Source of the DNA: Pseudomonadota bacterium
GTDB taxonomy: Bacteria; Bdellovibrionota; Bdellovibrionia; Bdellovibrionales; JACTMU01
Length of the DNA stretch: 64,000 nucleotides
Direction of reading: 5' to 3'
Assembly: GCA_014584465.1 (NCBI GenBank)
Contig: JACTMU010000088.1
Coordinates: 1-64,000 of the forward strand
Shown here: positions 1 to 64,000 of the stretch, piece after piece
Position numbering within the stretch: position 1 is the first letter of the stretch
Layout of the letters: each line of letters begins with the position of its first letter
The notes under the pieces: generated by a model
Seen by the model: the letters and a program-made list of their open reading frames with translations, nothing else
Told to the model about the DNA's origin: nothing
Databases searched by the model: none
Translations under genes and position numbers: made by a program

Positions 1-3
1 CTC

Positions 4-1029
4 TTAATTCCAAACTCCTTGGCACCATTCGACGGGCGTAAAGACCCCTCGGTCCAAGACTAAAGCTGTAAGCATTTCGGCAGGGGTCACGTCAAAGGCT
101 GGATTGAACACTGGAGCATCCAATGGACTCCAAACACATTTTCCAAAACTTCCACTCACGCCTCGCACCTCGTGGGGCGTGCGCTCTTCAATTGGTATCT
201 CAGCACCTGAAGCACAATTGAGATCCACGGTCGTAAAGGGAGCCACAACATAAAATGGAACTCGATGATGATGAGCCAAAACCGCCACCGAATAGGTTCC
301 AATCTTATTGGCGAAATCGCCATTTCGAGCAATACGATCACTTCCCACAAAAACCTTGTCGATCCTCTTTTTTCTCATAAGAGTCCCTGCCATGTTGTCG
401 CTGATCAGCGTGTAGGGGATCTTGAGCTGACCAAGCTCCCATGTGGTCAGACGTCCGCCCTGAAGCAAAGGACGTGTCTCGTCCACGTAGACATGAATAT
501 TTTTTCCTGACTCGTGGGCTTCACGGATGACTCCAAGAGCGGTTCCCACTCCCACTGTTGCAAGTCCACCGGTATTGCAATGGGTAAGAATGGAGTCACC
601 ATCTTCAATGAGGTGCGCCCCATTTCGTGCCATCTCTTTGCAAAGACGAACATCCTCATCAAAGAGTCCTCCCGCCCGCTCAACGAGTTGCTCTCGGTAA
701 TGATCCTCGCTCAATTGAGCCAACATTCGATCCAACGCATTCATTAAGTTGACCGCAGTCGGTCTTGATTCTCTGAGCCTCAGAGCGGCTCCTAGAATCT
801 CTCTGAATGAAGCCCCCTCTAGGGCGAGATGGGCCAACATCATTGAGGCCGCAACCCCAATCAAAGGGGCACCCCGCACACGAAGCTCCTGAATGCACTC
901 CACCATCTGCTCCAACGATTCCACAGTGAGCCACCTCTCCTCATGAGGAAGGAGGGTTTGATCAAGAAGTAACAATCTTCCATTCACATAACGTAGTGAT
1001 AATGAATCCCTATTTGCCAATTTCAACAT
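4..1029 (-). CDS. mtnA: S-methyl-5-thioribose-1-phosphate isomerase
   Basis: This cytosolic enzyme of the methionine salvage pathway isomerises 5-methylthioribose-1-phosphate to 5-methylthioribulose-1-phosphate. The 341-residue product has the usual family length and shows the RGAPLIGVAAS segment near residue 52, the catalytic cysteine in HCNTGG (C151), the catalytic aspartate in GSDRIARNGD (D231) and the conserved ETRPLLQG stretch (about 184-191). The stop codon lies only three bases inside the window edge. It overlaps the upstream radical SAM gene by seven bases, so the two are probably co-transcribed. No other methionine-salvage gene is in view. Related eIF2B-type proteins are possible, but the C/D pair favours MtnA. 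Confidence 0.95.
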   Translation of the reverse strand: MLKLANRDSLSLRYVNGRLLLLDQTLLPHEERWLTVESLEQMVECIQELRVRGAPLIGVAASMMLAHLALEGASFREILGAALRLRESRPTAVNLMNALDRMLAQLSEDHYREQLVERAGGLFDEDVRLCKEMARNGAHLIEDGDSILTHCNTGGLATVGVGTALGVIREAHESGKNIHVYVDETRPLLQGGRLTTWELGQLKIPYTLISDNMAGTLMRKKRIDKVFVGSDRIARNGDFANKIGTYSVAVLAHHHRVPFYVVAPFTTVDLNCASGAEIPIEERTPHEVRGVSGSFGKCVWSPLDAPVFNPAFDVTPAEMLTALVLDRGVFTPVEWCQGVWN

Positions 1030-1949
1030 CGATAATCCCCTTGTTGAGCGTTTTGTCTTACCATATCATCCACAATGTATTGATGCGATTTCAATCGGTG
1101 CCGCGTCCAATCCGGTGCGACCAGTTGGTCCCATTGAGCCACAACTGCAGAAAGTCGATGAACTGCAACGTCGCAAGAGAGATGGCGCAAGAAAAGGATC
1201 ACACGTCTGGAATACTCTTCGAGGGTCATCGGCTCATAGTCACCAGAACGATACAACTCTTCCAGAGGCGTTCCACGAATCACATGAAGATGGTGCAATT
1301 TTACGTTATGAATGGGCAAGATCGAAATTCTTTGAGCCATCTCAATCAGGCGTTCATAAGTTTCGTTGGGAAGGCCCAAGATGAGATGAACGCCAAGATT
1401 GATCCCCGTTGCGCCGACCTGTTCAATGGCACGAAGAGCTGAAGCGACATCGTGTCCACGCCGAAGAAATTTAAGGTCATCCTCAAAGAGGGTTTGAACT
1501 CCCAATTCCACGCCCACAAACGTTCTCTTGGAAAACTCCTCTAAAAGAGCAACCAAAGCTTGTGACAGACAGTCTGGACGTGTTCCCACAATGAGACCAA
1601 CCACACCCTCCATAGAGAGTGCCTCTTCAAAAATTTCACGCAGATTTTGAGTCGATTGAAGAGTGCTTGTATAACTTTGAAAATAGATGAGAAATCGCTT
1701 AGACCGAAACCTCCTCTCGATGATCTCCCGTTGCACCTCAATCTGATCTCGGAGCTGATGGCTCATCAAGTCGGGTCGAGCCGCTGAGCCCCATGGATCA
1801 CAGTAGATGCATCGATGGGCTCCAGAGACCACCGGCGGACATCGATAAGATACCGTGACCGGAATCTTGTAGACCTTTTCTCCAAAGAGCTCCCGATAGT
1901 ATCGACTGATCGGATAGTATCTCTCATTCTCTCCCCGGAGATAACGCAT
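1023..1949 (-). CDS. Radical SAM protein of the YhcC type (TIGR01212)
   Basis: This is a radical S-adenosylmethionine enzyme of unknown substrate. Three cysteines near the N-terminus (C37, C47, C50, spaced CX9CX2C) fit the extended iron-sulfur motif of this family. The remainder has family-like blocks, including GVELGVQT (about 146) and HLILGLPNET. It is 308 residues long, the usual size. The start has a GAGGGAG ribosome site about 10 bases upstream. It is the first gene of a two-gene minus-strand unit with mtnA, and a seven-base ATGTTGA overlap suggests translational coupling. The family assignment is firm, but the reaction is not known. Confidence 0.85.
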   Translation of the reverse strand: MRYLRGENERYYPISRYYRELFGEKVYKIPVTVSYRCPPVVSGAHRCIYCDPWGSAARPDLMSHQLRDQIEVQREIIERRFRSKRFLIYFQSYTSTLQSTQNLREIFEEALSMEGVVGLIVGTRPDCLSQALVALLEEFSKRTFVGVELGVQTLFEDDLKFLRRGHDVASALRAIEQVGATGINLGVHLILGLPNETYERLIEMAQRISILPIHNVKLHHLHVIRGTPLEELYRSGDYEPMTLEEYSRRVILFLRHLSCDVAVHRLSAVVAQWDQLVAPDWTRHRLKSHQYIVDDMVRQNAQQGDYRC

Positions 1950-2100
1950 GCCGACAATCTCCCTCAGCAGAAACTAACTGAATTGGTAAAAAAGCTATGA
2001 TAACCCATAACTCCTAATCGCTGGCTAGAGCAAAACCGACCCAAATTGCAAAGGCAAAATGGGGGCGGCAACCACAACGCTGTGAAGAGGTACTCTTTCT

Positions 2101-2787
2101 GTGAGCGGCAGTCTACTACTTATTGAAGATGAGCGGGACATTGCAAAACTGATGGAGTACAACCTTCACACGGAAGGATACACCACAGAGTGGTTTGCAA
2201 GCGCCGAAGAGGGGCTCGAACGCCTTAAATCCTCAACCTTTGATCTCATACTTCTTGATCTTATGTTACCCGGGATGAGTGGATTGGAGTTCTGTCGGCG
2301 CGTCCGTCGTGCAGAGTCGACCCAACATATACCCATCATCATGGTCACCGCCAAAGGCTCTGAGGAGGAGGTCGTCCGAGGTTTAGAGACAGGTGCAGAT
2401 GATTATATTACGAAACCCTTCAGTCCGGCGATTTTTTTGGCGCGGGTCAAATCCGTTCTACGCCGACATCTCCCCACCCATTTGTCTCAAGAGGAGATCT
2501 ACTCCGTTGGGAATCTAACCATGGATCTGAGCCGTCACCAAGTCACTGTGGATGGTGAGACGGTGGAGCTGACCCTTTCGGAGTTTCAAATACTCCGTGT
2601 GCTCACCCAACGGCCCGGATGGGTCTTCACGCGAACTCAGTTAGTGGATGCCCTTCATGGGAAAAATTATGCCGTCACGGAGAGAACCATCGATTTTCAG
2701 ATGGTGGGACTTCGCCGTAAGCTGGGTCCGAAGTGCCAGATCGAAACCATTCGTGGCGTAGGCTACCGCTTTCAAGAGTCGATATGA
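2101..2787 (+). CDS. phoB: Phosphate regulon response regulator PhoB
   Basis: This is a two-component response regulator of the OmpR/PhoB class. Residues 1-120 are the receiver domain, with the acidic pair E9/D10, the phosphoacceptor D53 (LLDLMLPG) and the lysine of YITKPF. Residues 130-226 are a winged-helix DNA-binding domain (LTLSEFQILRVL, then RTIDFQMVGLRRKLG). It starts with GTG, preceded by GAAGAGG about 11 bases upstream. It overlaps phoR in an ATGA junction and sits directly ahead of pstSCAB-phoU. It is therefore probably the regulator of phosphate uptake rather than a generic OmpR paralogue. Confidence 0.9.
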   Translation: MSGSLLLIEDERDIAKLMEYNLHTEGYTTEWFASAEEGLERLKSSTFDLILLDLMLPGMSGLEFCRRVRRAESTQHIPIIMVTAKGSEEEVVRGLETGADDYITKPFSPAIFLARVKSVLRRHLPTHLSQEEIYSVGNLTMDLSRHQVTVDGETVELTLSEFQILRVLTQRPGWVFTRTQLVDALHGKNYAVTERTIDFQMVGLRRKLGPKCQIETIRGVGYRFQESI

Positions 2788-4568
2788 AGTTCCGTCGTCT
2801 CTTTTGGAAGCTTTTTCTTCGTATCCTTCTCCTGGTAACCCTCTCGACCGCTGGCGCGCTCACGTTGAGCTCCATCTCTGTTCAAAAGCTCCAATTCCAG
2901 AGGAGTGAAAGCGAACTGGAGTGGATCGCCAATCTCGTGCAACGAGAGATCGCGGCACCACTTGTAGAGAAAAATGACATTCAGGTCCAATCCCTAATCC
3001 AGGAAATTGGAGCTGCAGTCCCGTTTCGCCTCACCGTCGTCCGTCCCAATGGGGAGGTGGTTGCCGACAGTTTCGAAAGCCCCCGCGAAATGGACAACCA
3101 CCTTGATCGTCCTGAGATCACCCAAGCCCTCCAAGGTGTGGTCGGAAAGTCCTTTCGATTTGGAAAGGGAACCCAAGAAAAGAGGCTCTATCTCGCCGTC
3201 CCGGTGGTTGGACCGTTTGATGAGATCATTGGCGTGGTTCGAAGCACCCCTCCTTCAGATCAGCCCACCAATGACGATCCCATCTTATCCCTTCAACTTC
3301 TAATTTGGATCATGTTGATCATAGGTCTTGTGGCCTTCATGAGTTGGAAGTTTTCTCATCGCCTCAGCGCGCCGATCGAGTCACTTCGGAGTTATGCACA
3401 GAAAATCTCTAGAGGTGATTTTTCCTCACGTGTGCGCTTTGAGGAAGAAGATCCCCGCGAGTTTCATGACCTTGGTCGTTTTATGAACAAGATTGCCATT
3501 GATCTTCTTCGACAAGTAGATGTGATGGTCAAACAGAGTGACATCCAGAAGGCCATTCTTTTGAGCATGAAAGAGGGGGTGATCGCCATCGATTCTCATG
3601 AGAGAGTCACTCATCTGAATCGATCTGCCGAACTCCTCCTAGATTCTAAAGGTCGCAACCTTAAGGGCCTGGCTCTGCATGAAGCCATTCGAAACAGTGA
3701 CCTCAATGGACTTGTTCATCAGGTCCTTCAAAATGGAGTACGAAGTAAAAAAGAGCTTGAATTTGTCTCCGGTGACAAGCTTCTTCAGATTTCTGCTCAA
3801 GTTAATCCCCTCTTTGATCAAGGCCACTCCAATGCCGGTGTGGTCATTGTTCTCAATGATGTCACTGATTTGAAGGAGTTTGAACGCCGACGCAAAGAGT
3901 TTGTCGCCAATGTCTCTCATGAGTTAAAGACACCTTTGACCTCGATACGAGGATTTGCGGAGACCCTTCTACGAGCCAAAGAGGGAGGCCCCACCCATCA
4001 GGAGTTCTTGAAGATCATCGTCAACCATGCAAAACGACTTGACGCCATCGTGGATGACCTCTTGATGCTTTCAAAGATCGAAAAAGATGAGAAAGATCCC
4101 ATAGCCATTGCGTTATCTCCTGAACCTCTCGCTCAACTCATTCAAGATGCAGTGGAACTCTGTCAAACTCACGCTCAGGAAAAGAGACAGACTCTGTCGG
4201 TGCAGTGTGCTCCAGATTTACTGGCTCATCTCAATCGCACACTTTTTGTGCAAGCACTTGTGAATCTCGTCCATAATGCTGTGAAGTACAGCCCAGAAGA
4301 GAGCACCATCGAGATCTTTGTCACCCAGAAGGGCTCTGAGTTGATCCTCAGCGTGCGGGATCAGGGGCCTGGAATTCCTGAAGAGCATCAAAATCGCATT
4401 TTTGAGCGCTTCTACCGCGTCGATTCGGGCCGAAGTCGTGAGGTCGGCGGCACTGGACTTGGACTTGCCATCGTGAAACACATCGTAAATATCCACCATG
4501 GTTCTGTCGGAGTAAAAAGCACCCCGGGTCAGGGATGCGAATTTTGGATTGGTCTCACGAAGATCTAA
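2784..4568 (+). CDS. phoR: Phosphate regulon sensor histidine kinase PhoR
   Basis: This inner-membrane sensor kinase partners PhoB. The 594-residue protein has a first membrane helix at about 7-30, an extracytoplasmic region, a second helix at about 170-188, a HAMP segment (190-243), a PAS domain (255-365), a HisKA domain with the phosphorylated histidine H379 in FVANVSHELKTP, and a HATPase domain with an N box (NLVHNAVKYS) and a glycine-rich G box (GGTGLGLAI). I chose the ATG at 2784 because it overlaps the phoB stop as ATGA; a longer reading frame would begin deep inside phoB. The large periplasmic loop resembles PhoR of Gram-positive bacteria and deltaproteobacteria more than the short E. 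coli form. Confidence 0.9.
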   Translation: MKFRRLFWKLFLRILLLVTLSTAGALTLSSISVQKLQFQRSESELEWIANLVQREIAAPLVEKNDIQVQSLIQEIGAAVPFRLTVVRPNGEVVADSFESPREMDNHLDRPEITQALQGVVGKSFRFGKGTQEKRLYLAVPVVGPFDEIIGVVRSTPPSDQPTNDDPILSLQLLIWIMLIIGLVAFMSWKFSHRLSAPIESLRSYAQKISRGDFSSRVRFEEEDPREFHDLGRFMNKIAIDLLRQVDVMVKQSDIQKAILLSMKEGVIAIDSHERVTHLNRSAELLLDSKGRNLKGLALHEAIRNSDLNGLVHQVLQNGVRSKKELEFVSGDKLLQISAQVNPLFDQGHSNAGVVIVLNDVTDLKEFERRRKEFVANVSHELKTPLTSIRGFAETLLRAKEGGPTHQEFLKIIVNHAKRLDAIVDDLLMLSKIEKDEKDPIAIALSPEPLAQLIQDAVELCQTHAQEKRQTLSVQCAPDLLAHLNRTLFVQALVNLVHNAVKYSPEESTIEIFVTQKGSELILSVRDQGPGIPEEHQNRIFERFYRVDSGRSREVGGTGLGLAIVKHIVNIHHGSVGVKSTPGQGCEFWIGLTKI

Positions 4569-4668
4569 CAGAGCACTGATTTTTCTCTAACACTTCCCCT
4601 GTATGTTGCCCCCATAGATTTTGAATCTGAAATCGAAGGTGGATCAAAACGTCAGGGAGGTCTTAATC

Positions 4669-5628
4669 GTGGGGCAAAATTTACTGATTTTCACAATCTC
4701 TATTCTATCTTTCTTCTCCTCCTGGAATCTGGCTGTTGCCGAAGCTGCTCTTCAAGGCAGTGTGAAGATCGATGGCTCCAGCACCGTTTTTCCAATCAGC
4801 GAGGCGGTCGTTGAGGAGTTTGGGAAGAGCCATCCGAGAGTCAGAGCCACGATCGGAGTTTCGGGAACCGGAGGAGGTTTTAAGAAGTTCTGCACGGGTG
4901 AAATCGACATCAACGATGCTTCTCGGGCGATCAAAGGCAGTGAAACGGAACTTGCAAAGAAAAATGGCATTCGTTTCGTCGAACTTCCGATTGCATACGA
5001 TGGGATCTCCATTCTGGTTCATAAGGACAACACATGGGTCGATCACCTTACCACCGAAGAGCTCAAGAAGATTTGGCAACCAGGCAGTCTTGTGAAAACC
5101 TGGAAGGATGTTCGGCCTTCATGGCCCGAAAGAGCCATCCGGCTCTATGGTCCTGGCACGGATTCAGGGACCTTTGACTATTTTACCGAGGAGATCAATG
5201 GTAAGGCTCAAGCCAGCCGATCTGATTTTACCAAGAGTGAAGACGACAACATCTTGATTCGCGGCATCTCGGGCGATCGCGACTCACTCGGCTACATTGG
5301 ATTTGCCTACTACGATGCCAATCGCACCAAAGTCAAAGCCGTCCCCATTCGATCAAGTAAGGGGAGTGCCGTAGTTCCGACCTTTGATACCATTAGAAAT
5401 GGCACTTATGCACCTCTCTCACGAATGATCTACATCTACGCAAATATTGACGCTCTCGTGAAGAAAACAGAAGTCTTGGAGTTTGTAAGATTTTACTTGA
5501 AAAATGCAGCAAAATTATCGAAAGAGGTTGGCTATGTTCCCCTACCGGAGAGTCGATACGTTGAGGATCTTGCCCGAATTGAACAACTTATGGCATCAAA
5601 AGGTGACTCAAGTTCGAAGTCAAATTGA
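4669..5628 (+). CDS. pstS: Periplasmic phosphate-binding protein PstS
   Basis: This is the substrate-binding subunit of the high-affinity phosphate ABC transporter. From the GTG at 4669 it reads a signal peptide (hydrophobic core LLIFTISILSFF) and then the PstS opening IDGSSTVFPISEA. Further family blocks are GVSGTGGGFKKF and GTDSGTFDYF, which contribute phosphate-binding loops. The GTG is preceded by AGGGAGG at 4653-4659; an upstream TTG at 4621 has no comparable ribosome site and would add a charged stretch before the signal. It lies 100 bases after phoR. I do not see a convincing Pho box in that gap. Confidence 0.9.
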   Translation: MGQNLLIFTISILSFFSSWNLAVAEAALQGSVKIDGSSTVFPISEAVVEEFGKSHPRVRATIGVSGTGGGFKKFCTGEIDINDASRAIKGSETELAKKNGIRFVELPIAYDGISILVHKDNTWVDHLTTEELKKIWQPGSLVKTWKDVRPSWPERAIRLYGPGTDSGTFDYFTEEINGKAQASRSDFTKSEDDNILIRGISGDRDSLGYIGFAYYDANRTKVKAVPIRSSKGSAVVPTFDTIRNGTYAPLSRMIYIYANIDALVKKTEVLEFVRFYLKNAAKLSKEVGYVPLPESRYVEDLARIEQLMASKGDSSSKSN

Positions 5629-6523
5629 GTCCTATCGTCGAGATCTTTTGAACTGGATCATAGAGGGTGGCTTTCGTCTCTTTTTGATGATGGCTCTCTC
5701 GATCACTCTCGTTACAACTGCCACAGTGATTGTTCTCTTGGTCCGTGAATCCTTGCCCTTTTTTCAACAAATCCCTCTCAAGGATTTTCTCTTTGGAACC
5801 CAATGGGAACCTCTCATTGAACCAAAATCCTTTGGGGTCCTTCCACTTGTCAGTGGGACCATGATGATCGTTGCTGGGGCCATGCTGCTTGCCGTCCCCT
5901 CTGGAATCATGATTGCAACCTATTTGAACGAATTTGCATCGTCCAAGTTGCGAGCCCTCATTAAGCCGATCCTCGAGATATTGGCCGGAATACCCACCGT
6001 TGTTTACGGCTATTTTGCGCTCACATTCGTCACGCCCGTATTGAAAGAGATCCTCCCCGACATTCAAGTTTTTAATGCACTCAGTGCGGCCATTGTGGTT
6101 GGCATTATGATCCTCCCGATGGTGGCTTCTCTCACGGATGATGCCTTTCGAGCTGTTCCCAATTCACTGCGGGAGGGTGCCTATGCGGTGGGAGCAACCC
6201 CGTTTGAGGTGATCACAGACATTGTCATTCCTGCTTCGCGATCTCGAATTGGAGCTGCGGTGATTTTGGGAGTTTCCCGTGCCATTGGTGAAACGATGGC
6301 CGTAACGTTGGCCGCTGGTGCAACCCCAAAATGGACCTTTAACCCTTTAGAGAGCATCCAAACGATGACCGCATACATTGTTCAGGTTAGCCTCGGTGAC
6401 ACTCCTGCAGGCGGAATCGAATATCAGACTTGTTTCGTTGTGGCACTCCTGCTCTTTGCCATCACGATGGTGATGAACTTTGCTGGAAATATGTTGACCT
6501 ATTTTGACCGAAAGGTGGGGTAG
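5603..6523 (+). CDS. pstC: Phosphate ABC transporter permease PstC
   Basis: This is one of two membrane permeases of the Pst importer. It has about six hydrophobic helices and the conserved EAA-type loop: LREGAYAVGATPFEVI, followed by GVSRAIGETMAV. The start is uncertain. The GTG at 5603 gives 306 residues, a typical size. A TTG at 5579 has a GAGG 12 bases upstream and is an alternative. An ATG at 5504 would overlap pstS by 125 bases and is unlikely. All choices overlap the 3' end of pstS, implying coupled translation in pstS-pstC-pstA-pstB-phoU. Confidence 0.9.
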   Translation: MTQVRSQIESYRRDLLNWIIEGGFRLFLMMALSITLVTTATVIVLLVRESLPFFQQIPLKDFLFGTQWEPLIEPKSFGVLPLVSGTMMIVAGAMLLAVPSGIMIATYLNEFASSKLRALIKPILEILAGIPTVVYGYFALTFVTPVLKEILPDIQVFNALSAAIVVGIMILPMVASLTDDAFRAVPNSLREGAYAVGATPFEVITDIVIPASRSRIGAAVILGVSRAIGETMAVTLAAGATPKWTFNPLESIQTMTAYIVQVSLGDTPAGGIEYQTCFVVALLLFAITMVMNFAGNMLTYFDRKVG

Positions 6524-6530
6524 TGATCTT

Positions 6531-7388
6531 ATGTTGAAAAGTGTGAAAGCCAGAAAACGCCGAGACAAGATCTTTGTTTGGCTTTGCCGTGGTGTCACCT
6601 TGATGGCTCTTTTCGTTTTGGCGCTTCTACTCTTCCATCTGATCCGAGAGGGGGCTCACTGGTTGAGTTTGGATTTTCTCAATCAGTTTCCTTCTCGTTT
6701 TCCTAGTAAAGCCGGAATTAAGTCGGCTCTTTTTGGAACTCTTTGGTTGAGTCTCCTGACGGCAATCTTCTCCTTTCCAATTGGAATTGCTTCAGCCCTC
6801 TATCTTGAGGAGTACGCACCCAAGAATCGTCTCTTCTCATTGATCGAAATGAATATATCGAATTTGGCAGGGATGCCCTCGATTGTTTATGGCCTTCTGG
6901 GATTGACCGTCTTTGTGCGTTTTTTCGGTCTTGAACAGAGTCTTTGGAGCGGAAGCCTCACCATGTCACTTCTTATCATGCCAACCATCATCATAGCCTC
7001 AAAAGAGGCGATTCGAGCAGTCCCCGACTCTCTGAGGCTTGCAGCCTTTGCTCTTGGAGCGAAGCCTTGGCAGGTCATTGTGGGTCAGGTTTTACCGGCC
7101 GCACTTCCCGGAATTTTGACGGGCTTTATACTTTCGATGTCCCGTGCGGTTGGAGAGAGTGCTCCACTCATTATGATTGGCGCTCTCAGTTATGTCGCCT
7201 TTCTTCCTCAATCCCCATCGGACCCCTTTACGGTCCTTCCTGTGCAGATCTTTGGCTGGGCCAGTCGCCCAAACGAAGAGTTTCATGGGTTGGCAGGGGC
7301 TGCAATCTTGGTTCTGCTGGCTGTTCTCTTTCTTATGAATCTCGGAGCGGTCATTGTTCGACAACGATTTCAGAGGTATCGACTATGA
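6531..7388 (+). CDS. pstA: Phosphate ABC transporter permease PstA
   Basis: This is the second Pst permease, 285 residues with about six membrane helices. Family signatures include ALYLEEYAP, the SIVYGLLG segment, and an EAA loop ([16 protein letters not shown]) followed by [12 protein letters not shown] chose the ATG at 6531 because GGTGGGG lies about ten bases upstream; a TTG at 6504 lies inside pstC. It begins eight bases after the pstC stop and ends in an ATGA overlap with pstB, as expected for a tightly coupled transporter operon. Confidence 0.92.
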
Positions 7389-8167
7389 CCATGATGAATG
7401 TGGATCTACAAAGTGCCCCCCCCGTCCTTGAGGCAAGGGATCTTTCGGTCTATTATGGCAAGACCTGTGCTGTGAACTCCGTCTCACTGAATGTGGGCCG
7501 CAATCAGGTTACAGCGATCATTGGGCCCTCGGGTTGCGGAAAGAGCACTTTCTTGAGAACTCTCAATCGGATGAATGATTTCAACCCCTCTGTTCGGACC
7601 GAAGGCGAAGTCTTTTGTCGCGGCAAAAACATCTACGCCTCCGGAATTGACGCCACAGAAATTCGCCGTAGCATCGGGATGGTCTTTCAAAAGCCAAATC
7701 CCTTCCCTAAATCCATAGCCAAGAACATCCTTTGGGGACTTAAGATCAATGGAATGCTCAACGGAAATGGCGATGAAGTTGTGGAAAGGTCGCTTAAGCA
7801 AGCGGGTCTGTGGGATGAAGTTAAAGATCGACTGAATGATTCCGCCCTGAACCTCTCTGGCGGGCAACAGCAGCGACTGTGCATTGCACGAGCCATTGCC
7901 ATGAGTCCTTCGGTCGTCTTGATGGATGAGCCCTGTTCTGCCTTAGACCCTAGGTCCACGGCAAGAATTGAGGATCTCATCAATGAACTTGCCACTCAAT
8001 ACACGATCGTCATTGTGACTCACAACATGCAACAGGCCGCTCGAGTTTCTAAAGAGACCGCCTTTTTCTATGAGGGCAAACTTGTGGAATTTGGTTCTAC
8101 TCAAGCCATTTTCACGAAACCTAAGAATAAGAAAACAGAAGAGTACATCACTGGACGGATGGGATAA
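7385..8167 (+). CDS. pstB: Phosphate ABC transporter ATP-binding protein PstB
   Basis: This is the cytoplasmic ATPase of the Pst importer, 260 residues. It shows Walker [10 protein letters not shown] (47-55), the ABC signature LSGGQQQR, Walker [14 protein letters not shown], and the switch histidine in VTHNM. The RTLNRMND and [11 protein letters not shown] segments are typical of PstB and separate it from other ABC ATPases. The ATG at 7385 overlaps the pstA stop (ATGA); the frame is open far upstream, but that part has no PstB homology pattern and runs antiparallel in meaning to pstA. phoU follows after four bases. Confidence 0.95.
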
Positions 8168-8171
8168 AACT

Positions 8172-8846
8172 ATGGGACGACATTTTGAGACCGAACTTGA
8201 TCGACTGAAAAAAAAGATCCTCCTCTTAAGTTCCGTTGTGGAAGAGAGTGTGGAAAAGGCGGTGCGATCTGTACGAAATCGCGATGAAGTTTTAGCTCGT
8301 GAGGTCATTGACAAAGATCATTTGATTGATCTTAACGAAGTTGAAGTCGAAGAGGAGTGTTTGAAGATTTTAGCGCTCCACCAGCCTGTGGCTGTGGATC
8401 TTCGTTTTCTTGTGGCAGTCCTTAAGATCAATAATGATCTAGAGCGAATCGCAGACATTGCAGTCAATATCGCTGAGCGCTCTCTCTTTTTGTCTCGACA
8501 CGAACCCATTGACATTCCGTTTGATTTTGAAGAGATGAATAAAAAAAGCCGCTCCATGCTCAAACAATCTCTCGAGTCTTTGATCCATCAGGACTCTAAA
8601 CTTGCAAGCGAAGTGTGTCACGCAGATGATCTGGTCGATCAACTCAACCGTGAGATGTACACAAGAGTCTATGCGGCCATTCGTAAGCGTCCCGAGTGGG
8701 TTGAGGCCTACGTCAATTGCCTCTCCATTTCTCGCCATCTGGAACGCATTGCCGACTATGCGACCAACATTGCGGAAGATGTCATCTACATGGTTGAGGG
8801 TAGAATTGTCCGACACAAACCCGATGATGAGTTCGATGAAAATTGA
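8172..8846 (+). CDS. phoU: Phosphate signalling protein PhoU
   Basis: PhoU links Pst transporter activity to PhoR and represses the regulon when phosphate is plentiful. The 224-residue protein is a two-repeat helical bundle. Each repeat carries a metal-cluster motif: LRFLVAVLKINNDLERIAD in the first half and SISRHLERIADYATNIAED in the second. The ATG at 8172 follows a GGATGGGA stretch that also encodes the end of pstB. This is the usual last gene of the pst operon. The exported-protein genes that follow start 58 bases later with their own strong ribosome sites. Confidence 0.95.
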   Translation: MGRHFETELDRLKKKILLLSSVVEESVEKAVRSVRNRDEVLAREVIDKDHLIDLNEVEVEEECLKILALHQPVAVDLRFLVAVLKINNDLERIADIAVNIAERSLFLSRHEPIDIPFDFEEMNKKSRSMLKQSLESLIHQDSKLASEVCHADDLVDQLNREMYTRVYAAIRKRPEWVEAYVNCLSISRHLERIADYATNIAEDVIYMVEGRIVRHKPDDEFDEN

Positions 8847-8904
8847 TGTTTGAGAAGAAGACCCAATCTTTGCACAATTCAACAATAAAATAAATGGAGG
8901 GATT

Positions 8905-9258
8905 ATGAAACTTAAGCTCGTCGTACCAACATCGATGCTTGCCTTAAGCCTCACTGGATGTCTTGGCAACCGCTCAGGCGTAGCTCTTTTGGGGCTTGAT
9001 TCAAGAGGAAAACCTCTTGAGATTTTCGTAAATAAGGAGACGTTGAGCCAATCTCTCGGATCATTGATGGATTCCGTCAATGAGACGACCCTTCTTACGC
9101 TTGAGAATTCATCCGAGAAGAAGGAGTGGTTTTTGCGCACGGCCGTTGTGGGCCTTGGCGTGAAAATCGAAGCGGGACTGGGACCCTTTGTTAAGGTGAG
9201 TGCCACTCCTCGATTGAAGCTAGCTTTTTCTAATCAAATCAAACCCGTTGTACCCTAA
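8905..9258 (+). CDS. Small lipoprotein of unknown function
   Basis: I do not recognise this 117-residue protein. It begins with a lipoprotein signal whose lipobox is LTGC, giving a mature N-terminal cysteine at residue 19. The rest is a short mixed region ending in a glycine/hydrophobic stretch (about 80-110) with the pattern W-x-L-R, then GLG, AGLGP, then TPRLKLAF. A comparable pattern recurs in the next two genes. The ribosome site GGAGGG lies about six bases before the ATG. The gene sits downstream of phoU in the same direction and may share readthrough from the pst operon, though nothing proves phosphate control. Confidence 0.7.
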   Translation: MKLKLVVPTSMLALSLTGCLGNRSGVALLGLDSRGKPLEIFVNKETLSQSLGSLMDSVNETTLLTLENSSEKKEWFLRTAVVGLGVKIEAGLGPFVKVSATPRLKLAFSNQIKPVVP

Positions 9259-9283
9259 TTCAAATTCAGCTTAAGAGGAACAG

Positions 9284-10795
9284 ATGATGAAAGTTCGTTT
9301 ACGTACAAATCTACATACAGTTCTAGCTCTGCTTCTATCGACCGTGTTGCTTTCTTTTACAGGTTGTCATACGAACGTGGGTGGTGACCTCAGACCGACC
9401 GAAGATTCTTCGTTTCTAGGTGCTGCGCTTGGAGCTTCATCTCAAGAGAGTGACTCCACCAAACCCTATCTCCCTAAGAGCTGGTTTCTCACGGACTCAT
9501 CGACTGCACCACTGTCGGATCCCTTTCCCTATGAGCCCACTCCCCAAGATCCTGACGCACTTGAAAAAGAGAAGGCGCTTCAATTGGAGCGAGGGATCGA
9601 GGAACTTTTTCGATCGCAAAGAATGTCCCTAGAGAATATCAACCTCTCCAAGACAAACGTGGGAACCTCTGATTCCCAAGGGGACAAACCGAAGGATTGG
9701 GTTCCATGGCGCCTGGTGACGGTCATTGGCGAGCTCGGACTCTCCGCAAAGGGGCTCCTTGGGATTCTGGCCTTTCAAGGATCTCCTGCGGTGGCCGTCT
9801 ACTGGGACAAAAAGGAGCAAAGAGCTTTCGCTCCAACCGGGCACAATGAACAGGCAGATTTTAGCCAGGACGCATCCACCTTCGCTCTTACAAGCGATAT
9901 GCAAAAGGAAGATATCCAACAAGGTCTTGTCCCTTTGATGGATGGATTGATGGCCTCAGGAAGGATCTCAGATCGAGAGACTTTGGAGAAAAACCTCCTT
10001 GATTCCGTCATGGAGTTTCAGTCGGCCATGTACGATGTCATGGCCAGCCAACGAAACGTTTGGTATGTTTCAAGATTCCGCCTGAATCTCTCAGTGAGCG
10101 CTTCAGGGGTGGTTTCACAAGGAATGTCCGCTGGCGGAGAACTTCGGGTTCGACTTGAGTGGCACCGTGCACAGAAGGTCGCCTCTCCCTCCCGCGGCAG
10201 GGATCTCGCCCATGTCAAAAAGAGTGAAAAGCTGGTTGCATTCATTCAAAGTCTCACCTTGGATCTTGAGTCCCTCGCCATCTCCAACAGTGAGAGTTCC
10301 AAATTCGAAGCGGAACAGTTTCGAATCGGCCTTGGTCTCTCTGTCGGCGGTGATTTTGGTGTTGTTAAGGGCGAAGCCAAGGTCGTAGGCCACATCTACT
10401 TCAAACGTGGCGCAAAGAACTTTGCTCCAACCACGGTCGACTCTTTGTCGTCTGATGAACCCCTCTACTTGATTACCGATGGAAAATTGAATCAAAATGA
10501 GATGATGTCGCTTCATCGCGGCAGCAGCGAGGTGAGCCGCTCGGATCGAAATGGAGACGGGATCATCGATGAGATCGTCTACAAGCTCGATCGAAAAGTG
10601 TTTCGAAAAGGTTTGATCTTCGCTGGAAAGATGGGGGGCTTTTTTGGAAAGCAGGCCCACAAAGTTTCAGATGCAAAGTGGGGAGTAAGCAAGATCAAGA
10701 TCGACTTTGATCTCTCTGTGGGTGGTGATCTAGGCATTGTGACCCTCACGGGGCTTGTGGCCTCTCAAGTTGAATTTGTGAATAAGAGCTTCTAA
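9284..10795 (+). CDS. Large lipoprotein with beta-rich repeats, unknown function
   Basis: This 503-residue protein begins with a lipoprotein signal (lipobox FTGC, cysteine near residue 28). After a polar linker it has a segment with W-x(3)-R-L-V and GLSAKGLLG that resembles its smaller neighbours. It then has alternating hydrophobic strands with a recurring LSVGGD motif: FRIGLGLSVGGDFGVVKG near residue 345 and IDFDLSVGGDLGIVTL near the C-terminus, with a related strand at LSVSASGVVSQG. A DRNGDGIIDE segment looks like a calcium-binding EF-hand or dockerin-type loop. The repeated strands suggest a beta structure at the outer membrane. I cannot name a family. It is the middle gene of three exported-protein genes. 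Confidence 0.75.
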   Translation: MMKVRLRTNLHTVLALLLSTVLLSFTGCHTNVGGDLRPTEDSSFLGAALGASSQESDSTKPYLPKSWFLTDSSTAPLSDPFPYEPTPQDPDALEKEKALQLERGIEELFRSQRMSLENINLSKTNVGTSDSQGDKPKDWVPWRLVTVIGELGLSAKGLLGILAFQGSPAVAVYWDKKEQRAFAPTGHNEQADFSQDASTFALTSDMQKEDIQQGLVPLMDGLMASGRISDRETLEKNLLDSVMEFQSAMYDVMASQRNVWYVSRFRLNLSVSASGVVSQGMSAGGELRVRLEWHRAQKVASPSRGRDLAHVKKSEKLVAFIQSLTLDLESLAISNSESSKFEAEQFRIGLGLSVGGDFGVVKGEAKVVGHIYFKRGAKNFAPTTVDSLSSDEPLYLITDGKLNQNEMMSLHRGSSEVSRSDRNGDGIIDEIVYKLDRKVFRKGLIFAGKMGGFFGKQAHKVSDAKWGVSKIKIDFDLSVGGDLGIVTLTGLVASQVEFVNKSF

Positions 10796-10817
10796 TTACA
10801 ATAAAGGAGATGAGATC

Positions 10818-11159
10818 ATGAAAAATCTATTTCTCACATCACTCTTTGCGCTCTCTATGGGTTGGTTCTCCTTTGCACAGGCCGAAATCATCCCTGAACT
10901 GCGTGACTTTATAAGCGGCGAAATCGAAACCATCTCTCAGGCCATCAATGACTCTTCGGGTAATGGCGGAGAGGCCTCCTCTGATGAAGTCGCCAATGGC
11001 GATCAAGACCAGGAGATGATGTTTTTTCGACGATTTCTGATCCGGATTCGCGCTATGGTCGGCTTTGACCAACAGTTCGGAAAAATTCAGGTCCTCCCTG
11101 AGGTTGAGCTTGTCTGGCAACGGGACTTCAAGGAGGGTTGGTCCGGGTACAAACCCTAG
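10818..11159 (+). CDS. Small secreted protein of unknown function
   Basis: This is a 113-residue protein with a standard signal peptide ending FAQA at about residue 22. An acidic linker follows, then a compact C-terminal region with FFRRFLIRIR, a glycine and LPEVELVWQRD. This resembles the end of the lipoprotein two genes upstream. AAAGGAG lies about nine bases before the ATG. It is the last gene of the plus-strand run from phoB and is followed by a hairpin terminator. Function unknown. Confidence 0.7.
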   Translation: MKNLFLTSLFALSMGWFSFAQAEIIPELRDFISGEIETISQAINDSSGNGGEASSDEVANGDQDQEMMFFRRFLIRIRAMVGFDQQFGKIQVLPEVELVWQRDFKEGWSGYKP

Positions 11160-11190
11160 ACCAATCTGTTTTATCAGCTGCCGATTTTCA

Positions 11191-11219
11191 TGCTGCTGTC
11201 GAGACCTGAGACAGCAGCA
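11191..11219. terminator. Hairpin terminator between convergent genes
   Basis: TGCTGCTGTC and GACAGCAGCA form a perfect 10-bp stem around a nine-base loop. It lies between the end of the plus-strand exported-protein operon and the end of the minus-strand surface lipoprotein. A weak T-rich run (ATTTCTT) follows on the plus strand only, so it may stop plus-strand transcripts best. Confidence 0.7.
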
Positions 11220-11224
11220 ATTTC

Positions 11225-14200
11225 TTACTTGATCTTTTCAATCGCAAAATAAGTCTTGTTCGATCCAAAGTCTAAGTTTTTGGCCGCTCCGTTGGAATGA
11301 AGAACATACATTTCAACGTAGTCGTTCGCGCTCAATTGCACAAGATCACTCATTGAAGTGTTCGACGACGCTGTTGATGCCGTATTGTTGACTCCGGACG
11401 AATGGATAGCTCCGTTGACATAAATTGCAACCTCCAAGCCGTCTCCTACTGCTGGGGCGAGTATTCTAGCTGCCGCTGAAACCCTATAGATTCCTGCTTG
11501 TGTCGCTGTATAACGATAGTTCGTTGTGGAATCAAACTCAGACTTTAAATCGAAAGTCTCAGCATTGAGTTGCACCTTTGTGTAGGTCAAACTCGGTATG
11601 CTTTGAGTCGATGTATTTCGATAAGCTCTTGCCGCCGTGGGACCCGAACAGATCCAACGACCGTTGGTGTTGTCCCAAGACATTGTTTCACCTTCGGCGC
11701 AAGCCACCGCATTGGGTTTGTACTGAAAGTATCCTCCAGCTGCATCCATCGTCAAATCACCCCACAAGGTCATCCCGTTGCCATTGAGGAGCATTCTTGG
11801 AGTGTTCGTACCTCCAGCATAGTGAGAAAAAGCAATCTCAGACTCAGTGTCCACGGTCGTCCATTGAGTGGCAATGACACCCACATCACCCTGGATCGTT
11901 CCGGAACTGTTCTCCAACATGAACTCAATCTTGCCGCCAAGTCCAGATACACCATTCCCATCACTCTTGGTGTGGACCACCTGAAGAATTGTCTGCCATC
12001 CAGCATTGGTGTCATCGCTGGTCATGCGCGCAACTGTGCTTGCCGAAGACCCTGGCGCATTTCCGCTGACATCAAGCCGCGCAGAAACGGGCGCCGCAAC
12101 ACCTAAACCAATGGTTCCCGTATCAGTAACACGAAAGGTCTCGGAACCGTTGTCTTGAATCAAAAAATCATTGGTCGAGGTAAGATTGAAAGTGACGTCA
12201 GTTGTGTCAACCGTCACCGAAGATCCACCATCATAGGCTGTATCCATCGAAGTTGCAGGTGCGTTGCTCGTACAACTTACCGTACTTCCATCACTTGTAC
12301 ACCACTTTGTGGCTGTCAATGTTCCCACTTTAGGATCCGACTCTGTGGTCACTGGTGCGTTGCTCGTACAACTCACCGTACTTCCATCACTTGTACACCA
12401 CTTTGTGGCTGTCAATGTTCCCACTTTAGGATCCGACTCTGAAGTCACAGGTGCGTTGCTTGTACAATTCACACTCGTTCCATCAGTGGTACACCACTTT
12501 GTGGCTGTCAATGTGCCTACCTGAGGATCACTCTCAGTGGCAGGTGTTGAACAGATCCATCGGCTGTTGGTGTTGTCCCATGAAAGAAGGTCGGCATCAC
12601 TACATGCAGCATTGTTGGGTTTGTAGCCCATGTAAAGACCTACTCCGTTGAGCAGTTCTGAAAAATCGACACCGTCTTTCACCGATGCCGTCACTGTTGG
12701 ATCTGACTCTGAAGTCACAGGTGCATTGGTCGCACAATTCACCGCACTTCCGTCACTTGTACACCACTTCGATGCGGTCAATGTTCCCACTTTAGGATCC
12801 GACTCTGTGGTCACCGGCGCATTGCTTGTACAGTTCACACTCGTTCCATCAGTTGTACACCACTTCGATGCCGTCAATGTCCCGACCTGAGGATCGGACT
12901 CGACACCTGAAGCCGAGGCGCAAACCCATCGGCCATTGATGGAGTCCCATGAGAGAAGTTGTCCCTCGGAGCAAGCCGCATTGTTGGGTTTGTAAGCCAG
13001 ATAGAGGCCTACGCCGTTGAGAAGTTCCGAGACGTCAACACCATCCTTAACGGAAGCGGTTACGGTCGGATCTGATTCCGAAGTTACTGGAGCATTGGTC
13101 GTACAGTTCACGCTGGTTCCATCTGTTGTACACCACTTTGAGGCCGTCAACGTTCCGACCTGCGGGTCCGATTCTGATGTCAAATATCCTGCTGAAGCGT
13201 GATTCCCCCAACCCGACACTGTATTGAGTGTCGTCTTATCCGCTGCGCTCATAAAACCATCAGCTCCAGTTGTGGCTGCCGTATGGGAATGTCCACTGTC
13301 GGACTTATTGTAGAAGTAATCATATTCACTTCGGTTGATCAAACCACCCGTGACACCAACTCCGCTGGCCATAGGAATATTGAGCGTGTGTGCGTTACCA
13401 GCAGAACTCCATGCTGGAGCAGTGCCGGACGATCCAACCGCAAGAGTTTGAGTCGATCCCGTCTGACCGCCTAGAGAAGTTATCCCACCACCACCGCCAC
13501 TACCGGTGTTGTCTGCTCCAGGCACCCATTTCCCGCTTTGGTATTTCAAGACCTGCCCATCACTTGGTGTTGCAGAGATCTCAACATCTGACATGTCATT
13601 AAGTTCATAATCATTTGCTTGTGGCACTACAACCCCAGTTCGTCCATTGAAACTTGTAACACCTCCTGCATTTTGAACTCGCTCCCAGCCATTGGTTCCA
13701 AAGATGATCCAATCACCCGACAACCACGTAGTCGTTCCATCAACGGATGTGCTCCCTGCATTGGACACAACATAGAAATCACCAGGTGAAGGAACTTCGT
13801 CTGCCAGATAGGAACTTCCATCTCGAAGTGCAGGCAAATTCGAAGAGGCGTCCCAACTTCCAAGATAAGTCAATCCATCAAAATCCGTAGCCACCCATTT
13901 CTTTAGATTTGCATTGTACCTCATGATTTGTCCGTGACCGGCACCCATTTGAGGAAGCTCAATGGTCACCTGAGTAGGACTCGTTGTCGCATTGGCCGAA
14001 CCTACAAGAAAGTTGTAGGTCTCCCCAACAACTAAGGAGACAGCATCAACCAGAGTAGCTCTTAACTCTACTGGAGTTTGGACTTGAATTTGAAATCTTG
14101 CATCAGAACCTTGAATCTTCACCTCTTTCACATGTTCGAGATTTTTTCCACTAAATGTGAGATTGACACCATCAAAGGAAATACCTTCGACGACAGGTTC

Positions 14201-14332
14201 CGGATATTTGATTTCATTTTGAATAGAACAAGAGGTCAACGTTAGTATTGGAGACATCATCAGGATGAGTCCAAAGATTTCCCCCGTCCACTCTATGGGT
14301 ATTCGTGAAGTTCTTTCTCTCGATACGTTCAT
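11225..14332 (-). CDS. Tail-fibre-like repeat surface lipoprotein with C1q-like C-terminus
   Basis: This 1035-residue protein is probably a cell-surface adhesin. The N-terminus is a long signal with the lipobox LTSC (cysteine about 35). An IPT/TIG-like beta domain follows (about 43-130), then short tail-fibre-style segments (for example GAGHGQIMRYN and VTSFNGRTGVV). About residues 385-690 hold six copies of a roughly 32-residue module beginning ESDPxVGTLT and containing W-C-T-x-D-G-x(3)-V-x-C, interleaved with YKPN-AC-W-RWxC modules. A last YKPN module leads to a C-terminal beta-jellyroll (about 905-1035) that looks like C1q/TNF. The cysteine pairs could form small disulfide loops. GGGAGAG precedes the ATG, with a good promoter about 150 bases upstream. 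The ligand is unknown. Confidence 0.85.
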   Translation of the reverse strand: MNVSRERTSRIPIEWTGEIFGLILMMSPILTLTSCSIQNEIKYPEPVVEGISFDGVNLTFSGKNLEHVKEVKIQGSDARFQIQVQTPVELRATLVDAVSLVVGETYNFLVGSANATTSPTQVTIELPQMGAGHGQIMRYNANLKKWVATDFDGLTYLGSWDASSNLPALRDGSSYLADEVPSPGDFYVVSNAGSTSVDGTTTWLSGDWIIFGTNGWERVQNAGGVTSFNGRTGVVVPQANDYELNDMSDVEISATPSDGQVLKYQSGKWVPGADNTGSGGGGGITSLGGQTGSTQTLAVGSSGTAPAWSSAGNAHTLNIPMASGVGVTGGLINRSEYDYFYNKSDSGHSHTAATTGADGFMSAADKTTLNTVSGWGNHASAGYLTSESDPQVGTLTASKWCTTDGTSVNCTTNAPVTSESDPTVTASVKDGVDVSELLNGVGLYLAYKPNNAACSEGQLLSWDSINGRWVCASASGVESDPQVGTLTASKWCTTDGTSVNCTSNAPVTTESDPKVGTLTASKWCTSDGSAVNCATNAPVTSESDPTVTASVKDGVDFSELLNGVGLYMGYKPNNAACSDADLLSWDNTNSRWICSTPATESDPQVGTLTATKWCTTDGTSVNCTSNAPVTSESDPKVGTLTATKWCTSDGSTVSCTSNAPVTTESDPKVGTLTATKWCTSDGSTVSCTSNAPATSMDTAYDGGSSVTVDTTDVTFNLTSTNDFLIQDNGSETFRVTDTGTIGLGVAAPVSARLDVSGNAPGSSASTVARMTSDDTNAGWQTILQVVHTKSDGNGVSGLGGKIEFMLENSSGTIQGDVGVIATQWTTVDTESEIAFSHYAGGTNTPRMLLNGNGMTLWGDLTMDAAGGYFQYKPNAVACAEGETMSWDNTNGRWICSGPTAARAYRNTSTQSIPSLTYTKVQLNAETFDLKSEFDSTTNYRYTATQAGIYRVSAAARILAPAVGDGLEVAIYVNGAIHSSGVNNTASTASSNTSMSDLVQLSANDYVEMYVLHSNGAAKNLDFGSNKTYFAIEKIK
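12252..13180 (-). repeat. Tandem ~96-bp repeats inside the surface lipoprotein gene
   Basis: Copies of a 96-base unit encode the ESDPxVGTL module. The two copies at roughly 12253-12348 and 12349-12444 are nearly identical at DNA level. The third (to about 12540) is more diverged, and further copies near 12700-12900 and 13090-13180 are separated by longer YKPN modules. Near-identity of neighbouring copies suggests recent duplication and the potential for copy-number change by slippage or recombination. Confidence 0.85.
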
Positions 14333-14660
14333 TTTTTACTCTCCCATCAGAAACGTGCCTTACGAATTAATTAGCGTCTGCATTTCTCGCTCAGATGCTT
14401 GATTCCGATCTTGATGAACTCTATCGATGACTCTTTGATGCGTTACACGTCGCCTTTTTTCGCTTATTAATTAAAATCTATTCTATCAAGAATGATGGTG
14501 CTTTCAATGAAAATCAAGACTTGATCTCACTATGAAACAACAATCGATCAAAACATCATAGTCATTTGGAATGCACCTTTCTCAATTGCGCGAAATCAGT
14601 CGTAAGTGATTCAAAATGGTGCAGTTACAACTTCAGTGACTCTTCAGATATTAATTAACA
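14333..14660. other. AT-rich intergenic region upstream of the surface lipoprotein gene
   Basis: No coding sequence is supported here. It holds a minus-strand promoter (14480-14507) and about 140 bases of predicted leader for the surface lipoprotein gene. Several TTAATTAA-type AT-rich stretches are present (near 14370, 14466 and 14652). I see no convincing RNA structure. Confidence 0.5.
14480..14507 (-). promoter_or_regulatory. Sigma-70-type promoter for the surface lipoprotein gene
   Basis: Read on the minus strand, TTGAAA (14502-14507) and TAGAAT (14480-14485) are separated by 16 bases. Each matches the consensus at five of six positions. Transcription would start near 14473, leaving a leader of about 140 bases before the ATG at 14332. 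Confidence 0.6.
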
Positions 14661-14993
14661 TTAATACAGAGGAGCTGAATTCTTTGGAAGAAAATTGCAA
14701 TTCTTATCAAACATCATCTGAGTGTTTCTGTTGTAAGACCTCTCCCCTTTGCCATTGTCAAAATCGACTTGCACAAATCGGGCTTGAACAATGTATCCAA
14801 ATCCATCAACCTCTTCAGGTCTGGAGATCTTGATGTCATTGACCTCTGAAATCATGAAGTGTTCTCTTGGAAGTTGCTTCAAAATCCGTTCAGTCTCCTC
14901 AGAGATCTCAACGGTTTCGCAAGTGGCCAATGCAGATGAACCCAATGTTAGATTGACGATTGTCAAAGTCAAAAGCATTAAAAGATTTTTCAT
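14661..14993 (-). CDS. Small secreted protein of unknown function
   Basis: This 110-residue protein has a signal peptide ending ALA at about residue 23. The mature part has two cysteines, one just after the cleavage site (TCETVEI) and one near the C-terminus (DKNCNFLP), which could pair in the periplasm. I recognise no family. It is read in the same direction as the surface lipoprotein gene 330 bases downstream but is separated from it by a promoter, so it is probably a separate unit. Confidence 0.65.
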   Translation of the reverse strand: MKNLLMLLTLTIVNLTLGSSALATCETVEISEETERILKQLPREHFMISEVNDIKISRPEEVDGFGYIVQARFVQVDFDNGKGERSYNRNTQMMFDKNCNFLPKNSAPLY

Positions 14994-15029
14994 AAATCCA
15001 GTCTCCCTTTGCGAAATAAAATCGATGGC

Positions 15030-15221
15030 TTAGATAAGCTCTAGTCCACGAATTTTGAGGTCATGTTCTAAATGTTCATTGATCATCTTAGATTGATAGA
15101 AATAGAGAAAACAGGTAGGTTCAGTACTTCCATCTAATACAAGACTCATGCCACCATCAACTGAACCCAATTCAAACTCATTGAATCTGAGTGAATCAAT
15201 ATGAGATTGGATCGCTTGCAC
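15030..15221 (-). CDS. Short hypothetical protein, possibly a gene remnant
   Basis: This is a 63-codon frame starting at GTG (15221) and ending in DLKIRGLELI. The composition looks protein-like (SVDGGMSLVLDGS, then CFLYFYQSK), but there is no clear ribosome site, and an in-frame stop lies just upstream. It lies between the PilB-like ATPase gene and a small secreted-protein gene on the same strand. It could be a small cytosolic protein or the tail of a lost gene. Confidence 0.4.
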   Translation of the reverse strand: MQAIQSHIDSLRFNEFELGSVDGGMSLVLDGSTEPTCFLYFYQSKMINEHLEHDLKIRGLELI

Positions 15222-15277
15222 CCATCGTGAACTCTCTCAACTGTCAAAACAGTTGACAAAAATCTGATTTTTTAGCT

Positions 15278-16993
15278 TTATGCTGTAACTCGCAAGACCT
15301 CTTCTAAGGTGGTCACACCACTGCGCACCTTTCGAATACCATCCTCATACATAGTGCTGTAACCGCTCTTTCTGGCAAGTGGATGAAGTTCATCACTGTT
15401 CTTGTTCTGAGCAATGGCAGCTCGGATCTCAGAGTTGGGTGTAAAGAGTTCAAAGATGGCTGATCGCCCCACAAAGCCTGTTTGGAAACACTTTTCACAC
15501 CCTTTCGGAGTGTAATATTTTCCTTCAAAATCAACGATTTGCTCTTGACCAATAAGACTTTGCCTCTCTTCTTGAGATGCAATATGAGTCTCCTTACAGT
15601 CCGGACAGAGTCGCCGCACGAGTCGTTGGGCAAGCACGCCTTGAAGCGAGGATGACACAAGAAATGGCTCGATGCCCATGTCGATCAATCGGGTGACCGA
15701 CGAGATCGCATCATTGGTATGAAGCGTACTGATGACCAAGTGACCCGTCAGAGCCGCTCGAACCGCAATTTCAGCGGTCTCTCGATCTCGAATTTCTCCT
15801 ATCATGATCACATCAGGATCCTGTCTGAGGATTGTTCGTAATGCCGAAGCAAATGTAAAATCTATTTTTGGATTGACTTGAACTTGATTGATGAGACGAA
15901 ATCGGTATTCGACAGGATCTTCAACCGTGATGATGTTGCGATCGATTGTGTTGAGAAAGTTGAGCATCGAATAAACTGTGGTCGTCTTCCCACTTCCTGT
16001 AGGCCCTGTGACCAGAAAAATGCCATAAGGCTGTCCAAGAATCTTCCTTACATTTTTAGCCATCAATGAAGTAAAGTCTAATGCATCCAGGTTAACTTTG
16101 AGATTGGATTTGTCTAAGATCCTTAGAACAACCTTTTCACCCTTTACGGTGGGCAACGTAGATACCCTAAAATCTACAACCTTGGATCCAAATTGGTGGC
16201 GAAACTGGCCATCTTGTGATTTTCTTTTCTCGGCAATATCCAAGTTGGCCAAGATCTTCAGACGCGAAACAATGGCTGGGTGAATATCGAGAGGAAACTG
16301 ACCGCGTTCCTGAAGTATTCCATCAATTCGTTCCCTGATTCGAAGCACATCTTCGTCAGGTTCTACGTGAATGTCAGATGAACGCATCGTTAGAGCCTGT
16401 TCAATGAGCTTGTTGATGACTGCCTCGACCGATCCCGGTTCCTTTTGACTGTGCTCTGCGCCTTCACCCTGCAAGCGCTCTTTTGTCAAAATAGGACGCT
16501 TCTTGATGATGTTCTGAACCATACTCTCAATCTGAACATTTCCGGCGGAGTATGCCTGATCGATCGCCTGCACAAGATGGGTTTCTGGACTGACAAGAAT
16601 CTCAAAGTCATACTTCAGATAACTTCGAACATGGCCAATGTTGAGTGTATTGAGAGGATCAAACACCAAGAGCTGTAAAACACCATTTTGAAGTGATAGG
16701 GGTAAGATCTTGTGTTCTTTTGCAACCTTGTAGGGAATCTGTTCAAGAGCTTCAGGTGTAGGACGTATCGATTTGGCATCCACAAACTTAACTTCAAACT
16801 GTTGTGCTAAGGCCTTTGCAAGATCATATTCGCTGACGATGCCTTCCGCCACGAGATATTGCCCCAAACGTAATCCCTTGTCCCGTGCCGCCTTGAGAGA
16901 TGCTTCCAGCTCCTTCTCACCAAGAAAGCCCATTTGAATCAACACCTCCCCGATTCGAGCCTTTTCCACTAGTTTTCTGGCTGGTGTAGACAT
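15278..16993 (-). CDS. Type IV pilus assembly / type II secretion ATPase (PilB/GspE family)
   Basis: This hexameric ATPase drives pilus extension or secretion at the inner membrane. The 571-residue product has an N-terminal MshEN-type region (about 10-150), then an ATPase core with Walker A GPTGSGKTTT, an aspartate box, and Walker B-like DPDVIMIGEIRD. A zinc-binding tetracysteine pattern follows (CPDC and later CEKC). The ATG at 16993 is preceded by AAAGGAG eight bases away; a GTG ten codons upstream lies before that ribosome site. No other pilus genes are adjacent, so PilB and GspE cannot be told apart here. Confidence 0.9.
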   Translation of the reverse strand: MSTPARKLVEKARIGEVLIQMGFLGEKELEASLKAARDKGLRLGQYLVAEGIVSEYDLAKALAQQFEVKFVDAKSIRPTPEALEQIPYKVAKEHKILPLSLQNGVLQLLVFDPLNTLNIGHVRSYLKYDFEILVSPETHLVQAIDQAYSAGNVQIESMVQNIIKKRPILTKERLQGEGAEHSQKEPGSVEAVINKLIEQALTMRSSDIHVEPDEDVLRIRERIDGILQERGQFPLDIHPAIVSRLKILANLDIAEKRKSQDGQFRHQFGSKVVDFRVSTLPTVKGEKVVLRILDKSNLKVNLDALDFTSLMAKNVRKILGQPYGIFLVTGPTGSGKTTTVYSMLNFLNTIDRNIITVEDPVEYRFRLINQVQVNPKIDFTFASALRTILRQDPDVIMIGEIRDRETAEIAVRAALTGHLVISTLHTNDAISSVTRLIDMGIEPFLVSSSLQGVLAQRLVRRLCPDCKETHIASQEERQSLIGQEQIVDFEGKYYTPKGCEKCFQTGFVGRSAIFELFTPNSEIRAAIAQNKNSDELHPLARKSGYSTMYEDGIRKVRSGVTTLEEVLRVTA

Positions 16994-17237
16994 CCCGTCA
17001 TCTCCTTTGGTCGAGTTTTGCACTGCGCACCAATCGAAAATCCACTTCGTACAATAGAACAGAACATCTGCCGTGGGGACCCCATCTCAATGGTCCAGTC
17101 TTAGATCACGGCTGTTTGGTTGCACCCTTGCACATTGGACTCATCGGACAAAACACCAAAGGAGTATAGCCACTATCTCCGTTCTTGACGAAGGTCTCTG
17201 TTGCTGTGTCTCTAAAAAATTGGTAGTCTCCTGTACC

Positions 17238-17849
17238 ATGATGGACGAGTCATTTAAGAAACAGTTTTACGGACTTTTGGAGCAGCGAAGATCCATTCGG
17301 AAGTTCAAAAGAGATCCTGTCTCACGCGAGATTGTGGAAAGGATTCTTCATGCTGGAATGCAAGCGCCTTCAGGCAAGAATCGTCAGAACTGGAGATTTT
17401 ACGTCATCGAGGGAGAAAAACGAGACGCCTACTTGAAATACTCTCAGAAGAGTTGGTTGGGGCTAAAAGATAAGCTTGTTGAGCGTCTCAAACCCTCACT
17501 CTATGAGTTTACCGAAAGGTTTTTTTTCACTCTAGGAGATGCTCCAGTCATTGTCTTTTGCTACAGCCTCAACAGTGCAGACGAACGATATTTGACGAGC
17601 ATTGGAAGCGTCTATATGGCTGTGGAGAACATGAACCTTGCGGCGTTCGTTGAGGGTCTGGGGGCTTGCACGATGGGTGCCCCGCTCGAGATCACTGCCG
17701 AAGTTGACCATTTTCTTGGAGTGGATCAACTGAAAGAACATCAGTCTGGTGACCTGCAGCTTCTTTGTGCATTGGTCCTTGGATGGCCTGATCACTCTCC
17801 ACCCAAAGCATCACGACAACTTGAAGGGCGCATCACTTGGCTCTCGTGA
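17238..17849 (+). CDS. Nitroreductase-family FMN oxidoreductase
   Basis: This is a cytosolic flavoprotein of the nitroreductase superfamily, 203 residues. It has the N-terminal FMN-binding signature RRSIRKFK (about residues 17-24), the APSGKNRQNW loop, and the GLGACTMGAP segment late in the fold. The substrate is not predictable. The ATG at 17238 has no ribosome site. A possible promoter (TTGCTG at 17201, 17-base spacer, TAGTCT at 17224-17229) would start transcription within a base or two of it. The 3' end overlaps convergent pgeF by 17 bases. Confidence 0.85.
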   Translation: MMDESFKKQFYGLLEQRRSIRKFKRDPVSREIVERILHAGMQAPSGKNRQNWRFYVIEGEKRDAYLKYSQKSWLGLKDKLVERLKPSLYEFTERFFFTLGDAPVIVFCYSLNSADERYLTSIGSVYMAVENMNLAAFVEGLGACTMGAPLEITAEVDHFLGVDQLKEHQSGDLQLLCALVLGWPDHSPPKASRQLEGRITWLS

Positions 17850-18522
17850 TGAAGCTGATTTGACGACCTGCCTTGGTCCCATCCCTTCGGTAAGAGTGGT
17901 ACCTCTCATTGGTCATCGTATCTTCTTCCTCCACTACAATATGATCCGGAGAAACATCAAACGAGGCAATTTGTCTTATGAGGATTTCTGTTAAGTTGAC
18001 ATAGATCTTTTCCGGATGGGGGTGATCAAGAAACGCCTCTCCCTGACCTTTGTATTTCTCTGAAATTCTGATCAGATTCTCAGCTGCGTCCCGACCCATC
18101 TCGAAATTCTCAACTCGGATGTGCGGGCCAATGGCCACACGAAGATCATGCGCTCTGCGCCCCGAATCTAAGAGTGATTTTAGTGCCTTGGGTACCAGTT
18201 CTTGCTCAACTCCTCTCCAGCCTGCATGAAGAGCTGCAATGACAGGATCCATCGTAGACCAGATAAAAACAGGAATGCAGTCTGCCGTAATGAGCCCAAG
18301 GGCAACACCCTCTTGAACCGTCCAATGACCATCTCCCTCCACAATTTCACCATTTGCACACTCTAGGAATCGATCTCCATGGACTTGTTTGAGAAGTCTA
18401 AGATCGAAATGGGGAAATTGAATTTGAATGGACTCTTTCGATGATTCATGGTTACCAAAAAAACAGAGGATGTTCTCAAAATACCGCTCACGTCCTATTG
18501 TGGATTCTCGAATAAGTCCCAA
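17833..18522 (-). CDS. pgeF: Peptidoglycan editing factor / YfiH-type purine nucleoside phosphorylase-laccase
   Basis: This protein belongs to the YfiH/LACC1 family (Cu/Zn oxidoreductase fold), whose members include the peptidoglycan editing factor that prevents misincorporation of L-Ser. The metal ligands are visible as H48 (QVHGD), C82 (TADC) and H99 (HAGWRG). It is 229 residues, slightly short for the family. The start is TTG with GGAGG four bases upstream, lying inside the end of rluD (28-base overlap). The rluD-pgeF pairing is common in bacteria and supports the call. Confidence 0.88.
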   Translation of the reverse strand: MGLIRESTIGRERYFENILCFFGNHESSKESIQIQFPHFDLRLLKQVHGDRFLECANGEIVEGDGHWTVQEGVALGLITADCIPVFIWSTMDPVIAALHAGWRGVEQELVPKALKSLLDSGRRAHDLRVAIGPHIRVENFEMGRDAAENLIRISEKYKGQGEAFLDHPHPEKIYVNLTEILIRQIASFDVSPDHIVVEEEDTMTNERYHSYRRDGTKAGRQISFITRAK

Positions 18523-19517
18523 TGAACCTCCTTTTGAGAAAAGTTTTGAAATTCACAATATTCAACCAATTCCATCAAGTTCTTTGGCCAATCTACCTTG
18601 AATTGAATCCAACGCTCACTGCGCGGATGGGAAAATCCAAGCTCTGACGCATGAAGTGCAAAACGGTCAAGCTGAGAGATGATCTTTCTAAGCGACACCG
18701 ACTTGATTTGTGAAATGCGACTCGTGTTTCCATAAGTGAGATCTCCCACGATCGGATGCCCAATGTCTGAGAGATGAACCCGGATCTGATGAGTTCTTCC
18801 TGTTTCAAGTTTAAGATGAACGAGTGACAAACCCGAAGAGCATGTGGCGATCACTCGATAATGGGTTACCGCCCTCTTGCCACGCGCCTCATCTTCTTTG
18901 AGCGAAAAAAAACGTTTCCGATCCTGGGGATGTCGAGCAATGAAGCTCTCGATGCAACCCTCAGATTTCTTCAGCGTTCCATAAACAATGGCCCAATAGA
19001 TTCGATGAACGCTTCTCCTCATAAATTGGCGCCCAAGCTGCGAATGGGCATAATCATTTCGGGCCACAACCAAAAGACCACTGGTATCTCGATCCAACCG
19101 GTGAACAATTCCAGGTCGATCGCTCGAATATCCCTGCGAGAGTCGAGTTGTACGATGAACAAGAGCATTCACCAGGGTGTCACCTCGATGGCCAACCGCC
19201 GGGTGCACAACAAGACCAGAGGGTTTATTGACAACCAAAAGATCATCGTCTTCAAAAATCACCTCCAAAGGATACTCAAATGGAACCAGTCGGTCAACGG
19301 GCTCCAACGGAATCTTGATCTCAATCACATCTCCCAATCGAGGTATGTAAGCAGGTTTAAGACGTTTTCCTGAAATTGTGACATGACCTCCCGCAATCAT
19401 TTTTGACGCCTGAGAGCGGGTCGAGAGAACTCCTTGCTGAAAGAGGAATTGGTCGAGGCGACAACACTCCATCCCTTCCGTTATCTCGATGGAAATGAAC
19501 CGAAAACTATTTTCCAA
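18495..19517 (-). CDS. rluD: Ribosomal large subunit pseudouridine synthase, RluD family
   Basis: This enzyme converts specific uridines of 23S rRNA to pseudouridine. Residues about 15-75 form an S4 RNA-binding domain (CRLDQFLFQ, MIAGGHVTI). The catalytic domain has HRLDRDTSGLLVVA with the nucleophilic aspartate D142, then the RTHQIRVH motif. At 340 residues the length fits. The TTG at 19517 keeps the beta strand that precedes the S4 domain; an ATG at 19472 would remove it. It overlaps the J/HTH gene by 11 bases and pgeF by 28. RluC or another paralogue is possible. Confidence 0.85.
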   Translation of the reverse strand: MENSFRFISIEITEGMECCRLDQFLFQQGVLSTRSQASKMIAGGHVTISGKRLKPAYIPRLGDVIEIKIPLEPVDRLVPFEYPLEVIFEDDDLLVVNKPSGLVVHPAVGHRGDTLVNALVHRTTRLSQGYSSDRPGIVHRLDRDTSGLLVVARNDYAHSQLGRQFMRRSVHRIYWAIVYGTLKKSEGCIESFIARHPQDRKRFFSLKEDEARGKRAVTHYRVIATCSSGLSLVHLKLETGRTHQIRVHLSDIGHPIVGDLTYGNTSRISQIKSVSLRKIISQLDRFALHASELGFSHPRSERWIQFKVDWPKNLMELVEYCEFQNFSQKEVHWDLFENPQ

Positions 19518-20169
19518 GGGAGTCTTTAAAATACTTCATATAGGACTTTGCCACACGCTCCTGTTCCAACTTAAGCGCTTTTGCAATCTGGACAATAAAT
19601 CCACGAACAAAAACTGGGGCAGGTAGGGAGGTAAAATCATTCTCTTCAATGGCCTTTAAATAAAAGATATTGATTCTGGTCACCTGACTTAAGTGGGACA
19701 ACGTCACCTCTTTGTATTCACGAACCTTACGCAAAAACGACCCATCAAATACATCTTGTTGCGCAATGGCCGATTCAAAATCAGGGTCAATTTGATAAGA
19801 CCCCATAGGAGTGTGCCCTAGATGAGATACGTCCACAGCCATTTCCTCAGGCTCCAAACTTGGAGCTGCTGAAGATGAAATCGGAGGATGATGAAACCCA
19901 CGATTCGTTGCTTGTTCCGGTTCCGCATGAGTAAGAACTTGAGTGTCATAGGCCTTTCGAAGTTGAGCGTTTCCAAGGACCGCATAGGCTTCTTCCACCA
20001 GCTTTAAAAGTTCGCCCGCCTCTTCCGCTGTAAAAATCGAATAGAGTGCATCACTGGTTGCCGAATAGGTCGCACGGGCCTTTTCATAGGCCCGACGAAT
20101 TTCATGAGGTTGGGCCGTTGGAGCAATCTCTAAGATGTTGTAGTAATTTCGTTCCCCGAAACTCTTCAT
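19507..20169 (-). CDS. J-domain-like / RodZ-type helix-turn-helix fusion protein
   Basis: This is a 220-residue protein with two recognisable parts. Residues 6-75 look like a J domain (NYYNILEI...AQPHEIRRAYEKA, ending LRKAYDTQVL), but the HPD tripeptide needed to stimulate DnaK is replaced by a SATSD-like stretch. After a proline/serine linker, residues 140-215 form a RodZ/HTH_25-type helix-turn-helix (KEVTLSHLSQVTRI, KAIEENDFTSLPAPVFVRGF). There is no membrane helix after it, unlike RodZ. It precedes rluD in the same direction. The role is unknown; it may be a scaffold or DNA-binding protein. Confidence 0.75.
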   Translation of the reverse strand: MKSFGERNYYNILEIAPTAQPHEIRRAYEKARATYSATSDALYSIFTAEEAGELLKLVEEAYAVLGNAQLRKAYDTQVLTHAEPEQATNRGFHHPPISSSAAPSLEPEEMAVDVSHLGHTPMGSYQIDPDFESAIAQQDVFDGSFLRKVREYKEVTLSHLSQVTRINIFYLKAIEENDFTSLPAPVFVRGFIVQIAKALKLEQERVAKSYMKYFKDSLGK

Positions 20170-20238
20170 TCAAACTTCCCGCAATCCATGCTGAAAAACC
20201 CTGACCTTCCTGAATTCACTCTTTGAACCACTTTGGAA

Positions 20239-21198
20239 TCATACCACAGCTCGTTTCGATTTGTGATCAATTAGATTTTTACATATTCGAAGAAATTGAC
20301 CAGAAATAACACTGTGTGGGAACTCAAGAAGAACAGGTTTCCGTTTGCGCACTGCCTGCCATACTGCATTATCATAATCAAGATGCCCCAACAGATGAAC
20401 TGAGAGACCAAAATACTTCCTGCAAACACTCAAGACCGAGTTTCCTAGTTCGATGTCATTGAGCGAGCGTGTCTGATTCATGATGATCTCTAAGCGAATG
20501 TGATTGAGTTCTTCGACGATCTGAGAAGCAATTTCGGGCTTTTGACTGATGATGTATTGAATGAGATCATAGGGGGTTCGAATTTGATATCGATTTTTTT
20601 CATCCATCACTTCACTGATAAAAGTCCCAAGATCAAATTTTTTCTCCAAGTGTTTCATCTTTCGAAAAAAGGCTGCTTTGATGAATCGATAACCGTTTTC
20701 AAGACTCGTGGGCTCAGGAGTAAAGGTGACCATGGAGCGGTCAGCATCGAGAAAAAAATCCAATGTGGTGAAATGAGTTCCCGCACCAAGATCAATGATC
20801 ACGATGTCCGAAGACAATTTCTTGATGGACTCCATAAGGGGAGCAAGATGTTCACTCGATAGACTTGAAATATCCAAAGCATCATGACACCCGCTGATCA
20901 AAGACAATTTGGGAAACTCGGTCGCTGTGCAAATGCGACTTAAGTCGGGTTGTCGCCCTGATAGAAAATCAGATAGAGAGAGCTGTGGGTTTAAGGTTCC
21001 AAGACAAGTGTGAAGATTCGCAGCCCCTAGATCAAGGTCTACGAGAATCACCCGATAACCCAATCTCGATAGAGAGATCCCTAGGCTTGAGCTGATGAGA
21101 CTCTTGCCAACGCCCCCCTTGCCTCCACCGACCGTCCAAATCAAAGGACGCCTCGACCTCTGCAAAGGACCCAAATTCAAAAGCGACTTTAAAGACAT
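20239..21198 (-). CDS. MinD/FlhG-like ParA-family ATPase
   Basis: This is a P-loop ATPase of the MinD/ParA superfamily, which acts in spatial positioning. The deviant Walker A is GGGKGGVGKS with the signature lysine K27 and K32, followed by ILVDLDLGAANLHTCLG and a switch-like IIDLGAG. The FlhG/MinD-type NLHTCLG segment favours FlhG-like roles such as flagellum or pole placement, although no flagellar genes are in view. The ATG at 21198 gives 319 residues and lies four bases after tsaB. A longer frame starting at 21312 would lie mostly within tsaB. Confidence 0.85.
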   Translation of the reverse strand: MSLKSLLNLGPLQRSRRPLIWTVGGGKGGVGKSLISSSLGISLSRLGYRVILVDLDLGAANLHTCLGTLNPQLSLSDFLSGRQPDLSRICTATEFPKLSLISGCHDALDISSLSSEHLAPLMESIKKLSSDIVIIDLGAGTHFTTLDFFLDADRSMVTFTPEPTSLENGYRFIKAAFFRKMKHLEKKFDLGTFISEVMDEKNRYQIRTPYDLIQYIISQKPEIASQIVEELNHIRLEIIMNQTRSLNDIELGNSVLSVCRKYFGLSVHLLGHLDYDNAVWQAVRKRKPVLLEFPHSVISGQFLRICKNLIDHKSKRAVV

Positions 21199-21202
21199 AG
21201 TG

Positions 21203-21931
21203 TTATATTCCCGCTCTCTCTTCGGCTGTTGAAGAGCGAATATAAAGCGGTTGAACCTTATCCCACGCCAAAAAACACCCTTCACGATAAAGTTGTATCG
21301 CAAGTTCCGCAAGAGCCTTTGAATCAGGAGGGTTTGGGCCTACAATTTCATGTCCGCCCTGCAATAGTTGATCCGCCAAATCCATTTCATAAATGGCACG
21401 ATCTGCGATCCGAATTCGAGCACGAGGACCAGAAATCTCCACGGCTTCACTGCCTGACCAAAGTCGGGGTTTTTGAATCTCCTTCCATTGATCCAAGTGC
21501 CATCGATAGGAGGTCCCATAAAATGCATTCCTCTGAGCATCCATCAGGCAGACGACGGATCGATCGTGCTCCTTCACAGAGTGTGCCATCACTTCCAAAG
21601 AGTTCAGCCCAATCATGGGAAGGTGAAAAAGATATCCTAGAGTTCGGGCCGCATTCACCCCGACCCGAATTCCCGTAAAACTCCCTGGTCCCCAATCCAC
21701 CGCGATCAATCCCAGATCGGCAAATGAGATCCCCGCCTCGTTCACCACCAAATCCATGAACTTGGTCAATTCATCACTGTGACACCCTTCATAGGCCCAT
21801 CTCTTGGTGAAAAGTTCCTTCTCCCCTTCATAAAGGGAGAGCGACCCATTCAATGTCGCTGTCTCAATGGAAAGAGTGTAGAGATGTGGATCAAAAGAAG
21901 TTCTACGGTCAGTGGCAGTTGCATCTACCAT
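21203..21931 (-). CDS. tsaB: tRNA threonylcarbamoyladenosine biosynthesis protein TsaB
   Basis: TsaB is the partner of TsaD in making the t6A base at position 37 of ANN-decoding tRNAs. The 242-residue ASKHA-fold protein has the family opening LSIETATLNGSLSL, then DWGPGSFTGIRVGVNAARTL, and GLNSLEVMA. It overlaps rseP by seven bases (ATGGTAG) and is followed closely by the MinD-like gene. tsaD, tsaC and tsaE are not in the window. Confidence 0.9.
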   Translation of the reverse strand: MVDATATDRRTSFDPHLYTLSIETATLNGSLSLYEGEKELFTKRWAYEGCHSDELTKFMDLVVNEAGISFADLGLIAVDWGPGSFTGIRVGVNAARTLGYLFHLPMIGLNSLEVMAHSVKEHDRSVVCLMDAQRNAFYGTSYRWHLDQWKEIQKPRLWSGSEAVEISGPRARIRIADRAIYEMDLADQLLQGGHEIVGPNPPDSKALAELAIQLYREGCFLAWDKVQPLYIRSSTAEERAGI

Positions 21932-23628
21932 GAAATGTTAAGCAACCGCGCAAAGTCATTAAATATCGTAAAAACGATCAGCGCCAAAATGAGGATCAAA
22001 CCAATCTGCTGAGCAATCTCGAGCTTGCGCATGCTGAGAGGCGCTCCACGCAGCACTTCAATACTATAAAAGACAAGGTGACCGCCATCAAGGATTGGTA
22101 CGGGTAAGAGATTCAATATAAAGAGGTTGACGGAAATGACCGCCATGATCTTCAAAAATGGAGAAAGACCCATCTTGAAGGTTTGACTTGCCATCTGCCC
22201 AATCGTGATGACTCCCCCAATGTTCTTGGCTGATACCTTTGCTTGAAAGAGCCTCACATAGCTCATAATGGTCAGATAGGTCATCTCCTGAGTTTCAACG
22301 ATCCCCTTTCGAGCTGCATCAAGTAGGCTTCCCGTGCGATGCAGCTTCGTGGTGGGAGGGGCTTCATAGATAGGACGTTGAATCCCAATCATGAATCGAT
22401 CCTCTTCAACTCCTCTGGAAGTCATGACACGAGAAAGTCGAGGAACAACCTCAACCGTGAGCGGCTGACCGCCTCGGACAATCTCAAAACTAAGAGGTGG
22501 ATCCCCCTTTTTATAATTCTCAATCTTCTTCACAACCTCGGGCCAACCGTTCACCGCAACTTGCCCTACGGAAACAATGCGATCCCCCTCCTTGAGTCCT
22601 CCTGCTTCAGCCGCAGAATCCTTCACCACTTGGGCCAAAAAGAGATCATAGTTTTCAATTCCCAACTCTCCCAGCAACTTCTCACTGCCCCGAAACTCTT
22701 CTCCAATGGAAGAAAGATTCAACGTCATTGAGATAGGCTCTTCGCGACTCTTTCCATCTTCAATGATTTCGCGTACAATCGAAAGGCTCACTTCCTCACT
22801 TCCCAAGTGGTTCGAAAACTGTGGAACAAGCTCTCTCCAGTATTGAACTTTCGTTCCCCCAATGGTCGTAATGAGGTCTCCCGTTCGAAGTCCCGTCAAA
22901 CCAACCAAACTCTTTGGATCACTGATCCCAATCATGCTGGATCGAGAGATATAGGTGATACCAGAAATATCACCCACCACTTCAGCTCCACGCAACACAT
23001 CATCGTTCACACTTTCACTTGGCGTGGCACGAACCAGAACCTCTTCTCCCGAGTTCTCTCGCGCAACTTTGACCTGAATCTCGTTTCCCTTATGAGTCTC
23101 AATGAACCCATGAAAATCTTCATAAGTTTCAACCAATTTGTCGTTAACACTTAGAATTTGGTCTCCCGATCGAAAGCCCGCCTCGTAAGCCATGGTGGCG
23201 CCTTCAACGTCACCCAGCCTTGGTGCAATGACCTGTTCCCCAACAAGCGGAATGACCATAAAGAGAAAAAGCGCAAAGAAAAAATTCATCAGCGGTCCTG
23301 CTAAGACAACCGCAAACCTCTGAGAAACCGGCTTATGAGTGAATGCGTAGCGCTTCTCTTCCTCTGGGATATCAGCACCAATCTCATCCCCATACATCTT
23401 GACATAGCCACCAAGGGGAATCATCGAGATGCAATAGACTGTATCTCCCCTTTTGAATTGAAGAAGCTTCTTCCCAAAACCCAGACTGAAGACTTCGACA
23501 CGGACTCCGAAAAATTTCGCCACCAAGAAGTGGCCCAATTCATGAACAAAGATCAAGAGCCCAAGCAGGATCACCAATGGAATTACAGACGAAAGACCAC
23601 CATGCAGCATTTCAAAAATCATTTCCAT
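21925..23628 (-). CDS. rseP: Site-2 intramembrane metalloprotease RseP
   Basis: This inner-membrane zinc protease cleaves transmembrane substrates such as anti-sigma factors and leftover signal peptides. HELGH at residues 29-33 is the zinc motif, and LLPVPILDGGHL near the C-terminus provides the third ligand. Between them are two PDZ-like domains. At 567 residues it is longer than E. coli RseP (about 450), mostly in the PDZ region. TGGAG precedes the ATG. It lies between cdsA and tsaB. The dxr gene often found between cdsA and rseP is absent here. Confidence 0.92.
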   Translation of the reverse strand: MEMIFEMLHGGLSSVIPLVILLGLLIFVHELGHFLVAKFFGVRVEVFSLGFGKKLLQFKRGDTVYCISMIPLGGYVKMYGDEIGADIPEEEKRYAFTHKPVSQRFAVVLAGPLMNFFFALFLFMVIPLVGEQVIAPRLGDVEGATMAYEAGFRSGDQILSVNDKLVETYEDFHGFIETHKGNEIQVKVARENSGEEVLVRATPSESVNDDVLRGAEVVGDISGITYISRSSMIGISDPKSLVGLTGLRTGDLITTIGGTKVQYWRELVPQFSNHLGSEEVSLSIVREIIEDGKSREEPISMTLNLSSIGEEFRGSEKLLGELGIENYDLFLAQVVKDSAAEAGGLKEGDRIVSVGQVAVNGWPEVVKKIENYKKGDPPLSFEIVRGGQPLTVEVVPRLSRVMTSRGVEEDRFMIGIQRPIYEAPPTTKLHRTGSLLDAARKGIVETQEMTYLTIMSYVRLFQAKVSAKNIGGVITIGQMASQTFKMGLSPFLKIMAVISVNLFILNLLPVPILDGGHLVFYSIEVLRGAPLSMRKLEIAQQIGLILILALIVFTIFNDFARLLNISW

Positions 23629-23706
23629 AGATCTCCATTCTATTTCGATTGTTCATTTGGGTGGTAGAACTATTTCCTTTTAATAACCTACTGCGGCAGG
23701 CTGGTC

Positions 23707-24519
23707 TTAGGATGAGAAGATCAGAGAAAAAAGGTACGCTACAGGTGCAGCAAAATAGATGCCGTCCACCCGATCCAACAATCCACCATGACCTGGCATG
23801 ATGGTTCCTGAATCCTTCACCCCCACGGCACGCTTGATCATCGACTCAAATAGATCTCCCAACTCCCCAAAGAGACCTAGGCAAAAGGTCATTGCCGCGA
23901 TCGATACAGGCGAATATGGGAGCTGTAAGATCGTCGCTGCGGTCGTCCCAAAAAACACCGCCCCAACGAGTCCTCCAACTGCACCCACTCGCGTCTTCTT
24001 GGGTGAGACCAACGGGAAGAGTTTGTTCTTCCCGAAGTAGATCCCTGCAAAGTAGGCGCAAATATCTGCACCAAAGACACTGACCAATAGAACTGCAAAC
24101 CACTGGCTCCCAAACTCACCACTGAGCACCTTAACGACAAATGCTGGAAACACTCCACAATAGACGAAACCCAAAATGGACTTTGCCTGCAAATGAAAAA
24201 CTCGAGTGAGATCCCCATCCTGACGAATCGTGAACATCAACGTTGCAAAGATAAAGCTCGAAGAGAGCGCAAACACAATGATAAAATACCGTTCAAACCA
24301 GATGAAAGAGATATAGACGAGGGCCACATAGAGGCAAAAGTACCACCTTAGAATGTTTTGCGGGGGATCATAGATCATTCTTGAAAACTCTTTAAGTGCG
24401 GCCAATGAGACAAAGATGGACACTGCAATGAGTCCTTCTTGACGCCAAAACCAGTAGAGCAGGACCAGAGTCGAGACCCCTACAACAGCTGAAATGACTC
24501 GAATCCCTAAGGAGTTCAT
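23707..24519 (-). CDS. cdsA: Phosphatidate cytidylyltransferase CdsA
   Basis: This integral membrane enzyme makes CDP-diacylglycerol from phosphatidic acid and CTP. The 270-residue protein has about seven hydrophobic helices and the C-terminal CDS signature: KRAVGVKDSG followed by PGHGGLLDRVDG. Its ATG overlaps the uppS stop (ATGA). The uppS-cdsA-rseP order is a standard bacterial arrangement joining lipid carrier and phospholipid synthesis. Confidence 0.93.
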   Translation of the reverse strand: MNSLGIRVISAVVGVSTLVLLYWFWRQEGLIAVSIFVSLAALKEFSRMIYDPPQNILRWYFCLYVALVYISFIWFERYFIIVFALSSSFIFATLMFTIRQDGDLTRVFHLQAKSILGFVYCGVFPAFVVKVLSGEFGSQWFAVLLVSVFGADICAYFAGIYFGKNKLFPLVSPKKTRVGAVGGLVGAVFFGTTAATILQLPYSPVSIAAMTFCLGLFGELGDLFESMIKRAVGVKDSGTIMPGHGGLLDRVDGIYFAAPVAYLFSLIFSS

Positions 24520-25250
24520 ACCGAATGCTCTTCAGCAGTGGTTTTGTGGAGCAACACAGAACCAAAACGACGCTCCCGCTCTGAAAAAGATTTGAAAATA
24601 GATAGAAGGTCTTCCACGGAAAATTCTGGCCAAAACTTGAAGGTAAAAAAGAGTTCGCTGTAGGCCATCTGCCACAAAAGAAAATTGGAAATTCGACATT
24701 CACCGCTTGTACGTACAATAAGATCAGGATCGGGCAAGAAAGAAGATTCAAGAGCTTCAGAGACAATTCGCTCGTCAATCTCCTCAACGCGCAATTGGCC
24801 CTCCGCAACTTGTCGACTGATCCTCTGCACTGCGCCCACGATCTCCTGTCTTCCCCCATAGTTTAGAGCAAAAACCAGTCGCATTCCCGTGTTCATCCTT
24901 GTGCGTTCTGTGGCATAGCGAACCATTTCCTGGGCTGCCTGCGGCAATCGCTCAATCTCTCCAATGGTTCGAAATTGAATGTTGTTTCGAATCAGGGCAC
25001 CTAGCTCTCTTTTAAGAAACCGAACAAGAAGTGCCATGAGAAAGGATACTTCCGACGAGGGGCGACTCCAATTCTCTGTGCTGAAGGCAAAGAGCGTTAA
25101 GTAGGAGACTCGCTGCTCAACACACGCAGTGATGATCTTTTTGGCGACACGAGCTCCTTTAAGATGACCATAGGCTCGAGGCCGCCCATGCTGTTCAGCC
25201 CAACGGCCATTTCCATCCATGATGATTGCTAAGTGCTTTGGAGCTTTCAA
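24516..25250 (-). CDS. uppS: Undecaprenyl diphosphate synthase
   Basis: This cis-prenyltransferase makes the C55 lipid carrier for peptidoglycan and other cell-wall polymers. MDGNGRWA near residue 11 holds the catalytic aspartate D12, followed by the GHLKGARV segment; later come FAFSTENW and DLIVRTSGECRISNFLLWQ, all diagnostic. Length is 244 residues. The start is TTG with GAGG six bases upstream. It sits 18 bases after frr. Confidence 0.95.
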   Translation of the reverse strand: MKAPKHLAIIMDGNGRWAEQHGRPRAYGHLKGARVAKKIITACVEQRVSYLTLFAFSTENWSRPSSEVSFLMALLVRFLKRELGALIRNNIQFRTIGEIERLPQAAQEMVRYATERTRMNTGMRLVFALNYGGRQEIVGAVQRISRQVAEGQLRVEEIDERIVSEALESSFLPDPDLIVRTSGECRISNFLLWQMAYSELFFTFKFWPEFSVEDLLSIFKSFSERERRFGSVLLHKTTAEEHSV

Positions 25251-25268
25251 TGGATCCTCGTGAAATCT

Positions 25269-25826
25269 CTAAATGGTCATAATGTCTTTTTCTTTTTCGA
25301 CCCCAATATGATCGATCTTGCCGATGTATTCATCTGTAATTTTTTGAATCTTATCGGTAAACATTCGATTTTCATCTTCACTGATCGACTTATCCTTGAG
25401 CAACTTTTTAGCCTCATCGTTGGCATCTCGTCTTGCCATTCGAATCGACACTCGACCATCTTCTAAAACCTTTTTTACAGCCTTAACGAGGTCCTTTCTC
25501 CTCTGCTCCGTCAGCTCTGGAAGCTTGAGTCGGATGACTTTCCCATCGTTCATTGGGGTCATGCCAACGTCGGCTTTGATGATCGCCTGTTCAATCTCCT
25601 TGAGAAGTTGAGCCTCCCATGGAGTAATGACAAAGGACTTGGCATCAGGGCAGACAACCTTAGCCACTTGAGTTAATGGACTGAGGTTCCCATAGTAGGG
25701 CACCTTTACAGACTCCACCATGGACACATTCGCACGCCCTGTTCGAATCTTCTTGAGCTCATTGACCATCGTTTCAACGGATCCATTCATTCGGTTCTTA
25801 GTTTGCTCGAATGCCTTATCCAACAT
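25269..25826 (-). CDS. frr: Ribosome recycling factor
   Basis: This factor works with EF-G to split post-termination ribosomes. The 185-residue protein has the family blocks RTGRANVSMVE, VPYYG, and DGKVIRLKLPELTEQRRKDL, with a helical C-terminus. The ATG at 25826 is preceded by GGGAGGA; five extra codons upstream from a TTG overlap that site and are rejected. It lies between pyrH and uppS. Confidence 0.95.
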   Translation of the reverse strand: MLDKAFEQTKNRMNGSVETMVNELKKIRTGRANVSMVESVKVPYYGNLSPLTQVAKVVCPDAKSFVITPWEAQLLKEIEQAIIKADVGMTPMNDGKVIRLKLPELTEQRRKDLVKAVKKVLEDGRVSIRMARRDANDEAKKLLKDKSISEDENRMFTDKIQKITDEYIGKIDHIGVEKEKDIMTI

Positions 25827-25870
25827 ATTGAGTCCTCCCAATGATCGGTCAACCTATGGCACCAAAAAAC

Positions 25871-26578
25871 CTACGTGACAATCGTACCAATGGCTTCGCC
25901 ATTGACGACGCGTAATATGTTGCCAGGTTTTTGAAGATTAAAGGTAATGATCGGCAGTTTATTATCCATACAGAGGCTGATCGCAGTTGAATCCATAATC
26001 TTCAACCCCTGTTTTAAGACATCAATATAATTTAACTTCTCATACTTCTTGGCATCCTTGTGCTCCATTGGGTCTTTGTCGTAAACCCCATCGACCTTCG
26101 TAGCCTTCATGATCACATCAGCGTCAATCTCCATAGCCCTCAACGCTGCTGCCGTATCGGTCGTAAAGTAAGGATTTCCTGTTCCACCAGCGAAGATCAC
26201 AATCCGCCCCTTTTCAAGATGACGAATCGCTTTTCGACGAATGTAAGGTTCAGCGATCTCGGCCATTGTAATGGCGGTCTGAACTCGAGTATGAATCTGG
26301 CGTTTCTCCAATGAATCCTGCAGGGCCAATGCATTGATCACCGTCGCAAGCATTCCCATATAGTCGGAACTGGCGCGATCCATTCCTTGCGCTGAGGCTG
26401 CAACACCACGAAAGATGTTGCCCCCTCCAATCACAATTCCAATCTGAACACCGGTGCTGTAAGCCTCTCCAACATCTTGGGCAATCTGTTCAATCACCTG
26501 AGGATTGATCCCGTACCCATTGGTCCCTGCTAAGGCCTCTCCGCTCAATTTGAGTAAAATTCTCCGATATTTCAACAA
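25871..26578 (-). CDS. pyrH: Uridylate kinase PyrH
   Basis: This hexameric kinase phosphorylates UMP to UDP and is unrelated to eukaryotic UMP/CMP kinases. The 235-residue product shows [11 protein letters not shown] at the N-terminus, [30 protein letters not shown] and the DGVYDKDP loop. Two consecutive TTG codons could start it; the one at 26578 has AAAGG about eight bases upstream, within the end of tsf. The spacing of four bases to tsf implies coupling. Confidence 0.95.
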
Positions 26579-26582
26579 GGTC

Positions 26583-27233
26583 TCAACCTTTTATCTGTTG
26601 AGCAACTTCTTCTGCAAAGGAGCCCTGCTTCTTCTCGATTCCCTCACCCAATTCGAAACGAACAAACCGACGTATCACAATGTTTTCACCAATCTTGGCA
26701 ATGGTCGCCGTGAGGTACTCTCCAACCGTCATGTCTGGATTCTTAACGTAGGGCTGCTCCAAGAGCGCCTGCTCCGAGGCCCACTTCTTAATTTGACCCG
26801 AGACGATCTTCTCGATCATCTCCTCCTTCTTTCCACTTTCACGGTTGCGAGCCACAAGGATGTTCTTCTCTTTTTCAATCAACTCTGCAGGAATGTCCGC
26901 CGTTGAAACACACAAAGGGACTGCTGCCGCAATGTGCATCGCAATGTCTTTCACAAATTCTTGAAACTTCTCATTTCGAGCAACAAAATCGGTCTCAGAG
27001 TTCACCTCCACGAGCACACCGATTCGTCCCTCTCCATGGATGTAGGAGGTCACAAGACCTTCTGCCGCAACACGACCGGCCTTCTTTGCAGCCTGACTGA
27101 GCCCCTTCTTGCGAAGCCACTCCACAGCCTTTTCAAAATCTCCATTGGTCTCTTCAAGGGCCTTTTTGCAATCAAGCATACCTGCGCTGGTCTTCTCCCT
27201 CAAATCCTTTACCATCGAAGCACTAATTGCCAT
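26583..27233 (-). CDS. tsf: Elongation factor Ts
   Basis: This is the nucleotide exchange factor for EF-Tu. The 216-residue product has the N-terminal UBA-like domain ([19 protein letters not shown], then [15 protein letters not shown]) and the core contact region with the [12 protein letters not shown] motif. It is a compact form compared with the about 283-residue E. coli protein, as in many bacteria. It follows rpsB after 15 bases, the normal rpsB-tsf pairing. Confidence 0.96.
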
Positions 27234-27248
27234 AACATCCTCCCAAAA

Positions 27249-28166
27249 TCATTCACCCGTCTCTACTTCTGTGGTCTCAGTTTCAGATTCGGTGCCACTC
27301 TCAAGTTCTTGAATAATTTCCAGATCCTCTGCAGTTCCTGCAGCAACCAGTCTTCGCGACTTCTGCACCTTAACCACAGCTGGACCTCCAGCATCATGTG
27401 CTGCAGAGGCCTCCTTCTTACGGCTCCTCTCTGCATCAGCCTCTTTCTTCTCCTGAGCCTCGATCTCGCGCAAACGAATCTCCCACTCCTTGGCTCCCTC
27501 ATTGTAGGCATTGGCGATCATCGTCGTGAAAAGACCGATGGATCGAATCGCGTCATCGTTTCCTGGAATTGGAAAATCTATCAGATCTGGGTCACTGTTG
27601 GTGTCCACGATCCCAATCACAGGTATGCGAAGCCGTTTTGCTTCAGCAACAGCAATATGCTCCTTCGTCACATCAACCACGAACATGATCCCTGGAGGCT
27701 CACGCATCTCTCGAATTCCACTCAAATACTCGTCCAGTCGCATGTAGTCCTGTTCAATCTTTGCTCGCTCTTTCTTGGAAAAGAGCTCCAACTCACCCTT
27801 CTCTCTCATCTGATCAATCTTTTTAAGACGATCTATGCTCTGCTTGATCGTAACAAAATTGGTTAGAGTTCCTCCCAACCAACGCTTGGTCACGAAAAAT
27901 TGTCCACAACTTTTCGCTGCGTTTTGGACTGCCTCACAAGCCTGTTTCTTTGTCCCTACAAAGATCATCTTTCTGCCATGGGCTGAGGCCGACTTTACAA
28001 AGTCATAGGCACTCTTTGCATGGTCCATGGTTTTTTGAAGATCGATGATGTGGATGCCTCCACGATCTCCAAAAACATAGGACTTCATTTTGGGATTCCA
28101 ACGCTGAGTTTGATGTCCGAAGTGAACACCCGCGTCAAGCATCTCCTTGATCGTAATGTTTGCCAT
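27249..28166 (-). CDS. rpsB: 30S ribosomal protein S2
   Basis: This is ribosomal protein S2, needed for S1 and mRNA docking on the small subunit. The 305-residue product opens with [19 protein letters not shown] and includes FVGTKKQA and [10 protein letters not shown]. It exceeds the about 240-residue E. coli form because of an acidic C-terminal tail of about 60 residues rich in E, T and S, which is probably disordered. The ATG at 28166 has AGGAGG upstream; a frame starting eleven codons earlier covers that site and is rejected. The leader has hairpins that may be regulatory. Confidence 0.95.
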
Positions 28167-28214
28167 AAAAGCTTCCTCCTGGTTAATCCTCCCCCCCATC
28201 CTCGAATCCCGTCT

Positions 28215-28264
28215 CCCAAGAAACTTGGGCCATAGGATTTCGAAGCATCCTCCTACCGGTAGGA
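28215..28264 (-). promoter_or_regulatory. Structured rpsB leader region
   Basis: Between the FAD-oxidoreductase gene and rpsB there are two symmetrical elements. One is the 14-base palindrome TCCTACCGGTAGGA (28251-28264). The other is a stem of CCCAAG and CTTGGG around AAA (28215-28229). rpsB leaders are autoregulated by S2 in some bacteria, so a binding or attenuation role is possible, but I infer this from position and symmetry only. Confidence 0.4.
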
Positions 28265-28272
28265 CGACCAGT

Positions 28273-29433
28273 CTATGTTGGAGGGTGTGTCATTGAAGGG
28301 CTAGAGTTAGCATGGATTTCTGGAGCAACGCAAGGGCTTTCCTTCGTTCTCCCAACCAGTGAGGTAAAAACTTTCCGAGCTTGATCCAACACTCCCGCCA
28401 AGTTTCTTTGAGAATTGACCTGGCTGGAGCCAACCCAAAAGTTCTCAATCTCGGGCCACCTTACCCCCTCTTCAAGCTTTAAATCCACCAACCCATGACT
28501 CTCTTTGGTCACCAGAATGCGTTCAAAGAGGATCTTGTCAAAGATCTCCGGGAAAGCGCGCTTAAGTTGACGACGAACTGCTCGGAGAGATGCCCCCGAG
28601 TTCTCATCATCCAGTAGAGACTCCTCGTCGATCCAAGTGATCCAATGAGAAGTTTGAAGGTCTCCCTTGTCGTATGGCGTCGGAGCTTTAAAAAGACCAA
28701 CGGCAACCTCTCCGGCCTCCTTGGTACTACGAAGGAGATGAATGGAACGTGAAGTTGAAATCGGTCGTGCATGCCAAAGATCCAGGGACAACGACGCCCA
28801 GAGGCGGTTTCTGGCAACCTTTTGCCTATTCTTGGCCGCAAAGAACTCATCAGGAACAAGACTCAAGAGATTTTTCGCAGAACCGCAATAGATGACCTCT
28901 TTCGCAAAGACTCTCTTCACACCATTAATGAGGACCCCCTTGAGGCGATTCTCATCCATCAACAGATTGGTCACACGATGTTTTGGGAGCACAACTCCCG
29001 TAAAAATCTGTTTCAACGCTGAAATCCACGCTGACGGCTCAGCAAATTCAAGTCGACGCTCCATCAAATAGTAACTGATCTCTTCTACAAAGGGCGGAGA
29101 GAGTGAACCAAAACCCACAAAAGGGGTAAAGTTTCCATTTTCATACGTTACGGGAGAAGCCTCAATGCCACCACAGTGGTCGGCTCTGCCACCCAACAGT
29201 GAATCAAAAAAGAGAAGATTGCCTCGAACCTCTTCTGTATCGGGAATCACCTTGAGCCCAAACTCAGCCTGACCCCATTCTAGAGCTTGCCCTCGGCACT
29301 TCCCACCAAGCTCTTCACGCTCTTCCACCAAAAGGACGCGCCAACCACGTTGATCCAATGAGTTGGCAACCAGAAGACCTCCAAGGCCACCTCCCACAAC
29401 CACAGCATCAAAATTTTCTCTTAGTGCGCTCAT
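28273..29433 (-). CDS. FAD-dependent oxidoreductase, phytoene-desaturase/amine-oxidase-like
   Basis: This 386-residue flavoprotein has an N-terminal Rossmann dinucleotide-binding motif, [20 protein letters not shown] (residues about 12-31), ending in the acidic residues of [14 protein letters not shown]. This pattern is common to phytoene desaturase-like and amine-oxidase-like enzymes. Later residues have no motif that points to a substrate. It lies between the CFI-box protein and rpsB, all on the minus strand. It starts with ATG 26 bases after the upstream gene. Confidence 0.75.
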
Positions 29434-29459
29434 TTCTCTACAGTCGCGAACTCTTTACC

Positions 29460-30311
29460 CTAAGGCAAGCGAAAAGATGCTTTGAGTAGAACCACAACTG
29501 CCTTCAAGAGGGCTCTTACAAGTGGTTTGAATATGGAATGGGCATCCAACTTCTGTGCAAAATAGGGAGAAATCCTATAGTAGAGGGCGATCATCCTTCG
29601 GCCCATCCGAGATCCCCTAAGCACTGTGTCTCGAAATCGATAGAGAAACTGTACCTCATGGGTCATTCGACCCTCAAATGCAGAAGTTGCAACAAAGCAT
29701 CTTCCACTTTGAATTCCAGCCTTCTTTAAAAATTTCTTAAATAGTTGTTTGTTCTTCCCAGTCTTTGATAAGATCTGCCCCTTTTTGAGTATGTCCGGAA
29801 AGATCGGAGTCAAAGGTGCAAATCGAATCAACTGTTCAACCGCCTTTTCTTGCCTTGAATGGTAGCGTGGACTCGAATCATAAATGCAAGCAAGATCCCA
29901 ATAAACTGAAGAGATGATGGTCAGCTCCTTCTGTGCGCCACGATCCTTAAAGACTTCGGGAGTCAATTCGCCCTTGATTTCAAAGACCAGCTCCAAGATC
30001 TTTAGATACTTCTCATAGGCCATGGCGGCTTCAGAAAGAGATTTGTGGGTCAAACAATTGCGAGCATGTTTGATCAGTTCGACACGACTTTTCCACAACA
30101 TAACCTTGTTGTGCTCGCGGGCCTGCCTCTCTGCTCGCAACTTGGCGCCATGAGATACAAGCTTCATAAGCTCGTTGTAGCATCCATTGCAGACTTCGTC
30201 GGGAATTTCCCACTCCGGTTCTGCCTCCTGAATTCCCAATCTCATCCCTGGGTCAATCGAGAGCAAATCTGATTCGGTACCCCCACATTTGGGGCAAACT
30301 TTCGAACTGAT
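29460..30311 (-). CDS. Zinc-ribbon / CFI-box C-terminal domain protein with a likely ATC start
   Basis: The C-terminal part has the CFI-box pattern: CFVATSAFEG, then FLYRFRDTVLRGSRMGRR and ALYYRISPYFAQ, known from deltaproteobacterial proteins of unknown function. The N-terminal part reads KVCPKCGG, 26 residues, then CNGC, a four-cysteine zinc ribbon. Between them lies a helical region with a Q/K-rich segment. The zinc knuckle is encoded upstream of the first standard start (TTG at 30266, which would split it). In frame there is no ATG, GTG or TTG before it, but AAAGGAG (30317-30323) stands five bases before ATC at 30311. I chose that codon. If TTG is used instead, the protein is 268 residues without CPKC. 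Confidence 0.7.
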   Translation of the reverse strand: MSSKVCPKCGGTESDLLSIDPGMRLGIQEAEPEWEIPDEVCNGCYNELMKLVSHGAKLRAERQAREHNKVMLWKSRVELIKHARNCLTHKSLSEAAMAYEKYLKILELVFEIKGELTPEVFKDRGAQKELTIISSVYWDLACIYDSSPRYHSRQEKAVEQLIRFAPLTPIFPDILKKGQILSKTGKNKQLFKKFLKKAGIQSGRCFVATSAFEGRMTHEVQFLYRFRDTVLRGSRMGRRMIALYYRISPYFAQKLDAHSIFKPLVRALLKAVVVLLKASFRLP

Positions 30312-30379
30312 GAATGCTCCTTTCGAACGCTCCGTGTTCTCTTCTTGATCTATCCTGGTGGTTCAACCAGTTAGATTCA

Positions 30380-32407
30380 TTAAAGCATATGGATTGGGTC
30401 AATGTCGATTTGAACTTTTACTCCACGAATCACCACACTCTTGCCACTCAAAAGTTGTCTACAAAATCGATTTAAGATCGAAGAAGAGGGCGATTTGACC
30501 AACATCTGCATCCGATGACGATTTCGGATCTTGGCCAATGGAGCTTGAGCAGGACCAAGAACCTGGATCAATCGATAGGGTTCAAATTGATCCTGCAGCG
30601 CTCTTGCTCTGGATGCAATGTGTTCTGCAGCTTGCCGCACACTTGGTTGATCCAATCCATGAATGCGCAAGCAGGCCAATTTTCCATAGGGAGGATAGAC
30701 CAAATCAGAACGCAAATTGAGTTCATTCTGCGCAAATCCTACGTAGTCATGGCTTTGAGCAAATCGAATGCTCTCATGATGAGGATTATAGGTCTGGATC
30801 ACAACTTCTCCGGGCGAAACCCCAAGGGATCGCCCGGCCCGCCCACTGACCTGGGATATCAATTGAAAACTCCGCTCACTGGACCTAAAGTCTGGAAGAT
30901 TGAACCCAACATCGGCAAGAACAAGCCCTACCAAAGTCAAACGCGGAAAATCCAAACCCTTTGCAATCATCTGAGTGCCAATAAGGATATCAATCGAACC
31001 CTTTTCCATCGATTCAATGAGCTCTTCAAGATCCTCCCGGTTTCGAATCTCATCTCGGTCCGCTCGTGCAATCCGAGCACGAGGATAGATCTTTCCAAGA
31101 TCACTCTCCAAGAGTTCCGTTCCCATACCCAGAACCTTGAGATCTCCATCGGAGCAGTGAGCGCAACTCTCGCCGAGATTTTCATGATAATCACAGTAGT
31201 GGCAAACTAAGTGTGCGCGACCGTGCAAAGTCAAAGTCACGGCACAATTGGGACAGCTGCAGGTTCTCCCGCACGATGTGCACAAAACGGTTTGAGCAAC
31301 TCCTCTCCGATTGAGAAAGAGCGCGACCTGTTCTCCCTTCTTAATTCGATCATCGATCTTCGCATGAAGCACAGCGCTCATCCAAAAGGGGTTTTCATCT
31401 TTGCTTGTCTTTCGTTTCTCACGCTCATGTCTTAAGTCGACAACCTCAATGGATGGAAGATCCTGACCTTGAGCTCTCTTTGAGAGTTGATGAAGCCGAT
31501 AACGACCCTTAAGATGATTCCACCAGGATTCAAGACTTGGAGTTGCGGAACCCAAAACAATGGGACAATCATATTTTTGAGCCAACACAACGGCTGCGTC
31601 ACGCCCATGATATTTAAGTGATTCATCTTGCTTAAAGCTAGGCTCATGCTCCTCGTCCACGACGATCATGCCGAGCCGACTCATAGGACAAAACAGAGCT
31701 GATCGTGCCCCAATGAGAATGCTCTTTTCTCCATTCACAATGGACCACCACTGATTGGTTCTCTCACGAGGGGTCAAATGGGAGTGGATCACTGCGATCT
31801 GAGCTCCAAAACGGCGTGCAAACCGTGAAATCAATTGCGGCGTAAGAGAAATCTCTGGAACTAAAATCAGAGCTTGCTTCCCATCTTCAAGGACGGACTT
31901 CAGTAGCTCTAAGTACACTTCCGTCTTTCCCGAACCCGTCACACCATACAAGAGATGAACACCAAAACCCCTATGGGAATGAATCGCTTCATACACATCT
32001 CTTTGATCCTGGTTGAGCACTTTATGCTCACTCTCCTTTGTGGCAGAAACAATGGGAGCTCTTTTGCTCTTCCTCTCTCTTTTTTGAGGTGAGAGCGGTG
32101 GAAATGCCATGGAGATCACCTGCCCAATCGGGTGAAGATAGTACTCCGACAGCCACTCCAGCCATAAGAGAAATTTCTCAGGAAGATCGGGCCGAGTCGC
32201 TTCAACCTCGTCGATCTCTCTGATGTTATAATCCAAGCTCTCCACACTCGGCCCCAGAATGACTCCGTTTCTCTTCTGTTTGCCAAACGGAATTCTTACG
32301 GACATCCCTCTTTTAAGCAGCCCTGATGGAAGAGTCTTGTTTGCCCGGTAAGTGAATGCCTGAGAAAGAGGAGCATCAACGGCAACCTCCCAAAATGAGT
32401 CGCTCAT
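30380..32407 (-). CDS. priA: Primosomal replication restart helicase PriA
   Basis: This superfamily 2 DNA helicase reloads the replisome at collapsed forks. The 675-residue product has an N-terminal DNA-binding domain, Walker A GVTGSGKTEVYLE, Walker B VDEEHEPSF, the cysteine-rich zinc region (CTSC, CSCPNC, CHYC, CAHC), and helicase C-terminal motifs (GTQMIAKGLDFP, QVSGRAGR). It starts with ATG and overlaps the next gene upstream by four bases. Confidence 0.95.
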   Translation of the reverse strand: MSDSFWEVAVDAPLSQAFTYRANKTLPSGLLKRGMSVRIPFGKQKRNGVILGPSVESLDYNIREIDEVEATRPDLPEKFLLWLEWLSEYYLHPIGQVISMAFPPLSPQKRERKSKRAPIVSATKESEHKVLNQDQRDVYEAIHSHRGFGVHLLYGVTGSGKTEVYLELLKSVLEDGKQALILVPEISLTPQLISRFARRFGAQIAVIHSHLTPRERTNQWWSIVNGEKSILIGARSALFCPMSRLGMIVVDEEHEPSFKQDESLKYHGRDAAVVLAQKYDCPIVLGSATPSLESWWNHLKGRYRLHQLSKRAQGQDLPSIEVVDLRHEREKRKTSKDENPFWMSAVLHAKIDDRIKKGEQVALFLNRRGVAQTVLCTSCGRTCSCPNCAVTLTLHGRAHLVCHYCDYHENLGESCAHCSDGDLKVLGMGTELLESDLGKIYPRARIARADRDEIRNREDLEELIESMEKGSIDILIGTQMIAKGLDFPRLTLVGLVLADVGFNLPDFRSSERSFQLISQVSGRAGRSLGVSPGEVVIQTYNPHHESIRFAQSHDYVGFAQNELNLRSDLVYPPYGKLACLRIHGLDQPSVRQAAEHIASRARALQDQFEPYRLIQVLGPAQAPLAKIRNRHRMQMLVKSPSSSILNRFCRQLLSGKSVVIRGVKVQIDIDPIHML

Positions 32408-33255
32408 CGATACCTCAAGTAGAACTCCCTAACAAATGAGTTTGAGGTCTCAGACTCCTTTTCTCCCTTTAAAGATTCTGGATCCCATTTTGATTGGATC
32501 GCCTTAGATCCACTTAGGGAATGAACTGTCTGTGTCAAAATTCGCACCTGTCGCTGCTTCCAATGAACGGTTCTAAGTTTCGGAAACCAAAAACCATTGG
32601 AAAATTGGGTGTAGTTTTCTGCGAGCCAAATCTCATCAGCAGAGAGTTGGACCTTACGAATGTGAAACTGGTCCTGTTCAATCAAAAGGAGAGGCCCACC
32701 ACCATCCTGAGATCGCCTTATTTGATAAGAGACTCCTCCACCGTGACGGGTCAAGGTCAATCCCGGTTCATGAATGTAAGAAAACGCGTTGTTATGAAGT
32801 CGAGCCTTTTCATGTTTTTGGTAAGAGCTGGCCAGAATGTTCAACTTTACGAGTTGATTTGTAAGCCCGTCAATGCCTCGAAAATGAAAGAGCGCTTCGA
32901 TCCAGCCCGCAGCGTAGGAGTCGCGACTCACCTCTCCCTTTGGATTGATTCGATAACGCTTTCCACCTTTGTAGATGATCCTTTGAAACAGATCCTCAAG
33001 ACCCTTGCCTCCACGGATGGTCACAGCCAAAGTATCGCCATCTTCCACAAACCACTCCTCATAGGCGACAAGCTCCACTCCCTCCTCTTCAAAGTGAGTT
33101 TCAAGTAAGATCTTGTAGATTCCTTTACCATGATTGGAGGCCACACGAGAGAAGATGGTCGTGCTGCTCGGAATATAACCCAAGGCTGGCAAACCAACAT
33201 CAAGAGCAAGAGCAAAGACAAACCATCGAAGCCATCTTACACTTCTCATATTCAA
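32404..33255 (-). CDS. Secreted protein of unknown function
   Basis: This 283-residue protein has a signal peptide (hydrophobic core WFVFALALDVGLPALG). The mature part has alternating beta patterns such as KGIYKILLETHFEEEG, VEDGDTLAVTIRGG and GFWFPKLRTVHW, reminiscent of LolA/outer-membrane lipoprotein-sorting folds. I would not assign that function. It overlaps galU and priA by four bases on each side, so it is expressed with them. Confidence 0.65.
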   Translation of the reverse strand: MNMRSVRWLRWFVFALALDVGLPALGYIPSSTTIFSRVASNHGKGIYKILLETHFEEEGVELVAYEEWFVEDGDTLAVTIRGGKGLEDLFQRIIYKGGKRYRINPKGEVSRDSYAAGWIEALFHFRGIDGLTNQLVKLNILASSYQKHEKARLHNNAFSYIHEPGLTLTRHGGGVSYQIRRSQDGGGPLLLIEQDQFHIRKVQLSADEIWLAENYTQFSNGFWFPKLRTVHWKQRQVRILTQTVHSLSGSKAIQSKWDPESLKGEKESETSNSFVREFYLRYR

Positions 33256-34148
33256 GAGCTCCCCTTTGAAAACCGCTGTGTCAAATATTGATGAACCCGA
33301 GGACCAATTTCAGGATGCATGAGTGCAAGTTCGATGTTTGCTTGAATGTATCCGAACTTATCTCCCGCATCAAATCTCTGGGCGGAAAAGGTGGTCCCCA
33401 TAAGACCCTCTCCCCTTGCAAGTTCGGTCATTGCGTCGGTCAACTGAATCTCTCCGTTTCGACCTGGCTTCGTCTCTCGCAAATATTCAAAGATCTTGCT
33501 AGTAAAAAGATAGCGCCCCGGAAGAGCCAGTTGCGAAGGCGCTTGGTCCACCGTTGGTTTTTCAACAACCGATCGAATCTTAAAAAGGCCATGGCCACAC
33601 TCCACTGCATCCACGATGCCATATTTGACAACCTCTGGCAGATCCACCTCCATCACTGCCACAGTCGAAACCATCTTCTCTGCAAAGATCTCTACGAGCT
33701 GTTCTGTGACGCTCTTTTCGTTGGGGCCACTCATCATGATCTCATCGCCCAGCAAAACCGCAAACGGCGAATCCCCCACAACCCCCCTGCTGCAATAGAC
33801 CGCATGACCCAAACCTAGGGGCTGCTTCTGACGGACACTGATGATGTTCACCATTTCGGAGATCTGCCTGATGAGGCGCAGCAGATCCTCTTTGCCATCT
33901 TTGGCAAGTTTGTCTTCAAGTTCATAGGTGTGATCAAAAAAATCTTCGATCTCATTTTTCCCACGACCGGCAATGATCACAATATCTTCAATGCCCGCAC
34001 GAATCGCCTCTTCCACCACATAGAGGAGGATGGGTCGATCCACAATGGGCAACATCTCTTTCGGTACCGACTTTGTTGCAGGTAAGAAACGAGTCCCGAG
34101 CCCAGCTGCAGGAATGACCGCCCTTTTTACTTTGTCCCCGATTTTCAT
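33252..34148 (-). CDS. galU: UTP-glucose-1-phosphate uridylyltransferase
   Basis: This enzyme makes UDP-glucose for lipopolysaccharide, glycogen-type polymers and other glycoconjugates. The 298-residue product has the nucleotide-binding loop AVIPAAGLGTRFLPATKS, KEMLPIVDRP, the GLGHAV motif and VLLGDE. It is the first gene of the long minus block. It has no clear ribosome site, but a promoter is placed so that transcription would begin at its ATG (see 34155-34183). Confidence 0.95.
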   Translation of the reverse strand: MKIGDKVKRAVIPAAGLGTRFLPATKSVPKEMLPIVDRPILLYVVEEAIRAGIEDIVIIAGRGKNEIEDFFDHTYELEDKLAKDGKEDLLRLIRQISEMVNIISVRQKQPLGLGHAVYCSRGVVGDSPFAVLLGDEIMMSGPNEKSVTEQLVEIFAEKMVSTVAVMEVDLPEVVKYGIVDAVECGHGLFKIRSVVEKPTVDQAPSQLALPGRYLFTSKIFEYLRETKPGRNGEIQLTDAMTELARGEGLMGTTFSAQRFDAGDKFGYIQANIELALMHPEIGPRVHQYLTQRFSKGSS

Positions 34149-34154
34149 TCGGTA

Positions 34155-34183
34155 AACATAACGTAGGGCCTCGGCAGAGTCTA
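34155..34183 (-). promoter_or_regulatory. Promoter predicted to give a leaderless galU mRNA
   Basis: On the minus strand, TAGACT (34178-34183), a 17-base spacer and TATGTT (34155-34160) are followed by six bases and the galU ATG (34148). The expected start site falls on or next to the A of ATG, and no Shine-Dalgarno sequence is present. Both hexamers match the consensus at four of six positions. Confidence 0.45.
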
Positions 34184-34236
34184 GCTACAAAGTCCTGGGG
34201 CCACCGTCTCATACTGAGAACCAAGTAGAATCTCTT

Positions 34237-34264
34237 TTGCTTTTTACGAGAAAGTGGCTAAGAT
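34237..34264 (+). promoter_or_regulatory. Promoter predicted to give a leaderless lipoprotein mRNA
   Basis: TTGCTT (34237-34242), a 16-base spacer and TAAGAT (34259-34264) are followed by six bases and the ATG at 34271. Only a weak GAG precedes the start codon, so initiation may be leaderless. Confidence 0.4.
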
Positions 34265-34270
34265 TGAGAT

Positions 34271-35533
34271 ATGAAACAACGCATAATCTTAGCAGGAGTC
34301 CTATTTCTCGCTTTGATCAGCAGCCACCAAAATTGCACACCTCCCGTCGTCCAACATGATCAGAAGCTTGAGGGCCTCGCCGACAGCTCTCCGTTTGCCT
34401 TTGATGTCACGGTCAATCGATTGGCTTATATGTCCTGTTCGAATATGAAGAGCCTCAACCAGTCCGGCTTTTTCACTTTCAAGGTTTCCGCAACACAGGG
34501 CTCTGGCCTCATGCTTACGCAAGATTATCTTGATCATGTCAACATCTACTCCACAAGCGATAAAAAAGAGATTCTTTCCCATTCGGAAAATGCAACCAAT
34601 ATAGACGCTCAGCTGGTGCTGGCCGTACGAAACAAAGACAATTTGGATGAGATCTACGGGCCTGAAGGTGAGGGTGGCAAGAAGATTGCTCGAATTCTTG
34701 GAAAACTCACAGACTCAGATTATGTGGATTGGCTCTTCTCGCTGGACGATGATGAGAGAGGGTATGAATTCGCAAACTCAGATGGAGACAAGGATGAGTT
34801 GAAAGGCTCTCTCAATTTTGCCGACTATCCTGAGACCGAAATCGATGGACTTCGAAGCTACATCTCCAAAGGCGCTCAATTGACCCTAACCTATACAAGC
34901 TACCTCTACAGCAGCAGTGACGATCTTCTACCCCGAACACCTTCTGATCGAGAAACCGACGCTGGTTCCAATAAGGCAGTTAAAACGGCCTATGGAGTTG
35001 GCTTTGATCTAAACCTAGTGACACCCAAGGGTTACTCACAGCAAACAAAACGCAGTCTGTTTTCGGTCGATGAGTACAACCTCGAAACCCAAAAACCGCA
35101 AGGCAACTGGAAGTGTTTTGACCCTTACATCATCGTTCGACTCGAAGACATCAAAGCCAAATGCAATGGCGATGCCATCGTAAATTGGTGCAAAACGAAC
35201 CCTGACCCTGCCACTCTCTCGGATGAGCAGAAGAGGGTTCGCGATGTTCTGAGTGTGGATGATTGGTACGTCGACTGGAAACATCGTTGTATTGTACGCA
35301 AAGAGGGCACCGAAAGCTGCTATGGCTCATCAAATTCGGGGACTGAAGTTGGGTACAATATAACCTACGATGCTGCCACCGACACAACGTCAAATTCGCT
35401 AGGTTCTCTCGCTTGCAGCCCTTATGGTGGAACTTCCGGCTCTTCGGAGATCCCTGATGATGCAAGCAAGTGCTGGGACAATAAAATTAAACTCTGCCCC
35501 CACTTTGTCACGGTCTGCTACCGCGAAGAGTAA
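34271..35533 (+). CDS. Predicted lipoprotein of unknown function
   Basis: This 420-residue protein has a signal peptide ending SSHQNC, giving a probable lipid-anchored cysteine at about residue 22. HQNC is not a textbook lipobox, so lipidation is inferred. The mature part is acidic. It includes a segment beginning VNRLAYMSC and several cysteines toward the C-terminus (WKCFDPY, KCNGDAIVNWCK, HRCIV, SCYGS, CWDNKIKLC), which suggests a disulfide-bonded extracytoplasmic domain. I recognise no family. It is divergent from galU. Confidence 0.65.
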   Translation: MKQRIILAGVLFLALISSHQNCTPPVVQHDQKLEGLADSSPFAFDVTVNRLAYMSCSNMKSLNQSGFFTFKVSATQGSGLMLTQDYLDHVNIYSTSDKKEILSHSENATNIDAQLVLAVRNKDNLDEIYGPEGEGGKKIARILGKLTDSDYVDWLFSLDDDERGYEFANSDGDKDELKGSLNFADYPETEIDGLRSYISKGAQLTLTYTSYLYSSSDDLLPRTPSDRETDAGSNKAVKTAYGVGFDLNLVTPKGYSQQTKRSLFSVDEYNLETQKPQGNWKCFDPYIIVRLEDIKAKCNGDAIVNWCKTNPDPATLSDEQKRVRDVLSVDDWYVDWKHRCIVRKEGTESCYGSSNSGTEVGYNITYDAATDTTSNSLGSLACSPYGGTSGSSEIPDDASKCWDNKIKLCPHFVTVCYREE

Positions 35534-35549
35534 GACCCTTGGGCTAGAG

Positions 35550-35588
35550 AGTGCCTGGCACTAGAGAGTGGCTTGCGCGAAACCTCAT
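35550..35588. repeat. Dispersed short palindromic repeat, copy 1
   Basis: AGTGCCTGGCACT (35550-35562) is an inverted repeat with six-base arms and a one-base centre. It is followed by GTGGCTTGCGCGAAACCTC, which resembles sequences at 39297 and 43280. It lies between two convergent genes. Confidence 0.5.
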
Positions 35589-35629
35589 TTCGGCGAATTC
35601 ACCATAAGTTATCCTTGTGCCTTTAGAGA

Positions 35630-36844
35630 TCACTCTCTCTTTTGAGTCTCCCTTGCTTCGGTCAAGCTCCCCAAAAGAGGTCCAAAGAATTTGGCGATGT
35701 TGTTCTGAAAACCTACGTCCACTTTCTGGAGACTCGATTGCATCTCCTGCCGTCGCCATTGAGCCACCTGATAGGAAAATGGAAAGAGCACTCTCAACGG
35801 ATCGACGTGCCCTCCCCCCTTCTTCACGGTAAAATGAAGATGTGGATTGGTACAATACCCTGTGCAGCCAATTTTACCTAAATTCGTTCCAATCGAAATC
35901 CTTCGACCTACATGAAGGTTGGGATCAATGAAGCTAAGATGAGCGTAGGATGTGCTCAGCCCACCTTGATGATCAATCACCACAAAGTTGCCAGAGCTGC
36001 GATTACGCCCCATCTTTGTGACAACTCCCTGCAGCGGAGCCACTACGGGCTCTCCTGTGGGAAGTTCAAAGTCGACCCCGAGATGGGGCCGCCGTCGTCC
36101 GCGAATGGGATGGAGCCGTCGGGGTTGAAATGTACTTGAGATATGAATGTAGTGAACCGGAGCAAAGAGCTCTCGTGGACCGTATCGATTCTCTGATCCT
36201 ACGAAGACACCTCCCCCGTCTGGATAGCTCAAGAATTTTCGAGAGATGAGCTCATCATGAACCTCCAATGAGGCTTCGATCACTTCGCCAAAAGCTATGA
36301 AATCGGGACCGTCAAACCTCTTTTCGATGCTTAAAAAATATTTTGATCCCCGCTTGAGGTCCTGCTTCCACTTCACATCAAAGGCAAAGGCATCCATAAA
36401 TCGATAGGCGACCCAGGGATCCTCTCCAAAGAGGGCCTGAATGGATTTCATCAGTGAACCATGGACATTTCCCGACCGCCGCACAAGCTCACTTCGAAGC
36501 ACTTGCTGTTTTATATCTAGATCCACCTTGCTCCCTCGGATTGCAAACTGCAGGTGTCGCTGAGAACTGAAGTTGTAGAACTTGATCTCCTGATATCCTG
36601 TTTTGCTTTTAACATAGCGGTACTTTTGTCCAGGAAATATCCCAACCTCCTTGGAACGGCGATAAAGCTCCAGAAGTTGTGATGCAGATACGGGGTTGAT
36701 TTTTAAGTGATCGAATATATCCCTAAGTCTCTCGCCATGACGAACTGTAGAGACAGCTCTGATCTCTTTTGGAATCTGAGCACCATGACCACTTATAAGA
36801 AATAAAAAATGGACGAAAAAAAATCCCGCAAACTGTCGAATCAT
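35630..36844 (-). CDS. M23-family (LytM) peptidoglycan endopeptidase
   Basis: This secreted zinc endopeptidase acts on peptidoglycan. The 404-residue protein has a signal peptide (about 1-22), a long N-terminal region with a LysM/OapA-like opening (RHGERLRDIFDHLKI), and a C-terminal M23 domain. The zinc ligands are the H and D of RPHLGVDFELP and the H of NPHLHF, with the supporting TSYAHLS histidine. AAGG lies five bases before the ATG. All three metal ligands are present, so an active enzyme is likely rather than a degenerate EnvC-type activator. Confidence 0.9.
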   Translation of the reverse strand: MIRQFAGFFFVHFLFLISGHGAQIPKEIRAVSTVRHGERLRDIFDHLKINPVSASQLLELYRRSKEVGIFPGQKYRYVKSKTGYQEIKFYNFSSQRHLQFAIRGSKVDLDIKQQVLRSELVRRSGNVHGSLMKSIQALFGEDPWVAYRFMDAFAFDVKWKQDLKRGSKYFLSIEKRFDGPDFIAFGEVIEASLEVHDELISRKFLSYPDGGGVFVGSENRYGPRELFAPVHYIHISSTFQPRRLHPIRGRRRPHLGVDFELPTGEPVVAPLQGVVTKMGRNRSSGNFVVIDHQGGLSTSYAHLSFIDPNLHVGRRISIGTNLGKIGCTGYCTNPHLHFTVKKGGGHVDPLRVLFPFSYQVAQWRRQEMQSSLQKVDVGFQNNIAKFFGPLLGSLTEARETQKRE

Positions 36845-36870
36845 GCTGCCTTAATAAACCTTTCTTAGGT

Positions 36871-36900
36871 AGTGTCTGGCACTAGGTAACGGCTGGCACT
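36871..36900. repeat. Dispersed short palindromic repeat, copy 2
   Basis: AGTGTCTGGCACT (36871-36883) is a one-mismatch version of the palindrome at 35550. A partial copy, GGCTGGCACT, follows eight bases later. It is upstream of the M23 gene and of the divergent outer-membrane protein gene. Confidence 0.5.
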
Positions 36901-36961
36901 ACGTACTTTACGATGATACAAAACGATCACCAATGCAACTGCATAAAACCCGGACCAATCC

Positions 36962-36990
36962 TTGCCCCACACTCATGGATGAAGTAGGCT
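36962..36990 (+). promoter_or_regulatory. Promoter predicted to give a leaderless barrel-protein mRNA
   Basis: TTGCCC (36962-36967), a 17-base spacer and TAGGCT (36985-36990) are followed by six bases and the ATG at 36997. No ribosome site is visible. The -10 match is weak (three of six). Confidence 0.35.
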
Positions 36991-36996
36991 TTTGGT

Positions 36997-37884
36997 ATGG
37001 GATATTGCGCTTTCTCTCACAGACTTAAGTTTGGAAGAATATTGGCAGCTCTGTTCTTTGCTCAGGTATTTTCTCAAGAGGGCCTCAGCTCTATAAAGGC
37101 TGGCCCAATCTCCAGTGCACTCGGAGGGGCGGGAGTTGCATCCATGGACCCTCTGGAAGGTGGTCGACTCAATCCTGCCATCCTTCCCTACATTTCAAAG
37201 TACTACATGGGCTTAAACTACTCGGCCTATGAGGCTTCTGAGGGTTCGGCGAGATCGCAACGAGGACTCACTCTTGTTGACGGAAAACCAGACAATGTCA
37301 TCCCCGGCTCACTCAGTTACTCCGAATTAAGAACTTTGACCTCCACAGAGCCGATCGAAGAGAAGCTCATCGAGGTCGCCTTTGGACGATTCATGAGCGC
37401 CGGCCTTGCATTTGGATTTAAAGTCATCAATGTAAATCAAAGCCAAAGCGGATCGGAGTCTAAGAATCTTTTCAACATGGGCTTTGGATTTCTCTTTGCT
37501 CCGCAACCCAGAGTCTCCGTAGGGCTTAGGCTTGAAAATCTCTTTGGCGAAATGGATACCTATGACGAGTTTGCCCATAACCCTGAAGCCACCGTGGGAC
37601 TGCTCTATCAGTTCAACTCCTTTTTTCGTGGACGATTTGATGTGGCGCATGAGAGACAGGGAGACCAAGTCCTAAGCCGTTTCATGACCGGATTTGAGAG
37701 TTGGCCCATGGCAGAATGGCCCTTTCGAATTGGAGTCCAAAGGGTTCACAACACCGACCGGTGGCTTTACTCGGTTGGGACTGGGTGGAATGGACCCCGA
37801 CTTAGCTTCGATTATGGGATTCAGATGGAGCCCTCGCCGGCCTATGCCATTGAACACCTCGTTGACTTCAAGCTCCATTTTTGA
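36997..37884 (+). CDS. Outer-membrane beta-barrel protein, PorV/FadL-like
   Basis: This is a 295-residue protein with a signal peptide and the pattern ALGGAGVASMDPLEGGRLNPA just after it, as in FadL/PorV-type outer-membrane proteins. The rest consists of alternating amphipathic strands (for example FNMGFGFLFAP and VSVGLRLENLFG). It ends in an aromatic residue (DFKLHF), typical of outer-membrane barrels recognised by BamA. The substrate is unknown. A small basic-protein gene follows 42 bases later. Confidence 0.75.
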   Translation: MGYCAFSHRLKFGRILAALFFAQVFSQEGLSSIKAGPISSALGGAGVASMDPLEGGRLNPAILPYISKYYMGLNYSAYEASEGSARSQRGLTLVDGKPDNVIPGSLSYSELRTLTSTEPIEEKLIEVAFGRFMSAGLAFGFKVINVNQSQSGSESKNLFNMGFGFLFAPQPRVSVGLRLENLFGEMDTYDEFAHNPEATVGLLYQFNSFFRGRFDVAHERQGDQVLSRFMTGFESWPMAEWPFRIGVQRVHNTDRWLYSVGTGWNGPRLSFDYGIQMEPSPAYAIEHLVDFKLHF

Positions 37885-37926
37885 TAGCCGTCAACTTTCT
37901 AACCCAGATCTGATAAGGAGTGACTT

Positions 37927-38055
37927 ATGGCATCACCGACGCGCCAAACTCGAAAAATAAGAAAACGACGCGAGACAACTAAAGGGAAAAAACGCAAGGC
38001 GAAACTTCGAACTCAAGGAACGACACGCTCGCCATCAGAACTCTTCAAGGATTAG
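37927..38055 (+). CDS. Small, highly basic protein (42 residues)
   Basis: This is a short gene with AAGGAG (37915-37920) six bases before the ATG. The 42-residue product starts MASPTRQTRKIRKRRE and ends GTTRSPSELFKD. About a third of it is K or R, followed by a short acidic tail. The strong ribosome site and biased composition argue that it is translated. It looks like the small ribosome-associated or nucleic-acid-binding proteins seen in deltaproteobacteria, but I cannot name it. It ends 11 bases from a convergent TonB-like gene. Confidence 0.7.
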   Translation: MASPTRQTRKIRKRRETTKGKKRKAKLRTQGTTRSPSELFKD

Positions 38056-38065
38056 GCCTTAAATT

Positions 38066-39109
38066 TTATCGCTTGGCCTGTCGAAGCCGTGAGGGCATCT
38101 CTTGAACCCCTCCCTTTAAAGACCAACGATAGGTTTTCTTGCATCGCCCGCCTTGACCGGGAAAGTAGACCGTCTCTTTCAAGGCTTTGAAGGACTCTCG
38201 ATCCAGACTGCGGTGACCGGATGATTCCACGATGACAATATCCCTAACGTGACCGTTCCCGGTGACGGTGTAGTGAAAGGTCACCGAACCCTCCCTGCGA
38301 GCCAATCGATCTCTCGTATTGTACCGAGGCTTCATGCTCTTCTTTTCAAGCAAGAGAGCACCATCTTTAATTCCCCCTGGATATCCCAACGACAACTTCT
38401 GTGGAAGTCCACCTTCTGTTTTTCCGTGTCCGCCATGATTGGCAACCGCCGAACCCCCAACACTGTTCTGGGCACTCGTTTCTGCAAGATTGGGATCTCC
38501 AGATTGGTTCAGTTTAGAAATCTCATCTTCAATCTGACGTTCACTCTCTTCTGCCAAGGCCGACTTTTCAGACTCGGGATCATCCTCAATCCCTGGACTC
38601 TCCAATTCACCATCTTCAATGGAGGAAGCCTCTAAAACTGCAAGCTCTTGGTCCACATCTAACTCATCAGAGCGATCCTCTTCTTTCGCCCATGTCTGAA
38701 TCTCCTCTTTCACCTCTTTCTCTTGAGGATCCGCAGGGGGCTCAACCACCACACTGGTCGGAGAAACCTCCTCCACAATCGAACTTGCAAGATCAGAGGT
38801 TTTTTGCTCCTTGGTCGACTTCTTCGGGAGTTGAGTCGGACGTGCCAAAGTTTTCTTTTGACTCTTTACCAACTTCTTAGCGGGCACCATAATCGGCTCG
38901 GGTGCCACAGTTGGATTCACCACTTGCCGTTCTCCGCCCGCTGAATTGAGTGCCAACGGTTCAAATTCAACTTGTACGAATTGATCTTGTCCAAAATTTC
39001 CCTTTTGTGGCCCATAGGATGCAAGTGATACCGCAGTGAAAGCCGCAACATGGGTTGCGATCGAAAGAACCTGAAAACCGACCTCTCTCCCATTTGACAT
39101 TAGCCCCAT
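38066..39109 (-). CDS. TonB-family energy-transducing protein
   Basis: This protein probably transfers proton-motive force from ExbB/ExbD to outer-membrane partners. It has one N-terminal membrane helix (VLSIATHVAAFTAVSLASY), a long P/E/K-rich periplasm-spanning region (about 60-240), and a C-terminal TonB fold (REGSVTFHYTVTGNGHVRDI, SLDRESFKAL). The ATG at 39109 is preceded by a G-rich ribosome site; an upstream TTG at 39127 lies within it. No ExbB/ExbD genes are adjacent. The very acidic middle is unlike the P/K-rich classic TonB. Confidence 0.82.
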   Translation of the reverse strand: MGLMSNGREVGFQVLSIATHVAAFTAVSLASYGPQKGNFGQDQFVQVEFEPLALNSAGGERQVVNPTVAPEPIMVPAKKLVKSQKKTLARPTQLPKKSTKEQKTSDLASSIVEEVSPTSVVVEPPADPQEKEVKEEIQTWAKEEDRSDELDVDQELAVLEASSIEDGELESPGIEDDPESEKSALAEESERQIEDEISKLNQSGDPNLAETSAQNSVGGSAVANHGGHGKTEGGLPQKLSLGYPGGIKDGALLLEKKSMKPRYNTRDRLARREGSVTFHYTVTGNGHVRDIVIVESSGHRSLDRESFKALKETVYFPGQGGRCKKTYRWSLKGGVQEMPSRLRQAKR

Positions 39110-39328
39110 AACTCTATGTCCCCCCAAAAATGATATGACATCCGCAAGTTAGCATCTCTGGCTAGCCCTTCGTCAGCCCGCCTCGGTACAAAAAAACTTA
39201 AGGAATTTCGCTCGAAAGCAGGTTACGCGCGAGACACTGTATAGGCCATTCTTCGACCATTGTCGAGTTTGAGCCCCTACCCGTGTAAAAACTACCGTGT
39301 GGCTGGCGTGAAACCTGCTCTGAACTTA

Positions 39329-39357
39329 TTGGCCACCTTTCATGAACTCTGTATAAT
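39329..39357 (+). promoter_or_regulatory. Strong -10 promoter predicted to give a leaderless mRNA
   Basis: TTGGCC (39329-39334), a 17-base spacer and a perfect TATAAT (39352-39357) are followed by six bases and the ATG at 39364. Transcription should start on the A of the start codon. Confidence 0.6.
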
Positions 39358-39363
39358 GAGTTC

Positions 39364-39870
39364 ATGTTGAATGTCGACCCCCATTCGGATCTCAAGGAGG
39401 AAGAATCTGCTCGAAAGGATTTTTCAAAAGTTCTCCTCAGCCTGTTCGGCATCTTGATTATGGTGACCTCTCTCTTTTTAGTTCTCGATCCCAATTTGCG
39501 CAACCGCGTGCGAAGTCTCTTTCGTGCAGATGCGCGAAAGGTCCTTGCGACGGTTTCAGGCGACCTCATGGGGAATGGAGAAAATCTCACAGTCGTGAAA
39601 GTGAAAACCAAGGAGGGGCTCCTACTTGAAATCTATCGCTACCAAGAAGAGCGTGGCTCCTCACAGCTCATTGAACGAATTGAGCTTGAAGATCGTCGAG
39701 ATGGCTATTTCCATTACAATGGAATTGCAACCAATCTTGTTTTGGACGACATCAACAACAACAAGCGCTTGGATCTGATCACCTCCTCCTTTGACGAAGA
39801 TTTTGTCGCCCACCTCTCAATCTTTGAATTTGACCCTCTCACAGGTGCTTTTCAGCCGATCACACAATAA
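39364..39870 (+). CDS. Membrane-anchored protein with a VCBS/FG-GAP-like motif, unknown function
   Basis: This 168-residue protein has a charged N-terminus, one membrane helix (about 24-41, KVLLSLFGILIMVTSLFLVL), and an extracytoplasmic beta-rich domain. DDINNNKRLDLI resembles the calcium-binding loops of FG-GAP/VCBS repeats. No ribosome site precedes the ATG; a consensus TATAAT six bases upstream suggests a leaderless message. It is read toward the membrane-fused aminopropyltransferase-like gene 240 bases downstream. Confidence 0.65.
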   Translation: MLNVDPHSDLKEEESARKDFSKVLLSLFGILIMVTSLFLVLDPNLRNRVRSLFRADARKVLATVSGDLMGNGENLTVVKVKTKEGLLLEIYRYQEERGSSQLIERIELEDRRDGYFHYNGIATNLVLDDINNNKRLDLITSSFDEDFVAHLSIFEFDPLTGAFQPITQ

Positions 39871-40113
39871 TAGGTCATCTTTTCAAGCCCAGATTCGGGT
39901 TCAAACTTGGCTCTGTGGTGTCAATATGGCCATGTCCTTCCACCCAAAATGCAACCTGCTCCCCTTTCAATGCGAAGCCATGGCAATCTGCGCGGCATGA
40001 CTCTTGCTCCCCTGTGGGCCAGTGGTGGATTTTTGTCTTGCCCTTTTGGACCCATGCTTGAGGGGGTTTTACGTGGCGCGGCAGATTTCACATTTCAAAA
40101 GATAGGGGGGACT

Positions 40114-43100
40114 ATGAAGGCTTTGATCGCATTGTGTTTTCTCTTTTCGGGAGCCACCAGTCTCGTCTATGAGACATTGTGGATTCGCATGCTTTCGTTG
40201 GGTGTGGGTTCTACCGCCACTTCCATGAGCCTCGTCCTTTCGATCTTCTTCTTTGGCCTTGGTCTTGGCAGCTATTTCGCAGGACGATTTCATCACCGAA
40301 TCAAAAACCCTCTCCTGTTCTACGGACTTATCGAAGGCGGCATTGGTCTCTATGGCCTGCTTGTCTATTTTCCACTTTTTGATTTTCATCTTGTTCTTAC
40401 CTTCTTACCACTGAGCGGAACATTTTCAGTTTTAGGAATTGCTGCAAAATTTTTGCTCGTTTCCCTCTTTTTGCTTCTTCCAACGGTCGCAATGGGAGCC
40501 ACCCTACCCATTTTGGTCAAGATTCTCTCAAACAAAGAGAGCTCTGCGGGGAAGACCGTCAGCCTCCTTTATAGCCTCAATACCTTTGGTGGAGTTTTGG
40601 GGACACTTCTCACAAGCTTTCTTCTGATTCCCTACCTTGGCGTGCTTAAAACCAACTATGCAACTGTGATCACAAATCTTCTCATTTTTGGCGTGGCAAC
40701 CTTAATCGCCACTCGAAAGAGTTATGCGCTCAAAAACTTCTCAGACAAAGAAGATTTAGAACCCGAGTTACAAACTCGCCGAGCTTCTTCATTGAGTGTG
40801 CGCTCGTTTCATCCAAAACATCTGACCACTGAGGCTCTTCTCCTGGTGGCCTGTGGCGTCTGCGGCTTTAGCTCCATTGCGGTCGAAGTTGTATGGACAA
40901 AGTATCTAGGCATATTTCTTGGTACAAACATCTACGGTTTGGGTTTGGTACTTGCACTATTCTTATCAGGGATTGCCATCGGTTCTCTGCTTCTCTCTTT
41001 CTTTATCGAAAAGATCCAGAACAAAGAGCGCCTTTTTCTTCTTCTTTTGGGCTTGGCGGTGGTTGCCACACTTGCCTCAAGCTTTCTGCTGAACTGGATC
41101 CCATTGGGAGCTTCGATCATTAGCTATTATGTTGGCAAATCCATCAGTCTTCTTCTTGTGAAATCGATTCTCACAGGGATCTTGTTGTTGCTTCCCACCG
41201 TTCTGTTTGGCTCCCTACTGCCGCTTGGAATAACGCTTCTTAGTGAAAAACGTAAGGATGTGACCGCCACCACGGGTGTGGCTTACTCAATCAATACCTT
41301 TGGATCCATTCTGGGCTCCTTTCTCTCCGGGTTGATCCTGATCCCTTGGCTAGGTTCTAACCTTACCGTTAAGATTGGAGCCATGACCCTCCTCATGCTG
41401 CTGGTTCTTTTGACGCTAAGACTTGAACCCAATAGACGCATTCGACTTGGAAGTTATGCGGCCTCAATTCTTCTTTTTGGCATCATTTGGGGCGTCGGAA
41501 CGATTGATTTTAAAAATGTCATCAAGTCGGCCTATTATCAAACGACGAGCCAAGATCTCTCACTTTCTCAAGTAACCCAATATTATGCGAAGGACTATGA
41601 AGAGTTTCTTCAAATCTATGAAGGAAAGAGTGCCATCATAAGCTTAAGTCACGATCCGGGTGATGGACAAAACTATAAAGATTACTTTCGACTCAAAACA
41701 AATGGCCTTAATGAATCGATTCACTATCGTGTGTCCAGCGGAACCCTACCCAAATATGAGGCTCTTTTGGGTCTACTTCCTTTTGTCAGTCAGAAAACAC
41801 CCACCTCGGCTTTTGTCGTCGGGTTTGGCGGTGGCTACACCGTGGATTTTCTTACTTCAATGCAGATCGATCGAGTCTATGTTGCGGAACTTGAAGAGGG
41901 CATCCTCGACGCTGCACAGTATGTCTATCACGGCCAGAATCCCACTCTCAAAAGACCCAACCTCTCGCTTGAAATCGAAGATGCACGCTACGTTCTTGCA
42001 GGAAAACTGCATGGACCCTATGACATCGTAGTCTCTCAGCCCTCTCACTCTTGGTTATCGGGTGTGGCAAATCTTTTTACTCGAGATTTCTTTGAAATTG
42101 TAAAGGAAAACCTCACCGAAGCTGGAGTTTTCTCTCAGTGGCTCAACCTTTACAATATGGATCAAACCATTCTCAAGAGTATATTAAAGACATTCTTTTC
42201 TGTTTTCCCTCACGGCGCCGTCTTTACGGATTACAAAGATGAAGAGCTCATCATGATTGGAAGTCTTCAACCAATTGAGTTTCAAATCGATAAGATCGAA
42301 AAACTCACTCAAGATCCCGAAATGAAAAGACGTCTTTCAGAAATACCCCTCAATTCGGTTCATGATCTTTTTGCCAACTTCGCGCTCAGTCGCACCGAGG
42401 TGGAAGCTCTTACCACAGGCGCTCCTCTCAATACAGATGAAAATGCGTTTGCTGAAGTTCGTCAGAGTCGGCTCTTCTATACAAAGTCCGATCCATCTCA
42501 AAAGCCCCAATCCTTCTTCGGAGAAAACTACAGTGGTGGTTTTGATCAAATTCTTTCAGATCAGCCCTCAATTGATTTCTACTATGAAACTTTAATCTCC
42601 TTAGTCAATAAGGAGAGATACTACAAGTTCTACAGATTGTTAAAGAAATATGAGTCACTCACTCAAGATCGTCCAGAATACGCAAAAGATCTTGGCTACC
42701 TCTGCTATAGGTCACAGCGACTTGATTGCAGCTACAAAAACTACCTTCGCGCCATGTCCACAGATCCCTCCTCGGAAACTCTTGTCTCTCTCATTGGGGC
42801 CACGTTGTCCATTCGCCCCCCTCATGAGGCGTTAGCTCTTATTGAACAATATAGAAACCACACCTCTAAGGCACTTCAGTGTTATGAAGTGGTCGCACAT
42901 GTTAAAAATGGAAGCGTTGAACACTCGACAAATCTTGTCTCAAAGATCATTGCCAATAAAGACCAATATCTTCAAGAGTGCGGCAACTATTTGAACCGTT
43001 CTCTAGGTTTTTACTATTTTGAAAAGGCCAACTTTGATTTGGCTCGCAATTATCTTGAAGCTTACTATCGAGAAGTTCCTTCCGACATAGAAACCGTCGA

Positions 43101-43281
43101 AAGACTGATCTCTCTCTTTTCTGCAAAAGGCGATCGCAAGAATCTCTCTCGATTTCTCGACTATTATCAAAAGATATTGGATTCAAAGAGACAAAACGCC
43201 AAGGATCTTGCCGATTACTATCTTTCTCTGGGGTTAAGTGAGGATGCGATTGCACTGCAGACACACGCAGACACTCAATAG
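40114..43281 (+). CDS. Membrane-fused spermidine-synthase-like protein with C-terminal helical repeats
   Basis: This 1055-residue protein has three parts. About residues 1-510 form many transmembrane helices in two related halves (SLVYETLWIRML and later SSIAVEVVWTKYLG mark their starts). About 510-770 is a spermidine-synthase-like Rossmann domain with FVVGFGGGYT, VYVAELEEG, EIEDARYVL and SQPSHSWLSGVANLFT. The remainder is helical and TPR-like. The fused MFS/spermidine-synthase family is common in deltaproteobacteria, but its substrate is not established. The usual GGGDG motif is altered, so aminopropyl transfer is not assured. AGGGGGG precedes the ATG at 40114; a longer frame from 39907 has no ribosome site. 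Confidence 0.82.
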   Translation: MKALIALCFLFSGATSLVYETLWIRMLSLGVGSTATSMSLVLSIFFFGLGLGSYFAGRFHHRIKNPLLFYGLIEGGIGLYGLLVYFPLFDFHLVLTFLPLSGTFSVLGIAAKFLLVSLFLLLPTVAMGATLPILVKILSNKESSAGKTVSLLYSLNTFGGVLGTLLTSFLLIPYLGVLKTNYATVITNLLIFGVATLIATRKSYALKNFSDKEDLEPELQTRRASSLSVRSFHPKHLTTEALLLVACGVCGFSSIAVEVVWTKYLGIFLGTNIYGLGLVLALFLSGIAIGSLLLSFFIEKIQNKERLFLLLLGLAVVATLASSFLLNWIPLGASIISYYVGKSISLLLVKSILTGILLLLPTVLFGSLLPLGITLLSEKRKDVTATTGVAYSINTFGSILGSFLSGLILIPWLGSNLTVKIGAMTLLMLLVLLTLRLEPNRRIRLGSYAASILLFGIIWGVGTIDFKNVIKSAYYQTTSQDLSLSQVTQYYAKDYEEFLQIYEGKSAIISLSHDPGDGQNYKDYFRLKTNGLNESIHYRVSSGTLPKYEALLGLLPFVSQKTPTSAFVVGFGGGYTVDFLTSMQIDRVYVAELEEGILDAAQYVYHGQNPTLKRPNLSLEIEDARYVLAGKLHGPYDIVVSQPSHSWLSGVANLFTRDFFEIVKENLTEAGVFSQWLNLYNMDQTILKSILKTFFSVFPHGAVFTDYKDEELIMIGSLQPIEFQIDKIEKLTQDPEMKRRLSEIPLNSVHDLFANFALSRTEVEALTTGAPLNTDENAFAEVRQSRLFYTKSDPSQKPQSFFGENYSGGFDQILSDQPSIDFYYETLISLVNKERYYKFYRLLKKYESLTQDRPEYAKDLGYLCYRSQRLDCSYKNYLRAMSTDPSSETLVSLIGATLSIRPPHEALALIEQYRNHTSKALQCYEVVAHVKNGSVEHSTNLVSKIIANKDQYLQECGNYLNRSLGFYYFEKANFDLARNYLEAYYREVPSDIETVERLISLFSAKGDRKNLSRFLDYYQKILDSKRQNAKDLADYYLSLGLSEDAIALQTHADTQ

Positions 43282-43303
43282 TGCTTGGCACGAAAATCTC
43301 ATT
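43280..43303. repeat. Dispersed short repeat, copy 3
   Basis: AGTGCTTGGCACG followed by AAAATCTCATT begins at the stop codon of the preceding gene. It matches both the palindrome (35550) and the following CGAAACCTCATT stretch of copy 1. The combined match makes chance similarity less likely. Confidence 0.45.
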
Positions 43304-43320
43304 GAATGGCTGATTGAAAT

Positions 43321-43347
43321 GCGGGTGCACCACTCTGGATGCACCGC
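43321..43347. terminator. Possible hairpin between convergent genes
   Basis: GCGGGTGCACC and GGATGCACCGC form an imperfect stem (one bulge, one mismatch) around ACTCT, between two convergent genes. No U-run follows, so terminator function is uncertain. Confidence 0.35.
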
Positions 43348-43350
43348 TCA

Positions 43351-44667
43351 CTAAGGACATGAACGTATGATATTGGTCGAACAGTGCAGCCCACCCTTTA
43401 AGGCGTGCAGATGAGAGATATCAAAGAATTTCGGTTCTAGTCCTAGATCAGAAATGACCGTCTCAATCTCATGGCGAAACGGTTCAAATGGCTGATCTGG
43501 AAGAAAGAAAAATCTTTCAAGAGAGATCCCATTGACTGCATTTGGATTCATGGGAATCGTACGATCTTCGGGAGTTCCATAGGTTTGAGAGATTTTTCTC
43601 GGTGAGAAGAGAAGTGGAATCGGTTTTTTCTGAACGAGCGTACAGCCCTGATTGGTTGTGAGCTCACGCTCGAGACGCTTCAAATCATGATCAATGAGGT
43701 TCTGATAAACCATGTTGGCCTCAATCAAAGCTCTGCACTTAGGTGATCCAGATTTCAAGTGAGTCCAATCAATCTGGTGAAGACACTCTCGAAAATCCTC
43801 CCGGTCATCCTCGTTTTGCTCATAGATCATTTGAAGGACCCCGATCGCCTCTCCTTTTCGAGGCGTGGTCTTTGCGAAAAGTTCAAAGGCTCGCTGAGGC
43901 GAGGCGTAAAGCATCGCCATTTCACACTTTGAAGATGAGAGGTAGGTGGGCACAGTCGTGAAGAGTTCATCCACATGACCAGGATCTAGCCATGAAGTGT
44001 TCACCGTTACAATCTTTTGATTCAACCGTTTGCTCAACTGCTCCCGAAAAACGGGGTTCATGTTGTCTCCAACTGCCACGACGGTGGTTGAAAGAGCCTC
44101 AATGTTCCCACCAAAGTCGCCGTTATCACCGAGTCTTCCCATTTTAAAATAGTGGGGTTTTGAAATAAAATCAGCAAAGGTGTAAAGTGCTGTCGACAGG
44201 GCTACCTGATTGCCATGACGATCATACGGAATCTCAAAGATTTGCAGTTGCCTTTCAGGAAGCTTGATCCCCGACTCAAAGTAGTCTTGCATCCATCCTA
44301 CATCCTCTGAAGCTGCCGGTAAAAATTTAATCTTTTTAAGACCCATGCCACGAGCGAACTGTTGAAATCGTGTGTACGCAAGGTCCAAAGAAGAGGGTGA
44401 CACAAACATCACAACTTCTGGCTTGGAGCTAAGGATTTGTGAAGTGAGCAAAATCTCTTTGATGATCTTGCTTTGCAATGGATGATCAAAAGAACCTAAA
44501 ACAAGATATTGTGGAGGATAGATGGACGGCAAAACATAGGTCCCCCTCCCAGAGGGACATTCAACCTGTGCAGGAAGCGAAGTCTGATGAATTCGCGTTG
44601 CGCAGGCCGCCAACAGAGAGCCCGCCCAAAGCCCTAGCCAAGAGAACCAACGCACCACCAGACCCAA
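43351..44667 (-). CDS. Lipoprotein with protein-arginine deiminase (PAD) catalytic domain
   Basis: This protein is predicted to convert peptidyl-arginine to citrulline outside the cytoplasm. The N-terminus is a lipoprotein signal with lipobox LAAC (C22). The rest shows four PAD active-site blocks in order: GWMQDYFESG (D128), GDFGGNIEAL (184-191), PGHVDELFTTVP (H231, D233), and KGGLHCSTNIIR (C429). They match the human PAD4 pattern of D350, H471, D473 and C645. The spacing (about 100 and 200 residues) also fits. It is 438 residues with no visible calcium-domain repeats. The TTG start has GGAG four or five bases upstream. It follows a secreted-protein gene, probably in one operon. An agmatine-deiminase relative is the main alternative. 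Confidence 0.82.
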   Translation of the reverse strand: MGLVVRWFSWLGLWAGSLLAACATRIHQTSLPAQVECPSGRGTYVLPSIYPPQYLVLGSFDHPLQSKIIKEILLTSQILSSKPEVVMFVSPSSLDLAYTRFQQFARGMGLKKIKFLPAASEDVGWMQDYFESGIKLPERQLQIFEIPYDRHGNQVALSTALYTFADFISKPHYFKMGRLGDNGDFGGNIEALSTTVVAVGDNMNPVFREQLSKRLNQKIVTVNTSWLDPGHVDELFTTVPTYLSSSKCEMAMLYASPQRAFELFAKTTPRKGEAIGVLQMIYEQNEDDREDFRECLHQIDWTHLKSGSPKCRALIEANMVYQNLIDHDLKRLERELTTNQGCTLVQKKPIPLLFSPRKISQTYGTPEDRTIPMNPNAVNGISLERFFFLPDQPFEPFRHEIETVISDLGLEPKFFDISHLHALKGGLHCSTNIIRSCP

Positions 44668-44737
44668 GTTACTCCAGTCCTCCCATCTTTAAACCTAAGC
44701 TATGGGCTCCTGCGCCGACAGCAAGGGCAACTCAATC

Positions 44738-45304
44738 TCAATAGAGAGCGTTGATGGGTCCGGGAAGTGGAACGGGGCTCCCATTGCCAGCCCAACCAAA
44801 TCGATCCAAAAGCGCCATATCAAACCAGCGATGTCGATGACCATCCCGAGAGTCATACCAACGAAGCTCTGCCAATTGAAGGGCACCCGACTTCTGAAGT
44901 TCCTGTTCCCTACCATTTACAACCTCGCCAACGAGGTCCACAGAGGGGGGCCATGACTCTACATAAATCGCGACAATCCCCACAACATAGCAATTGAGGT
45001 TGGATTCAAAATCTTCACGCCTCTGGGTTGACCTAGAGACATGGCCAAACCAATACTCCTCATCAAAACCATCCTTCGTGATCACCCCTACATTCTCAGG
45101 AAAGACACTCTCAAGAGCAAGGTCCCAATAGGCACTGAACACCTCTTGATCAAACTGATCATGCTCGACCCACTCCCGATGTTCGAAGAGATCGGAGGAA
45201 GTTGGGCATTTGCCAGCCTCGGGCAGTTGAAAGGACAAAGCTTGACCCACAGCCGTTGAAGCCCCCACGAGTACCGTCAACCCCCAAAAAAGAGTCCATC
45301 TCAT
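44738..45304 (-). CDS. Secreted protein of unknown function, upstream of the PAD lipoprotein
   Basis: This is a 188-residue protein with a signal peptide (hydrophobic core LFWGLTVLVGASTAVG, cleaved near GQA). The mature part has two cysteines (GKCPTSS and LNCYVVG) and an arginine-rich C-terminal region (RWYDSRDGHRHRW). The ATG at 45304 has AGGGGGGG six bases upstream; a start nine codons earlier is weaker. It lies 70 bases before the PAD gene on the same strand. Whether it is a partner or substrate of the deiminase is speculation. Family unknown. Confidence 0.65.
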   Translation of the reverse strand: MRWTLFWGLTVLVGASTAVGQALSFQLPEAGKCPTSSDLFEHREWVEHDQFDQEVFSAYWDLALESVFPENVGVITKDGFDEEYWFGHVSRSTQRREDFESNLNCYVVGIVAIYVESWPPSVDLVGEVVNGREQELQKSGALQLAELRWYDSRDGHRHRWFDMALLDRFGWAGNGSPVPLPGPINALY

Positions 45305-45335
45305 AAAACACCCCCCCTCTTTCGTTTTCATTTAA

Positions 45336-45385
45336 CGATCTTTTTGCGAGCTGAAAACCAACTGATTTTCAGCGCACAAAGATCG
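45336..45385. repeat. Long inverted repeat in a divergent intergenic region
   Basis: A 50-base hairpin: GCTGAAAA and TTTTCAGC form a perfect inner stem around an eight-base loop. The outer arms CGATCTTTTTGC and GCACAAAGATCG pair with one mismatch, and a two-base bulge separates the two stems. It lies 31 bases upstream of the minus-strand secreted-protein gene and 220 bases before the plus-strand channel gene. It could be a leader structure, an operator or a small mobile-element remnant. Confidence 0.55.
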
Positions 45386-45605
45386 ACTTTGACTCTCTTT
45401 ACCCCTCTTTTTCCGTAACAGCAAGAGGCATCGTCGATTCTAGCGCAGTGGCGAAAGAAGGTGTCGCACCACCTCGATCTTCTTTTCAAAATCCTGGTCT
45501 GAAATTCAATGCTAGACCAACAACCGTTGACCCTAGGGCCAATTTTCATTCAAACTCGACTTTGGCCACTCATTTCTTGATCCAGTTCTTTCGAAAAGAG
45601 AAAGA

Positions 45606-46826
45606 ATGGGAAAATTTCTTCAATTTCTTTCAGCCCGATTTTCAAACAGCGTAGTCAACCATGTCATTTGGTTTGTCTTTGCGTTTGTCACAACCTCATG
45701 TTTGGTCATCTCAGGATTTGTCTACATTGCAGAACGGACCGACGCCACTTCCAATATTAAGAGCTATAGCGACTCCCTTTGGTGGGGAATCGTAACACTG
45801 TTGACTGTTGGCTATGAGGATCGCTATCCCGTGACCCCTCTTGGACGTCTCTTTGCAATACTCTTAATGGTGGCTGGGGTCGCATCCGTTGGAATTCTGA
45901 CGGCCAAGATTTCATCTCATTTCTTAGAAAAGGCTCTTAACGACCGGAGGGGATTCGTGAACGAACAACTCTTAACGCATCACTTAATTGTCTGCGGCTG
46001 GAAATCAAATATGTATGAATTTCTAGTTCAGATTCTAGAAAGCAATCTGGACCTTAAAGCTGAAGAGATCGTGCTCGTCAACAATGCTCCCGATGAGATG
46101 CTCTCTTCTCTTCTTGACTACCCTCTTCTAAAACATCTGAAAATTGTAAAGGGTGACTTTTTTCAAAAAGAGGCCTTAGAGAGAGCAGCACCCCAGCGCG
46201 CTCGTAAGATCTTGATCTTAGCAGACAAGACCCCAGATGCCACAGGAAAGATCTCCTCGATCACTGAGGCCGACGCACGGACCGTCATGACTGCCATGAC
46301 TCTTGCCACGATTGCACGAGGTGTGCCCGTAGTTGCGGAAATTCTTGACGCAACCATGGACCAATATCTCAAATTGGCTCATGTCAATGACATTGTCTAC
46401 ACTCGGGACTACAGCCAACTCCTCATGGCGAAGGCCTCAAATGGAACGGGCATTCCCAACATAGTGAGGAGCCTCCTTGATCCCCACGGAACTCATTGCC
46501 TCACAACCCACGAAATTCCTCACACTTGTTTCAATCAAAGTTTTGAACACGCTAAGGAAATCATCCGCCAAGAACAACCGGATTTCACGCTTATAGGCAT
46601 ACTTGAAAACTCCGGGAACATTCATTCCGTCAAGGAGCTTGCTCTGCGACGCGCCCAGCAAACACCCGACGTCGGTCAACTCGTAGAAAATCTCCATGCG
46701 ATCAAAAATATGAGATTCAATGAGCCTATCTTTTCTCCGCCTGATGACTACATTTTAAAAGAGGGATCCCTCGCGATCGTCATCTGCACAAAATCACAAG
46801 GGAAGAGTCATGTCCGCGCTGCTTAA
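45606..46826 (+). CDS. Two-helix potassium channel with RCK domain and altered filter
   Basis: This is an MthK-like potassium channel. Residues about 19-41 and 80-105 are membrane helices. Between them, the pore loop reads TLLTVGYED, with E71 where the second filter glycine of TVGYGD would be. Residues 125 onward form an RCK/TrkA-N Rossmann domain beginning HHLIVCGWKSN, like MthK. A second regulatory subdomain follows. Its end overlaps the next gene by 17 bases. The ribosome site is weak. The altered filter may change selectivity; potassium transport is inferred from family only. Confidence 0.82.
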   Translation: MGKFLQFLSARFSNSVVNHVIWFVFAFVTTSCLVISGFVYIAERTDATSNIKSYSDSLWWGIVTLLTVGYEDRYPVTPLGRLFAILLMVAGVASVGILTAKISSHFLEKALNDRRGFVNEQLLTHHLIVCGWKSNMYEFLVQILESNLDLKAEEIVLVNNAPDEMLSSLLDYPLLKHLKIVKGDFFQKEALERAAPQRARKILILADKTPDATGKISSITEADARTVMTAMTLATIARGVPVVAEILDATMDQYLKLAHVNDIVYTRDYSQLLMAKASNGTGIPNIVRSLLDPHGTHCLTTHEIPHTCFNQSFEHAKEIIRQEQPDFTLIGILENSGNIHSVKELALRRAQQTPDVGQLVENLHAIKNMRFNEPIFSPPDDYILKEGSLAIVICTKSQGKSHVRAA

Positions 46827-47325
46827 GTCTGATCACGTCACAGATTACATGAGTATGCTTCAAGGAGTCGCCCTGTTTTCTGGAATTCAAGACAATGAGA
46901 TGGCTCTTCAGGAGTTGGCCCTGAAGATGTCTCTAATTTCCTACCAAACTGGAGATTACATTTGCCGCGAGGGTGAGTTGGGAGATGCCTTCTACATACT
47001 TGTCGAAGGCTCCATCAGTATTTTTAAGCAGACTCCTGATGGTGACCTTTTTAAGGTTGCAGCCGTAAAGGGCAAAGATCTTCCTGGCATCGGCGAAGGT
47101 GGCCTGATCGGAAGTGAAGCCAGATCTGCCACGATCCAATGTGATTCTCCCTGCACTTGCGTTTTGCTCTCTCGAGAAAAATTCGAAGAGTACATTCAAA
47201 AATTTCCTTCCTGGGGCCTGTCTATTTACAAGAACATTGCCCGAGCCTTGATCAAACGACTCTCCAAAATGAATACCGATCTCATGCTCCTGCACAAAGC
47301 TCTTACCCGAGAGGTCCGGGGCTGA
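46810..47325 (+). CDS. Cyclic-nucleotide-binding domain protein coupled to the channel gene
   Basis: This 171-residue cytosolic protein is a single cNMP-binding domain. Key blocks are YICREGELGDAFYILVEGSI (about 55-75), a phosphate-binding-cassette-like region IGEGGLIGSEARSATIQC (about 94-112, with the R of EARSA), and a C-terminal helix. No DNA-binding domain is present, so it is not a CRP-type regulator. The 17-base overlap with the channel gene suggests a stoichiometric partner, as if a cyclic-nucleotide-gated channel were split into two chains. Ligand identity (cAMP, cGMP, cyclic di-nucleotide) is not determined. Confidence 0.85.
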   Translation: MSALLKSDHVTDYMSMLQGVALFSGIQDNEMALQELALKMSLISYQTGDYICREGELGDAFYILVEGSISIFKQTPDGDLFKVAAVKGKDLPGIGEGGLIGSEARSATIQCDSPCTCVLLSREKFEEYIQKFPSWGLSIYKNIARALIKRLSKMNTDLMLLHKALTREVRG

Positions 47326-47376
47326 ATCGCAACAGCAATGTCCAAAGTCGCATCGAACCCTAAGATAGGGGCTGAT

Positions 47377-47563
47377 CTACTGCGTCTGTTCGGTTTGTTT
47401 CGCTGAATTTGAACCGATCGAAGAAGCAGGAGTGGACGAATTCTTCTCGTGGAGAATTTGATAGTAAATCTGATTGATGATCAATGCAGAGAATGCATCT
47501 TCCTCACTTTCTCTCTTTCGAAGAAGTGACAACAAGAAATATGGCTACCACTGCATTCCACAA
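47377..47563 (-). pseudogene. Small membrane-protein gene with a single-base frameshift
   Basis: Directly downstream of recN, a TTG frame encodes a hydrophobic helix (WNAVVAIFL). After the run CTTGTTG the reading must skip one base to continue as LSLLRKRESEEDAF, NQIYYQILHEKN and a Q/S/T-rich tail. Read across the shift it is one plausible small membrane protein of about 61 residues; without the shift each half stops early. It may be a decayed gene, a sequencing indel or programmed frameshifting. No family recognised. Confidence 0.4.
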
Positions 47564-47569
47564 AATCGA

Positions 47570-49279
47570 TCAGACGCTTACACCCACCCCACTTTCAATT
47601 AGATGTTTTGCATGGTCGAGACTCGTTTGAGTGACCTTTTCTCCAGAAATAAGTCTCGCAATTTCACGAACGCGTTCTTTAGGAGTCATCTTCTTTACGA
47701 TCACCTCTACATGTTCTGAGCTGGTCTGTTTTTCGATAAGAAAGTGAAGATCCCCAAAGGAGGCCACTTGAGGCAAATGGGTGACGCAGATGACTTGCCC
47801 CTCTTTGGCAATCTTTCTGAGTTTTCGACCGAGCTTCTCAGCTGTTTTTCCACTGACTCCCGCATCAACTTCATCAAAAAGAAAGGTGCGCGGCAGGTGA
47901 CTTTGACCCACAACCTGTTTGAGTGAAAGCAAAATGCGACTCAGCTCACCGCCGCTTGCAAACTTTGCCAGCGGTAGCAGCGAAGAGCTCGAATGAGGTG
48001 GCTGAATCATAAACTCGACCGTGGACATCCCTGTGGGGGTAGGTTCTGGCGCCTGTTCGACCATGACCGTAAATGCAACCCCCTTCATGTTGAGTTCTCG
48101 AAGCTCTTCATTGACTCGATTGGAAAGTTCTTCGCCTCCACGAGTTCGTAGCTGATGAAGACGTCCCCCTAAGGTGCGAAGTTCATGGGTGAGCTCTTGC
48201 TGATCTCTCCTCAACTGAACCATGAGACTCTCACAGTTCTCCAGTTCGTCGATCTCTTCTTCCATCAACTTCAATGAATCCAAAATCTGATCTACGGAGG
48301 ATCCAAACTTCTTCTGAATCTTTCTGAGTTGACTTAATTTGCTCTCCAGCTGCTCCAAGCGATCTGGATCAATTTCCATTCGATCACAGTGACTCTTAAG
48401 ACCATAGACCAACTCTTCGCAGAGTGGTGGTATCTGTTCCAGCGGATGGATCAGCTTACGATTCCCTTCCTTCTCTTTAGCAAGAGCGTGACCCTCCTGA
48501 ATCAATTTCTCGATGGTGGAAAGAAATGATCGATCACCAGAATCAAACATATGATGAATCTTTTGGCTGAATCGAAGCCATCGTTCGCCCTCTTTCTGCG
48601 ATCGAATCTCCTCCTCCAAACGCAAATCGTCACCTGATTTCAAATCGAGAGATTTGATCTCGTCACGCTGAAAGATCAAATAGTCCAGTTGCTGATGGCG
48701 AGTGAGCTCTTTTTGGGTCAACTCTTCAATTCTCTTTGAAATCTCCTTAAGCTTCGAATATTTCTCTGAGTACTCTTTGCGCTCTTTTGCCGCTCCCGCA
48801 AATCGATCCAAAAGGTCAAGATGGGTCGCCTTGGAGAGAAGGTCTTTGCTCTCATGCTGACCGGTCATCTCAATGAGAGGTTCCGCCTGACCAGTCACCT
48901 CGATCAGTGGCGAAACAACCCCTCGTAGATTTGTAACTGTCTCAGGGTGGCCATTCATATAGACACGGCTTTTCCCCTCTGAGGTAATGAATCGACGCAC
49001 AATGAGTTGCCCATCATCACTCTCAATGCCAAGAGACTGAAGTTTTTGTTTGATGTCCTCTCGTTGAGTGAGATCAAAGACCCCCTCCACAGTCGCTTCA
49101 ACTGCACCCTTTGAGATTGTGCCCGCAGTGAGCTTGTGCCCCATCAGAAGCCCCAGAGCTCGAAGCATTAGAGATTTACCTGCTCCCGTCTCGCCACTAA
49201 AGATGTTTAGACCAGGTCCAAGCGTCAAATGAAGTTCGTCGATGATCGCAAAATGTGAAATCCTTATCTCCAAGATCAT
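47570..49279 (-). CDS. recN: DNA repair protein RecN
   Basis: This is an SMC-like ATPase in double-strand-break repair. The 569-residue product opens with LEIRISHFAIIDEL and Walker A FSGETGAGKS, has a coiled-coil middle (about 170-370), and ends with a signature-like FASGGELSRILL and FLFDEVDAGVSG. In the conserved segment normally reading I-x-GQHE, the protein has two tandem versions (PLIEVTGQAE, then PLIEMTGQHE), a ten-residue insertion. The ATG at 49279 has GGAG six bases upstream; a start at 49306 would overlap nadK. Confidence 0.93.
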   Translation of the reverse strand: MILEIRISHFAIIDELHLTLGPGLNIFSGETGAGKSLMLRALGLLMGHKLTAGTISKGAVEATVEGVFDLTQREDIKQKLQSLGIESDDGQLIVRRFITSEGKSRVYMNGHPETVTNLRGVVSPLIEVTGQAEPLIEMTGQHESKDLLSKATHLDLLDRFAGAAKERKEYSEKYSKLKEISKRIEELTQKELTRHQQLDYLIFQRDEIKSLDLKSGDDLRLEEEIRSQKEGERWLRFSQKIHHMFDSGDRSFLSTIEKLIQEGHALAKEKEGNRKLIHPLEQIPPLCEELVYGLKSHCDRMEIDPDRLEQLESKLSQLRKIQKKFGSSVDQILDSLKLMEEEIDELENCESLMVQLRRDQQELTHELRTLGGRLHQLRTRGGEELSNRVNEELRELNMKGVAFTVMVEQAPEPTPTGMSTVEFMIQPPHSSSSLLPLAKFASGGELSRILLSLKQVVGQSHLPRTFLFDEVDAGVSGKTAEKLGRKLRKIAKEGQVICVTHLPQVASFGDLHFLIEKQTSSEHVEVIVKKMTPKERVREIARLISGEKVTQTSLDHAKHLIESGVGVSV

Positions 49280-49292
49280 ACCATTCTCCGAA

Positions 49293-50156
49293 TTAAGTTC
49301 TTTCACCGAACTTGAGTTTTTCCCTCAAAAGTTCAAAATAGTTATGCCCGTGTTTGCGTAAAATGAAGTGACACTCCTTTGATTTTTCAATAAAGATCTC
49401 ATGACTTTCACAAAGTGCCTTGACCACTTGTCCATCGACAGCAAGTTGCGCGCTTCGCTGAGGCGCAGTTAATCGAAGAGTCAAACGTCGATCGTCCGGA
49501 AAGACCAGCGGACGCAAGGTCAAGCTGTGTGGACTGATGGGGGTCACGACAATGGCCTGAACTTCAGGGTGGAGCAAAGGACCTCCTGCTGCCAAATTGT
49601 AAGCCGAAGAACCCGTGGGAGTTGCCACAATCACTCCATCGGCAAAGAAGTCACACACCAACTTTTCATCAAATGAGATCTCAATCTTGATGAGGTGACT
49701 GCTGGCGCCTCGCTCCACGACAAAGTCATTGAGTGCCATTTGCTCCTCTTGTTGCCCGCTTTTGGGATCCACAACCGTTGCCAAGAGCATCGATCGAGGG
49801 CGCGTGTCCATCTTTCCCTCTAAGGCCATCAAGATAACATCATAAAGTTCATCCAGGCGCGTTTCCGTCAAGAAACCAAGCGAACCCAGATTGACGCCCA
49901 AGATGGGCTTCTGGTGGCCTCGAAGAAGCCTGGCCGCTTTCAAATAGGTTCCATCTCCCCCAAGTACGACCACAAGATCAAGTAGTGAGAGCTCCTTTCT
50001 TTCTCGGCTGATCTGTTTGGCCCCAGAAACAGGTGGTTGCTCATGATCCGTATAGGAATCGATTCCCTTGGTGGCAAGCCACTGGGCAAGCCTCTGCGCT
50101 TCGTGAAGCGCTGCAGGGGTTTCACTCCGATAGACAATTCCCACGCGTTTTTTCAT
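49293..50156 (-). CDS. nadK: NAD kinase
   Basis: This enzyme phosphorylates NAD to NADP. The 287-residue product has the GGDGT motif (about residue 68), NLGSLGFLTE, a DG(V)xVATPTGSSAYNLAAGGP block and an NDFV motif. It sits between the M3 peptidase gene and recN. The nadK-recN pairing is common in bacteria. A relaxed ATP/polyphosphate specificity cannot be judged from sequence. Confidence 0.95.
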   Translation of the reverse strand: MKKRVGIVYRSETPAALHEAQRLAQWLATKGIDSYTDHEQPPVSGAKQISRERKELSLLDLVVVLGGDGTYLKAARLLRGHQKPILGVNLGSLGFLTETRLDELYDVILMALEGKMDTRPRSMLLATVVDPKSGQQEEQMALNDFVVERGASSHLIKIEISFDEKLVCDFFADGVIVATPTGSSAYNLAAGGPLLHPEVQAIVVTPISPHSLTLRPLVFPDDRRLTLRLTAPQRSAQLAVDGQVVKALCESHEIFIEKSKECHFILRKHGHNYFELLREKLKFGERT

Positions 50157-50173
50157 GATGGAAGCTCCCTTGT

Positions 50174-52231
50174 TTATGGATAACTATCTTGTTTTGTGGG
50201 AGGCAGAAGTCCATCCCGCTTCAGTAATCCATTAAGGTTAGGCTCTCGTCCTCGAAAATTTTTATAGAGAATCATGGGGTGCTCTGTTCCACCCTTTTCA
50301 AGAATCTCTCTTTTGAAACGACTTGAGACTTCACGGTCAAAGATCCCCTTTTCTTTAAACCACTCAAAGGCATCAGCCTCCAAGACCTCTGCCCACTTGT
50401 AGCTGTAATAGCCCGATGAATAACCACCTGCAAAGATGTGGCTGAACGAGCACGAGGTGTTGGTCCCCTCAATGACGGGCAGAAGATCATACTCGCGGGT
50501 CGTCTCTTTTTCAAAACGATCAATCTCGCCAATCTTTGAAGGGGCCACCGTATGCCACGCCATATCCAGCACCGCAAATCGAAGTTGGCGAAAGGTCATA
50601 AAACCCGATTGAAATCGTTCGCTGGCCTTCATCTTTTCAATCAAATCCGAGGGAATGGTTTTTCCCGTCTCAAAATGTCGAGCAAAAAGAGACAGCGACT
50701 CATTCTCCTTAGTCCAATTCTCCATGAGTTGAGATGGCAGTTCCACAAAATCCCAATAGACGTTTGCGCCTGAAAGAGATGGGTAGGTGCACTGAGAAAG
50801 AAGGGCATGAAGTGCGTGGCCAAATTCATGAAAAAGGGTCGCCACTTCTCGATGTGTTAACAGAGAGGGGCGAGTGGAGGTTGGCATAGAGAAGTTACAT
50901 ACAATGGATACATGAGGGCGCTTAAGTTCACAACCATGCAATCCCTGCTCACGAAGAGTGCACATCCACGCACCATCTTTTTTGGTCGGTCGTGGGAAGA
51001 GATCCAAATAGAGAAGACCTAGATATTGACCCGTCTCCTGCGACTTCACTTCAATTGTCTTCACAGAAGGATGGTAAACGGGAAGGTCCGACACCTCTTT
51101 GAACTCTAACTGAAAAAGACGACGACCATGTTCGAAAAGCCCGTCAATGATGTTCTCCAACTGAAAATAGGAACGAAGATCCTCTTCATTAAAGCCATAA
51201 CGACTCTCCTTAAGCTTTTCAGAATAATAGTTGAAATCCCAAGGTTCGATCGGGCCTGCATGAGAAAGTGTTTTTGCAAAGGCGCTCACCTCTTCAACGT
51301 CTCGGACTGCGGCCGAGCGAGCTGCACCTTTCAAACGATTGAGAAATTCGAACACCTCTTCTGGAGAACGCGCCATACGTTTTCTAAGAACCACCTCAGA
51401 GTGGTTGGTACATCCTAAAAGCTTTGCTCGAGCATCGCGAAGTTCAACTTGGCGTCGAATGACCCCCTGATTGTCGTACTCAGATCCAAAGGCTCGACCA
51501 TTGTAGGCCATCCACATCTTCTTCCGAAGCTCTCTCTGATCGCTGTAACGCAAGAAAGGCACCAAACTTGGCGCATCCAAGGAGAAGAGCCAACTCTCTG
51601 CTCGCCCCTTCGATCGTGCAGCTTCGCGAGCAGCCTCAATCACCGAATCAGGTAGTCCCTTGAGATCTTCGACGTCCTCAATCCACAGTTCAAAAATTTT
51701 GGAAGACTTAAGAACATTTTCTGCAAATTGAGGAGCCAGGCTGGAAAGCTCCTGATCGATCTTTCTCAACTTCTCTTTGTCTTCATCACTCAAGAGCGCC
51801 CCATTTTGAGTGAATTGATCATAACTCTCCATCAAGAGCTGCTTCTCTTCTTGATTCAACGACAACGTCTCTTTGGCATCGTAAACTGCTTTAATCTTTT
51901 GAAAGAGCTCTTGGTCCAACAGTATGTCGTTGGAATACTCCGACAGCTTAGGAGATATGATCTGTGCAAGCGCTTGAAGCGGCTCATCGGCTTCCGCATT
52001 GAAGAGCGCAAAGTAGATTGAGGAGATTCGACTCACCCCTTGCCCTGCCAGCTCCAAAGCACGAACGGAGTTTTCAAAAGTGGGGTCTTTAACGCTTTTG
52101 ATGCGTGCGAGCTCTGCGCGGGCGCTTTCAATGGCTCGCTCCAGTGCAGGAACAAAATCGTCATGATGAAATGAGCCAAATGGAATGGCCCCGTCTCTTA
52201 AATCGGAGGGTTGCTCAAGAATATTTTTCAT
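50174..52231 (-). CDS. prlC: M3-family oligopeptidase (oligopeptidase A-like)
   Basis: This cytosolic zinc metallopeptidase degrades oligopeptides, including cleaved signal peptides in E. coli. The 685-residue product has the HExxH motif in TLFHEFGHALHALL with downstream conserved glycine-rich and YYSYKWAEVLEADAF segments that complete the M3 active site. The N-terminal half is helical. The length matches E. coli PrlC (680). It starts with ATG and is followed by nadK after 17 bases. Confidence 0.9.
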   Translation of the reverse strand: MKNILEQPSDLRDGAIPFGSFHHDDFVPALERAIESARAELARIKSVKDPTFENSVRALELAGQGVSRISSIYFALFNAEADEPLQALAQIISPKLSEYSNDILLDQELFQKIKAVYDAKETLSLNQEEKQLLMESYDQFTQNGALLSDEDKEKLRKIDQELSSLAPQFAENVLKSSKIFELWIEDVEDLKGLPDSVIEAAREAARSKGRAESWLFSLDAPSLVPFLRYSDQRELRKKMWMAYNGRAFGSEYDNQGVIRRQVELRDARAKLLGCTNHSEVVLRKRMARSPEEVFEFLNRLKGAARSAAVRDVEEVSAFAKTLSHAGPIEPWDFNYYSEKLKESRYGFNEEDLRSYFQLENIIDGLFEHGRRLFQLEFKEVSDLPVYHPSVKTIEVKSQETGQYLGLLYLDLFPRPTKKDGAWMCTLREQGLHGCELKRPHVSIVCNFSMPTSTRPSLLTHREVATLFHEFGHALHALLSQCTYPSLSGANVYWDFVELPSQLMENWTKENESLSLFARHFETGKTIPSDLIEKMKASERFQSGFMTFRQLRFAVLDMAWHTVAPSKIGEIDRFEKETTREYDLLPVIEGTNTSCSFSHIFAGGYSSGYYSYKWAEVLEADAFEWFKEKGIFDREVSSRFKREILEKGGTEHPMILYKNFRGREPNLNGLLKRDGLLPPTKQDSYP

Positions 52232-52360
52232 CTCTATTTGTTATCACAGATGTGGAGCTCAGGGAAAGTGGAAAGGGCCGCAGATCAACTGCTGCGCGTC
52301 CATAGAGAAGGTGCTCCTTTGCAGAGACAACCTCTCCTCTTGCTGCAATGGACCTACGAA

Positions 52361-52867
52361 TCAGTGGGGATGAGTGCAAACTCCTACAACTGAACCTGGT
52401 GCGGTCTTTTGACAATATCCGCTCGCACACGCGTAAGGATCAGATGGGTTGCAAGCTCGACCAAGGTCCCAAGTGCAACCGGCCCCGAGGGATCCAGGGC
52501 TACTGATCTCAAATCTCCAGTGGTAAAATGGGCCATACTGCCAACCGCTCGCGTCAACGCACATGAGTCCCCATCGAGGGTGATAGATGGGCCTTCTTGA
52601 ATAACCCCCGCAACAAAAGCCTCCTCGAAAACGTTGATAGGGATTTTCGCGAGCGTATCCAATTCGAACGTCTGGATAGCGATAGACATTGTACTGGTCA
52701 TAGTAAGGAAAGGTTTCACATTCACCATCGGGTTGCTGAAGACATGTATAGTTTGGATTCACATTGACCTCTTCATTCCCGCCATGATCATCCCCACACT
52801 GGATCAACACGATCGATACCATTCCCAAAAGAGCCGAAAATAAAGTCGACTGACCCCTTGCCCTCAT
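52361..52867 (-). CDS. Cysteine-rich lipoprotein of unknown function
   Basis: This is a 168-residue protein with a lipoprotein signal (lipobox LIQC, then GDDHGG). The mature part is rich in Y, R, G and C: TCLQQPDGEC, FCCGGYSRRP, LMCVDAS, GCTWDLGRAC, and a terminal YACASGYCQ. At least nine cysteines suggest a disulfide-stabilised surface domain. The ATG at 52867 follows AAGGGGG; a frame starting 33 codons earlier passes through that site. It lies about 130 bases downstream of the M3 peptidase start on the same strand. Family unknown. Confidence 0.7.
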   Translation of the reverse strand: MRARGQSTLFSALLGMVSIVLIQCGDDHGGNEEVNVNPNYTCLQQPDGECETFPYYDQYNVYRYPDVRIGYARENPYQRFRGGFCCGGYSRRPIYHPRWGLMCVDASGWQYGPFYHWRFEISSPGSLGAGCTWDLGRACNPSDPYACASGYCQKTAPGSVVGVCTHPH

Positions 52868-53144
52868 CACCAATCCCCCTTTGCAGTTCTCGTTCGCAGC
52901 GTCTCCGCCCAACCCCGCCTCGACCGGAGAGCCACCACCATCTTGCTTCGAGTCATCCTCTAGCACGCTGAACTGCAGCAGACAAATATTGTTCCTACGA
53001 TTGTAATTTTTATAGGGTTAAGAACCCTGGACCCGAGCCCTGGGGGTGGTTGGTCCCGCGAGTGTTTCCTGTTATCCTAGACAAGGACTATCTAATTTGG
53101 ATCTAGCCGGAATCTAAGTGGCTACGCACGGAAGCGGGGTATTT

Positions 53145-53684
53145 GTGAAGAATCTGTTTTTTGGACCCTTGGGAGCCTCTCTTTTGATTCTCTCCCTTGG
53201 AACTCATTCAAGTTGGGGTGCAATTGAACCCATCCGCGTAAGTTCATTCAAGAACAAGAACTATCAAAAAGATGGAGCCTTCATTGGAGGAACCAGTGAG
53301 GCCAAAGTGACCCTCATTCAGGTTAAAAGACGACTTTCCAAGAATGGGAATAAAGAGCGCCTTTTGCTCCGTTTCGGAGACGAAAGAGGTCGCCCACTGA
53401 AAGAATCACCACTTGGGTATTATCACATTCAGATTCAAAATGAGTTGGATCGAATCATCATGGATTTTTCTCAGACCACCCCCTTTAGATTGGATCAGAA
53501 TTCTCTCTCAAAGATCCTCAAAGATTCCCGCTTCTTTTCCCAGGCGACCCTTTCTCCTTTTCCTGAGGACCATTCCACTCACATCACACTCTCCCTCAAG
53601 GAGGATGTGAAGGCTTCCGTTTTCGCCCCCAAGAACAAGGGGTATCTCATTGTCGACCTCATTAGGAGCGAGGAGTCTCATTGA
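53145..53684 (+). CDS. Secreted protein of unknown function, AMIN-like
   Basis: This protein of about 179 residues has a signal peptide (hydrophobic core FFGPLGASLLILSLG, cleaved near WGA). The mature part consists of alternating beta strands: VTLIQVKRRL, HIQIQNELDRIIMDFSQTT, ITLSLKEDVKASVFAPKNKGYLIVDL. The pattern, with LIVDL near the end, resembles AMIN domains that bind peptidoglycan or the periplasmic side of the envelope. I chose the GTG at 53145 (GGGG five bases upstream, classic signal start) over the GTG at 53118. It overlaps the next gene (TTGA), so they are a pair. Confidence 0.6.
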   Translation: MKNLFFGPLGASLLILSLGTHSSWGAIEPIRVSSFKNKNYQKDGAFIGGTSEAKVTLIQVKRRLSKNGNKERLLLRFGDERGRPLKESPLGYYHIQIQNELDRIIMDFSQTTPFRLDQNSLSKILKDSRFFSQATLSPFPEDHSTHITLSLKEDVKASVFAPKNKGYLIVDLIRSEESH

Positions 53685-54481
53685 ACGCCTTTCCAAAGAT
53701 ACCCCTCTACCTTCCATTAATCCTTTCCGTACTCTTTTGTTCAGCGAAGGTCCAATCACGTGTCTTTGATTTCAAAAAGGAGAGTGTTGCCACCTATCTT
53801 AGGGGATCTGCAGGCCTTTCAACTCTCGGCACTCAACTCTTTGATGGCTCAAGCGGGTCAGGGACGACGTTCTCAGATGCCGGAGTTACCTACACTTTCT
53901 CTGGCGAAATTGGTCTTCTCTTCACCTTCTCAACGACCACATTTCGAGCTGGTATTGAGGCTTTAAGGCCCAAGTCTCTTGAGGGCGTCACAGGCACTGA
54001 TGCTGCAAATAATGAGCTCTTCACCCTCAACAGCACGATGCTTGTGCTCATTCCTCAAATCGGTATCGACTATGCCTACTACGCTTCAAGCCAGTTCAAG
54101 GCTTACGTGGGAGGCAGTCTTGGCTCTGCCAGTGCCACCTTTGGAAACCACTACACACTGACTGCGGCTGGCCAAGCTGCCACAACTCCCGCTTCAACCG
54201 AAACAACCTTCAGCGAAGAGGGGCAAGGGACGGCCTATATGGGGACGTTCTCAACAGGATTTGAAACCATCTTTTCTGACAATGTGACCTTTCTTCTCGA
54301 CGTAGGCTATCGATACCTCCAAATTGAAAACCTGACCTACACGAGTGCACCTGGCGCCACATTTGTTGGCCCGATCAGCAAAGGTGATGTTGTCGCCAAT
54401 ACGGATGGTTCAAGTAAAATTGTGAATCTCAGTGGACCGTTTGGAAGTATAGCTTTTCGCTTCTACATCGATTTGCTTTAG
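53681..54481 (+). CDS. Predicted outer-membrane beta-barrel protein
   Basis: This is a 266-residue protein with a signal peptide (about 1-26, ending VQS) and repeated amphipathic strands typical of an eight- to ten-stranded barrel: VTYTFSGEIGLLFTF, QIGIDYAYYASSQF, KAYVGGSLGSASATFG and a C-terminal GSIAFRFYIDLL. It starts with TTG, AGGAG about six bases upstream, overlapping the previous stop. It ends 11 bases before an FMN-enzyme gene. Function unknown. Confidence 0.7.
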   Translation: MNAFPKIPLYLPLILSVLFCSAKVQSRVFDFKKESVATYLRGSAGLSTLGTQLFDGSSGSGTTFSDAGVTYTFSGEIGLLFTFSTTTFRAGIEALRPKSLEGVTGTDAANNELFTLNSTMLVLIPQIGIDYAYYASSQFKAYVGGSLGSASATFGNHYTLTAAGQAATTPASTETTFSEEGQGTAYMGTFSTGFETIFSDNVTFLLDVGYRYLQIENLTYTSAPGATFVGPISKGDVVANTDGSSKIVNLSGPFGSIAFRFYIDLL

Positions 54482-54492
54482 GACACCCGAGT

Positions 54493-56133
54493 ATGCGGCA
54501 GGCTTTTTTCATTCTCTCTTTTATTCTTATAGCAGCGACCTACGCCCTTCTTCACATTTGGCCAAACATCTCCTGGATCTGGTTTGTTGTTGGAACCATC
54601 TGTTTGATTGGCTACCGAGACGCCTTTCAACGAAAACACACCATACTGCGAAACTTTCCATTCATCGGCCACTTCAGATATCTCTTTGAGTTTGTTCGCC
54701 CTGAAATTCAACAATACTTTGTTGAGTCCGATCTCAGCGGTCGTCCCGTTTCGAGGGTCAATCGCTCCGTCATCTACCAAAGAGCAAAAAAGGAGATCCA
54801 AACCGTACCGTTTGGCACTCAAGAAGATGTTTACCAGGACTATCACGAGTGGACGAACCACTCCTTACGCCCGATCACGATTCACTCCGACCAGAACAGC
54901 TTTCGGGTCCTGATCGGTGGACCGCAATGCAAGAGGCCCTATTCCGCAAGCCTCTTCAATGTATCGGCAATGAGTTACGGCGCACTTAGCAAAAATGCGA
55001 TCATGGCCCTCAACCTCGGCGCTAAAAAAGGAGGCTTTTATCACAACACGGGCGAGGGTGGCTTAAGTCCCTACCATGAGATGGGTGGCGATGTGGTTTG
55101 GCAGATAGGGACAGGCTACTTTGGTTGCCGCACACAAGAGGGAAGATTCAGTGAAGAACTCTTTCAAAAGAAATCTCAACTTGAAGTCGTGAAGATGGTT
55201 GAAATCAAACTCTCTCAAGGCGCAAAGCCCGGCCATGGAGGAATCTTGCCTGGAGCCAAAGTGACTCCCGAGATCGCTTCGATCCGTAACGTAACGATCG
55301 GCCAAACGGTCCACTCCCCCCCGAGCCACAGTGCCTTTTCTACGCCCATTGAACTCCTAGAGTTCATTCAAAAATTGCGTGAACTCTCTGGTGGAAAACC
55401 CATTGGAATCAAACTTTGTGTGGGCTATCGATCAGAATTCTTTGCTCTCTGTAAAGCCATGGTCCAAACAAAGATCAAACCCGACTTCATCACTGTCGAT
55501 GGCTCTGAAGGAGGCACCGGTGCTGCTCCGATTGAGTTTGCCAATTCCGTCGGAACTCCGTTGAATGAAGGCTTAAGTTTCGTAGCTGACACCCTTCAAG
55601 GAATGGCTCTCAAAGAGGACATTCGAATCATTGCAAGCGGAAAGATCTTCACAGGTTTTCACATTGTCACCAAACTTTCACTTGGTGCGGATCTCGTCAA
55701 CTCAGCTCGAGGTATGATGTTTGCTCTTGGTTGCATCCAAGCCCTAAGATGCAACTCCAACAAATGTCCGGCCGGAATCGCCACAACGGATCGTCGTCTT
55801 AGCGACGGCCTGGATGTCCCCTCCAAATCTGATCGTGTCGCAAACTATCACCATGAGACCATCACGGCATTTGGTGAACTTCTGGGGGCCATGGGGCACA
55901 CCAGTGCCTTAGAAATTGAGCGCCGCGCGATCTATCGACGAATGGGAGACAACAGCGTCAAAACCTATGAAACTCTCTATCCGACCCTTGAGCGCGGCGT
56001 TCTTTTTGAACGAGAAAAATTTCTTCGACTCCCTTATGAATATCGAAAGAACTACTACATGGCGACCGCCCAGAGCTTCAAACCTCTTATCGAATCAGAA
56101 TGGTCTCGCCAACCCGAGAATTTCCTTTTCTAG
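54493..56133 (+). CDS. FMN-binding glutamate-synthase-like protein (GltB central domain family)
   Basis: This 546-residue protein has two N-terminal membrane helices (about 1-40) and then the FMN-binding/synthase domain of glutamate synthase: SAMSYGALSKNAIMALNLGA, NTGEGGLSPYHE, PGHGGILPGAKVT, DGSEGGTGAAP, and a cysteine cluster CNSNKCPAGIAT that would ligate a 3Fe-4S centre. It lacks the glutaminase domain, so ammonia or another donor is needed. The membrane anchor is common in this stand-alone family. True glutamate synthesis is not assured. Confidence 0.85.
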   Translation: MRQAFFILSFILIAATYALLHIWPNISWIWFVVGTICLIGYRDAFQRKHTILRNFPFIGHFRYLFEFVRPEIQQYFVESDLSGRPVSRVNRSVIYQRAKKEIQTVPFGTQEDVYQDYHEWTNHSLRPITIHSDQNSFRVLIGGPQCKRPYSASLFNVSAMSYGALSKNAIMALNLGAKKGGFYHNTGEGGLSPYHEMGGDVVWQIGTGYFGCRTQEGRFSEELFQKKSQLEVVKMVEIKLSQGAKPGHGGILPGAKVTPEIASIRNVTIGQTVHSPPSHSAFSTPIELLEFIQKLRELSGGKPIGIKLCVGYRSEFFALCKAMVQTKIKPDFITVDGSEGGTGAAPIEFANSVGTPLNEGLSFVADTLQGMALKEDIRIIASGKIFTGFHIVTKLSLGADLVNSARGMMFALGCIQALRCNSNKCPAGIATTDRRLSDGLDVPSKSDRVANYHHETITAFGELLGAMGHTSALEIERRAIYRRMGDNSVKTYETLYPTLERGVLFEREKFLRLPYEYRKNYYMATAQSFKPLIESEWSRQPENFLF

Positions 56134-56170
56134 TTCAACTCGCAAGTCTCTTTTCAAACCAACTGGGACG

Positions 56171-56675
56171 TCAAAAGATCAGAGGAGTTTTTGGGGGCTT
56201 TGAAGCAAAGAAAAGATTGGAATTGTAGTAAGCAATAAATTTCTTGACACTTTTGTTTCGAGCAATCCCAATGATCTTTTCTTTTGTACGCTCAAGAACT
56301 TGTTGGATTTGATCATATTCAGATTCAGAAAGAATAAGACAAAACGAATCAAAGTAAGACATCTTGTCATCCTTGCAAAAGGCAAGATGTTCAATGGACC
56401 GCCGAAGAGCAACTTGATACACGCAAGCCAAATCCACCGAGTGCTTTGCTATAACATCTTTAGCGACAATTTCGCCATGATTTCGAACTATGGCGCCCAT
56501 CGCTTCGAGCTGTTCCAAGCTCCTTCGAATATGAGCAACCGGCACCCTTCTTCTGGTCAAACGATCCGAAATCCATTTAGGATCTTCAGAGAACCCAAAA
56601 CATCAAATCACTCTCAAAATCTACATGACCTATCTCAGGATTTGCAAGTAAACTCCTTATTTGGAGGTGAAACAT
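56171..56675 (-). pseudogene. TIGR02147-family remnant with frameshift and missing N-terminus
   Basis: The last 129 residues read as one frame and show the TIGR02147 C-terminus: FSEDPKWISDRLTRR, SLEQLEAMGAIVRN, and the end NSNLFFAS. The first codons of this frame (CFGF) follow directly after a stop, so no start codon exists there. The adjacent frame upstream, ending FESDLMFWVL, reads like the preceding part of the family and stops at the same place. The domain's N-terminal half is absent, replaced by the start of a divergent gene. This is a broken gene. Confidence 0.7.
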
Positions 56676-57042
56676 GAAGCTATTAGCTAGTTTGGCAATC
56701 GTGATCGTGACTCAAATGAGTTTGGCAGACACCTGTCTCAAGAGTGGCGCTTTTGTGACTTTAAACTCGGGAAGTGCATCTGATTTAATCGCTTTACTCG
56801 AAACAATAAGCTCGATGCCTCTCCAGGGTCGAGTGGTTTTTGACGACGGCGATTTGGCAATCGTGGAAGCAATCATTCCTGAAGAGTGTGCTCTGGCAAA
56901 TGGCTTGGATTCATTTGATGCGGCCAGAAGGGTTGCGGATACGGTGAAATTCTTCGATTGGGGCGTTAAACATGTTAGTGCTGAATTGTGTTTTGATGAT
57001 GCTCAAGCAGAAAAAACCAATGCCGGAACTGTGGGTCACTGA
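56674..57042 (+). CDS. Small secreted protein, probably frameshifted near its end
   Basis: This 122-residue protein has a signal peptide ending SLA at about residue 18, two cysteines and a beta/alpha pattern; GGAGG is seven bases before the ATG. Near the end, the run GCAGAAAAAACC (six As) is followed in this frame by the unlikely tail TNAGTVGH. With one A removed, reading continues as PMPELWVTDKKGERF and on to a stop at 57122-57124, giving a more natural protein of about 149 residues. The gene may be inactivated, or the assembly may have one extra A. Family unknown. Confidence 0.6.
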   Translation: MKLLASLAIVIVTQMSLADTCLKSGAFVTLNSGSASDLIALLETISSMPLQGRVVFDDGDLAIVEAIIPEECALANGLDSFDAARRVADTVKFFDWGVKHVSAELCFDDAQAEKTNAGTVGH

Positions 57043-57148
57043 CAAAAAAGGAGAGCGCTTCCAAGCAATGGCCAAAATTATGGATTTCACAGTCAACTCC
57101 AATATTTTTCATCTAAACCTCTAGGTATTCCTTATCGATGGATCCAAC

Positions 57149-57604
57149 CTAGAATTGAAATTTCGGTACATGCCTCGTCTGTTCAAAGCCAACAAGATCC
57201 AAATATGGTTCTACTGCCTCCCGCATAGAAACAATTTGGATCTCGGAGGCCGGCTCTGGGTCGGCCTTCTGAAAAACCTTATCTCGATCCAATTGAACAT
57301 AACTATGCTCAAGAACTAAACCAAAAGGAAATCCCGGCGGTCGCTCAGCCAACACTCGAACCTCAATCTCTCCGATTGGTAACTCAAGCGAAGATCTGCT
57401 CCAGACGAGGACCAGGGAAATTGGAGTTTCATCTTTGACCTGCACAAAGTGCTCAGCAACAAAATCCAATAGATGATCGGCACTGGTCTTACGAAATTGA
57501 GTCTCTCGAAAGAAAAACTCCGAAACACAAAAACAATTCACCTTATAATCGAAGGTCCGTCCCACCAAACTTGCAACCCTGGCAGATAAAACATGAGACC
57601 TCAA
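57149..57604 (-). CDS. Hypothetical protein coupled to a hydrolase fragment
   Basis: This is a 151-residue protein of unknown family. It has alternating hydrophobic strands such as TPISLVLVWSRSSLELP and GEIEVRVLAERPP and no signal peptide. It starts with ATG overlapping the stop of the upstream hydrolase fragment by four bases (ATGA), implying coupled translation. Since its neighbour looks truncated, this gene may also be part of a remodelled locus. Confidence 0.5.
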   Translation of the reverse strand: MRSHVLSARVASLVGRTFDYKVNCFCVSEFFFRETQFRKTSADHLLDFVAEHFVQVKDETPISLVLVWSRSSLELPIGEIEVRVLAERPPGFPFGLVLEHSYVQLDRDKVFQKADPEPASEIQIVSMREAVEPYLDLVGFEQTRHVPKFQF

Positions 57605-57960
57605 TCGGCCATCTCCATGAAGTTTTCATTTGGGGCTAGAAGATTCCCTATTGTCCAAGCAATCGCATCCTGAAGAACCTCCATGTGCTTTTCGCCACTC
57701 GAATCGGTCCAATCATGTTCAAGCCCTTCGTAGCGTTTGTAGACCAGATTCGTCCTGTTTTCTCGCAAAAACGATTCAGCCACAAGGTCCGAACTCTCCA
57801 CTGGAACTGATGTGTCCGCAGTTCCATGAGCCATATAGATAGGAATTTGGAGCAAAAGCAACGACGATTGGAGCTCGACGTCCAAGATTGTGCTCCACCA
57901 TTTGTAGGTATTTCTTGCTTTATCACCAACATGCATGTTCATTAAAATCCCCAGGTTCAA
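57601..57960 (-). pseudogene. C-terminal fragment of an alpha/beta hydrolase
   Basis: The 119-codon frame matches the last third of an alpha/beta hydrolase of the prolyl-oligopeptidase/dienelactone-hydrolase kind: IPIYMAHGTADTSVP contains the acid residue of the triad, and YEGLEHDW the histidine. The nucleophile elbow GxSxG and the cap are missing. A stop precedes the TTG at 57960, so the N-terminal part is not in frame nearby. It reads as a truncated gene rather than a full enzyme. Confidence 0.6.
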
Positions 57961-57992
57961 TCAAAAATGGTCTAGAATCAAACGCCCATCTC

Positions 57993-58847
57993 TCAAGGCT
58001 CACTTTGCTCTTCCGTGGGCAGGTATTCACTTGCGGGATCTTTACTTTCGATCAAACGCTCCCAATTTTCATTGATCCAGGTAGGATTGAGGAAGATCCA
58101 ATTTGGAAAAAAATAGCTCCCCTGGAATGGACCAAGCTTCCAGGTGGCTCTTTGCTGGCTCCCTGGCAACTCAAACAAGATCACATTGCCTACAATCTTA
58201 GGTTCCTGACGTTCACTGCTAAAGGTGTTGAAGTAAAACGAGAGATCCATGGTCGTTGCCTTTTTCGCTCTCGAAAATCCTTGAATCGGATGTCGACAAG
58301 CCGTCTTAAGAACAGAAAATATGTAGAGCCGAAGCTCGGGACGCAGGCTTGAGATGGCCGACGCGTCGAACGTGCAACGTCCATCTTTAAACTCGATTCG
58401 GGCATTGACAACGCCACCAATTTCGCGCCCGGCAAGAATCCCAGGATAGTGAAGATTTGTAGAGATGGCCTCTGCGATGGACCTATATTGAAGGTGGTCC
58501 CCAATGGCATCAAAATCACTACGCCCGAAACCCCAATGACGTCTAGAGGAGGAGTTTCCCAAACTGTCGGAGGTGTAGGAATGAGTGCCATAACGAGCTG
58601 GCGGTAGCTTCAGGAGGCTCTTCGTGATCGCAATCTGCTTTCTCTCATTCATCTTCGGTAGACCATGAAGATGAGGATCTATCGTAGCCTTTCTAGGATG
58701 CTCTTCTATCTCAATAGTCACCATTTTCCTCTGCATATTTGTCTCTACACTTCCTCGCCCCTTCAGGTCGTTCTCAACCAAGAAGAGAGACCCCACCATG
58801 CTCATGTGAATGAAAACAGATAAAACAAAGAACCTAGGTAGTCTCAA
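57993..58847 (-). CDS. TonB-like membrane protein with extended C-terminus
   Basis: This 284-residue protein has one N-terminal membrane helix (FFVLSVFIHMSMVGSLFLV), a short basic linker, and a TonB-type C-terminal pattern, including LHYPGILAGREIGGVVNARI followed by a conserved strand. Unlike classic TonB the C-terminus continues for about 80 more residues and ends in an acidic tail. The TTG start has GAGGAGG about ten bases upstream. It may work with an unseen ExbB/ExbD pair. Confidence 0.65.
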   Translation of the reverse strand: MRLPRFFVLSVFIHMSMVGSLFLVENDLKGRGSVETNMQRKMVTIEIEEHPRKATIDPHLHGLPKMNERKQIAITKSLLKLPPARYGTHSYTSDSLGNSSSRRHWGFGRSDFDAIGDHLQYRSIAEAISTNLHYPGILAGREIGGVVNARIEFKDGRCTFDASAISSLRPELRLYIFSVLKTACRHPIQGFSRAKKATTMDLSFYFNTFSSERQEPKIVGNVILFELPGSQQRATWKLGPFQGSYFFPNWIFLNPTWINENWERLIESKDPASEYLPTEEQSEP

Positions 58848-58946
58848 AAGAAGGGACCTCCTCGATGAGATGAGTCTCGCAGGATGGAGATGCCGAAACA
58901 GATCCTTATGGTTACCAAATCAACCATCCCCCTAATTTGACGAAGC

Positions 58947-59771
58947 CTACCAAGACCGAGGCGCAGGATATGGTTCCACAGTCTCTTGGGTTGCGATCTC
59001 AATCTTAATCCCATTCAACTCCTTCAAATAGAAGGCATGATAGCAATGACCATAGTCAGGATAATCTGCAGGTTCATCCAATATCTCACAGTTGCTCTCC
59101 TTGGCCCATGCAAATAGGTCCTTCAACTCGGATCGAGTCGAAACGTGAAATGCCAGATGATTAAGACCGACGCTGTATCTGTCATGTTCAACATTTGAAT
59201 CCGGCCTTCGTTGCCAAAGATTGATGTGAGATTCTTTATAGTCAACGCTACATGGTTTATTTCCCCGGTTTTCATATTCTCCTTTCAAAACTGTCATCAA
59301 ATCATTGATGTACACATTCATCCGCCTTTTAGGCCTGTAAAGCAGATAGGAAAGTACTCTTCGAAGTGGATCGTCTACAAAAGAACATTCAACAAATGTA
59401 ACCTGAGCCTTTCCGTTAATTTTCTCTAAGTCAATTGTAGAGTATCCTGAAAATCCAGATGTAGGAACAATTTCTATTCGATATTTCTGGTTTAATTGTT
59501 TGACAGTTTCCTTGAAGGTGATCGAGGGCCCAAACTTAGGAAACTCTATGAACGTTTTATATTCTCGATCAGACAAAACTACATCTACATCCTTCAAATC
59601 AGATCTCCAGTTTATCTGATCTTCAATATTGGTGATCTGGCTCCACAATCTATCAAGATCGACATCCATTTCGACGATCATGACCACCCGTCTCGGGTTG
59701 TGAAGAAGAAGTCCAATCAAATAGACACTGGCTATAATACCCAATACAGAAAAAGCGATTTGAAAATGCAT
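58947..59771 (-). CDS. SRPBCC-VOC fusion protein (VOC half apparently incomplete)
   Basis: This 274-residue protein begins with a membrane helix (about 4-22), then a START/SRPBCC-like ligand-binding region (about 30-165: DVDLDRLWSQITNIEDQINW). Residues about 182-270 are the second half of a VOC/glyoxalase domain: HINLWQRRPD, SVGLNHLAFHV, EPADYPDYGHCYHAFYLKEL and a metal-ligand glutamate in IEIA. The usual first betaalphabetabetabeta half of VOC is absent. The reading frame is intact, so either a functional chimera or an in-frame deletion. AGAAGGA precedes the ATG. Confidence 0.65.
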   Translation of the reverse strand: MHFQIAFSVLGIIASVYLIGLLLHNPRRVVMIVEMDVDLDRLWSQITNIEDQINWRSDLKDVDVVLSDREYKTFIEFPKFGPSITFKETVKQLNQKYRIEIVPTSGFSGYSTIDLEKINGKAQVTFVECSFVDDPLRRVLSYLLYRPKRRMNVYINDLMTVLKGEYENRGNKPCSVDYKESHINLWQRRPDSNVEHDRYSVGLNHLAFHVSTRSELKDLFAWAKESNCEILDEPADYPDYGHCYHAFYLKELNGIKIEIATQETVEPYPAPRSW

Positions 59772-60224
59772 CTATCCTTCTCTTGCTTTCATCCCGGATC
59801 TGAAATTGGAAATGACCTAAAAACCATGAAAACCACCACCAATGAAAGGGTTATTGAAGAAAGACCTCTCCGATATCACCTGCGATTTGCTTCTTCCGGT
59901 TCTTCCTGAGCGCTTTGCTCCGGCAATATCCTTGATGATTTTTGTCCCCATTTCTTATTTCAGATCTGGACTTCAATAACTTTGCGAACACTGGCTAACA
60001 CAGTTTGCCACAACAAACAAGTACCGCCCAAATACCGCCAGGGAGCCTCATTTTGAGGTATCCAATCTATAGGAAATTATTACAATCTTAGAGATCATTC
60101 TTGACCCCGGATCTAGACGTTATTAAACGTGGGCAGAGCCTGGCTTAAGATTGGACTTAGACTTAGAGATAACTTAGATCAAGAATCGAAAGACCTTTTA
60201 GAATAACGATGGAGGATGATTTAC
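59772..60224. other. Intergenic region between divergent genes
   Basis: No gene is supported. A TTGACC element near 60100 with a weak TAAACG 17 bases later could be a promoter for the secreted protein at 60225. There is a small ACGTT-ATTA-AACGT palindrome near 60117. I see no RNA gene, and no clear repeat. Confidence 0.4.
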
Positions 60225-60779
60225 ATGGCCTTGATGGTAACCGCTCGCAAATTGATTTGTTTGTTTGGGCTTTCTCAACTTATTGCTCTTCACGCTTTTG
60301 CACAGTGCCCAGACATTTCAATTGATTCCGTCAATGGACTTTTGAGAAAGCATCATTTGAATCGGGTCTCCCGTTTGGCGATCTCATTATCCGAAGCAAA
60401 AAAGCAGGAGGCTCAATCACAAGGTGGAATCTGTTTTCTTGAAGCTTTGGATCAGGCACTTACATCATTTATGACTGATGGTTCCGATCGAGAATCACCT
60501 GTGGCATTGACAATCTCAAAGTATCTTTCATGGACCGAAAGACCTGAGTTGATGGATCGAAAGGCTGCTGCCGAAAAACTAACTCGAAAACTTTGGAATG
60601 ACCCAGACACTGAGCTCGAACTGATCACCATCAATTCAGTTGCTCAACCCGAAAATCGAGAGTCTGTTGAAAAGTATTGGATATTCTACCTCTACAACGA
60701 TTACATCTCTGATCACTTTCATTGGGCGATGGTTGACCGTTCGGGTCAGACACCCACTTTCAACTACGGATTTAACTGA
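60225..60779 (+). CDS. Secreted protein of unknown function
   Basis: This is a 184-residue protein with a signal peptide (core LICLFGLSQLIALHAFA, cleaved before QCPD). The mature protein is helical and has two cysteines, at the start and in QGGICFLEAL, and an aromatic C-terminus (FHWAMVDRSGQTPTFNYGFN). The ATG at 60225 has GGAGG nine bases upstream; an ATG at 60216 overlaps that site. It ends nine bases before an MFS transporter gene, and the two are probably one unit. Family unknown. Confidence 0.65.
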   Translation: MALMVTARKLICLFGLSQLIALHAFAQCPDISIDSVNGLLRKHHLNRVSRLAISLSEAKKQEAQSQGGICFLEALDQALTSFMTDGSDRESPVALTISKYLSWTERPELMDRKAAAEKLTRKLWNDPDTELELITINSVAQPENRESVEKYWIFYLYNDYISDHFHWAMVDRSGQTPTFNYGFN

Positions 60780-60788
60780 ACAACATAG

Positions 60789-62147
60789 ATGAGAAAGTCG
60801 ATGCGCCTCTCTGCTCTCTTTGATTTCTCATTAGGCCGTGATTTTTGGAACTATAGATTTGGTCAACTCGTATCTCTATTGGGAGACTCGTGCAGTCATA
60901 TTGCCCTGGCCTGGTGGATATTGGAAAAGACGGAATCTGCCGCTGCAATGTCGTCGGTCCTCGCGCCAGCCATGGTCACTCGCATTGTATTACTGCCACT
61001 ACTTGGTCCCTTTGGGGATAGATTCTCCCGTAAGACCCTGATCGTGATTGCAGATGTATGGAGGTTTTTCTTTACTGGAGCCCTTGCAAGCATGGTGTTT
61101 TTCGATTTTTTCAACCTGCCACTCTTGACTGCTGTTTTTGCCTGCATCTCTGTTGGATCTGCTTTGTTCAATTCCGTGGCAACTGGTATCGTCCCTCAAA
61201 TTGTACCACGTAACAAGATTCAGGTTGCCTCTCAGCAAACGCACGCGATCAATTCCTTTGCGAGCATCGTCGGTGGTATATTGGGTGGTGTTGTTGTCTC
61301 CACAGTTGGAGTTTTTGGAGCATTCTTCATTGACACAATTTCCTATTTGGCAGCTACGATTTTCTCCTCTCTTATTAGAGCAGACACTAAACCCAATCGT
61401 AAGGAGACACTTTCAAAAGCACATCCAATTGTGCAATGGCAAAGAGAGCTTACAGATGGGTTTAGTATTTTGTATCGATTGCCGGTTCTGTTTTGGATCT
61501 GTGGGATCGCGATGCTGATGAACCTCTCGTTGTCGCCACTTGGTATAGTCTTGCCCGTACTCGCGAAAGAGGCACGCGGAATGCCTGCTTGGTTTTTGGG
61601 CGGTCTCGAAAGCAGCATCGGCCTTGGGGCAATTGTAGGAGCTATGTCCATCACATTGATTCAACGAGTGGTTAGACCCCATCTCTTCTTTGTCGCAGCG
61701 ATCGCAATGATCGGCGTTGGCGTTTGTTTGTTGCCCTGGGTACCAAACGTTCTCTTGCCTTTGAGTGTTCTGTTTTGGATCGGCATTGGGAGTTCCTGGG
61801 CAAACATACTCCTTGGAACGCAGATCTCTCTCACTTTGCCTGACAGCTACCGAGCTCGAATCGGTTCGATTATGGGATTTATGTGCAACGGAATTTCTCC
61901 TCTCGGCGTTGCAGCAGCTGGTTATCTAATCGCCTTCATCGGTCTAGATAAGTCTCTTCTTGTGATGGGCGCCACCGTGGCTCTTTTGGCTCCACTTATG
62001 CTCGCTATCCCTTTGCTAAAGGAATTTTTGTCCGTTAGACCTGAGAGTGGATCAGAATTTTTCAATCGATATTATCCAGGCATCTTTGATTCGAACGCAT
62101 TGGCTGATACAGAATCTGTGCAGTCAATTCCGTTAAAGGTTAACTAG
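60789..62147 (+). CDS. MFS transporter, EntS-like (MFS_3)
   Basis: This is a major facilitator superfamily protein of the MFS_3/EntS group, with about twelve hydrophobic helices in 452 residues. Characteristic pieces are FGQLVSLLGDSCSHIALAWW in helix 1 and GPFGDRFSRKTLIVIAD in loop 2-3, followed by VPQIVPRNKIQVASQQTHA. Members export siderophores or drugs in enterobacteria, but the substrate here is unknown. The ATG at 60789 has no clear ribosome site and may depend on the gene nine bases upstream. Confidence 0.82.
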   Translation: MRKSMRLSALFDFSLGRDFWNYRFGQLVSLLGDSCSHIALAWWILEKTESAAAMSSVLAPAMVTRIVLLPLLGPFGDRFSRKTLIVIADVWRFFFTGALASMVFFDFFNLPLLTAVFACISVGSALFNSVATGIVPQIVPRNKIQVASQQTHAINSFASIVGGILGGVVVSTVGVFGAFFIDTISYLAATIFSSLIRADTKPNRKETLSKAHPIVQWQRELTDGFSILYRLPVLFWICGIAMLMNLSLSPLGIVLPVLAKEARGMPAWFLGGLESSIGLGAIVGAMSITLIQRVVRPHLFFVAAIAMIGVGVCLLPWVPNVLLPLSVLFWIGIGSSWANILLGTQISLTLPDSYRARIGSIMGFMCNGISPLGVAAAGYLIAFIGLDKSLLVMGATVALLAPLMLAIPLLKEFLSVRPESGSEFFNRYYPGIFDSNALADTESVQSIPLKVN

Positions 62148-62342
62148 CGACTCACTAAATCGATGGGCTTTCTGGCTAATGTCAACAGAAGTCTAGCAGC
62201 AGATCACTTTCCCCTAGGTTATTAGACGAAATTTTTATTTTGATCGCAAGTTTGTTTAACTGATTACTCGACCTTTTGTGTCATCTAATGTTGATTGCCT
62301 TCACGAACATCGGGTAGAAACTTCAATCATAGTGAGGTGATT

Positions 62343-62543
62343 ATGAACCATCGAAAGGGAACTATTAGAGGCTCTTGTTTATGTCGGTCCATTGAGTTTG
62401 AACTTTCTCCACCATTTCAACGATTTACCCATTGTTACTGCTCTCGTTGTCGAAAGAAAACTATGTGGACCGTTGCGAGCTTTAAATATGACAAGCCTTG
62501 GTTTATAGTAGGACGAATCAACTTTGGAGCGGACACATGGTAA
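62343..62543 (+). pseudogene. Truncated GFA-domain protein
   Basis: The 66-codon frame has the N-terminal zinc-binding part of the GFA (glutathione-dependent formaldehyde-activating) family: GSCLCRSIEFELSPP and THCYCSRCRKK, providing the C-x-C and C-x(2)-C-R-K ligands. The usual family length is about 110-130 residues, with a second CxxC near the C-terminus that is absent here. The frame ends a few residues after the start of the methyltransferase gene, which it overlaps by seven bases. GAGG precedes the ATG. It is probably a degraded gene fused at its end to foreign sequence. Confidence 0.6.
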
Positions 62544-63256
62544 ATCGCCTGTATGATGACCTTGCATGGATTTGGCCCCTATGGGAACCTGTTGAAGACT
62601 ATCAGGAGAAAACTGTTGCTGACATTTCAAGAATAAGAAAATCAGCTCGAATTGAAGTCAAGTCCATACTTGATGTCGGCTGCGGCGGCGGGAAGAATTC
62701 ATTTTACTTAAAGAAGGAATTTGAGGTTACAGGAATCGACCTCAGTGAGCAGATGCTAGAGAATGCTCAAAGATTGAACCCTGAATGTCGATTTATCAAG
62801 GCAGATATGAGAGATTTTAAAATTGATCAGCTTTTTGATGCTATATTTGTAAACGATTCAATTGCCTATATGTGTACAAGGGAGGATCTTCTTAGTGTCT
62901 TCAGAAATGCCTACCAACATCTGAAAACTGGAGGCGCATTGCTGGTTTGTGCGGAGAAGACCATTGAGACGTTTGTTCAAAATAGAACAAACCATTGGAA
63001 ACTCACTCAGAAGGATCTGGATATTGTCATAGTTGAAAACAACTATCGTCCACTTCCGTCAGATTCTGTTTGCGAAACTACCTATATTTATCTAATCAGA
63101 AAAAATGGACAACTGAGAATAGAACATGACTTTCATAAGAACGGTCTCTTCTCATTGAACACTTGGCGAAACGTTTTAGATGAATCTGGATTCACAATCG
63201 ACCAAGAAATAGATGATGAGGCCAATATGAATTCCACATTTGTGTGCATCAAATAG
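62537..63256 (+). CDS. Class I SAM-dependent methyltransferase
   Basis: This 239-residue cytosolic methyltransferase has the SAM-binding motif ILDVGCGGGKNSFYL (about 45-60), motif II EVTGIDLSEQML and the acidic DMRDFK region. The N-terminal DDLAWIWPLWEP pattern resembles small-molecule methyltransferases. The substrate is unknown. I chose the ATG at 62537, with GGAG seven bases upstream; a longer frame from 62498 runs through the GFA gene. A short AT-rich stretch with no clear terminator follows. Confidence 0.82.
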   Translation: MVNRLYDDLAWIWPLWEPVEDYQEKTVADISRIRKSARIEVKSILDVGCGGGKNSFYLKKEFEVTGIDLSEQMLENAQRLNPECRFIKADMRDFKIDQLFDAIFVNDSIAYMCTREDLLSVFRNAYQHLKTGGALLVCAEKTIETFVQNRTNHWKLTQKDLDIVIVENNYRPLPSDSVCETTYIYLIRKNGQLRIEHDFHKNGLFSLNTWRNVLDESGFTIDQEIDDEANMNSTFVCIK

Positions 63257-63641
63257 ATTGTTCGTGTATTGGAGCTTTGCTTTTCCGATTTTTTAGATCA
63301 CATATTTTAAGTTAGAAGTGACATAATACATAGCAAAATAAGCCCAGTCCATACAAAGTTGAGCTCCCATCAACTGAACCGTTTACAAATGATTGAGGAA
63401 ATCATGAAACTTGAGTCTCAGACCTCTTCTCCGATTTGGCGTGTACAGAAATCAAAACGACTTATACCCTAGACGCATCATCACCTTCTTTAATGGCAGG
63501 ACATGTTTTTTTTGATCACACCAATTCCGTGTTGTACGGCACAGAGTTTAGGCTTAACCTAGGAATCGATTCTTTAACGTGTAAAGCATGGGAGTAAAGA
63601 TTGAGGCCTAATGAATTTCTGCTGATCGAGACGTATAGCCT
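63257..63641. other. Intergenic region with possible gene remnant
   Basis: This stretch holds no convincing gene. A frame open from 63421 to 63597 (TTG at 63436, stop 63595-63597) gives a plausible segment including MAGHVFFDHTNSVLYGTEFR but has no ribosome site. A shorter ATG frame at about 63404 has GAGG nearby but stops after 22 codons. Both could be debris of a lost gene. The following symporter starts at 63642. Confidence 0.35.
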
Positions 63642-64000
63642 ATGAAGCGCCTTTTTGACCCTTTTTCATCGCTTACATACCTGGATCCACGTTCAATCAA
63701 GTATATGTCTGATCAAATCATGGATCTGATCGAGAAGAAGCTTTGGGCCAAAATTCTTTTTGCAATGGTGCTGGGTATAGCAATCGGTTTTTTACTTTCT
63801 CAGTCCGGGCCATTTGCCAAGTTTCTCTCTTCGAGATCCAACGAGGTGACCACCGGTATGAACTGGTTGGGATTGCCAGCCAAGGCTTTTCTACGTCTCA
63901 TTCGAATGGTTATTATACCTCTCATACTTGCAAGCATCATTCGAGGATTGGCGTCTACATCGAACGTGGATCAGATCCGAAAGCTGGGTCTGCGCTTCGG
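63642..64000 (+). CDS. Dicarboxylate/amino-acid:cation symporter, partial
   Basis: This gene begins at the ATG at 63642 and runs off the window edge. The 119 visible residues include an N-terminal membrane helix (ILFAMVLGIAIGFLLS) and the diagnostic DAACS segment FLRLIRMVIIPLILASII, followed by RGLASTSNVDQIRKLG. The family (GltP/DctA) moves glutamate, aspartate or C4-dicarboxylates with protons or sodium. The substrate cannot be judged from this fragment. The ribosome site is weak. Confidence 0.85.
   Translation, partial: MKRLFDPFSSLTYLDPRSIKYMSDQIMDLIEKKLWAKILFAMVLGIAIGFLLSQSGPFAKFLSSRSNEVTTGMNWLGLPAKAFLRLIRMVIIPLILASIIRGLASTSNVDQIRKLGLRF

What the first reader, a model, noticed from the sequence alone, without database searches (positions are those of the whole stretch)
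43351..44667. Lipid-anchored protein with a complete protein-arginine deiminase active site
The protein carries all four PAD catalytic blocks in the right order and spacing (D128, H231 and D233, C429 plus the GDFGGN block), matching the human PAD4 pattern, preceded by a clear lipoprotein signal. Eukaryotic-type PAD domains are unusual in bacteria, and a lipid-anchored one on the surface or periplasmic side would allow citrullination of envelope or prey proteins. It has no obvious calcium-binding domain, so regulation may differ from animal PADs. An upstream secreted protein may be a partner or substrate.
Basis: partly seen in the sequence, partly recalled or inferred. Interest (0 to 1): 0.72.

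Follow-up and report, generated by a model that had tools for sequence, protein, structure and literature searches.

The report
Membrane-anchored single-domain bacterial arginine deiminase
This gene, from a relative of predatory Bdellovibrio-type bacteria, encodes a lipid-anchored enzyme built like the catalytic core of the human enzymes that turn protein arginine into citrulline; it belongs to an exported, stripped-down branch of that family that I could not find described in the papers available to me.

Summary
Window 43351-44667, on the MINUS strand, encodes a 438-aa protein with a lipobox (LLAA|C22) and a PAD domain: Pfam PF03068 at 66 bits (cut-off 25), no agmatine-deiminase or PAD_M match, AF2 model (pLDDT 85, pTM 0.86) whose best PDB matches are all human/mouse PADs. 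W125, D128, N188, H231, D233 and C429 are all present. The 'eukaryotic-type' label is misleading: human PADI2 groups with multi-domain bacterial PADs, while this protein lies in a separate clade of single-domain, exported PADs. The window's own subclade (13 sequences) is nearly all membrane-tethered by a lipobox or an N-terminal TM segment. Bdellovibrionota members share cysteines (C37, C248, C295, C342, C437); C248 and C342 are absent from multi-domain PADs and come and go together, which suggests a disulfide. PAD_M is missing, but Ca1-site ligands (Q127, E131, E190) persist. PF03068 is 16% frequent in this phylum, against 1/299 in Pseudomonadota. The upstream 'partner' is an orphan with no support. 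The published scheme recognises only three-domain and two-domain PADs; this is a third architecture. Peptidyl-arginine activity and physiological substrate remain untested.

The parts
43351..44667 (-). CDS of the membrane-tethered single-domain PAD (438 aa, TTG start; GTG at codons 4/5 also possible)
44602..44667 (-). Signal peptide and lipobox (LAAC), lipidated cysteine C22 at 44602-44604; +2 residue Ala
   Evidence: sequence
44275..44295 (-). W125-MQD128YFE131: guanidinium-binding Asp D128, Ca1-type ligands Q127 and E131 (PAD4 W347, D350, Q349, E353)
44218..44220 (-). R150, aligned with PAD4 R374 (substrate backbone contact)
44098..44121 (-). GDFGGNIE block (183-190), Ca1-type ligand E190 (PAD4 E411)
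43966..43977 (-). H231-V-D233-E234 catalytic block (PAD4 H471, D473)
43381..43407 (-). H421...H428-C429: nucleophile C429 (PAD4 C645)
44557..44559 (-). C37, start of the catalytic domain; presumed partner of C437
   Evidence: C37-type and C437 jointly missing in L010
43357..43359 (-). C437, C-terminal cysteine presumed paired with C37
43924..43926 (-). C248, presumed disulfide with C342
   Evidence: both present 52, neither 48, one only 2
43642..43644 (-). C342, presumed disulfide with C248
43783..43785 (-). C295; in the window clade always accompanied by C311 (43735-43737)

Best explanation
The gene encodes an exported, lipid-anchored, single-domain member of the PAD (PF03068) superfamily that hydrolyses the guanidinium group of arginine, most likely arginine in peptides or proteins, to citrulline plus ammonia on the periplasmic or outer-membrane side of a Bdellovibrionota bacterium. 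D128 and D233 hold the guanidinium, H231 acts as acid/base, C429 attacks to form a thiouronium intermediate that water resolves. Disulfides (C248-C342, probably C37-C437 and C295-C311) and a retained Ca1-type site stabilise the catalytic domain in place of the missing PAD_M domain, so the multi-site calcium switch of animal PADs is not expected. Shown here: ORF, lipobox, family, active-site residues, fold, single-domain architecture, clade and cysteine covariation. Inferred: catalysis, peptidyl substrate, disulfides, membrane side, biological target.
For: PF03068 66.3 bits, only Pfam match. Profile of relatives hits human PAD4 at 2.8e-25 and, below E=0.5, nothing in the PDB but PADs. AF2 pLDDT 85.1/pTM 0.86; the 50 best Foldseek PDB matches are all animal PADs, PAD4 2.9e-22. 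Active-site columns W/D/N/H/D/C intact in 95 of 102 family rows (some of the 7 exceptions only because the row is gapped or is a half-length control). Nearly all single-domain members carry an N-terminal export or membrane segment; the window subclade has lipoboxes or TM anchors. C248/C342 come and go together. Tree separates the single-domain clades from the multi-domain clade with human PADI2 (SH-aLRT 98).
Against: No activity data. R374-type arginine (R150) is not constant in its own subclade (7 of 13), so peptide recognition may differ. Identity to characterised PADs is only about 18-20%. Disulfide distances could not be measured (no coordinates given). One lipoprotein relative (L019) has lost H, D and C, so the clade tolerates non-catalytic members.
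Confidence: 0.62

Rival explanations
1. It is a periplasmic deiminase of small guanidino compounds (free L-arginine, agmatine or short peptide/C-terminal arginine, like PPAD), used for nitrogen/ammonia scavenging or acid buffering rather than for modifying proteins.
For: Single exported pentein domain, as in P. gingivalis PPAD; loss of PAD_M removes part of the animal enzyme's regulation; R150 (PAD4 R374) variable in the subclade.
Against: No Pfam match to agmatine deiminase or PPAD-type families at E<=1; closest solved structures by sequence and fold are all PADs; R150 itself is present in the window protein and in 22 of 22 Riflebacteria-type rows.
Confidence: 0.22
2. It is a PAD-fold protein without catalytic function (structural or binding role, as in PAD6).
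For: A lipid-anchored relative, L019, has lost H231, D233 and C429 equivalents, and PAD6 is an inactive animal PAD.
Against: All catalytic residues are intact in the window protein and in nearly all relatives at 20-35% identity, which implies selection for catalysis.
Confidence: 0.06
3. It is a calcium-dependent PAD differing from animal PADs only by loss of accessory domains, citrullinating prey or host proteins during predation.
For: Ca1 ligands kept; PF03068 is frequent in both classically predatory phyla, 60/369 and 54/195, against 1/299 and 3/247 elsewhere.
Against: PAD_M and most Ca sites absent; Myxococcota carry a different, multi-domain type; only 1 of 17 genomes of one large genus of the order has a PAD; Riflebacteria and Cloacimonadota, not known as predators, also have single-domain PADs.
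Confidence: 0.1

Closest known systems
Animal PADs (PADI1-4) and cyanobacterial three-domain PADs (PMC8826395)
   Same: PAD_C catalytic domain, D/H/D/C active site, WxQD and GN.E blocks, Ca1-type ligands, predicted fold
   Different: No PAD_N or PAD_M, exported and lipid-anchored, extra conserved cysteines, separate clade, ~18-20% identity
Two-domain bacterial/fungal PADs (Actinobacteria, Myxococcota, Paenibacillus, fungi)
   Same: Same Pfam family and active site; several Myxococcota members also look like lipoproteins (e.g. L097, L093, L094)
   Different: Those have ~150-250 extra N-terminal residues (PAD_M matched in L103 and L105), score 200-440 bits on PF03068, and lack C248/C342/C437
Porphyromonas gingivalis PPAD (agmatine-deiminase-type)
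   Same: Exported single catalytic pentein domain; works outside the cell
   Different: Different pentein branch, phyletically distinct from PADs (PMC8826395); T9SS-secreted, C-terminal arginine preference; no match here by sequence
Riflebacteria/Cloacimonadota/Oligoflexia single-domain PADs (e.g. L053, L054, L058-L060, L073, L080, L083, L092, L106)
   Same: Single-domain, exported, intact active site
   Different: Separate clade; no C437, and C248/C342 only in some members

Membership tests
PAD catalytic domain family (PF03068) | Profile score above the curated cut-off | tested here: met
   66.3 bits vs 25
PAD catalytic domain family (PF03068) | Catalytic Asp/His/Asp/Cys and GN block | tested here: met
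   D128, N188, H231, D233, C429 on matching columns
PAD catalytic domain family (PF03068) | PAD fold (alpha/beta propeller) | tested here: met
   AF2 pTM 0.86, Foldseek PAD4 2.9e-22
PAD catalytic domain family (PF03068) | Peptidyl-arginine deiminase activity | not testable with these tools
   needs enzyme assay
[quoted passage not shown]
   no match at E<=1; only about 20 residues between C22 and the first strand of the catalytic domain
Two-domain bacterial/fungal PADI | PAD_M-like domain before PAD_C | tested here: not met
   124 residues before WxQD in the window protein vs median 308 in the multi-domain clade
Two-domain bacterial/fungal PADI | Falls in the multi-domain clade | tested here: not met
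   separate clade, SH-aLRT 98-99 (quick tree)
Agmatine deiminase / PPAD | Better score to these families than to PAD | tested here: not met
   no such Pfam match at E<=1; none in PDB search at E<=1
Bacterial lipoproteins | Lipobox [LVI][ASTVI][GAS]C after a hydrophobic signal | tested here: met
   LAAC22; no dedicated predictor was available
Bacterial lipoproteins | Actual lipidation | not testable with these tools
   needs Lsp/globomycin or mass-spectrometry test

The most novel reading that the evidence does not exclude
A third class of PAD: single-domain, disulfide-locked, membrane-tethered or secreted enzymes that citrullinate proteins outside the cytoplasm without the animal-type calcium switch, concentrated in Bdellovibrionota and a few other phyla, and missing from the published two-type scheme of PAD evolution.
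Probability: 0.4. Interest if true: 0.75.

Novelty: new variant of a known kind. Interest (0 to 1): 0.56.

Why it matters
PADs are studied mainly as calcium-switched animal enzymes behind NETosis and rheumatoid arthritis, and the reference evolutionary study (PMC8826395) recognises only three-domain and two-domain types. A widespread single-domain exported type would show the minimal citrullinating unit, offer a calcium-switch-free enzyme for biotechnology, and make the question 'what is bacterial protein citrullination for?' testable in culturable relatives. The frequency of PADs in Bdellovibrionota (16%) and Myxococcota (28%), against about 0-1% in two other phyla, is a lead towards extracellular or predatory lifestyles.

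Tried and rejected
Upstream 197-aa secreted protein as partner: no Pfam/NCBIfam family, no homologue in 60 relatives, none near 80 other PAD genes. Conserved gene neighbourhood: none shared by the window and any PAD locus. Phage/virus origin: no relative in IMG/VR. NCBIfam: no model. PAD_M in the short N-terminus: rejected (AF2). Promoter/terminator scan: nothing decisive. Predation link: enrichment in two predatory phyla, but different PAD types and patchy distribution, so left as a lead. Direct measurement of active-site and disulfide distances was impossible because the tools give no coordinates. Literature searches for Bdellovibrio/lipoprotein/single-domain PADs found nothing relevant.

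Full report
What was checked. The finding's coordinates hold an uninterrupted 438-codon ORF, but on the minus strand (44667 to 43351, TTG start with a nearby GGAG; GTG at codons 4 and 5 are possible alternatives). The N-terminus MGLVVRWFSWLGLWAGSLLAAC is a lipoprotein signal with lipobox LAAC; C22 would be lipidated and Ala at +2 is compatible with outer-membrane sorting by the E. coli rule (general knowledge).

Family. Pfam gives one match, PF03068 (PAD), 66.3 bits against a cut-off of 25, over residues 198-437; nothing for agmatine deiminase, PPAD-like families or PAD_M at E<=1. NCBIfam has no model. phmmer against the PDB finds only PADs (PADI2 1e-6), and a profile of 19 relatives finds PAD4 at 2.8e-25 and, apart from one chance match at E 0.63, only PADs. 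hhalign against multi-domain bacterial PADs gives 99.9%, 2e-34, starting just before the WxQD block, so the N-terminal catalytic Asp is matched as well as the C-terminal half. AlphaFold2 with those relatives gives pLDDT 85.1, pTM 0.86, and the 50 best Foldseek PDB matches are all human or mouse PADs. The low-confidence loop 175-179 falls between R150 and the GGN block; by alignment this corresponds to the PAD4 region that orders on calcium binding (general knowledge).

Active site. Over 102 aligned family members, W125, D128, N188, H231, D233 and C429 are all intact in 95; of the seven exceptions, some are gapped or half-length rows (including the PADI2 control) and others differ only at the Trp or Asn column. 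The clear exception is L019, a lipoprotein of the same subclade that reads WDNMNS, a natural pseudoenzyme. R150 aligns with PAD4 R374. Ligands of calcium site 1 that lie within the catalytic domain (PAD4 Q349, E353, E411; general knowledge, consistent with the PAD2 Q350A and E354A calcium-site mutants among the Foldseek hits) correspond to Q127, E131 and E190 and are largely kept; PAD_M and hence most other calcium sites are missing.

Relatives and architecture. PF03068 occurs in 22 of 99 genomes of the order and is over the cut-off in 60 of 369 genomes of the phylum, against 1 of 299 Pseudomonadota (the seed genome itself), 3 of 247 Actinomycetota (seed included) and 54 of 195 Myxococcota. 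Fisher p is 4e-17 and 3e-12 against Pseudomonadota and Actinomycetota with seeds excluded; relatedness of genomes means these p-values are only a guide. A published survey gave 0.76% of bacterial species and 0.43% of Proteobacteria (PMC8826395), with a different search. Named relatives come from Bdellovibrionia, Bacteriovoracaceae, Halobacteriovoraceae, Oligoflexia, Riflebacteria, Cloacimonadota, Myxococcota, Actinomycetota and others. The length before the WxQD block splits the family: 94-189 residues (signal or anchor included) in the single-domain groups, median 308 in the multi-domain group. PAD_M is detected in multi-domain L103 and L105.

Tree. In a quick ML tree of 102 sequences the multi-domain PADs, including the C-terminal half of human PADI2, form one group (SH-aLRT 98). 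Single-domain PADs form a Riflebacteria/Cloacimonadota/Oligoflexia group (99) and Bdellovibrionota groups, of which the window's subclade has 13 members (99). So the protein is not 'eukaryotic-type'; the human enzyme belongs to the other branch. The midpoint root cannot say which form is ancestral, and end branches are long. The published scheme states two types, three-domain and two-domain, with two-domain PADs in all other bacteria; the main text of that paper contains neither Bdellovibrio, lipoprotein nor single domain.

Export and disulfides. Almost every single-domain member begins with a hydrophobic export segment. In the window subclade, by eye, seven look like lipoproteins (window, L019, L031, L044, L045, L048, L049), five have an N-terminal TM anchor after a basic tail (L042, L043, L046, L047, L050) and one is unclear (L041); the 24-member sister clade mostly has plain signal peptides. 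C248 and C342 are present in 44 of 44 Bdellovibrionota-type sequences and in 0 of 36 multi-domain ones; over all 102 rows both are present in 52, both absent in 48, only one in 2. C437 is present in 42 of 44; L010 has lost both it and the C37-type cysteine. This is the pattern expected of disulfides in an oxidising compartment, though shared ancestry inflates the counts and no distances could be measured.

Context. The gene lies 70 bases downstream of a 197-aa secreted protein on the same strand, convergent with a 1124-aa MFS/spermidine-synthase-like protein. The 197-aa protein has no homologue in 60 relatives and no neighbour of the window gene recurs at other PAD loci, so there is no support for a partner or operon-level function.

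Mechanism and verdict. Most likely a membrane-tethered, single-domain PAD acting on peptidyl-arginine outside the cytoplasm, stabilised by disulfides and perhaps one calcium, without the animal calcium switch. Catalysis, substrate and membrane side are inferences; activity on small guanidines or C-terminal arginine is the main rival. Membership in the PAD catalytic-domain family is met; membership in the three-domain and two-domain classes was tested and not met. Novelty: new variant of a known kind.

Noticed in passing
L019:1381-2889 (-), genome G071: Lipoprotein PAD relative that has lost catalytic His, Asp and Cys (WDNMNS), an apparent natural pseudoenzyme in the window's subclade.
   Followed up: partly
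G375 / G159 (Oligoflexia bacterium nN3bin31; L065, L072, L092, L106): One genome bin with about six PAD-family genes; those read are single-domain.
   Followed up: partly
L017 (G022:C26): Two adjacent PAD genes in tandem.
   Followed up: no
phylum of G370 (Myxococcota): 54 of 195 genomes carry a PAD, nearly all multi-domain; several sampled ones look like lipoproteins (L093, L094, L097).
   Followed up: partly
L085 (Nitrosovibrio MAG) and L070 (Proteobacteria MAG): Single-domain PADs nested in the Bdellovibrionota clade though labelled Pseudomonadota: transfer or mis-binned contigs.
   Followed up: no
window 39907-43281 (+): Large fusion: MFS-like membrane part, spermidine-synthase-like domain and TPR tail.
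   Followed up: no
window 45606-47325 (+): K+ channel with RCK domain overlapping by 17 bases a separate cyclic-nucleotide-binding protein, a possible two-gene gated channel.
   Followed up: no
window 11225-14332 (-): 1035-aa lipoprotein-like protein with repeated blocks (ESDPQVGTLTASKWCTTDGTSVNCTSNAP), resembling fibre-type repeats.
   Followed up: no
window 44738-45331 (-): 197-aa secreted orphan protein with no detectable relatives.
   Followed up: yes
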